Source: a virus. From it: a stretch of DNA of 23,800 nucleotides. The notes below the pieces were generated by a model, which worked only from the letters and a program-made list of their open reading frames with translations, had not been told where the DNA came from and ran no database searches. Shown piece after piece: positions 1 to 23,800 of this stretch (position 1 is its first letter; each line of letters starts with the position of its first letter). The stretch covers positions 1-23,800 of the IMG/VR virus record IMGVR_UViG_3300009149_000282, one strand, 5' to 3'. The translations under genes and the position numbers were made by a program.

Positions 1-628
1 TATCTTCACCAGATGTTAATAATCTAAATTTTACTGTTTTTTTACGCATTGGTAATTCAACAGTAAAATACCCATTTTCATCAGGTTCTTCATCAACCCT
101 TTTATATTTTAGTTTAGTTAAATCAACAGTTGTTTTAAACATTGCGTTAGTTCTTGGGTCTGGTACTTGTACACCATATTCTGAACCGTAACTTGAACTA
201 CGTAAAAATAATATAATTGCACTTCTATCGCCAGTTAATAAATCGTTAGGATTTACACCAGCAGTTTTAATTTTTCTTTTTAATAATACATCAATAGCTG
301 TACCATTATCAATTAAGGAAGGTGTTGTTAAAATATCTTCATCTTTTGATGTCATATATTCAACAGTAACTTCTTTAAGTCCATTTTTATAAAATTTACC
401 TTTTGATGGTAATTTAATAATTTCATATGAAGTCATTAAATCAGGGTCAGTCTCTTTACTCATAGTTTTTTCAAACTCTTGAGGATTAAAACTATCCATT
501 TTTGGATTTGCATCAGGAGTTAAATTAATCGGTTTAGTTTCATTAGTACCGTGCATTTCTTTATATTTCTTTAAAACATCACCTATTGGTTCTCTTGTTT
601 TAACAGGTTCTTGATTCATATTTTCCAT
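1..628 (-). CDS. T4 gp26-like baseplate hub assembly protein (partial, C-terminus off the left edge)
   Basis: The reverse strand is open from an ATG at 628 to the window edge, giving 209 residues without a stop. Residues 1-60 are polar and probably flexible. From about residue 66 the sequence has the pattern I associate with the T4 baseplate gp26-type family: SYEIIKLPSKGKFY (67-80), then VEYMTSKDEDIL (89-100), a Gly-Thr-Ala-Ile-Asp stretch with LLKR (109-118), LLTGDR (130-135) and LRSSSYG (142-148). In T4 this protein helps assemble the central baseplate hub and is not abundant in the virion. The next ATG, at 619, is in frame and could also serve. A late-type box lies 24 bases upstream of the chosen start. 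The family call rests on recalled motifs, not on a search. The gene is transcribed divergently from phoH. Confidence 0.72.
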   Translation of the reverse strand, partial: MENMNQEPVKTREPIGDVLKKYKEMHGTNETKPINLTPDANPKMDSFNPQEFEKTMSKETDPDLMTSYEIIKLPSKGKFYKNGLKEVTVEYMTSKDEDILTTPSLIDNGTAIDVLLKRKIKTAGVNPNDLLTGDRSAIILFLRSSSYGSEYGVQVPDPRTNAMFKTTVDLTKLKYKRVDEEPDENGYFTVELPMRKKTVKFRLLTSGED

Positions 629-652
629 AAAATTATATTTTTTATATTTTTT

Positions 653-662
653 TATAAATACT
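653..662 (-). promoter_or_regulatory. Late-type promoter box AGTATTTATA before the gp26-like gene
   Basis: On the minus strand the sequence reads AGTATTTATA, ending 24 bases before the ATG at 628. The same ten bases occur before three other gene starts in the window, and one-mismatch forms occur before four more, always pointing the same way relative to the gene. The role as a promoter is inferred from position and from the gp55-like sigma factor encoded at 5091-5837. Confidence 0.6.
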
Positions 663-731
663 CTAAAAAAAATTTTATAAAAATCAAGATTTTTAATTAA
701 GATTCGTATAAGCTAATATAAAAAAATATAT

Positions 732-1553
732 ATGAGTAGAAATAGATATAAAGAAGAAAAAGATTTTGAAGAATTAACTTCTGTAGATAATACTGGGCGA
801 ATACTTGAAATTAAAGCAAATATAAAAAAACTCATAAAACGTGACACTAAAATTTTAGCAAAAAATGATAGTCAAAAAAAATTAATACAATCAATAAAAA
901 ATAATGAAATTACGATTTGTGCAGGACCAGCAGGTACTGGAAAGACTTACGTAGCATTAGCACTCGCATTAAGTATATTACGGAAAGAAAATAATAGGTT
1001 TAAAACAATTTTTCTGGTTAAATCAGTTACAACATTAAAAAATGAGGAAGTTGGATTTATTAAAGGTGATTTAAAAGATAAAATTGACCCAGCAATGTGG
1101 AGTTTCTTTATAAATATAGAGAAAATGATATATAAAACAACATTATCATTATTAATTGCTGAAGATATTATTAGACCAGTTCCTTTAGCATATATTAGAG
1201 GCGCAAGTCTGGATGATTGTATTATAATTGCAGATGAAATGCAAAATGTTACCCTTGATAATTCAAGAACATTACTCACAAGAATTGGAAGTAATTCTAA
1301 ATTAATTGTTCTTGGAGATACAAATCAGGTCGATATGAAAAATAAAAAAGAAAGCTCGTTACATAAAATGTTAGAAATATTTAAGGATGTTGAAAAAATT
1401 GGTATTATTGAAATGAGTGAAGAAGATACAAACATCAGAAATCCATTAATTTCAATTATTGAAAATAAATATAGAGAACACATTAATATTGAAAACGAAA
1501 AAAAATTACAATATAATAGAAAAAGTATAAATAAACATCAATTAAATGATTGA
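732..1553 (+). CDS. phoH: PhoH-family P-loop ATPase
   Basis: This is a 273-residue PhoH-like NTPase. Visible motifs are Walker A GPAGTGKT (65-72), Walker B IIIADEMQN (164-172) and the GDTNQ sensor motif (195-199), followed by the characteristic SSLHKM segment (208-213). The N-terminal 45 residues are charged and not part of the ATPase core. PhoH proteins are RecA/helicase-superfamily ATPases common in phages. Their precise phage role is unsettled; RNA helicase or RNA metabolism activity has been proposed for some relatives. The gene is first in a long plus-strand run and overlaps the next gene by 8 bases (the ATG at 1546 precedes the TGA at 1551-1553). No late-type box faces it, and I could not find a convincing promoter in the 103-base divergent gap, so it may be transcribed early from an unrecognised site. 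TGA as stop is unusual here, since nearly all other genes end in TAA. Confidence 0.97.
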   Translation: MSRNRYKEEKDFEELTSVDNTGRILEIKANIKKLIKRDTKILAKNDSQKKLIQSIKNNEITICAGPAGTGKTYVALALALSILRKENNRFKTIFLVKSVTTLKNEEVGFIKGDLKDKIDPAMWSFFINIEKMIYKTTLSLLIAEDIIRPVPLAYIRGASLDDCIIIADEMQNVTLDNSRTLLTRIGSNSKLIVLGDTNQVDMKNKKESSLHKMLEIFKDVEKIGIIEMSEEDTNIRNPLISIIENKYREHINIENEKKLQYNRKSINKHQLND

Positions 1554-1833
1554 AGAAAATAAAATATTAGTAATATATGTTGGAGTACAAGGAATCCGAA
1601 GTGAAGATATTGAAACATATACTCAAAAAGTGGTAATAAAAATTATGCCACAAATATTTCAAGGTGAAATAATTGTAATTCCTGTTCAATCACTAAATAC
1701 AAAGATCGAATGTATCAATCCAAAATATATTACAGATGAAGAGTTAATAATTAATCATACTAAATTAATGGTAAGATTAGAAAAAGAACTTGAACATCAA
1801 TTAAATGAATTAAAAAAACAAAATTATGAGTAA
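1546..1833 (+). CDS. Hypothetical protein (95 aa)
   Basis: The product is not recognised. It begins with a hydrophobic beta-like segment (ILVIYVGVQGI, 7-17), has a second one (GEIIVIPVQSL, 40-50), and ends in a charged predicted helix (about 70-95, rich in Glu, Lys and Leu). No signal peptide or membrane segment is evident. It overlaps the end of phoH, so the two are probably translationally coupled. The last 49 bases of the gene region (1786-1834) match 2267-2315 at 42 of 49 positions without gaps. There the downstream copy contains a TGA stop, while this copy has CAA, so the protein runs four residues further (Gln-Asn-Tyr-Glu). The C-terminus therefore looks like a product of a local duplication or conversion. 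Confidence 0.75.
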   Translation: MIEENKILVIYVGVQGIRSEDIETYTQKVVIKIMPQIFQGEIIVIPVQSLNTKIECINPKYITDEELIINHTKLMVRLEKELEHQLNELKKQNYE

Positions 1834-1834
1834 A
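1786..1834 (+). repeat. Duplicated gene junction, copy 1
   Basis: This 49-base stretch aligns without gaps to 2267-2315 with 7 mismatches. It covers a 3' gene end and an ATGAGTAAA start. In this copy the start opens only a six-codon frame (Met-Ser-Lys-Glu-Thr-Tyr, then TAA at 1844-1846), so it looks like the remnant of a gene start. The position equivalent to the TGA stop of copy 2 reads CAA. Confidence 0.75.
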
Positions 1835-1858
1835 GAAACTTATTAAAATAATAAACCT

Positions 1859-2302
1859 ATGAAAGAATTAAATTTAGATTATGAAAAATATGGTAATTGT
1901 TCTAAAAAAGACACAACCTATGATGAAAAAGTAAAAATATTTGAGGATAATGTGAAGATTATGATGATGAGTTCCACATTTATTGGTCAGATTAGTAAAT
2001 TAAATTTAGGTGACATGTATGAATTACTTAAAAATGATAATATTTTAATTGCACACTTACCAATATTTAGATATAATGATAGGGTTATGTGTTTTAGCAA
2101 AGGTGAAATTAATGATGATTATGAACATGGAAAATATAAAATATTAACCACAAATCAAATCAAAAAATATTTAAATGAAAATTATTTAATTTTCATTTAT
2201 ACTGTTTTTGATACTGAATATGAAGAAAGTGAGGGTTTAAAATATAGAACAATTATATTAAAAGAAGAACTCGAAAATCAATTAGAACAATTAAAAAAAT
2301 GA
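1859..2302 (+). CDS. Hypothetical protein (147 aa)
   Basis: The product is not recognised. It is a soluble, mixed alpha/beta-looking protein with a Met-rich patch (IMMMSST, 34-40) and a hydrophobic strand near NYLIFIYTVFD (112-122). It ends in a charged helix (EELENQLEQLKK, residues 136-147) that is nearly the same as the C-terminal helix of the preceding gene product. It starts 25 bases after the previous stop and is followed by only four bases before the next ATG. The stop is TGA, one of only two in the window. I found no catalytic motif. A role in early host takeover or regulation would fit the location near phoH, but that is only a guess from position. Confidence 0.75.
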   Translation: MKELNLDYEKYGNCSKKDTTYDEKVKIFEDNVKIMMMSSTFIGQISKLNLGDMYELLKNDNILIAHLPIFRYNDRVMCFSKGEINDDYEHGKYKILTTNQIKKYLNENYLIFIYTVFDTEYEESEGLKYRTIILKEELENQLEQLKK

Positions 2303-2315
2303 AATTATGAGTAAA
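2267..2315 (+). repeat. Duplicated gene junction, copy 2
   Basis: This is the partner of 1786-1834. Here the TGA stop at 2300-2302 and the ATGAGTAAA start at 2307 are both functional, joining the 147-residue unknown to the HAD-like gene. Confidence 0.75.
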
Positions 2316-3047
2316 TTAAAAATAGGTATCGATGTTAACGAAGTATTAAGAGCCAGATGGTTACAATTTGATAGGTTTTATGCACAAGAGTTTGATGAAA
2401 ATGAATTACCAGAAGAACAATTACCATACGTGTATGATTTTTTTGAAAAATATGATTGGAAGGATATTGAGGAAGAAGTGAAAGAAATGCGTGAACCAGA
2501 AGATACACCAGATACAATTAATCCTATTGATTATCAAGTTGATGAAAAAGGGGAAGCACCTGCTGATTTTTTAATATTTAAAAAAACTGAGAAGGTTAAA
2601 CTTACTGCAAGAGAAGTATATAATAGATTTATGTATGAAGATTATTTATTTGAAATTCATGGAGCAGCACCAAAAATGTATGGTCAAATGGATTTAGACG
2701 TTAATAATTTTTTACTAAAATATGATGATACTGTAGATTTTACTGTAATGTCTGTCGAAAACCGTTTTAGTATACCACCAACGCTTTTCTTCTTAAGTAA
2801 AATCTCAAGCAGATTTAGAAATTATAAGTTTGTTGATAAAGCTGTTGATATGTGGAAAGAAGTTGATGTTCTTATTACAACAGACCCAGAAATATTAAAA
2901 CTTGGTGCACCTTGGGGTAAGAAAATAATAAAATTAAAACGACCATATAATGAAAATATAAAAGGTGGTTCATTAGAGGTATTACAAATTCATGATTTAA
3001 CAAATAATAAAGAATTTGAAAAAATAATTAAATATAAAAAACAGTAA
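2307..3047 (+). CDS. Putative HAD-like protein (246 aa)
   Basis: The N-terminus KIGIDVNEVL (5-14) looks like motif I of the HAD superfamily, with Asp9 as possible nucleophile. The usual second Asp is Asn11, which would be expected to impair classical phosphatase chemistry. Later segments could match the other HAD elements: FTVMSVEN with a Ser (about 145-152) for motif II, and VDVLITTDPEIL (about 187-198), which sits where such enzymes have an acidic motif. Between them is an acidic, Glu/Pro-rich region (about 30-85) with no obvious fold. The gene lies directly upstream of two glycosyltransferases with two bases between genes, so it may act on the same pathway (a sugar or nucleotide phosphate), or it may simply be co-transcribed. 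The assignment is tentative. An inactive, binding-only HAD fold is a real alternative. Confidence 0.4.
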   Translation: MSKLKIGIDVNEVLRARWLQFDRFYAQEFDENELPEEQLPYVYDFFEKYDWKDIEEEVKEMREPEDTPDTINPIDYQVDEKGEAPADFLIFKKTEKVKLTAREVYNRFMYEDYLFEIHGAAPKMYGQMDLDVNNFLLKYDDTVDFTVMSVENRFSIPPTLFFLSKISSRFRNYKFVDKAVDMWKEVDVLITTDPEILKLGAPWGKKIIKLKRPYNENIKGGSLEVLQIHDLTNNKEFEKIIKYKKQ

Positions 3048-3049
3048 AA

Positions 3050-4222
3050 ATGAGTGAAGAATTAGAAAAAACAGCACAAGAAGCTGAAATGGAAAAAATA
3101 GAGAAAATTAAAGAATCTCTAAATAAAATATCAAATAAAGAATCAAAATTCTTATTTGTTGTACCAGAATCACAAAGTCCTGCTGCAAGTGTTTATGAAA
3201 TTTATTTTCATGCAACTGTTGTAAAAAATATGGGATATAATATTATGATAATGGTTGAAAAGGGTGATTATATACCACCTACTTGGGTTGAAAAAGAACT
3301 TACTGATCATAAACATGTCTCAATGTCTGACCCAAAACTAATGGTCGGTCCTGAAGACGTAATGATCATTCCAGAGGTTTATACTAATGTAATGGAACAA
3401 ACAAAAAACTTACCTTGTAAGAGAATTGGTTTATTACAATCTATTGATTATATGATGAATTCACTGATACCGGGAACGGATTGGGCATCATTCAATATTT
3501 ATGATATTATCACTACTTCTGAAACACTTAAGGAGTTAGTTGAATTATATTATGGTAAAGATAAGTATAATATAATGGTATATGATATTGGAATTCCCGA
3601 ATATTTTGAAAAATCAAAAATTCCACAAAAACCAATAATTTCAGTAATTGGTAGAAATGCAAATGAAATTTCAAAATTTGTTAAGTTGTTTTATGCTAAA
3701 TTCCCTCAATATAATTGGGTAACATTTGACCCAATGGTAACTAAAAGCAAACCACCACAACCAATGAGACGAATTGATTTTGCTAAAAGATTACAAGGTA
3801 ATTTTGCTGCATTATGGATTGATAGAATAGCGTCTTTTGGAACATTTCCATTAGAGTGTATGAAATCAGGAGTTATTCCAATTTCATTAAAACCAGATAT
3901 TATTCCTGATTACATGATCGAAAGAGATAGTGATGGTAAACCAGCCAAAATAATTGAGGGTGGTGGTATTTGGAGTGATAGTTATTATGATCTCCCATTA
4001 TTAGTTGGTGAAGTTTTAATTAAGTTTTTAGATGATGGTATTAAAAATGAGTTATATGTAAAAATGGATAGTATCGTTGCTAAATATACTCAGGTTGCTG
4101 CTGAAGAAAAATTAGAAAAAATATATGGTGATGTTATTAAAGAAAGAACATTAATATTTGAAGCAGCACTAGCAACAAAAGTTGATGTTGCACCAACACA
4201 AGAAGAAGAAATAAAAAAATAA
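3050..4222 (+). CDS. GT-B-type glycosyltransferase
   Basis: This is a 390-residue protein. After a charged helical leader (1-32) comes a Rossmann-like strand FLFVVPE (34-40). The second half has ISVIGRNANE (197-206), typical of the start of the GT-B C-terminal domain, then FGTFPLECMKSGVIPISL (263-280). The latter matches the donor-binding segment of GT4-type retaining enzymes, in which a Glu (here Glu269) contacts the nucleotide-sugar. The C-terminus (375-390) is low-complexity and acidic. It probably transfers a sugar from a nucleotide-sugar to a phage-chosen acceptor. It is followed 23 bases later by a GT-A enzyme, so the two may build one glycan. In T4-like phages glycosyltransferases modify DNA or virion proteins. 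No base hydroxymethylase is seen here, which makes virion glycosylation or modification of the host surface as likely as DNA modification. Confidence 0.72.
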   Translation: MSEELEKTAQEAEMEKIEKIKESLNKISNKESKFLFVVPESQSPAASVYEIYFHATVVKNMGYNIMIMVEKGDYIPPTWVEKELTDHKHVSMSDPKLMVGPEDVMIIPEVYTNVMEQTKNLPCKRIGLLQSIDYMMNSLIPGTDWASFNIYDIITTSETLKELVELYYGKDKYNIMVYDIGIPEYFEKSKIPQKPIISVIGRNANEISKFVKLFYAKFPQYNWVTFDPMVTKSKPPQPMRRIDFAKRLQGNFAALWIDRIASFGTFPLECMKSGVIPISLKPDIIPDYMIERDSDGKPAKIIEGGGIWSDSYYDLPLLVGEVLIKFLDDGIKNELYVKMDSIVAKYTQVAAEEKLEKIYGDVIKERTLIFEAALATKVDVAPTQEEEIKK

Positions 4223-4245
4223 TATTAAAACTAAATAAATAAAAA

Positions 4246-5079
4246 ATGAATATATCAATAATAATTCCTATTCACGAATATTCTGAAGTAGTTTCAGAAT
4301 ATTTAAATAAGGCAATCGAATCGATTACCAAACAAAATGAAACTAAAGAACTTCCACAAATACTTTTAGTTTATCCAGCAGATGAACATACAAATGTTTC
4401 AGAATTTAGAGTTTCAATGTTTGAAAAATATAATGGAATTTTAAATCAAGAGAATTTTCTTTTAATTAAAAATGATGGTATAACTGATTATCAAACACAA
4501 GTAAATCTAGGGGTTAAGTCAGTAAATACTGATTATTTCTCAGTACTTGAATTTGATGATCAATATTCAAATAATTACATAAAAAATGCAACATCATACA
4601 TTGAAGCATATCCTGAAATTGATGTGTTCTTAACTATGATGATTGAAGTAAATGATAAAAATGAGGGTATTAAATTAACAAATGAAACTGTTTGGGCACA
4701 ACAATTTGTTGGCGAAAACGGCGAAATGGGTTATTTAAATTCCAATGCCCTAAAACAATATACTGATTTTAAATTATCTGGTGCAATTATTAAAAAATCT
4801 GATTTTGAAAATCTGGGTGGGTATAAGTCAAACATTAAATTAACATTTATGTATGAATATTTACTTAGAGCATTAAATAATGCTTCAAAAATATATAGTA
4901 TTCCAAAAATTGGATATAAACATTTAGCGACCAGAGAAGGTAGTTTATTTGATACATATTTAAAAACAATGCCAGTTGATGAAAGAAAATTTTGGTTTGA
5001 AACAGCGACGAAAGAATCTAATTTCATTAACGATAGAATAATTGATTTATCAGGACTACAAAAAGTGGTTACAGGATAA
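4246..5079 (+). CDS. GT-A family 2 glycosyltransferase
   Basis: The product has 277 residues. It opens with the family-2 signature strand MNISIIIPIHEYSE (1-14). The metal and nucleotide-binding acidic motif lies in SVLEFDDQYS (99-108), with Asp104 and Asp105 in the DxD position. The later LGGYKSN (about 190-196) followed by an aromatic, Glu-containing helix (FMYEYLLRAL) matches the usual acceptor-side and catalytic-base region of GT2 enzymes. No membrane helices are visible, so it is a soluble transferase acting in the infected cell's cytoplasm. It sits between the GT-B enzyme and the sigma factor gene. The acceptor cannot be read from the sequence. Confidence 0.88.
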   Translation: MNISIIIPIHEYSEVVSEYLNKAIESITKQNETKELPQILLVYPADEHTNVSEFRVSMFEKYNGILNQENFLLIKNDGITDYQTQVNLGVKSVNTDYFSVLEFDDQYSNNYIKNATSYIEAYPEIDVFLTMMIEVNDKNEGIKLTNETVWAQQFVGENGEMGYLNSNALKQYTDFKLSGAIIKKSDFENLGGYKSNIKLTFMYEYLLRALNNASKIYSIPKIGYKHLATREGSLFDTYLKTMPVDERKFWFETATKESNFINDRIIDLSGLQKVVTG

Positions 5080-5090
5080 CTATAAATTAT

Positions 5091-5837
5091 ATGAGTACTA
5101 TTGAAAGTAAACCATATTTTGCTGAAAAAGAAGAACAAGCAGTTATAGATTATATTAATTCTGATTCGCTGGAAGAAAAAAATAGAATCTATAATAATAT
5201 TCTTATCGAACCTTTTCGAAAAATGATTGAGTCAATATTAAGACGATATCCAATACATATTGGAAATTATGATATGGAAGAGGTTGAATCAAACGCACTT
5301 ACGCATTTGATTGAGCATATGGTTAAATTTAATCCAAATAAAATAACTAAATCTGGAAATAAAACTAAAGCATTTAGCTATTGTCAGACAATCATTAGAA
5401 ATTATTATAAAGACCATAGTAAAAAAAGTTATAATGAAAAGAAAACTAATTTATGTTTTGATGATTATGTTGATGAAATTAATGGGAATGTTGAAAATAG
5501 TTATGAGATTGAAACTGAACAGCATCAACTTGAAATATTAATTAATGGTGTTGTTGAAAAAATTGAAGATAAAATCGATAATGACCCAACAATAAAGAAA
5601 AATGAGATTATTGTTGGGGATGCTATTGTAAATATTCTGAAAAATTGGGAAGTTTTATTTATGGAAGACACACCAGAAGGAACATATAATAAAAGAATAA
5701 CAAATAAATTTGCTAAAAATAAAATTTTATTATACTTAAAAGAACAAACAGGATTATCAACAAAGGAAATAAGAGTCGGTATTAAACCATTTAAAGAAAT
5801 CTATTTTGTTGAAAAGATTGGTTATATTGACGATTAA
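5091..5837 (+). CDS. T4 gp55-like late sigma factor
   Basis: Residues about 28-120 of this 248-residue protein look like a divergent sigma-70 region 2. They include a helix with EPFRKMIESILRRYP (40-54), an acidic MEEVESNALTHLIEHMVKFNP segment (about 62-82), then KAFSYCQTIIRNYYKDHSKK (93-112). That last segment matches the conserved aromatic/basic run of T4 gp55 that binds core polymerase and the -10 DNA. No region 4 is evident, as in gp55, which directs polymerase to a lone -10-like box with help from the sliding clamp. T4 gp55 has 185 residues; this one has a longer C-terminal part (120-248) with a Lys-rich segment and no motif I recognise. The eight AGTATTTATA-type boxes before structural genes are its likely targets. 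Neither a gp45 clamp nor a gp33 co-activator is in the window. It starts 11 bases after the glycosyltransferase stop. Confidence 0.78.
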   Translation: MSTIESKPYFAEKEEQAVIDYINSDSLEEKNRIYNNILIEPFRKMIESILRRYPIHIGNYDMEEVESNALTHLIEHMVKFNPNKITKSGNKTKAFSYCQTIIRNYYKDHSKKSYNEKKTNLCFDDYVDEINGNVENSYEIETEQHQLEILINGVVEKIEDKIDNDPTIKKNEIIVGDAIVNILKNWEVLFMEDTPEGTYNKRITNKFAKNKILLYLKEQTGLSTKEIRVGIKPFKEIYFVEKIGYIDD

Positions 5838-5847
5838 ATTTAAAATT

Positions 5848-6156
5848 ATGAATAAATTTTTATTAAAAAATGAAAAAAATTTTGATGATCTTAATAAATA
5901 TATTGATGATCATTATAATGATATTCGAATCATAATAACGTCTCCTGAATTATTTCAATATTTCAAAGAATGCTATTCTGATGAGAATGATGTCAAAAAA
6001 ACATTTAATAGTGAATTCTTGATGTATCGTGGTAAAAGGATGATTGTAGATGATTATTGTCCCGCACCAAAAATTTATTTTCTTAGAAAAAGTAATAGCA
6101 TTAATTTTAATCTACCATGTATTTGTGGAATTTATAGTGATGAAGAACACCAATAA
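5848..6156 (+). CDS. Hypothetical protein (102 aa)
   Basis: The product is not recognised. I place the start at the ATG at 5848, which follows the sigma factor stop by ten bases and has the A/T-rich leader typical here. The upstream in-frame ATG at 5806 lies inside the sigma gene and would add only an unrelated Lys/Ile-rich stretch. The protein has an acidic N-terminal helix (about 8-20), a hydrophobic strand RIIITSPEL (24-32) and FLMYRGKRMIVDDY (about 55-68). It ends with three cysteines (Cys69, Cys89, Cys91), the last two in a CxC arrangement. A metal site is possible but unproven. Confidence 0.7.
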   Translation: MNKFLLKNEKNFDDLNKYIDDHYNDIRIIITSPELFQYFKECYSDENDVKKTFNSEFLMYRGKRMIVDDYCPAPKIYFLRKSNSINFNLPCICGIYSDEEHQ

Positions 6157-6167
6157 ATAAATAAAAA

Positions 6168-6177
6168 AGTATTTATA
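6168..6177 (+). promoter_or_regulatory. Late-type promoter box AGTATTTATA before the 6221-9596 cassette
   Basis: An exact AGTATTTATA stands 43 bases before the ATG at 6221, in the 64-base gap after the 5848-6156 gene. It would start a transcript covering the six genes up to the gp5-like gene. Confidence 0.6.
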
Positions 6178-6220
6178 TGTACTAAAACTATAAATAATAA
6201 AAATAAAAAATCTATATGCT

Positions 6221-6601
6221 ATGGCAAGACCAAAACGTAAAAAATTAGACTTTACTGAAGAAAGTGTTAATAAACTACTTCAGGAAATATATGATGAAAG
6301 TCACAATCAAAAAGCAAAAATTGTAAGATTATTCAATAAATGGGAAACTAAAGTAAAGGAAAGTGGTGAGGTTCAAGCTATTGGTGATCAAATTGTTAAA
6401 CTAATTGCTGCCGAAGCTAAAAATCAAGATCAGAAAATTTTACTTCTTAGATATTTAAAAGAAATTGTTTTTGAAAAAAAGAATGGTAATACTACAACTA
6501 GTAATACTGAAGCTGAAAGCGGTGAATTAAGTACTGATAGAAAAAACGAGTTGATGGATTTTGTTAGAAAAGAAGTTGATGTAAAAAAGAATAGTAAATA
6601 A
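6221..6601 (+). CDS. Hypothetical basic protein (126 aa)
   Basis: The product is not recognised. The N-terminus is strongly basic (ARPKRKKLDF, 2-11) and the rest is predicted helical, with alternating Lys, Glu and hydrophobic residues up to about residue 85. A Thr/Ser/Asn-rich linker (about 90-105) and a short charged C-terminal helix follow. An earlier in-frame start is not available; another ATG at 6215 is in frame (Met-Leu before Met-Ala) and would add only two residues. The gene is the first of a late-type unit, and its stop overlaps the next start (TAATG at 6599-6603). It is probably a small virion or assembly protein. A terminase small subunit is conceivable from size and charge, but I see no direct support. 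Confidence 0.7.
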   Translation: MARPKRKKLDFTEESVNKLLQEIYDESHNQKAKIVRLFNKWETKVKESGEVQAIGDQIVKLIAAEAKNQDQKILLLRYLKEIVFEKKNGNTTTSNTEAESGELSTDRKNELMDFVRKEVDVKKNSK

Positions 6602-7917
6602 TGAGTTTAGCTGATAATAAAAGGTCAATTTTTACTACGATTGGTTCGTACACATCATTAATGAAGCAAAGTGATAAAATACGACAAACCGATTTATTTC
6701 CATCAATTAATAATAAAAAAGATATTGTCCCTTTTTTACTTGATGTATTAAAAACTGTTGTAGGTACTGAAGCATTGAAAGAAGCTATTGGTGGTATGTT
6801 CGGTAAACTAATTGATGATATTGAACCACAGCTTAAAACAGTATTAAAAAAACAATTTATACAAAGTAATTCCGATGACTTATTACCAACAGCAACTAGT
6901 ATTACTATTCCAGTAAAAGATATTGATGTTAATGGAAAATTAAAAATCGACCCAACATCTGATGAGGGTGGGTTAGTATTTGACAATAGTAAACCAAATT
7001 TCGATAAAACAGCATATGATGCAATTTCAAATAGTGGTACTGAAAAAACATTTAGTGTATTATCAGTCACGCACGATTCAATATTGGATAACTTTGAGGT
7101 AAAATCTAGTCTTGCATCAAACGTTACTATTGGTAGTTTTTTTACAACATTTATTGATGATGCTGAAATTATTAATAAAAAAGAAATTACTGCTAATGTA
7201 ATGGATGCACTTTATGGTACACTTGCAAAAAAACAAGGAAAAACAGTTGAACAAAACTATGAAGAATTAAAGGTTAGAAAATTATTAGAACAAGTACTTA
7301 ATGATGATGATAGTTTCATAATTCCTCCAGAAGATTTGGATGGGTTGTTAGTAAAAGCTAATGAACTAAGTGAAGGAATATTAAATTACGATATGGGTTG
7401 TGGGTTAATGGAAGCTGAACTGAATTTTGATGATCTTGATAATATGGTAAATAATGTATTTGGGTCAACAGACCCATTATTTATTGGTAATCAATTTGAA
7501 TCAACAATACTTAAAAGTACGAGTGGTAGTACAGTTACTCAAGAAGCAACACAACAAAATATGCAAACAATTAAAGATAATTTTTTTCAAAAAATTATTA
7601 ATGTGTTTACATTAGCGTTATTGAGTGCCGTGACAACAGCACCACAAATACGGGTTTTATTAGGGATGATGAGTGCGTTGCAAAATGGAGGTGTTGTTAA
7701 ACTTGCTAAAGCAAGTGAGGACATGGATAATTTTAAAACATGTATTAAATGTATGTCAAAAGAAATAATGAGATTAGTAGCTAAATTTATTTTTGATTTA
7801 GCTGTTCTATATTTAATAAAATTAATTAAACCAGTAATAACTAAAGTAGTAAAAGAAAAAATAAACCAATATGTTGGTATAATTAAAAGTTTAACAGGAG
7901 CAAATAAAATAATATAA
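6601..7917 (+). CDS. Putative virion/baseplate protein of unknown family (438 aa)
   Basis: The family is not recognised. The protein has a charged N-terminus, a central region rich in Asp, Gly and Thr, and a hydrophobic C-terminal third. That third contains FTLALLSAVTTAPQIRVLLGMM (about 335-356) and FIFDLAVLYLIKLIKPVI (about 393-410), either of which could be a membrane-interacting or buried amphipathic segment. A CGLMEAE motif (268-274) and CIKCM (about 379-383) supply the few cysteines. It is co-transcribed with the gp5-like OB protein, which suggests a part of the baseplate, hub or tape-measure-related structure. Its hydrophobic tail is unusual for a baseplate wedge protein and could reflect a role in membrane contact during DNA entry. 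That role is inferred only. Confidence 0.65.
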   Translation: MSLADNKRSIFTTIGSYTSLMKQSDKIRQTDLFPSINNKKDIVPFLLDVLKTVVGTEALKEAIGGMFGKLIDDIEPQLKTVLKKQFIQSNSDDLLPTATSITIPVKDIDVNGKLKIDPTSDEGGLVFDNSKPNFDKTAYDAISNSGTEKTFSVLSVTHDSILDNFEVKSSLASNVTIGSFFTTFIDDAEIINKKEITANVMDALYGTLAKKQGKTVEQNYEELKVRKLLEQVLNDDDSFIIPPEDLDGLLVKANELSEGILNYDMGCGLMEAELNFDDLDNMVNNVFGSTDPLFIGNQFESTILKSTSGSTVTQEATQQNMQTIKDNFFQKIINVFTLALLSAVTTAPQIRVLLGMMSALQNGGVVKLAKASEDMDNFKTCIKCMSKEIMRLVAKFIFDLAVLYLIKLIKPVITKVVKEKINQYVGIIKSLTGANKII

Positions 7918-7918
7918 A

Positions 7919-8089
7919 ATGATAGTAGACCAAAAATTAAACAAACAAATTGTAGGGGTTTATCTTATTGATGGAATGATCGAAGGTACACAGCTTGCTA
8001 CAACAAAAAAACCAAATTTATTTAGAAGAATTATAATGAAACTATTTATTGGGTGGAAATGGATTAACATTCAAGAATTAAAAAAATAA
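7919..8089 (+). CDS. Small basic hypothetical protein (56 aa)
   Basis: An ATG at 7919 begins right after the preceding TAA (7915-7917) and runs 56 codons to TAA at 8087-8089, three bases before the next start. The product begins MIVDQKLNKQIVGVYLID and ends with a basic, Trp-rich segment, LFRRIIMKLFIGWKWIN (about 34-50). The tight fit between its neighbours and the ordinary codon choice support a real gene. It is too short to be caught by a typical ORF cut-off. The C-terminal part could be an amphipathic, membrane- or protein-binding helix. The function is unknown. Confidence 0.7.
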   Translation: MIVDQKLNKQIVGVYLIDGMIEGTQLATTKKPNLFRRIIMKLFIGWKWINIQELKK

Positions 8090-8092
8090 GAA

Positions 8093-8500
8093 ATGGCAAT
8101 TGATTTTAATAGTATTGATGCGATTATTGGGGGGTTTGATAAAATATTAAATCTCTCATCCGTTGGCGGACCACCACCCGTACCAACACCACTTATGTTA
8201 GTTGGTGTACCATTACGTGCTGGTTTATCACCAACTAAAATAGCCTCACGTATTATCGGTAGAAAATCTGAAGCTGGTTTACCTGTTGGTGCATTACCAT
8301 CTGGTGCAATTAATCCAGATGAAATTATGGAAAGAATTAGAATCGAAGAAATTGTCAAGGCACTTCAAGAAGATGCTCTTATTTCAATAGCAATTCCACC
8401 GGGGATTACCCTAACAGCAGCAGGGATTTCTGCTGCGGGACCCGTTACTGTATTCGGTTCAACAATAACATTTTCAAAAGGTTATGGAGTGATGCAATAA
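8093..8500 (+). CDS. Gly/Pro/Ala-rich probable virion protein (135 aa)
   Basis: The family is not recognised. Composition is unlike its neighbours: rich in Gly, Pro, Ala and Ile and poor in Lys/Asn. It has a GGPPPVPTPLMLVGVP run (25-40), GLPVGALPSGAINP (62-75), an acidic helix (about 76-92) and a final IPPGITLTAAGISAAGPVTVFGSTI stretch (about 100-124) that reads as tight turns and short strands. The gene is correspondingly less AT-rich. It overlaps the next gene (TAATGG) and precedes the gp5-like spike gene by one small gene. A baseplate or spike-associated role is plausible from context. It lacks the spaced His/Cys metal ligands of a PAAR tip, so I do not call it one. Confidence 0.68.
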   Translation: MAIDFNSIDAIIGGFDKILNLSSVGGPPPVPTPLMLVGVPLRAGLSPTKIASRIIGRKSEAGLPVGALPSGAINPDEIMERIRIEEIVKALQEDALISIAIPPGITLTAAGISAAGPVTVFGSTITFSKGYGVMQ

Positions 8501-8703
8501 TGGAAAATTTAGATAAATATACACCAATCGAACTACAAAAAATGTCTAATGATATTGTTATGAAACATGAAGCATTAAAAGATGATATTATTAAACACAC
8601 ATATAAACTTGAAGAGATTGAAAATTTAATTAATGAGAAAAGTAAGGAATTAGAAGAACTTGAAAAAAATTACGTGAAAATTATTGAAAAATTAGTAGAA
8701 TAA
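8500..8703 (+). CDS. Small coiled-coil protein (67 aa)
   Basis: Nearly the whole protein reads as a charged coiled coil, with heptad-like Leu, Ile and Val spacing from about residue 10 to the end (KLEEIENLINEKSKELEELE in the middle). Starts and stops overlap on both sides (TAATGG at 8498-8503 and TAATGG at 8701-8706), which implies translational coupling to the Gly/Pro-rich gene and to the gp5-like gene. This suggests production in a fixed ratio with them. It could be an assembly chaperone or a small structural bundle in the baseplate. The function is not recognised. Confidence 0.72.
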   Translation: MENLDKYTPIELQKMSNDIVMKHEALKDDIIKHTYKLEEIENLINEKSKELEELEKNYVKIIEKLVE

Positions 8704-9596
8704 TGGGATTTGATAAGCCAATTATACAAACAAGTAACCCATATAAAGTGGAACACGCTACTCTTAATAGAAATAGGACAATTTTCTATGGGGAAGTCAT
8801 TAGTATTGATGATGAAACTGATGGTGGTAGAATTAAAGTTAGAATTCCAGATATTGATGATAGAACAGCTAATACTGATTTACCTGAAGCATATCCATTA
8901 TTACCAAAATTCTTCCACATTTATCCGCAAGTTGGTGAAATGGTTAGAATTTTTATCGAAGATACTAAGTTTCCAGAAAGAAGTAGATTTTGGATGGGTA
9001 GTATCATATCTCAACCACAAAAAATTGGTTTTGATTCAAGATTTAGCGCACTTTCAACAACGAATCTTGGATTAACTAAACCTGAAAAAGCACCATCAAC
9101 TTATCCAGATGCTGCTGGTGTCTTTCCATTAAAAACTGATATTGCTATTGTTGGTAAAGTAAATACCGATATTATTTTAAGAATAAATGAAGTGCATATT
9201 AGAGCAGGTAAACATGAGAATAACGATATTTTAAAATTAAATATTAAAAATCCCGCAGACATTAGTATGATTTATGAACCAATTAGTGGTGATAGTAATA
9301 CTTATTATAGTAACACAATTATTATGAGTGATAAAATTGCTTTAATTTCTCATAATGGCAACCCTCAATTTAAAGCTGCTAGAGTGGGTCAGGATGATAG
9401 ATCAAGAATATTTAATACTGGACATCCAATTGCTCGTGGGGATGTCGTAGTTGAAGCCTTAGAGGTACTGAGGATTGCTATACTCGGTCATCTTCATGGA
9501 TATTCTGGATTACCTGCCGATAAAACTGCAATAATTAAAAAACTTGAAAATTTACAATTTAATAATATTCTACAAAAAAATATTGTAACAAATTAA
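8703..9596 (+). CDS. gp5-like baseplate spike/hub protein with N-terminal OB fold
   Basis: Residues about 25-105 match the OB-fold domain of T4 gp5-type proteins: FYGEVISIDDETDGGRIKVR (28-47), then LPEAYPLLPKFFHIYPQVGE (60-79) and FWMGSIISQPQ (96-106). In T4 this domain sits on the gp27 hub trimer and joins the tail tube to the membrane-piercing spike. Here no lysozyme domain follows, and the protein is 297 residues against 575 in T4. The middle (about 140-225) is beta-rich. The C-terminal part has HPIARGDVVVEALEVLRIAILGHLHGY (about 240-266), a conserved-looking helix seen in related spike proteins. It starts at the TAATGG overlap and ends 21 bases before the nuclease gene. Cell-wall digestion, if needed, must be supplied by another protein. 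Confidence 0.82.
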   Translation: MGFDKPIIQTSNPYKVEHATLNRNRTIFYGEVISIDDETDGGRIKVRIPDIDDRTANTDLPEAYPLLPKFFHIYPQVGEMVRIFIEDTKFPERSRFWMGSIISQPQKIGFDSRFSALSTTNLGLTKPEKAPSTYPDAAGVFPLKTDIAIVGKVNTDIILRINEVHIRAGKHENNDILKLNIKNPADISMIYEPISGDSNTYYSNTIIMSDKIALISHNGNPQFKAARVGQDDRSRIFNTGHPIARGDVVVEALEVLRIAILGHLHGYSGLPADKTAIIKKLENLQFNNILQKNIVTN

Positions 9597-9612
9597 AATT
9601 TTCATATATTTG
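9583..9612 (+). promoter_or_regulatory. Host-type (Bacteroidota) promoter before the nuclease gene
   Basis: TTG at 9583-9585, 19 bases, then TATATTTG at 9605-9612 matches the Bacteroidota housekeeping promoter (TTG, about 17-23 bases, TAnnTTTG). The -33 element lies inside the end of the gp5-like gene. Transcription would begin almost at the ATG at 9618, giving a nearly leaderless message. Confidence 0.5.
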
Positions 9613-9617
9613 TCGTA

Positions 9618-10403
9618 ATGAATATTCAAATTCCAGATAAATTATTTACAACATTTAACGATATTACGTTTCATGATGAACCACATAAGTATTATGTGGG
9701 TGATAAAGAATTAATTAGTGTTACTACGTTAATTCATAGATATCAAGAAATATTTGATGAAGATTATTGGTCAAAATATAAGAGCAATGAACTTGGTCTT
9801 ACACAAAAAGAAATATTACGTGCGTGGAATTTTATAAATAAAAAGGGAACAATTAAAGGTTCAGCAATTCATGATTATGCTGAGAACCGTTTTTTAAATA
9901 AAAAATTTCCATATCCAAAACAAACGATTCTTGATGAATTTGGTTTTGACCCTGTTTTAGATGAATATTTAATAACAAAAAAACATGTTGATAATTTCCA
10001 TAAGGATGTATATGGTAAATTAATTCCAATAAGAACTGAAATGGTTGTTTATGATAGAGAATCATTAATCGCTGGTATGCTCGATATATTGTTTTATAAT
10101 GTTAAAGCTAAAGAGTTTCAAATTTGGGATTATAAAACAAACAAAAAATTTGATAAACAAATGAGTTCAAGACATTTTAGTGATGAATTATTTATGTTAG
10201 AAGATTGTGATTTAGAAATTTATTCATTACAATTATCAATGTATAAATTAATTATTGAAAAAAATACTGGAATTAAACTTGGAAAATCATATGTTGTTTG
10301 GTTTAGTCACAATAATGATAATTATGAAGTTATTGAAACTAAAGATAGATCATATTATGTAAATACGATTATTAATAAAAGAATCGCTGAATTAGCTGCA
10401 TAA
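9618..10403 (+). CDS. PD-(D/E)XK (RecB/Cas4-like) nuclease
   Basis: The 261-residue protein shows the full nuclease set in order. It has KGSAIHDYAE with His85 (80-89), Glu141 in IRTEMVVYD, GMLDILF with Asp156 (153-159), IWDYKTNK with Asp171 and Lys173 (169-176), and QLSMYK with Gln205 and Tyr209 (205-210). This is the arrangement of RecB-family and Cas4-like exonucleases, which cut DNA with bound Mg or Mn. No four-cysteine iron-sulfur cluster is visible. Likely roles are recombination, replication or host-DNA degradation. It sits among structural genes but has a host-type promoter and no late box, which suggests early or middle expression. The downstream 68-residue gene begins one base after its stop. 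Confidence 0.85.
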   Translation: MNIQIPDKLFTTFNDITFHDEPHKYYVGDKELISVTTLIHRYQEIFDEDYWSKYKSNELGLTQKEILRAWNFINKKGTIKGSAIHDYAENRFLNKKFPYPKQTILDEFGFDPVLDEYLITKKHVDNFHKDVYGKLIPIRTEMVVYDRESLIAGMLDILFYNVKAKEFQIWDYKTNKKFDKQMSSRHFSDELFMLEDCDLEIYSLQLSMYKLIIEKNTGIKLGKSYVVWFSHNNDNYEVIETKDRSYYVNTIINKRIAELAA

Positions 10404-10404
10404 C

Positions 10405-10611
10405 ATGACAGACGATAAAGTAAATACGATAGTAGATATTTATCAAACATTAATAGATTTGAAAAAGAATGGAACTTTAGTTGATTTAGATTTTAATTGG
10501 GACGAAGAAAACAATACTTTGGAAATAAAAACTGTTCCTAAACAAGTTATCAAACATATTCAACTGAATTTTACCGTCACACCAACTGGAATAGATTTTG
10601 ATGATTTTTAA
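10405..10611 (+). CDS. Small protein resembling the sheath C-terminal domain (68 aa)
   Basis: The protein ends in FTVTPTGIDFDDF (56-68), and the phage's own sheath ends in FTITPTGASFDDL: 9 of 13 positions are identical. The similarity extends upstream. LIDLKKNGTLVDLDFNWDEE of the small protein lines up with ILDSIKRERGLTDFRIKMDA of the sheath (about residues 852-871). The region between is about seven residues shorter in the small protein. The small protein therefore looks like a compact stand-alone copy of the sheath C-terminal beta domain. In contractile tails this domain lends strands to neighbouring subunits. It begins one base after the nuclease stop and ends at a strong hairpin shared with the convergent tail tube gene. 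It may cap, nucleate or regulate the sheath. The alignment was made by eye, and the role is inference. Confidence 0.75.
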   Translation: MTDDKVNTIVDIYQTLIDLKKNGTLVDLDFNWDEENNTLEIKTVPKQVIKHIQLNFTVTPTGIDFDDF

Positions 10612-10612
10612 A

Positions 10613-10640
10613 TATAAAGCCACTCGAAAGTGGCTTTATA
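10613..10640. terminator. Bidirectional hairpin terminator
   Basis: A perfect 12-base-pair stem (TATAAAGCCACT with AGTGGCTTTATA) closes a four-base loop, CGAA, which reads TTCG on the minus strand. It lies two bases after the stop of the 68-residue gene and 15 bases from the stop of the convergent tail tube gene, so it can end both transcripts. Confidence 0.85.
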
Positions 10641-10655
10641 ATTTCTAAATGTTTC

Positions 10656-11153
10656 TTAAAGATTAAGAACACATCTCCACGGTTGGAGTTCTAATGTGAT
10701 ATTAGTTAATTCATCATTAGCATAATCGTTTTCTCCGAAATCAATACTTACTATTTGACATTGTTCTAAAGTCCATTTTTCAACTTCAACACCTGTCGGG
10801 TCTAATGATTTTAATGTGATATCTTTTTTATATCCTGCTGCATATCCCATACGACCAGTAAGTGATTCAGCATGTAAACGAACCCATTCCATAAGTTGTT
10901 GTGATGTGGAAGGTCCTATTGGGTCAAGAAACGTTACAGACATACTATCCCATGTATATCTACCTGCAACATAGTTTTGTTCGTTCATATATTGAATTGG
11001 AACACTATTAATTTTCATTGAAGGTCTTTTGAATTTTTGGACTTTCCAAGTTTGAATTCCTAGCGAGTTATCAAATACGGCAAAGAACCTATTAACTCTC
11101 TTTGGTTCGTAATCGAACGGCATCGCTCTTAACATTGTTTCTTCTGCTGCCAT
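10656..11153 (-). CDS. Tail tube protein (T4 gp19-like)
   Basis: The 165-residue length is almost that of T4 gp19 (163). The N-terminal part has the usual NRFFAVFDNSLGIQTWKVQKF (about 21-41), then VPIQYMNEQNYVAGRYTWDSM (about 51-71) and VTFLDPIG (73-80). The C-terminal strand is LTNITLELQPWRCVLNL (about 149-165). These match the beta-barrel that stacks in hexameric rings to form the inner tube through which DNA passes. A late-type box stands 34 bases upstream. The gene shares its terminator hairpin with the convergent mini-sheath gene and lies downstream of the sheath gene, as tube and sheath genes are usually adjacent. Here a small Lys-rich gene separates them. Confidence 0.95.
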   Translation of the reverse strand: MAAEETMLRAMPFDYEPKRVNRFFAVFDNSLGIQTWKVQKFKRPSMKINSVPIQYMNEQNYVAGRYTWDSMSVTFLDPIGPSTSQQLMEWVRLHAESLTGRMGYAAGYKKDITLKSLDPTGVEVEKWTLEQCQIVSIDFGENDYANDELTNITLELQPWRCVLNL

Positions 11154-11187
11154 TTTATCTATTTATTAATTATATTTCTTATTTTAT

Positions 11188-11197
11188 AATAAATACT
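11188..11197 (-). promoter_or_regulatory. Late-type promoter box (AGTATTTATT) before the tail tube gene
   Basis: The minus strand reads AGTATTTATT, one mismatch from the common box, 34 bases before the ATG at 11153. It lies in the 82-base gap after the small Lys-rich gene, so the tube gene can be transcribed separately from it. Confidence 0.5.
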
Positions 11198-11235
11198 CTA
11201 GTATTTGAAAATCTTATTAATTAACCCAATAATTT

Positions 11236-11484
11236 TTATTTTGGCATTTGACCAGTCCTTTGAAACACTCTAAGTTCTGTTGTGCTTAAACTTTCTAAAG
11301 TTCTTGGTTCTGGTTTTTTCTCGACAATATTATCTTCCAATTCTTTTTCAAGAGCTAGTTCATCTTTATTAATTACACTTTCTAATGTTGTTTCTATTGT
11401 TTCTTCTTTAGGAATTATGTCTTTTTCAACAACTTTTTTCTTAAAAAATCTATTTACTGTTGATGTTTTTTTCTTTTTTGCCAT
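11236..11484 (-). CDS. Small Lys-rich hypothetical protein (82 aa)
   Basis: The product is not recognised. I chose the ATG at 11484 (MAKKKKTSTVNRFFKKK). A TTG three codons upstream at 11493 would add three residues and is less likely. The first 25 residues are very basic. The middle (about 28-65) is Glu-rich and low in hydrophobic residues, suggesting an extended or disordered protein. The last part, LESLSTTELRVFQRTGQMPK, could form one helix. It lies between the sheath and tube genes with its own late-type box, and its 5' leader contains an ATT-rich repeat. An assembly factor or internal virion protein is possible. There is no direct evidence. Confidence 0.7.
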   Translation of the reverse strand: MAKKKKTSTVNRFFKKKVVEKDIIPKEETIETTLESVINKDELALEKELEDNIVEKKPEPRTLESLSTTELRVFQRTGQMPK

Positions 11485-11496
11485 AATTATCAATTT

Positions 11497-11514
11497 TATT
11501 ATTATTATTATTAT
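11497..11514. repeat. Short ATT trinucleotide run
   Basis: About six ATT units occur in a row between the late-type box and the ATG of the Lys-rich gene (in its untranslated leader). Its length could vary by slippage. No coding frame is affected. Confidence 0.55.
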
Positions 11515-11518
11515 TTAA

Positions 11519-11528
11519 TATAAATAGT
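11519..11528 (-). promoter_or_regulatory. Late-type promoter box (ACTATTTATA) before the Lys-rich gene
   Basis: The minus strand reads ACTATTTATA, one mismatch from the common box, 34 bases before the ATG at 11484. A second TATTTATA follows on the same strand at 11529-11536. It starts right after the terminator hairpin of the sheath gene, so it would restart transcription for the next unit. Confidence 0.5.
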
Positions 11529-11535
11529 TATAAAT

Positions 11536-11565
11536 AAAAAACCACTACGATTGTAGTGGTTTTTT
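11536..11565. terminator. Hairpin terminator after the sheath gene
   Basis: A perfect 13-base-pair stem (AAAAAACCACTAC with GTAGTGGTTTTTT) closes the loop GATT. The A and T runs make it work in either direction. It lies 20 bases past the sheath stop on the minus strand and before the late box of the next gene. Confidence 0.88.
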
Positions 11566-11584
11566 AAATTATCTCTAATAAATA

Positions 11585-14338
11585 TTAAAGGTCATCAAAT
11601 GATGCACCAGTTGGTGTTATTGTAAACGTAATACCAATAAATTCAAGAGAACGTGTTGGTTTTAAGAATATTTCACCATATAATTCATTTCTATCTAATG
11701 TTTCAGTAGTATTATTACTAGCATCCATTTTAATTCTGAAATCAGTCAAACCTCTTTCTCTTTTAATACTATCAAGAATTGGGTTTACTTTAGTTAAGAA
11801 TTGGTCAATTATTTCTTGATCATTTTGGTCAAATAAAAGTCTAATTGAAATATTAGAAATAAGAATTTTAATTTGAAGTAATAATCTACGAACATTAATT
11901 CTATCAAGAGCAGTTTCTTTAACTTGAAGAGTTTTCTGTCCAAAAATTGCAGTTCCAACATCAGCGAATTGAACTAATGGATTGATTCTACCCTTATAAA
12001 TAGTGTCACGTGCTTCCTGTGATAATCTATACATTGGTTTAATTGCATTAGTTACACCACGAGTTAAACCAGCAGGTGCGAACCAAGGGAATTTCACATT
12101 ATCTGTAAATGCCATAGCTCTTACAACTTCACCAGTTGGTGGAATATAAACTTTAACATTATTATAAGAGTCATTCATCTGTATCCAAGGGAAATATGTT
12201 GCAGAATAGCTACTATCAATTGCAGTATCATCTAATAATTGAGCAATTTCAGTTGCTACAACAATATCTTCTTTTCCACTACCACCAACAGTAGGAACAA
12301 TATAACCAGCTAATTCAGGAGCGTCAATAACATATAATGTATCTGTTCTCTGAGTTTCAACCATATCAATTGTAGCTTGAACTAATGATGTTTGATCTAC
12401 CCAATTGATGCCCGGTGTGGCTAAAAGATTAATCGTAACATTTTCAGGATTTGAAAAAGTGTTTATTGCCAATTCCCATGCCTGATAATCATTTGTTGGA
12501 ACAACTAATGGTTGACTAGGATGCCCACTTTGTCTTCCACCCTGTACATAACCATCTGTGTATGAACGTTCTCTTCTATTAACATCCCAACCATCAAAAC
12601 CACCAGCAGGAGCAAAAGTAAATTTTCTTGTTTTAATACTATAATATGGATTTGTTATATCGTCAGTATCATTATATGTTCTAAATTTTCCAGCACCAAC
12701 TTCAAATTCACCATTCATGTATGATGTACCTGTTGCACCTGAGTCCATATGATATCCTTTAGATTTAGTAAAACCAGTACTCTGTTGTCCTGAATAATAG
12801 TTTACAAAATTAAAGAAATTTTGATTTATACCATCATTTGTATATGCTGTTTCAGAAACACCAAGATATGTTTTATTTATATTATCAGTGTCTGCGTAAG
12901 ACGTTTTATAAAATATTTTTGGTGATATACCTTCACTTACAGCATCACCAGTAACTGCTGTAGTATAACTATGTTGAAGATATCCTTCAAAACCAGCAGG
13001 AAATACGTCAACAGAAAGATTATCTTCCATTTCAACCATAACATACTTACTTTTAAGTGTATATTCACCATCTGAAGTCCCTATACGTTGACCAATATAG
13101 CTTGATTGTCCTTTAATTAATGAACAATTACTATAAGTTTCTAAAATAATTGGATTCGCATCAGTATCGTAGAATGAACGAATAATAACATCAAATTGTT
13201 TTAGGTGTGGGTCAATATTACCAATAGTTATTTTAATTTCTTGATTCGCACTATCACCATCAGAAATACTAATAAACTTAAATAATCTATTAATAACATT
13301 ACCTTTTAATTGAGATACAACCCAAGGTGTTTCAGGTGTTTGAAATGATATTTCATAATCACTAAAATAATCAGTAGTACCTGTAACCATAACAGTATTG
13401 ATACCATAACCAATTCCATCATTATCAAGTTTCTTAATAAGATCAGGATAAATTGCCTCTGTCCAAATCATTGTTGATTTATCTTTTGCTTTACTACCAA
13501 TAACATTAGGTAAGAAACTAGCATCATTTGGATTTAACGAAACGTTATATGTTGCAGTAGTTGTACCACTTGAAGCAACTAAATTAAATTCCCCAAAAAG
13601 GTCACCAGTTGGACTTATTATTGAATCTATTGTTGTGTTACTAGTAATTACAAGATTAGTTGTATCGAATTCAGTAACAGGAATTGAATCAATTGGTGTT
13701 GTTGAATCACCCCTACTTCTAATTACAGCTAAAACCATACCTTCATAATCTGATAATGATGTTCCTGTCATTACTGATGTTGTACCACTAACTGTACCTA
13801 ATCCTGTTGTACTACTATATGTTAGTACTTCAAAATATGTTACTACATTACCAAAACCAGTTGTTCCAGTCTTTTCCCAGCCAGTACTAGTTGTTCCAGT
13901 TTGACCGATATTACTTATAGCAACACCTAAAAATGCACTATCAGTAAATGCTGTTGAACCAAATGTGACTGTTGAACTAAGACCTGTTGTTGATGAGTCA
14001 ACACCAGCACTCATTGTGATATTCCAAGCAGTACCTGCTTTATATCCACTAAGTCCAAGGACTCTAGTAACCCAAAGTTGTTGTGCTTCTTCTAAAAATG
14101 AATTAGCAACATAAGGTAATTGATATTGAAGATTCCCATCAGGAAATCTTGTAACACTTTGATTTCCAAACCTATTTGAAAATTGTGTTTGGTCTTGTAT
14201 GAAAACTGGTTCAAATGCGGGACCCTTTAGTGTTTCACCAGCAACCCCTAATGTTGTTATACCGACATTACGTGTTACATAAGTTAAGTCACGTTCTTTA
14301 AATTTTACGCCCGGAGAAGTAAATACGAAATCTGCCAT
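11585..14338 (-). CDS. Tail sheath protein (T4 gp18-like), unusually large
   Basis: This is a 917-residue contractile sheath subunit, against 659 in T4 gp18. The N-terminus FVFTSPGVKFKERDLT (4-19) is the typical sheath start that reaches into neighbouring subunits. The conserved core is toward the C-terminus: PWFAPAGLTRGV at about 750, INPLVQFADVGTAIFGQKTL at about 785-805, LDRINVRRLLLQI shortly after, and the closing beta domain ending FTITPTGASFDDL. Residues about 100-640 form a long insertion rich in Ser, Thr and Gly, probably surface-exposed beta domains on the outside of the tail. The sheath surrounds the gp19-like tube and contracts to drive it into the cell. A late-type box lies 59 bases upstream, and a strong hairpin ends the transcript. 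The last 70 residues resemble the 68-residue protein at 10405-10611. Confidence 0.96.
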   Translation of the reverse strand: MADFVFTSPGVKFKERDLTYVTRNVGITTLGVAGETLKGPAFEPVFIQDQTQFSNRFGNQSVTRFPDGNLQYQLPYVANSFLEEAQQLWVTRVLGLSGYKAGTAWNITMSAGVDSSTTGLSSTVTFGSTAFTDSAFLGVAISNIGQTGTTSTGWEKTGTTGFGNVVTYFEVLTYSSTTGLGTVSGTTSVMTGTSLSDYEGMVLAVIRSRGDSTTPIDSIPVTEFDTTNLVITSNTTIDSIISPTGDLFGEFNLVASSGTTTATYNVSLNPNDASFLPNVIGSKAKDKSTMIWTEAIYPDLIKKLDNDGIGYGINTVMVTGTTDYFSDYEISFQTPETPWVVSQLKGNVINRLFKFISISDGDSANQEIKITIGNIDPHLKQFDVIIRSFYDTDANPIILETYSNCSLIKGQSSYIGQRIGTSDGEYTLKSKYVMVEMEDNLSVDVFPAGFEGYLQHSYTTAVTGDAVSEGISPKIFYKTSYADTDNINKTYLGVSETAYTNDGINQNFFNFVNYYSGQQSTGFTKSKGYHMDSGATGTSYMNGEFEVGAGKFRTYNDTDDITNPYYSIKTRKFTFAPAGGFDGWDVNRRERSYTDGYVQGGRQSGHPSQPLVVPTNDYQAWELAINTFSNPENVTINLLATPGINWVDQTSLVQATIDMVETQRTDTLYVIDAPELAGYIVPTVGGSGKEDIVVATEIAQLLDDTAIDSSYSATYFPWIQMNDSYNNVKVYIPPTGEVVRAMAFTDNVKFPWFAPAGLTRGVTNAIKPMYRLSQEARDTIYKGRINPLVQFADVGTAIFGQKTLQVKETALDRINVRRLLLQIKILISNISIRLLFDQNDQEIIDQFLTKVNPILDSIKRERGLTDFRIKMDASNNTTETLDRNELYGEIFLKPTRSLEFIGITFTITPTGASFDDL

Positions 14339-14397
14339 ATTGTTTATTGTTTAATTATTTATTATTTTTATTTCAATGTTATTACATGTTCTTTTCA

Positions 14398-14407
14398 AAT
14401 AAATACT
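14398..14407 (-). promoter_or_regulatory. Late-type promoter box (AGTATTTATT) before the sheath gene
   Basis: The minus strand reads AGTATTTATT, the same variant as before the tail tube gene, 59 bases before the ATG at 14338. This is the longest spacing among the eight boxes. Confidence 0.5.
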
Positions 14408-14600
14408 AAAAAAATACCGAAAAGGTGTATTATATAAAATAATATAAATTTGTTATTTTTCACTAAACACCAATTCGTTAGTTTATTATATATATTTTCT
14501 TAAATTTTGAAAAATTTTAGATTTTTTTGGATAAAATCGATTAAATTTCAAAAAAAATATTTTTCAGAAAATTTAATTTTTTTTGGTTTTTTCTCGTATT

Positions 14601-14610
14601 AGTATTTATA
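14601..14610 (+). promoter_or_regulatory. Late-type promoter box AGTATTTATA before the 710-aa protein gene
   Basis: An exact box 15 bases before the ATG at 14626, followed by TTAAAC. It would drive the three-gene unit 14626-18754, although a second box precedes the second gene. Confidence 0.6.
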
Positions 14611-14625
14611 TTAAACAATTTACTT

Positions 14626-16758
14626 ATGAATAAATCACAAAAAATTTACTTTAGTACAGGTGATACAGGAAATAATAATCTTGATAAATATGTAAAGGTT
14701 AAACTTGAACAAGATGTTGAGACTCTTGAATTTATGTCAATAAAACTTGGTACTACTGATGTGTATCAAAATTTTAATGCCGATTATGGTGTTCTTGTTG
14801 GAAGAGTACTTGCTAATGGTGGAATTGGTATTCCAAATGCTAAAATTAGTATATTTATTTCGTTAACCGATGAAGATGCAGAAAATGAGGAAATTTATAG
14901 TGTTTATCCATATAAAACACCAAGAGATAAAAATAATGAGGGAAAGAGATATAATTTATTACCACGTGTTTCTAAAATTAATCCAGAAACACAACAACCC
15001 GAACCAAAACAGGCATTTGGTAGTTTTCCAATTAAAGAAGAAGTTGTTACAAATCCACCATTTCTTGCAACATATAAAAAATATTATAAATATACAGCAC
15101 TTACAAATGATGCTGGGGATTATATGATATTTGGTGTTCCAACAGGTACACAAACTATTCATCTTAGTGTTGATATAACTGATATTGGTGAATATAGTAT
15201 GAATCCTGCTGCAATGATTCAAAACCTTGGGTATTCTTCAAGTTTATTTACTAATTATGGTACGACAATTAAACCAAGTAGAGATTTAGGTGATTTACCA
15301 AATATTGAAACTCAAGAAATTACTGTTGATATAATACCATTTTGGGGTGATACTGAAAATTTCGAAATTGGAATTAATAGACAGGATTTTAGAGTTCGTG
15401 CAATACTTACCAACACTTTTACTATTTTTGGTAGTGCTTTTACCGATAGTGACTTAACTATGAGAGGTACTGAAGATAATGATAAACCAAACGAAAGGGA
15501 AATTAGAGATTTATTTTTTATATACCCTAAAGGTTCTTCATCAGAAGGTTTCTCGCTTTCAGCAAAAAGAATTGGAAAGATTAAAGAAACAATTTATTAT
15601 TATCCATCAGAAATGACTGATGCTGAGATTGATAATGCTGACCCAGAAACTGACATGAAAGTACTTGACCCCAGTGAATATTCTGTTTATAAACGTAATG
15701 GTGATTTTGCTTTTATTATTAATTGTAATAGAGATAAAATAATCACTGATGAGTTAGGTGAGAAGATTTCTGTTGATTATGATTATCCTGATGGTGTTTT
15801 CACAACATTTAGAGGATTTATCACACTTGAATATACTGAAGAAGAACTCCCAATGATAGCTACCAGTGGTTTAGAAGAATCAGACGTTTTTAATGTGGGT
15901 ACAATCAAAGAAAAAAATAGAACATACCCATTAAGACTGAAATTTAAATTTCCACAACATGCTGGAGGTCATGCAAGTTTTAATTATATTACTAGTGATA
16001 ATAATAACAATAATGCGTGGCGAAAACAACACATGAAATTCGAAGCGCAAAAATTTTATAGTTTTTCTAAATTTCATGGAACTGTTGCTAATAATGCTGA
16101 TAGAGATGATGATTCCGAAAACGGTCAATTCCCATTAAAAGAAGATTTATTTTTTAAAGCGGATAAAGTAAATTGGGCAGACAGAAATAAGGAAGAAAAT
16201 GTTGGTATTATTTACAACGATACTGGTGAAATGGTATCTAATTCTAGTGATAGATTTGGGGCAAATTGGTTAAATCTCAGTGTTTATTTTCCACAAACAG
16301 GATATGCATTAAATTCGCTTAGTGCGATTAAACGTGTTAGAACATCAGACTTTTTAGCGACACAATGGGAAGATAATACATCAAGAAATGCTTATTTTGT
16401 TTTTGATAATTCAATGGCGATTGCTGCTGGTCAAATTAATACTAAATGGTATGGACGATCTGATTTACATTGGACTGATATAATTGAAGTACCATTAAAT
16501 GACATAATTAAAATGAGTAATACCGATAAAGGATTTACTAATAATGATGTTACGGGATTAAATGGATTATATAGAAATGGTACTTACACTCCACCAGTAA
16601 CTGATTGGAAGGGTGATTGGGACACAGCATGTCCATATAAAGGTGGTCAAATAGGTGGTATTCCAGATAATGGTGTTGACCCAAAAACATATTTTTTTAA
16701 AGGGGTTAATACTGCTGATTGTATTCAATTTTTATATGAGTTAGGTTTAATAATATAA
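14626..16758 (+). CDS. Large probable virion protein with a carboxypeptidase-regulatory-like beta domain (710 aa)
   Basis: Residues about 54-80 (YGVLVGRVLANGGIGIPNAKISIF) and about 156-185 (ALTNDAGDYMIFGVPTGTQTI) look like the two halves of a carboxypeptidase regulatory-like beta sandwich, an Ig-like domain common in Bacteroidota surface proteins and their phages. A 70-residue Pro/Lys-rich insertion separates them. The remainder is beta-rich with many Asp, Asn and aromatic residues and has no enzymatic motif that I recognise. Late-type promoter, size and a neighbour set of structural genes point to an external tail, baseplate or fibre component. It may bind host glycans or proteins, but that is inferred. 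The ATG at 14626 is the first in frame and is well placed behind the promoter box. Confidence 0.72.
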   Translation: MNKSQKIYFSTGDTGNNNLDKYVKVKLEQDVETLEFMSIKLGTTDVYQNFNADYGVLVGRVLANGGIGIPNAKISIFISLTDEDAENEEIYSVYPYKTPRDKNNEGKRYNLLPRVSKINPETQQPEPKQAFGSFPIKEEVVTNPPFLATYKKYYKYTALTNDAGDYMIFGVPTGTQTIHLSVDITDIGEYSMNPAAMIQNLGYSSSLFTNYGTTIKPSRDLGDLPNIETQEITVDIIPFWGDTENFEIGINRQDFRVRAILTNTFTIFGSAFTDSDLTMRGTEDNDKPNEREIRDLFFIYPKGSSSEGFSLSAKRIGKIKETIYYYPSEMTDAEIDNADPETDMKVLDPSEYSVYKRNGDFAFIINCNRDKIITDELGEKISVDYDYPDGVFTTFRGFITLEYTEEELPMIATSGLEESDVFNVGTIKEKNRTYPLRLKFKFPQHAGGHASFNYITSDNNNNNAWRKQHMKFEAQKFYSFSKFHGTVANNADRDDDSENGQFPLKEDLFFKADKVNWADRNKEENVGIIYNDTGEMVSNSSDRFGANWLNLSVYFPQTGYALNSLSAIKRVRTSDFLATQWEDNTSRNAYFVFDNSMAIAAGQINTKWYGRSDLHWTDIIEVPLNDIIKMSNTDKGFTNNDVTGLNGLYRNGTYTPPVTDWKGDWDTACPYKGGQIGGIPDNGVDPKTYFFKGVNTADCIQFLYELGLII

Positions 16759-16770
16759 AATTTCTTTAAT

Positions 16771-16780
16771 GGTATTTATA
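16771..16780 (+). promoter_or_regulatory. Late-type promoter box (GGTATTTATA) before the 394-aa protein gene
   Basis: One mismatch from the common box, only four bases before the ATG at 16785. If it is a -10-type element, the transcript would start at or just inside the start codon, giving a leaderless message. Otherwise the site may be non-functional and the gene read from the upstream promoter. Confidence 0.4.
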
Positions 16781-16784
16781 TTAT

Positions 16785-17969
16785 ATGGATAAAAAGGTAG
16801 AAATATTACTTGGTAGTGAGAAAAATATTATTTCAGTTAATACTGACTCATACGATAAGGTTGAACTAAATAATAAGACATCAGAACTTACAGAATTTAA
16901 TGTGAATGATGTTGTAAATTCTACTGAACAATTTAATATTGAAAGAGAAAATAACCCAATTTATAGAATATATGGTAGAATTGAATATTTATCATTACTT
17001 AATGGATTAGTTAATAATTATACTCAACTCGACGATTATTTTACTCCAAACTATACAGACACATCAAAAAACATATTAAATTCATTTGATTTTTATCTTG
17101 TAAAACCATCAGTAAGTGGTTATACTGAATTTATTGGTACTAATGAATATGTTAGACATTTTCAAGTAATCGCAACACCAGATGAATTTGAACTATATCC
17201 AGCAGGTTTTTCTAATAATGTATATGGTGAACAAACATACACATTTAGTTTTAATGAAGATTTTGATATTAGCGAATATTTTGATAATTTTGGGTTTCCA
17301 GTAACAGAATTATTTCTATATGCACAATATAAATTAAAAGCAAATGGAAATTATGTTGCTGAAACAATGAAATATTCATTCTTTATTAACGGTGGTGCTA
17401 TATCAAAAAGTAATTTTCCAACAACAACCTTTAATATTGGTGATTATATATCAACAGCAACAGGAAGTAGAATTGGTGATAAAATTAATTATAATAAAGA
17501 AGAATTCACACAAACTCAAATAGCCGAACAAAAATTTTATATTACTACTGAATATTGGACAAGTAATAATCAATCAAAAAATCTAGTTTGGGTTTATAAT
17601 CCTTTCATTCCATTTAGATTAAGATATTTTAGTGAAGAATTGAATAATACAAATACTGGTAGCACATCATATGATATAGCAAATTCAATTCCAGATTATG
17701 CAACAAAATTAGATGATGATGGAAATTATGTGTGGCGTGATATTAATCCACAAGGATATACTGAACCTTTAACTGGTGTTGGGGTTGATTACCCATTTTT
17801 TAATGGAAAAAGATATTTATTTTCTCCAATCATACTTTCAGTTTTACCAGATTTAACTGATTCAAATACTCTTGCAGTATTTAATGAAATTTGGTATACA
17901 AGATATACAACAAATTTAGATATAACACCAACAGATGATTTAGATAATATAGGAAAGCCATGTCAATAA
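16785..17969 (+). CDS. Probable virion protein of unknown family (394 aa)
   Basis: The family is not recognised. The protein is Asn-, Tyr-, Phe- and Thr-rich and reads as mostly beta structure. Examples are FELYPAGFSNNVYGEQTYTF (about 135-154) and ELFLYAQYKLKANGNYV (about 175-191). There is no signal peptide, membrane helix or catalytic motif. It follows the 710-residue protein by 26 bases and overlaps the next gene by ten bases, so the three are likely made together. The composition and order suggest a tail fibre, baseplate or receptor-binding module. The tight overlap suggests that its partner is the 264-residue protein downstream. Confidence 0.65.
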   Translation: MDKKVEILLGSEKNIISVNTDSYDKVELNNKTSELTEFNVNDVVNSTEQFNIERENNPIYRIYGRIEYLSLLNGLVNNYTQLDDYFTPNYTDTSKNILNSFDFYLVKPSVSGYTEFIGTNEYVRHFQVIATPDEFELYPAGFSNNVYGEQTYTFSFNEDFDISEYFDNFGFPVTELFLYAQYKLKANGNYVAETMKYSFFINGGAISKSNFPTTTFNIGDYISTATGSRIGDKINYNKEEFTQTQIAEQKFYITTEYWTSNNQSKNLVWVYNPFIPFRLRYFSEELNNTNTGSTSYDIANSIPDYATKLDDDGNYVWRDINPQGYTEPLTGVGVDYPFFNGKRYLFSPIILSVLPDLTDSNTLAVFNEIWYTRYTTNLDITPTDDLDNIGKPCQ

Positions 17970-18754
17970 AAAGAATAATAAAATCTAACGGTAATGATAA
18001 CAACCTAAAATTTTCATTAGGGTCTAGTATTAATTTCGTTGATTATCAACAAGAAATTGATAATACTGTGGAAGAAACTAAAAAAAAATTAATTAATACG
18101 ATTGTTGATTATGAAGTACGTAGGTTTACATATAAATCAGATAAAGAAACATTACTTAGTTTTGTTTTTACAAATAGTGACGGGTCGTTTTATTATAGTA
18201 ATTTCGCATTAATCGGATTTACACCAATAGAGTTTATATTTAATGCAGATGTGGTACGTAACAGTTTTTTTATTGTAGATTATTATGATACTTATGATAG
18301 TAATACACAAACAAAAATTTTTACATCATACATGACTCAATTAGTAAATGAAAATAAAGTACCTTCATATACAGTTTCTCCTGAAAATGAAAATCAGTTT
18401 TGTACTTTAAATATTCCTAAATCATATCTTGATATTAATACTGAACTTGGTTATAGTATAATTAGAGGTTACATTAAATTAAGTTTATATAATGCTAAAG
18501 ACGGTAAGGTTTATTTGTTTTATAATAAAGCAAATGAAACTCTTAGTACTGAAGAAAAAATGTATTTTAAAACCACATTATATCTTAATACTATGGAATG
18601 GAAATGGGATTTAGAATCTACACAAGCATATCAAATACCAATATCGAACTCATATGTTAATAAAGTTAATAATACGTTTACTACGTTTGATAATAATAAA
18701 CAAACATATCCAGAAGGAAATATATTTAAAGATGGTACTTATGAAACAGAATAA
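17960..18754 (+). CDS. Probable virion protein of unknown family (264 aa)
   Basis: The family is not recognised. An N-terminal helix with Glu/Lys repeats (about 28-50) precedes a long beta-rich region with many aromatic residues (FVFTNSDGSFYYSNFALIGF, about 68-87; FFIVDYYDTYDS, about 102-113). The start ATG at 17960 lies inside the previous gene, overlapping it by ten bases in another frame. The 3' end overlaps the convergent gp15-like gene by 16 bases, and I see no terminator hairpin between them. It is likely a companion of the 394-residue protein in the same structure. Confidence 0.65.
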   Translation: MSIKRIIKSNGNDNNLKFSLGSSINFVDYQQEIDNTVEETKKKLINTIVDYEVRRFTYKSDKETLLSFVFTNSDGSFYYSNFALIGFTPIEFIFNADVVRNSFFIVDYYDTYDSNTQTKIFTSYMTQLVNENKVPSYTVSPENENQFCTLNIPKSYLDINTELGYSIIRGYIKLSLYNAKDGKVYLFYNKANETLSTEEKMYFKTTLYLNTMEWKWDLESTQAYQIPISNSYVNKVNNTFTTFDNNKQTYPEGNIFKDGTYETE

Positions 18755-19503
18755 CTAATTTTTGTTTTTCTAATTGTTTTAACAATTTCAAATTCCTTTT
18801 CATCTTGAATGAACCCTAAAATTTTTAAAGCATATTTTGATACAAAAAACCTATCACCATCAATATTTTCGATTGGATTACTTTCTGCAAATCCCTCAAA
18901 TAACAATACCAATGGATTACCATTAACCCAAACATAATCTTGTCGTGATGCAAAGTTTTTAAGTACTTGTTCATCATATTTATTGACATCAACACGATAT
19001 TTTGTAAATAAAGCTACTTCATATATCATATCAACATTTACTGGTTCAGGCATTTTAAATTGTAGAAAAATTTCTTGACCCTCATCAAGAATAGGTACGT
19101 TTACATATCTAAATTTTTTAGGTTGTGGAATTCTATATTTACTACCAAGTCTTGTGCCCGGTTGTTTATCAATACGTCTTACTGTAATATATGGTGTTGG
19201 AACGTTTTTATCATCATCCATAAACTTCCAAGTTTTACTAAATTCTCCCCAACGATCATTATCGAGATAGAATGTTGGAACTAATCTATTATCTAATGTT
19301 AATTGCATACCTTTATCATTTACATAATCAAAAAGTGATGCATCAAGGTCTTCAAGTAAAATAGTTCTTGGCAAATACTTACTATTAGTATTTGTTTTAG
19401 CCATAAGTTCAGCAATTCTATCAAACCCATATTCAAGATACTTAGTACCAATATCTGGTGGATTAGTATCAATACTTAATTTTATTTTTTTTGGAAGTGA
19501 CAT
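18739..19503 (-). CDS. Probable tail sheath stabiliser/terminator (T4 gp15-like)
   Basis: Within this 254-residue protein, EPVNVDMIYEVALFTKYRVD (153-172) and the following EQVLKNF (178-184) resemble the T4 gp15 segment around MIYELSIFTRYEDD and EQILPYF. The C-terminal KYALKILGFIQDEKEF (223-238) occupies the place of gp15's strand that precedes its Trp/Pro-rich turn. T4 gp15 (272 residues) forms a hexamer capping the tail tube and sheath and joins the tail to the head. The N-terminal 100 residues are less similar. A late-type box lies 12 bases upstream. The gene is alone on the minus strand between two plus-strand groups. The assignment is from remembered sequence and needs a profile search. 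Confidence 0.6.
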   Translation of the reverse strand: MSLPKKIKLSIDTNPPDIGTKYLEYGFDRIAELMAKTNTNSKYLPRTILLEDLDASLFDYVNDKGMQLTLDNRLVPTFYLDNDRWGEFSKTWKFMDDDKNVPTPYITVRRIDKQPGTRLGSKYRIPQPKKFRYVNVPILDEGQEIFLQFKMPEPVNVDMIYEVALFTKYRVDVNKYDEQVLKNFASRQDYVWVNGNPLVLLFEGFAESNPIENIDGDRFFVSKYALKILGFIQDEKEFEIVKTIRKTKISYSVS

Positions 19504-19515
19504 TTAATCTTTTTA

Positions 19516-19525
19516 TATAAATACT
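19516..19525 (-). promoter_or_regulatory. Late-type promoter box AGTATTTATA before the gp15-like gene
   Basis: An exact box on the minus strand, 12 bases before the ATG at 19503. It is separated by one base from the TTTG element of the divergent host-type promoter on the plus strand. Confidence 0.6.
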
Positions 19526-19526
19526 C

Positions 19527-19557
19527 TTTGATTTTAATTATTTATTACCTATATTTA
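19527..19557 (+). promoter_or_regulatory. Host-type (Bacteroidota) promoter before the nucleotide-metabolism operon
   Basis: TTTG at 19527-19530, a 19-base spacer, then TATATTTA at 19550-19557 fits the Bacteroidota pattern with one mismatch in the -7 element (final A for G). The spacing equals that before the nuclease gene. Transcription would start about 15-17 bases before the ATG at 19578. Confidence 0.5.
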
Positions 19558-19577
19558 CCACCTATTAAACTTATAAT

Positions 19578-19913
19578 ATGCTCGTAGAACGAAAAGAAAT
19601 TAATAACGAAGATGGTAGTATTGGTTATATTGAATCAGTGTTTAAATCTGAAAATATACTCAAAACAACATATTTCCCTAAAAATGAGAGACTCTATATT
19701 GCATTTAGTCGTGGTGATACATACTCTTATGGGAATATTAGTGAAGAATTTTATGAAGAATTTGAAGAAGCGGAATCTCATGGCAAATTTTTCTATAAAA
19801 ATATAAATAAGAAATCAGAATATCCTTATCGTAGAGAATTTACACTTTATCCGAATGAAGTGCAAGGACTTAAGGAAGTTGTAGAAAACCATAAACCTGA
19901 TGAAGATGAATAA
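19578..19913 (+). CDS. KTSC-domain protein (111 aa)
   Basis: Residues about 17-80 match the KTSC domain. It starts with the conserved region around SVFKSENILKTTYFP (19-33), then LYIAFSRGDTYSYGNISEEFYEEF (39-62) and AESHGKFFYKNI (64-75). In the family name the Lys, Thr, Ser and Cys refer to conserved positions; the biochemical role is unknown, and the domain is frequent in phages and near nucleic-acid enzymes. The C-terminus is acidic. It is the first gene of the host-type promoter unit and overlaps the next gene by 14 bases, in a different frame. Confidence 0.83.
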   Translation: MLVERKEINNEDGSIGYIESVFKSENILKTTYFPKNERLYIAFSRGDTYSYGNISEEFYEEFEEAESHGKFFYKNINKKSEYPYRREFTLYPNEVQGLKEVVENHKPDEDE

Positions 19914-20229
19914 TACTGAAGAATATAGGAATCTAATTTCATTGCTTCAAGAAGCATTAAAGTTTTATGCTAATGCCGATAATTATGAAAAGAATGTTAC
20001 TTATCCTAAATACAGTGAACTATTTTCTTATATTGAAATGGATGTTGGAACACAAGCCAGATTCGCATTGAAACAAGTTCAAGATACTCTTGATATGAAA
20101 CAAAAAATGGAAGAAGATTATGAAAAACTTATAGATGAAGCAAAAAAAGCACTTGGAAATGTTGAAGATATTCCAACTGATCTTATGGATACTATGAAAA
20201 CACTAAAAGATATTAATGATGGAAATTAA
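19900..20229 (+). CDS. Hypothetical helical protein (109 aa)
   Basis: The family is not named. It is mostly helical and acidic, with the segments LISLLQEALKFYANADNYEK (12-31) and EMDVGTQARFALKQVQDT (about 46-63), a pattern I associate with small conserved phage proteins of unknown function. The second half is Glu/Lys-rich. An ATG two codons in, at 19906, is an equally possible start. It overlaps both neighbours (14 bases with the KTSC gene and 14 bases with dUTPase), so expression is probably coupled with nucleotide metabolism. Confidence 0.7.
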   Translation: MKMNNTEEYRNLISLLQEALKFYANADNYEKNVTYPKYSELFSYIEMDVGTQARFALKQVQDTLDMKQKMEEDYEKLIDEAKKALGNVEDIPTDLMDTMKTLKDINDGN

Positions 20230-20704
20230 ATTTAAAAAATTAATACCAGAAGCTAAAACACCGTATAGAAAATATGATGTTGATGCAGGATTTGATTTAT
20301 TTTGCACATCAATTGAAGAAAAACCAGAATACATCCAATATAATACAGGAATAGCTGTTGAAATTCCAGAAGGTTATGTTGGGTTAATTTTTCCAAGAAG
20401 TTCTGTAACTAAATATGATTTAATGTTAAAAAACTCAATTGGTGTTATTGATGCCAGTTACAGAGGCGAAATAATGTGTAGATTCTTTGAAACTAAAGAA
20501 ATTAAAGATTATATTGAAATTGAAAATGCTGGTGTTATAAATATGGTACATAATCTTCGTAATGGAAGAAAGGTTTATAAGGTTGGGGAACGTGTTGCAC
20601 AAATTGTGTTCATGGAAATACCAAAAATAACATTAGTCGAAACAGAAGAACTCTCTAGTACTGAACGTGGTGATGGTGGTTTCGGACACACAGGTAAAAA
20701 ATAA
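20216..20704 (+). CDS. dut: dUTP diphosphatase (trimeric dUTPase)
   Basis: All five motifs of homotrimeric dUTPases are present: I DAGFDL (23-28), II PRSS (60-63), III GVIDASYRGEI (76-86), IV GERVAQIVF (124-132) and V RGDGGFGHTG (151-160), the flexible C-terminal arm that closes over the uracil nucleotide. The enzyme converts dUTP to dUMP and pyrophosphate. This keeps uracil out of phage DNA and feeds dUMP to the ThyA encoded two genes downstream. The length (162 residues) is slightly above average because of an extra segment between motifs III and IV (about 92-120). The start overlaps the previous gene by 14 bases. The ATG at 20219 is an equally good start. Confidence 0.98.
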   Translation: MMEIKFKKLIPEAKTPYRKYDVDAGFDLFCTSIEEKPEYIQYNTGIAVEIPEGYVGLIFPRSSVTKYDLMLKNSIGVIDASYRGEIMCRFFETKEIKDYIEIENAGVINMVHNLRNGRKVYKVGERVAQIVFMEIPKITLVETEELSSTERGDGGFGHTGKK

Positions 20705-20727
20705 TAATAAGTAAAATAATAAATATT

Positions 20728-20931
20728 ATGAAAGGTACAACTGGAAACAGATTAAGAAGAGAAAATGCAAAGAAAATGCTTGAAGCACAACTTAAACGTG
20801 GTACAAAACCAGAAAAGGTTGATGGAAAAACAACACGTAATATGATTCCATTAACTGATGCTAATAGGAAGCGTATTGAACGTGAAATTGAAAATATAAA
20901 TAATAAGAAAAGTAAAACTACTTTTGTATAA
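20728..20931 (+). CDS. Small basic hypothetical protein (67 aa)
   Basis: The product is not recognised. It is rich in Lys, Arg and Asn and lacks long hydrophobic stretches. The N-terminal half (MKGTTGNRLRRENAKKMLEAQLKRG) and the C-terminal helix (ANRKRIEREIENINNKK) are strongly basic, suggesting binding to nucleic acid or to an acidic partner. It is placed between dUTPase and ThyA, and its stop overlaps the thyA start (TAATG at 20929-20933), so it is co-expressed with both. Confidence 0.7.
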   Translation: MKGTTGNRLRRENAKKMLEAQLKRGTKPEKVDGKTTRNMIPLTDANRKRIEREIENINNKKSKTTFV

Positions 20932-21983
20932 TGAAACAATATTTAGATTTATTAGAAAACATCCTTGATAATGGTGTTGAAAAAGAAAGTGGTAGAGCAA
21001 ATATGCCGAACACTAGAGGTATATCTCACGGTGTAATCCAAATGGATTTACAAGATGGGTTTCCATTACTTACAACTAAGAAAATGTATTGGAAAGGTAT
21101 TGTACACGAACTCCTATGGTTTCTTAGGGGAGATACTAATATTGCATATCTTGTGAATAATAATGTGAATATCTGGAATGGAGACGCTTATAGATGGTAT
21201 TTGAAATATAATGAAAATAATAGTCATGGGACTCCACCGTTAACGATGGAACAATTTATTAATGAGATAAAAATGGGTGGACACGTAAATCCCCATTTTG
21301 TTAATACTGATTATTATCTTGGTGATTTAGGTAAAGTTTATGGTTACCAATGGCGTAATCAAAACGGTGTTGATCAAATAAAAGAGGTTTTAGATGGGTT
21401 AAAATCAAATCCTTATAGCCGTTATCATATTATTGATGGTTGGAATAAGGCAGATTTTAAAGATATGGCACTTCCACCATGTCATTTACTTTATCAGTTT
21501 ATTGTAAGACCATTAGATACTATTGAAAGAACAGAATTAGCTTGGAAAATTGGGTTAGAATCTGAATACAGGGAGAATTTACCGAAAATGGTAGAAGAGT
21601 GGGATATTTGGTTTGATGAAAGAAATGTACCAAAGTTTTATCTTGATTTAAATATGTACCAACGTAGTTGTGATACAATGCTCGGAGTTCCTTTCAACAT
21701 AGCTTCAATGTCATTATTATTAATGATTTTTGCAAAAGCATCTAATATGATAGCTGGTGTTTCAACTTGGATTGATGGTGATACTCATTTATATATGAAT
21801 CATATTCCTGCCGTTAATGAACAACTTGAAAGAGAACCATATGATTTACCTCAAATGGTAATTAATAAAGAACTAAATAATCTTGAAGATATATTGGGAT
21901 TAACTATCAATGATTTTGAATTACAGAATTACGAATGTCACTCAACAATCAAAGCAGAATTATTTACTGGATTAAAAAAATAA
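20931..21983 (+). CDS. thyA: Thymidylate synthase
   Basis: This 350-residue ThyA converts dUMP and methylene-tetrahydrofolate to dTMP. The catalytic cysteine is Cys184 in LPPCH (181-185). Other signatures are DGFPLLTTKK (42-51), HELLWFLRGDTNIAYL (59-74), YQRSCD (243-248), GVPFNIAS (252-259) and GDTHLY (283-288). Asn256 is the residue that marks specificity for dUMP; dCMP hydroxymethylases have Asp there, so this is not one. It is longer than the 264-residue E. coli enzyme because of inserts at about 92-128 and about 193-234, as in a long type I associate with Bacteroidota and their phages. The Arg pair that binds dUMP phosphate across the dimer reads Arg164-Tyr165, so the second Arg is replaced. 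It works with the dUTPase upstream. The start is fixed by the TAATG overlap. Confidence 0.98.
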   Translation: MKQYLDLLENILDNGVEKESGRANMPNTRGISHGVIQMDLQDGFPLLTTKKMYWKGIVHELLWFLRGDTNIAYLVNNNVNIWNGDAYRWYLKYNENNSHGTPPLTMEQFINEIKMGGHVNPHFVNTDYYLGDLGKVYGYQWRNQNGVDQIKEVLDGLKSNPYSRYHIIDGWNKADFKDMALPPCHLLYQFIVRPLDTIERTELAWKIGLESEYRENLPKMVEEWDIWFDERNVPKFYLDLNMYQRSCDTMLGVPFNIASMSLLLMIFAKASNMIAGVSTWIDGDTHLYMNHIPAVNEQLEREPYDLPQMVINKELNNLEDILGLTINDFELQNYECHSTIKAELFTGLKK

Positions 21984-21990
21984 AATAATC

Positions 21991-22263
21991 ATGGACGAAA
22001 GATTAAGAGATGTCAATTTAATTGACGAACTAGAAGAAACATTTAAAGATGTAAAAGCACAACTTACTGATGACGAAAAACGGTATGGTGATACTTGGAA
22101 AAAACGTGGTCTTGTGTATCATGAACAAAGTCAGGAATTACGTTGGTTTTTTAAGATGCAAGATTATATTCAAGATTTTGAAGATCACGGAGTTCCAATT
22201 CCTTGGACAAAAGCTCTTGGAGAAACACACATTTGTCTTGTAAGAGAAAAAAAACTTAAGTAA
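21991..22263 (+). CDS. Hypothetical protein (90 aa)
   Basis: The product is not recognised. It is charged and helical at the N-terminus, with two or more Trp residues in the second half (QELRWFFKMQDYIQDFEDHG, about 49-68; VPIPWTKALGETHICLVREK, about 69-88). The PIPW turn and a Thr-His-Ile-Cys-Leu strand suggest a compact domain. It starts seven bases after the thyA stop and belongs to the same transcript. The function cannot be inferred beyond a possible accessory role in nucleotide metabolism. Confidence 0.7.
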   Translation: MDERLRDVNLIDELEETFKDVKAQLTDDEKRYGDTWKKRGLVYHEQSQELRWFFKMQDYIQDFEDHGVPIPWTKALGETHICLVREKKLK

Positions 22264-22268
22264 ATTGA

Positions 22269-22511
22269 ATGTTAATATTATACATAGTAATAATATTATT
22301 AATTATAATAATAATTTTACTTGCAGGTGCATTATATTTTTTAATTAAAAAAACTGTATATATATCTGATAAGGAAAAAGAATTCATAATATTCGTTATT
22401 GATATTTTTGCTGAGTATGGTGATGATTTAGGTGTTCAATCTAAAGAACAACACAATAAACTTGTTGGAGAACTGGAAAAAATAAAAACTAAATATATAA
22501 AGAATGAATAA
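22269..22511 (+). CDS. Small single-pass membrane protein (80 aa)
   Basis: Residues about 2-26 form one strongly hydrophobic segment (Leu, Ile, Val with few polar residues), followed by Lys-Lys. This fits a signal anchor with the N-terminus out and the remainder in the cytoplasm. Residues 33-80 are a charged, helical cytoplasmic part with Glu and Lys repeats. No cleavage site stands out. In phages such proteins can be spanins, holin-like proteins or inhibitors of superinfection. A holin is not excluded, but the long charged tail is atypical, and expression from a host-type promoter argues for an early role such as exclusion. It overlaps the next gene by eight bases. Confidence 0.72.
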   Translation: MLILYIVIILLIIIIILLAGALYFLIKKTVYISDKEKEFIIFVIDIFAEYGDDLGVQSKEQHNKLVGELEKIKTKYIKNE

Positions 22512-22767
22512 ATTAGAGATAATTAATGAATATTTAGAGGGTTTAGATATATCTTCATTATCAGCAGATGGGTTTGATGATGCGATAATTGGAATACATG
22601 GTGAAAAAATTGTATACTCTACAACCAAATGTATTGAAATTTTAATTACTAGAGATAAAATGAATAAAGAAGATGCTGAAGAATATTTTGATTTTAATGT
22701 TGAAGGTGCTTATGTAGGAGAAAACACACCAATATTTGTTAATGATTTTATGTTTTATGGATTATAA
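22504..22767 (+). CDS. Conserved-looking hypothetical protein (87 aa)
   Basis: The function is unknown. The sequence has GFDDAIIGIHGEKIVYS (about 23-39), KCIEIL (42-47) and a C-terminal segment EDAEEYFDFNVEGAYVGENTPIF (about 56-78). I associate that last pattern with a widespread small phage protein of unknown role. It is acidic and probably a soluble alpha/beta domain. It is the last gene of the host-type unit, its start overlaps the membrane protein gene, and its stop is joined directly to the bidirectional hairpin at 22768-22796. Confidence 0.75.
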   Translation: MNKLEIINEYLEGLDISSLSADGFDDAIIGIHGEKIVYSTTKCIEILITRDKMNKEDAEEYFDFNVEGAYVGENTPIFVNDFMFYGL

Positions 22768-22796
22768 TAACGGACATTTATCGGACATGTCCGTTA
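22768..22796. terminator. Bidirectional hairpin terminator
   Basis: A nine-base-pair stem (TAACGGACA with TGTCCGTTA) begins at the stop of the plus-strand gene. An inner perfect palindrome, CGGACATGTCCG (22782-22793), offers a competing fold because CGGACAT is present twice. It separates convergent genes ending at 22767 and 22803. The inner palindrome could also be a protein-binding site. Confidence 0.7.
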
Positions 22797-22802
22797 TATT
22801 TA

Positions 22803-23357
22803 TTATTTAGTGCCTTTTGTTTCACTTAAGAATGGAACAACATCTTCTTTCACAGGAACACCAGTTATTTGTTTCCAATAATTTTTAAACCCACCAATTG
22901 TCTTACTAGTTGTATCAGTAACACTATTAACACTTTCAACTTCATAATATCGGTTTTTCTCACCACTTAAATTATATTCGATAATATCACCTCTATCAAT
23001 CTCAATTTGTTTATCTTCTAATTCCTTAAGATAAACACCAAAACGAATAATCCCAGTATCATCACGTGTAATACCACCTTGATTTCCACCATAATAGTCT
23101 TGTTTACCATCTTCAATAGTTATCATAACACTTATAGTAATTGGGGACATATATTTTTTATCCTTACTTTTTGCCTGTCCATATAATGCATGGACTTTAG
23201 TTTCAATAATATTAATTTTATGAATAATAACCGTTTGTGCGTTATCAGTTTGTAGAAAATTCCTACCATACATAACATCCAAATCAAATGAATTATCATT
23301 CATAAATAACCCCATTCTATTGTCTTCAATATCAGTTAATTGTTTTTTCTTTTTCAT
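22803..23357 (-). CDS. Probable virion protein, possibly neck or head-tail connector (184 aa)
   Basis: The family is not firmly recognised. The N-terminus is basic (MKKKKQ), followed by LDVMYGRNFLQTDNAQTVIIHKINIIETKVHALYG (about 26-60) and GITRDDTGIIRFGVYLKELED (about 95-115). Then comes RGDIIEYNLSGEKNRYYEVESV (about 122-143). The last stretch has the layout (Gly-Asp-hydrophobic, then a beta hairpin) seen in phage neck proteins such as T4 gp14, but the similarity is too weak to name it. The pattern resembles structural proteins I associate with Bacteroidota phages. No late-type box precedes it; it is read from upstream, to the right, together with two more minus-strand genes. Confidence 0.6.
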   Translation of the reverse strand: MKKKKQLTDIEDNRMGLFMNDNSFDLDVMYGRNFLQTDNAQTVIIHKINIIETKVHALYGQAKSKDKKYMSPITISVMITIEDGKQDYYGGNQGGITRDDTGIIRFGVYLKELEDKQIEIDRGDIIEYNLSGEKNRYYEVESVNSVTDTTSKTIGGFKNYWKQITGVPVKEDVVPFLSETKGTK

Positions 23358-23360
23358 TTT

Positions 23361-23684
23361 TTATAAAAAATAATCATGAATATTATATGCTAAATCCTTA
23401 ACGATTTTATCATCGAATTCTTGTCCCCTGTTTTTCAACATTATTTCAAGTTCATATGTTAACATATCTGCTTTATAATACCCAAACGGGTCATAGTGAG
23501 GGGATTCACTATTCATTGTTTCATAAAATGATTCAATATCATATAAATCAGCCTCTTCTAATTTTTTTAATTCTTCAGCCGAAAACATTTTTTCAATTTT
23601 ATTATTATCATTCTCCATTGATGAGAATGATGGGTCTAATTTTTCTATGACTTCAAAAAGTCGTTGTTTATCGTATTTTTTCAT
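23361..23684 (-). CDS. Hypothetical protein (107 aa)
   Basis: The product is not recognised. It is acidic and almost wholly helical, with KQRLFEVIEKLDPSF (6-20), a Glu-rich middle (SAEELKKLEEADLYDIESFYE, about 35-55) and a C-terminal helix that ends in NIHDYFL. There is no hydrophobic segment or cysteine. It lies three bases upstream of the 184-residue protein gene, 14 bases downstream of the next minus-strand gene, and is probably part of the same late transcript. The ATG at 23684 has the usual A/T-rich leader. Confidence 0.68.
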   Translation of the reverse strand: MKKYDKQRLFEVIEKLDPSFSSMENDNNKIEKMFSAEELKKLEEADLYDIESFYETMNSESPHYDPFGYYKADMLTYELEIMLKNRGQEFDDKIVKDLAYNIHDYFL

Positions 23685-23698
23685 TATTAAATAATTTA

Positions 23699-23800
23699 TT
23701 AAATTGGTATAATTGGGAACATTGGTGGTTGATATCCACGTTCTTTATTCACATTTTCTGCTATTTCTGCACGTTCTTTATTTAAATTAGCTTGACTCAA
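23699..23800 (-). CDS. C-terminal end of a further minus-strand gene (partial)
   Basis: The last 33 codons of a gene that enters from the right edge. It ends with ERGYQPPMFPIIPI and TAA at 23699-23701. NKER occurs twice, about 11 residues apart, as a direct repeat in the DNA (CACGTTCTTTATT on the plus strand), giving a charged, helical stretch before a Pro-rich tail. The 14-base gap to the next gene indicates co-transcription with the two genes to the left. Too little is visible to name it. Confidence 0.6.
   Translation of the reverse strand: MSQANLNKERAEIAENVNKERGYQPPMFPIIPI

Follow-up and report, generated by a model that had tools for sequence, protein, structure and literature searches.

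Glycosyltransferase islands have been described in several other T4-like phages, and the portions of those reports consulted propose that they change the O-chain of the host. The islands of pelagimyophages and cyanomyophages (HRC; the P-SSM2 LPS clusters, one of them near phoH) are, as far as these accounts go, variable and placed in the structural region, and those of pelagimyophages also carry rfaE. The moraphages, T4-related jumbo phages with mostly predicted Bacteroidota hosts, are described as having four core groups of putative glycosyltransferases, a core sigma factor, PhoH and variable islands (PMC12619734); virion glycosylation in mycobacteriophages is cited in the same work. Outside the bacteriophages, the capsid N-glycans of chlorovirus PBCV-1 are reported to be built by virus-encoded glycosylation outside organelles, with a conserved core and virus-specific sugars. 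Further comparison literature was consulted in part (PMC9723584, PMC3037559, PMC7824862, PMC7029224, PMC9614988, PMC13282480, PMC7826918). Both variable glycan islands (cyano- and pelagimyophages) and core glycosyltransferases (moraphages) are thus already known. New here is a trio of genes that forms part of the core of a phage lineage and lies, in relatives, near a hypervariable glycan island; the sections consulted on the pelagimyophage and cyanomyophage islands describe no such fixed three-gene core, which in this lineage is universal. Neither the trio nor its combination with an island was found described in the literature searched, although a description may exist elsewhere.

The trio was analyzed in a 23,800-nucleotide stretch of viral DNA (IMG/VR record IMGVR_UViG_3300009149_000282, positions 1 to 23,800), referred to as the window. 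The lineage is one of T4-like phages with jumbo genomes, whose hosts are probably Bacteroidota. Compared by description only, it resembles the partly consulted moraphages in being T4-related and jumbo, in its probable Bacteroidota hosts and in its core glycosyltransferases; many moraphages carry DnaJ, whereas DnaJ matches here stayed below the cut-off, in 6/16 relatives. Membership of the bS21 phages was also considered, but PF01165 matched 0/16 relatives with 6/14 controls ringing, and by this test the lineage is not that group.

Table 1. Features of the trio locus, in window coordinates.
Feature	Position	Strand	Basis or remark
Baseplate-hub-like gene start, S307 homologue, cut by window end	2..613	-	tblastn
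PhoH-like ATPase	732..1553	+	PF02562, E 2.7e-54
u95, small conserved ORF	1546..1833	+	synteny with HAD-like gene
147-aa ORF between u95 and HAD-like gene	1859..2302	+	window only
HAD-like protein, 246 aa	2307..3047	+	probable pseudo-phosphatase or remodelled HAD; 5'(3')-deoxyribonucleotidase fold
GT-B glycosyltransferase, 390 aa, AmGGT/GT4-like	3050..4222	+	profile and AF2 model
GT2-type (GT-A) glycosyltransferase, 277 aa	4246..5079	+	PF00535, profile match to 5tze
Conserved downstream gene, earlier label 'late sigma factor'	5091..5837	+	weak sigma identity

An earlier note on this DNA had described a glycosylation cassette of three packed reading frames, and the gaps of 2 and 23 bases were found again, followed by 11 bases to the next ORF. 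Each member of the trio starts with ATG and stops with TAA; in 50 mononucleotide shuffles of the window, no stop-free stretch exceeded 147 codons. Upstream, the run of same-strand genes begins, in the window as in some relatives, with the PhoH-like gene, which is syntenic in relatives. The spacing between u95 and the HAD-like gene was -35 to +13 bases in 116 of the 118 loci carrying both, mostly -8; in relatives, u95 thus usually runs 8 bases into the HAD-like gene, and in the window the 147-aa ORF intervenes. This ORF was found by tblastn in 1/142 loci, that one being the window itself. No Pfam family exceeded the cut-off for u95, and its PHROG matches were weak (best E 0.057). The truncated ORF at the window's edge is 66% identical, across residues 4-210, to S307 of relative G001 (tblastn), which itself matches the baseplate hub family phrog_150 (E 5.4e-7); in relatives, the island lies on the S307 side of the trio, past further structural genes.

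The trio is part of the core of this lineage and evolves like the neighbouring conserved genes. It was present in 19/19 loci that were reached through a nuclease gene, judged PD-(D/E)XK-like from its sequence, and that showed 7.5 kb or more of upstream DNA; this set includes several duplicate contigs and many loci also met via trio searches. The GT-B gene was found in 142/142 loci, window and repeats included; this count is biased because the loci were found via trio genes, and 19/19 is the fairer figure. Among 13 distant nuclease loci (<50% identity), the two with enough upstream sequence carried neither the trio nor the sigma-like gene. The distances of the two transferases correlated at 0.82, the highest value among the 15 pairs tested. 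Searches of a phage collection with each trio protein gave no match. The trio profiles likewise gave nothing at E 1 in the covered stretches of three sheath-related phage records, nor did the GT-B profile in the three whole records, a search that had no positive control.

Both transferase folds named in the earlier note held, and many of their active-site residues are retained, which supports the view of the locus as a glycosylation cassette. For the GT-B protein, a profile search matched PDB entry 8xsg (AmGGT, a UDP-glucose transferase; E 4.7e-4), and the AF2 model (pLDDT 87) superposed on the same structure with Z 27.6 and rmsd 3.3 over 318 aligned residues at 15% identity, with an extra N-terminal helix in the phage model. 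The trio alignments comprised the window sequence and dereplicated homologues, and for GT-B included 69 sequences with a mean column identity of 71%. In the consulted part of the AmGGT report, R170, R203 and E231 are said to contact uridine, and K171 and E223 are among four residues whose alanine mutants lowered activity most (PMC12159676). The three uridine contacts align by profile to phage R202, R241 and E269 and are kept in 69/69 sequences, and the donor is probably a UDP-sugar; among known enzymes, the AmGGT/Agt glucosyltransferases of Actinobacillus come closest. In contrast, the glucose-site residues N100, K171 and E223 are replaced (Q130, N203 and A/S261, the N100 equivalence being uncertain), and the donor sugar, or even the activity, may therefore differ from that of AmGGT.

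The GT2 protein of the window scored 26.7 bits for PF00535 (Glycos_transf_2; cut-off 23.3, E 5.9e-6), some relatives' trio copies falling below the cut-off, and the profile match to 5tze had E 0.0014. Across 77 aligned sequences (mean column identity 66%), D104, D105, E204, H226 and R230 are invariant (77/77); we take D104 and D105 to be the metal-binding Asp motif and E204 the catalytic acid, following known GT2 motifs. Inactivity of one transferase or of both, or a role other than transfer, as the replaced sugar contacts and the degenerate HAD neighbour might suggest, is very improbable given the invariance of these acidic residues, of the uridine contacts and of K209 in GT-B.

The third protein keeps the HAD-like fold assigned to it previously, but its catalytic Asp pair is incomplete in most sequences. 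The best of five AF2 models reached pLDDT 82.5 (range 67.1-82.5) and matched the bacterial 3bwv (VIA Z 13.5) and its relative, the human mitochondrial 5'(3')-deoxyribonucleotidase 1z4i (12.9), over nearly the full length. By Foldseek, the best PDB E-value was just 1.2e-3. Compared with viral protein structures, the model matched phage 5'-nucleotidases as well as uncharacterised proteins of phages (best E 5e-5), and a PDB profile search with the HAD alignment gave no match. In contrast to the two deoxyribonucleotidases, only 5 of the 63 aligned sequences (mean column identity 68%) have the complete catalytic DxD pair of Asp nucleophile and Asp acid/base, the window having D9 and N11; position 9 is a residue other than Asp in 11/63, and E12 and R15 are invariant (63/63). 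Because the pair is incomplete in 58/63 relatives, the protein is probably a pseudo-phosphatase and not a working phosphatase. Trehalose-, sucrose- and mannosylglycerate-type pathways pair a glycosyltransferase with a phosphatase; the same residue counts make such a partner role unlikely here.

The earlier note placed the cassette directly upstream of a late sigma factor. A conserved gene does follow the trio (median amino-acid distance 0.255), but its sigma identity is weakly supported: Sigma70_r2 matched the window protein at E 0.03 and 9 of 20 homologues (best E 0.018), ZW10_C2 matched 17/20, and the 'sigma factor' family phrog_1740 matched 6/20 (best 0.0017). A PDB profile search with the sigma-like alignment gave no match. 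In G001, a gene elsewhere scores better for Sigma70_r2 (E 3.8e-11), among the matches listed (25 families per batch) in an inventory of 206 of the 236 ORFs of 140-900 aa; the cassette genes and a large part of the island are among the other 30.

In relatives, a hypervariable island lies between conserved borders in all 12 of the 16 long records that show both (border or borders of G011, G013, G014 and G016 fell outside the stretches covered). The near border is a gp53-like gene in 10 records and the next gene in two; the far border is B240 in 11 and B150 in one. The border proteins of G013 are identical to those of G001 and the GT2 distances of G011 are the same, and both look like near-copies. 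The islands span 5.7-23.9 kb and hold 171 genes in 96 families, 64 of which occur in a single genome. Their near edge lies 8-10 kb from the trio, past baseplate genes, and their GT2 hits at 11-27 kb; the adjoining gene is baseplate-wedge-like in most records (phrog_7145, E 7.1e-5 in G001). In records >190 kb, 25 of 29 non-trio GT2 matches lay no more than 32 kb from the trio, where 7.2 would be expected, a clustering that 0/20,000 uniform placements reached, although matches within one island are not independent. It was visible in 8 of 9 such records. In G006, no GT2 match other than the trio's own was found in the genome.

Many island genes encode glycosyltransferases, nucleotide-sugar enzymes and methyltransferases. 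A Pfam scan of all 171 island proteins (>=140 aa), whose tallies are lower bounds and partly overlap, gave at least 33 Glycos_transf_2, 12 Glyco_tranf_2_5, 10 NAD epimerase, 8 UDP-GlcNAc 2-epimerase, 4 FkbM, 3 DegT, 3 PfkB, 1 PIG-L and 1 formyltransferase matches; non-sugar families, among them HNH, LAGLIDADG, KilA-N, MT-A70 and ketoacyl-synthase, also appear among the matches listed. By a simple hydropathy rule, 168/171 lack a predicted membrane segment. As the window ends before the island's position, an island in its own phage is presumed from the relatives.

The trio is fixed in the lineage and, in relatives, sits close to a rapidly changing island of sugar genes, so that glycans of these phages' own making are probable, perhaps carried by the phage particles themselves. 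The best explanation, to which we give an even chance, is that the trio would make up the invariant part of a glycan assembly pathway encoded by the phage, with a virion protein as the most likely acceptor. GT-B, whose donor is probably a UDP-sugar, and GT2 may place the first or shared sugars onto an acceptor that is soluble in the cytoplasm of the host, with the HAD-like protein most likely a non-catalytic partner holding either this acceptor, some sugar phosphate or the two transferases. The island in relatives may then supply variable sugars and capping groups that extend this base, and tail or baseplate proteins, the foremost candidates, would give each phage a different sugar coat. The disaccharide or longer glycan proposed earlier is plausible and is strengthened by the island. 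More tentatively, the system may be two-tiered, with shared core sugars from the trio and outer sugars from the island coating tail or baseplate, and with a retired deoxyribonucleotidase fold as obligate partner. Because the trio is set apart from the island and on the opposite strand, the two may also serve different acceptors. A rival reading, to which we assign a slim probability, has the trio acting apart from the island, its nearness incidental, on some small molecule or host protein that every infection requires (e.g., as a nucleotide-sugar sink, or on the transcription machinery possibly encoded next door). The trio is indeed contiguous with the gene at 5091 and not with the island, and in its distances it follows the core genes, but the non-trio GT2 matches cluster near it far above uniform placement, and we know of no precedent for that specific function.

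Between the virion protein and the host surface glycan that the earlier note left side by side, the sequence evidence leans, if not decisively, to the former. Transferases and island could alter the host O-chain or capsule to exclude competing phages, using the host lipid carrier and flippase; the content in nucleotide-sugar enzymes and numerous glycosyltransferases is like that of LPS islands, hypervariability fits surface antigens, and the consulted portions of the pelagimyophage and jumbo-phage reports prefer this reading for comparable islands. However, the flippase family Polysacc_synt (PF01943) matched 0/16 long relatives (positive controls 13/14), the initiating transferase Bac_transf (PF02397) 0/16 over the cut-off (controls 9/14), with one weak match containing internal stops, and hardly any island proteins are membrane proteins. 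The absence of these families favours a soluble cytoplasmic acceptor; it is not decisive if host enzymes are used, and the compatibility of a missing phage flippase with use of the host's also counts against the best explanation. An invariant trio would, moreover, require an acceptor shared by the hosts of a diverse phage lineage. Altogether, we consider modification of the host surface unlikely.

Glycosylation of phage DNA against restriction, in the manner of T4 AGT and BGT, seems less likely still. Many T4-like phages glycosylate their DNA, the T4 agt gene sits near gene 55, and T4 AGT, also a GT-B enzyme of phage origin, is among the structural matches of the GT-B model (Z 18.7), but AmGGT is a much better one and no hydroxymethylase route was found. 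The hydroxymethylase belongs to the thymidylate-synthase family, of which the 16 long relatives, in records possibly incomplete, carry one locus (12/16) or none (4/16) and never two separate ones; there is therefore no second, hydroxymethylase-like locus, in line with the previous observation that none is seen. TET/JBP profiles gave 0/16 over the cut-off (one match below it in G001, with a stop inside) and the AGT profile 0/16, no positive control ringing in either search. The dUMP-type Asn kept by ThyA, previously an argument against DNA, weighs less than stated because dUMP hydroxymethylases also retain it. An acceptor other than DNA is nonetheless favoured. Z-DNA of the PurZ type was considered as well; the adenylosuccinate-synthetase-like genes of 7/16 relatives keep a GDEGKG motif and hence are not called PurZ.

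Phage glycosyltransferases are usually read as accessory, serving DNA or the host surface, and here two of them are fixed like core genes in a widespread, uncultivated lineage, which makes it a clean test case for the role of core phage glycosyltransferases. If the two-tier reading is true, bacteriophages would have in this system their equivalent of the chlorovirus capsid glycan, although PBCV-1 is a eukaryotic virus with a known acceptor and the acceptor of the phage glycan is a proposed one. Should virions bear such glycans, then adsorption, recognition and competition amongst these phages would hinge on a phage-made, strain-specific sugar code.

The three open reading frames named in the earlier note were recovered at precisely the positions given there, each running from ATG to TAA; the gaps between them are 2 and 23 bases, and 11 bases separate the GT-A frame from the next ORF, which that note had called a late sigma factor. 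The latter gene is conserved, but its identity as a sigma factor depends on weak matches, and we refer to it as sigma-like. Spacing of the trio is near constant across relatives, with median gaps of 1 base between the HAD and GT-B genes (122 loci; three gaps exceed 200 bases), 24 bases between GT-B and GT-A (134 loci) and 23 bases between GT-A and the sigma-like gene (134 loci). In 116 of the 118 loci containing both, the small ORF u95, which had no match to a known family, directly precedes the HAD gene (overlap usually 8 bases). The window, a 23.8 kb virus record from IMG/VR, also carries T4-like tail genes, including a sheath protein with similar counterparts in 2,597 phage records, always at less than 60% identity.

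Coordinates of the features discussed
Feature	Record	Position	Strand	Remark
u95	window	1546-1833	+	95 aa; conserved ORF 5' of the HAD gene
HAD-like protein	window	2307-3047	+	246 aa
GT-B transferase	window	3050-4222	+	390 aa
GT-A (GT2) transferase	window	4246-5079	+	277 aa
Sigma-like gene	window	5091-5837	+	
Nuclease gene	window	9618-10403		
ThyA	window	20931-21983		350 aa
Island protein near far border	G001	L243:12664-13311		216 aa
Mom-family match	G001	183355-184876		
Mom-family match	G001	190423-190803		

Searches of viral contigs with the trio proteins returned 79 relatives for HAD, 119 for GT-A (the best 80 were used) and one for GT-B. The single GT-B hit is an effect of the pattern search, since tblastn found GT-B in 142/142 loci then collected, a figure itself biased by the way these loci were collected. 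For a less biased test, loci were reached through the nuclease gene (at least 50% identity, at least 7.5 kb upstream); HAD, GT-B, GT-A and the sigma-like gene were all present in 19/19 of these, some being duplicate contigs, and the set was found in 0/2 distant nuclease-gene loci. Median amino-acid distances (GT-B 0.27, GT-A 0.31, HAD 0.36) fell within the 0.24-0.52 range of seven neighbouring conserved genes. The GT-B/GT-A distance correlation (0.82) was the highest of 15 pairs, and all pairs beat all 200 permutations.

The folds proposed for the three proteins were supported by profiles or models. The GT-A protein exceeded the Pfam GT2 cut-off, its profile matched the solved glycosyltransferase 5tze (E 0.0014), and D104, D105, E204, H226 and R230 are invariant in 77/77 aligned sequences. 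For GT-B the best Pfam match reached only E 0.095; the family profile matched the PDB entry of AmGGT, a glucosyltransferase from Actinobacillus minor (E 4.7e-4), in agreement with the AF2 model (pLDDT 87; Z 27.6 to AmGGT, about 22 to the next enzymes and 18.7 to T4 AGT). Three uridine-contacting residues are described for AmGGT (PMC12159676), and profile alignment indicated that these are kept in 69/69 GT-B sequences (R202, R241, E269), whereas the sugar-contacting residues are replaced (Q130, N203, A/S261). Conserved uridine contacts with altered sugar contacts make a UDP-sugar the likely donor, not necessarily UDP-glucose. The HAD-like protein was predicted by AF2 to adopt a HAD fold (pLDDT 82.5), with 5'(3')-deoxyribonucleotidases as the nearest structures (Z 13.5 and 12.9; best Foldseek E 1.2e-3). 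Both catalytic Asp residues are kept in 5/63 sequences, the remainder having D/N (47), V/D (9) or E/D (2) at the pair. E12 and R15, which lie near this pair in the sequence, are invariant; we read this protein as a putative pseudo-phosphatase.

Sixteen long relatives, picked for length, were surveyed for further glycosylation genes. GT2 profiles matched non-trio genes in 15/16, and 42/46 such matches lay within 32 kb of the trio (14.3 expected), at 11-27 kb from its GT2 match. Among the nine records above 190 kb the count was 25/29 (7.2 expected), which 0/20,000 uniform placements reached; matches in the same island are not independent, yet the pattern held in 8/9 records. Gene calling and border genes revealed a single layout. 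From the far side, the border proteins B793, B150 and B240 are followed by a variable island, a gp53-like baseplate wedge protein, two proteins (about 1,090 and 830 aa) and one resembling a baseplate hub, after which (PhoH)-u95-HAD-GTB-GTA-sigma-like runs divergently. The island was present in 12/12 records with both borders in view, the next gene serving as border where the gp53-like gene was not found (G009, G012) and B150 where B240 was not found (G006). Outside G006, some 8-10 kb separate its near edge from the HAD gene. On the left the window stops in the first part of the baseplate-hub-like gene (66% identity), short of any island that this phage may carry.

Islands span 5.7-23.9 kb and each hold 6-25 genes encoding 140 aa or more (171 in total), on one strand within each record, and 168/171 proteins lack a predicted membrane segment. 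They form 96 families (blastp threshold 1e-8), 64 private to one genome; the sole family in all 12 genomes is the 216-aa protein near the far border. Glycos_transf_2 was detected by Pfam in at least 33/171 proteins, alongside further GT families. Among the Pfam matches listed were nucleotide-sugar epimerases and dehydratases, UDP-GlcNAc 2-epimerase, DegT aminotransferase, FkbM and other methyltransferases, PIG-L deacetylase and formyltransferase, as well as PfkB kinase and cytidylyltransferase-like proteins that would form an RfaE-like pair. Non-sugar families among them included HNH, LAGLIDADG, KilA-N and others unrelated.

Export and DNA-modification genes were sought in the same 16 relatives, whose records may be incomplete and do not prove absence. 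The flippase family PF01943 was found in 0/16 (controls positive in 13/14), and neither the initiating transferase PF02397 nor TET/JBP (the latter without a control) exceeded the cut-off in any, each giving one weak match with internal stops (PF02397) or an internal stop (TET/JBP). The AGT profile, uncontrolled, matched in 0/16. A single thymidylate synthase family locus occurred in 12/16 and none in 4/16, with no second separate locus in any of the 16. The window ThyA exceeds the Pfam family model (266 positions), and the family match is split into two adjacent pieces in G001, G002, G008, G011 and G013, with frames of equal length except in G013. Mom-family matches (L189-L207) were observed in 9/16 relatives, over cut-off in 8/16, several within 500-640 aa frames among the tail genes of G001; these could either act in DNA modification or belong to mobile genes. 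Adenylosuccinate-synthetase-like genes (376-389 aa; L182-L188) retaining the GDEGKG motif occurred in 7/16. G001 (349 kb) also has a dATP/dGTP diphosphohydrolase-like gene and, in stretches L160-L164 and L172-L177, OrfB/Cas12f1-like TNB transposase-type genes, NADAR, R2K ATP-grasp, RNA ligases and a phage-integrase-family gene.

Islands of a similar kind are described in cyano- and pelagimyophages. A report on moraphages (PMC12619734) lists a sigma factor and four groups of putative glycosyltransferases in the core, and predicts hosts that are mostly Bacteroidota; one relative contig was binned in a Bacteroidota MAG, and moraphages may be the same or a sister lineage of this phage group. In the literature consulted on such islands and moraphages, no description was found of the universal trio, with its degenerate HAD member and its constant placement relative to the island.

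The main rival explanation is that the transferases and island change the host O-chain, which is preferred by authors who studied similar islands of T4-like phages. Here the virion is the best-fitting candidate acceptor, because the island sits among tail genes, none of the export families tested was found and the search gave no basis for DNA glycosylation. Core-like transferases, an inactive-looking HAD protein and variable sugar enzymes beyond the baseplate genes fit stepwise assembly of a glycan in the cytoplasm, in which the core is shared and the outer part varies. Virion glycans with a conserved core and variable sugars exist in chloroviruses, and the virions of this phage group may carry glycans built in a comparable way.

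Follow-up and report, generated by a model that had tools for sequence, protein, structure and literature searches.

The stretch of DNA analyzed here (the window) comprises 23,800 nucleotides, positions 1 to 23,800 of the IMG/VR virus record IMGVR_UViG_3300009149_000282. A small gene encoding 68 residues lies there between a nuclease gene and the convergent tail tube gene, with a hub-like gene upstream of the nuclease and the sheath gene beyond the tube (Table 1). A single base separates the nuclease stop from the start of the small gene. The hairpin between the small gene and the tube gene is a probable bidirectional terminator. The nuclease resembles those of crAss-like and Flavobacterium phages, and the promoter-like site ahead of it leaves almost no leader before the start codon. 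A second small protein, charged and without a family match, is encoded between the tube and sheath genes (11236-11484, minus strand); its end (..LSTTELRVFQRTGQMPK) is kept in a distant relative, L090 (..LSTAELRRFQRTGKMPE), while the rest varies.

Table 1. Features surrounding the small gene (window coordinates; elements of the small protein in residues)
Feature	Position	Strand	Basis
Baseplate hub-like protein	8703..9596	+	phrog_430 E 0.0011, weak
Bacteroidota-type promoter-like site, TTG-N19-TATATTTG	9583..9612	+	just before nuclease start
PD-(D/E)XK-type exonuclease	9618..10403	+	phrog_298
Free-standing sheath C-terminal (handshake) domain protein, 68 aa	10405..10611	+	homology, predicted fold
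Predicted elements of the small protein	helix 3-21; hairpin 25-33/38-45; C-terminal arm 52-66		
Hairpin between convergent small and tube genes	10613..10640	.	-15.6 kcal/mol on either strand
Tail tube protein, convergent to small gene	10656..11153	-	phrog_4542 E 1.4e-27
Late-type box AGTATTTATTATAA upstream of tube gene	11185..11198	-	
Tail sheath protein, 917 aa	11585..14338	-	phrog_23 E 1.2e-63; Pfam Phage_sheath_1C
Sheath C-terminal domain, homologue of the small protein	about 11588-11800	-	tblastn within window

A free-standing homologue of the sheath C-terminal domain

The first-pass annotation proposed that the small protein is a shortened, free copy of the sheath C-terminal domain, on the grounds that its end, FTVTPTGIDFDDF, resembles the end of this phage's sheath, FTITPTGASFDDL. 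These ends are identical at 9 of 13 positions, and the likeness extends upstream of the motif (tblastn within the window, query residues 19–67, E 3.5e-5). When the small protein was searched against PHROGs, the sole family returned was phrog_23, tail sheath (E 0.0016), with residues 14–65 aligned to profile positions 408–469 of 496. Using the 68-mer as a tblastn query against 50,697 phage records, we obtained matches in 884 records at E<=10; all of the best 40 rows fall at sheath C-termini, mostly of T4-like phages. Individually these rows are weak (best E 0.09), yet all lie at the same place, and the single row labelled 'terminase' is tail sheath in the RefSeq copy of that record. A second member of the family, from L041, behaved in the same way as a query.

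Alignments of the family extended this result. An alignment of 11 free homologues, searched against PDB sequences, returned T4-like gp18 chains as its top four matches (E 0.006–0.01). A profile to which only free proteins contributed detects sheath C-termini of their own clade at E 1.8e-10 to 4.6e-9, which excludes a chance resemblance, and those of T4-like phages, RM378 and immuto at 1e-7 to 1e-8 (small search set). Additionally, the motif is kept by homologues, so it is not a chance match confined to the last residues. For Pfam Phage_sheath_1C no match to the small protein, a short query, is listed at E<=1.

The predicted structure agrees with the sequence. AlphaFold2, supplied with the 11 free sequences, gave a model with pLDDT 82.7, consisting of a helix (3–21) and strands at 25–33, 38–45, 56–59 and 62–65. 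Foldseek placed the T4 sheath first (prob 0.98, though E 0.17), with further contractile-tail entries ranking behind it. In VIA-align the top five rows were the sheath C-terminal parts of five entries, covering phiCD508, KP1, phi812 and pyocin, with modest Z scores of 3.7–4.0; ribosomal S8 rows came next at Z 3.4 and below. A model of the divergent member from L090 has the same order of elements at lower confidence (pLDDT 72), and its top two structural matches, at prob 0.2, were from phi812 sheath-containing entries. Matches in BFVD were of low confidence, with sheaths at ranks 2 and 5. The predicted fold thus matches solved sheath C-terminal domains.

The small protein shares with the sheath of T4 (gp18) and of the phrog_23 and Pfam PF04984 + PF17482 families the same helix, β-hairpin, C-terminal arm and predicted fold, together with the pattern P...I...F..T..G..F. 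It differs from a full sheath in lacking the subtilisin-like domains and the N-arm, so that its 68 residues correspond to the C-terminal domain only. In a joint alignment, the free proteins retain the helix, both hairpin strands and the C-arm, and are without about 10 residues between the hairpin strands (around TETLDRNELYG in the window's sheath). With sequence and predicted fold in agreement, the small protein is truly a homologue of the C-terminal handshake domain of the sheath, encoded on its own, and the annotation was right on this point.

An accessory gene family at the tube–nuclease junction

No relative was recovered when viral contigs were searched directly with the 68-mer, and in a profile search of the contigs true sheaths swamped the matches. 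Relatives were reached instead via the neighboring tube and nuclease genes in IMG/VR. Homologues do stand beside the tube genes of related metagenomic phages, where we found 15 distinct intact free proteins, the window's included. The carriers are probably large tailed phages of Bacteroidota. A tube search of genome contigs matched three contigs from MAGs, of which two are labelled Bacteroidales or Bacteroidota, and no free gene was found in the examined stretches of the three. Likewise, the free-only profile found no free homologue in the tube neighborhoods of immuto, Mel-JY01, RM378 and LR756508.

Three further candidates were not accepted. RM378 gp30 was rejected as unrelated. In a 349-kb relative, the C-terminal half of a 128-aa protein (L104:4760-5143, plus strand) shows a weak likeness to the free family (E 2e-4 within that genome); it scored 17.6 bits against 16.0 for a shuffled copy and was not counted. 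Finally, the match of phrog_10094 to two members is weak and does not include the end motif.

Identity between members of the free family falls to 21–25%. Even so, in a 14-row alignment of free proteins P45, G62 and F65 are invariant and P60 is nearly so, and six columns (P45, I52, F56, T59, G62 and F65) are conserved in both free proteins and sheaths. Per-column conservation in the two groups is correlated (rho 0.41, permutation p 0.001). Within the free protein the C-arm is kept best, at a mean pairwise identity of 0.53 compared to 0.39 for the hairpin and 0.20 for the helix. A branch with support 98/99 sets the free proteins apart from the sheath C-termini in a joint tree, which indicates that they are an old lineage of their own and did not arise anew from the sheath of each phage. 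A single origin of the free proteins apart from the sheaths is therefore well supported by the tree, subject to the caution that its long branches demand. For L042 and L026, which are close relatives, dN/dS is about 0.05, indicating that the free gene is under purifying selection over that distance.

These results bear on whether the gene is a functionless relic, a fragment of sheath copied into a variable slot. Its patchy presence and a decayed copy in L003 would fit such an origin; 15 intact distinct copies forming one old clade, the invariant proline, glycine and phenylalanine residues and the low dN/dS between close relatives speak against it. We disfavor a relic and consider it highly improbable.

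Comparison of the window with two relatives showed how the free gene changes relative to its neighbors. Identity to L042 is 64% for the free protein, 80% for the nuclease and 88% for the tube; the corresponding values for L007 are 31%, 81% and 93%. By these identities, the free gene diverges much faster than its neighbors over the longer distance. The incongruence suggests that the gene is exchanged as a cassette.

The slot itself is variable. The free gene occupies 16 of 98 distinct tube–nuclease slots; another 29 have a large opposite-strand ORF instead, 14 have other contents and 39 are empty. Three of the 16 also carry a large ORF, and one, in L003, contains a truncated copy that is still counted. 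Sampled large ORFs match GIY-YIG/NUMOD3, LAGLIDADG_3 or a Mom/Vsr-like endonuclease arrangement. The truncated copy (L003:6416-6589, minus strand) is a decayed free gene whose last part is replaced by the reversed start of a GIY-YIG gene; this remnant resembles a gene of L046, which has both genes intact, while L006 has neither. On the nuclease tree, presence of the free gene requires at least 9 changes, versus 13.2 when shuffled. The free gene is thus an accessory, dispensable gene that turns over and not a conserved gene of the tail module. Apart from the free gene, the junction (window 10612-10655) is a hotspot for homing-endonuclease-type genes of the GIY-YIG, LAGLIDADG and Mom/Vsr-like kinds, and the equivalent slot is a hotspot in L016, L020, L024, L029, L038, L043, L052, L060, L062, L068 and L075.

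In every resolved case the free gene directly follows the nuclease gene and is convergent to the tube gene; in L090, a distant member, the start of the free gene and the stop of the nuclease overlap. This constant order, along with the 1-base gap in the window, would suit a reused domain in which the sheath fold serves as a partner or regulator of the adjacent nuclease. However, most nucleases of the clade have no free gene beside them, including that of L047, which is 81% identical to the window's, and the conserved residues of the free protein are the sheath ones. A role with the nuclease is distinctly unlikely on this evidence.

Promoter classes and expression

The annotation also held that the small gene is read with the nuclease from a host-type promoter and not from a late box. 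We counted promoter-like motifs upstream of the nuclease and tube genes; the labels host-type and late-type are by analogy, to the Bacteroidota sigma-A consensus and the T4-type late box respectively. TAnnTTTG occurs within 40 bases of the nuclease start in 75 of 86 distinct upstream regions (2.2 expected), and the late-type [AG]TATTTA within 90 bases upstream in only 4 of 86 distinct sequences. The reverse is found at the tube gene, where 92 of 95 distinct upstream regions contain [AG]TATTTA (14.9 expected) and a single one of 95 contains the host-type box. The -33 TTG of the nuclease site is also part of the coding end of the hub gene, which accounts for some of its conservation. The small gene, following the nuclease, is accordingly headed by a host-type promoter without a late box, as had been claimed. 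Across the window, a GTATTTAT-type box is common to tail genes on both strands, lying upstream of 6221, 10656-11153, 11236-11484, 11585-14338, 14626, 16785 and 18739-19503; it is a likely late promoter of this phage group.

From these promoters it had been suggested that the small protein is made before the sheath. The promoter contrast supports early expression, while expression restricted to the early phase does not follow, as the late hub operon could read through. That operon starts with a late-type box near 6175 and ends 21 bases before the nuclease with no obvious terminator, an arrangement that makes late read-through into the nuclease/small-gene pair likely.

Early-type expression also raises the idea of counter-defense, whereby an early copy of a sheath fragment would occupy a bacterial sensor that otherwise detects the sheath protein. 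Defense systems that sense phage structural proteins exist, and the early-type promoter, patchy presence, fast divergence and homing-endonuclease slot of the free gene resemble those of accessory counter-defense genes. On the other hand, we know of no sheath-sensing defense, and purifying selection on the whole handshake motif fits sheath binding equally well. We regard a role of this kind as rather unlikely.

Possible action on sheath assembly

Phage tails, tailocins, extracellular injection systems and type VI secretion are all powered by contractile sheaths, whose means of avoiding premature assembly are poorly understood. In the assembled sheath, the C-terminal domain of a lower-ring subunit forms a platform to which the N-arm and C-arm of two upper-ring neighbors add strands (PMC10457771, PMC11915804). 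In the free sheath monomer of diffocin, the C-strand is closed on its own sheet and is exchanged on assembly (PMC6088184). The separate gene family described here encodes such a handshake module in free form, with a helix, a two-stranded platform and its own C-arm.

Our preferred reading, held tentatively, is that the small protein acts as a decoy or temporary cap, exchanging strands with sheath subunits and delaying or limiting their polymerization. The 68-mer would bind unassembled or growing-end subunits by β-strand exchange, either taking sheath arms on its own platform or placing its C-arm in an exposed sheath platform. Because it has no body and no N-arm, it would be unable to continue the mesh and would serve as a decoy or temporary cap. 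Since its gene follows the nuclease behind a host-type promoter, the protein would be present before the sheath and could delay or limit polymerization, acting either on the sheath of the same phage or on that of a relative infecting the same cell. The homology and predicted fold, the conserved columns shared with sheaths, the best-kept C-arm, the single origin, the purifying selection, the promoter classes and the published strand-exchange architecture were all counted in favor of a decoy.

Several observations count against it. The C-arm may merely close the protein's own three-stranded sheet, by analogy with the monomeric diffocin sheath (PMC6088184), in which case the arm could be conserved for folding rather than for contact with the sheath. 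Sheath C-termini scarcely vary within this phage clade, and a strong inhibitor would therefore act on the sheath of its own phage as well. Additionally, late read-through from the hub operon could place the small protein in the late phase, and the gene is dispensable.

The same homology and timing evidence would serve for an action of opposite sign, in which the small protein promotes assembly as a chaperone or folding template for the sheath; a free platform could release the C-arm that monomers keep closed. Relatives without the gene nevertheless keep intact sheath and tube genes, and their tails presumably assemble anyway. We find a chaperone very doubtful.

A structural role was also weighed, in which the small protein is a minor part of the virion, occupying handshake platforms left exposed, or arms left unpaired, at one sheath end, as terminators or gp25-like initiators do elsewhere. 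The sheath initiator (gp25, XM1 gp15 or TssE) is likewise small and presents a sheath-CTD platform, superimposing on the sheath C-terminal domain (PMC10457771). In the last sheath ring the platform is taken up by strands of the terminator (PMC11915804, PMC10491603), and the small gene could be read through from the late hub operon. Against a structural part, the gene is present in only 16 of 98 distinct slots, has been lost by deletion in L003 and is headed by a host-type promoter, and the GPW_gp25 profile (PF04965) matched a separate gp25 in each of the five relatives over 140 kb. The free gene is absent from these five, and the contigs of carriers are fragments. The profile had no match in the window record. 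The small protein is about half the size of the relatives' gp25 genes (open frames of 136–152 aa), and we rejected it as a gp25 stand-in on the strength of the five large relatives, extending this to the carriers by inference. Among known terminators, Mu gp37 and Milano gp18 donate strands to the handshake sheet of the last ring (PMC11915804, PMC10491603); however, their strands belong to a hexameric ring protein, a body that the small protein lacks. A profile for T4-gp15_tss (PF16724) matched nothing in the searched records, controls included. The collar protein gp13 of Milano is likewise an extra sheath-like structure beside the true sheath (PMC10491603), but it is a structural ring protein around the neck, whereas the small protein is the sheath C-terminal module only. 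An accessory and fast-evolving gene is neither an essential cap nor a gp25 stand-in, and a structural part is unlikely.

Our search, confined to the open-access literature, gave no earlier description of a sheath C-terminal domain encoded on its own. The domain itself is known; what appears to be new is finding it in a separate accessory gene headed by a host-type promoter, and the gene differs from that of the sheath in standing apart from it, forming a separate clade, having another class of promoter and being accessory. Beyond the decoy or temporary cap, a wider picture is that of an early-made, dominant-negative handshake module that sets when, or whose, contractile tails assemble and is carried as an exchangeable cassette at a homing-endonuclease slot; this picture as a whole is speculative and somewhat unlikely. 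If the dominant-negative reading is true, the small protein would be a natural protein inhibitor of contractile sheath polymerization. As a natural, soluble handshake module, it offers a direct tool to probe the strand-exchange model of polymerization. The family is a case of a domain of a structural protein turned into an accessory gene, under seemingly early-type control.
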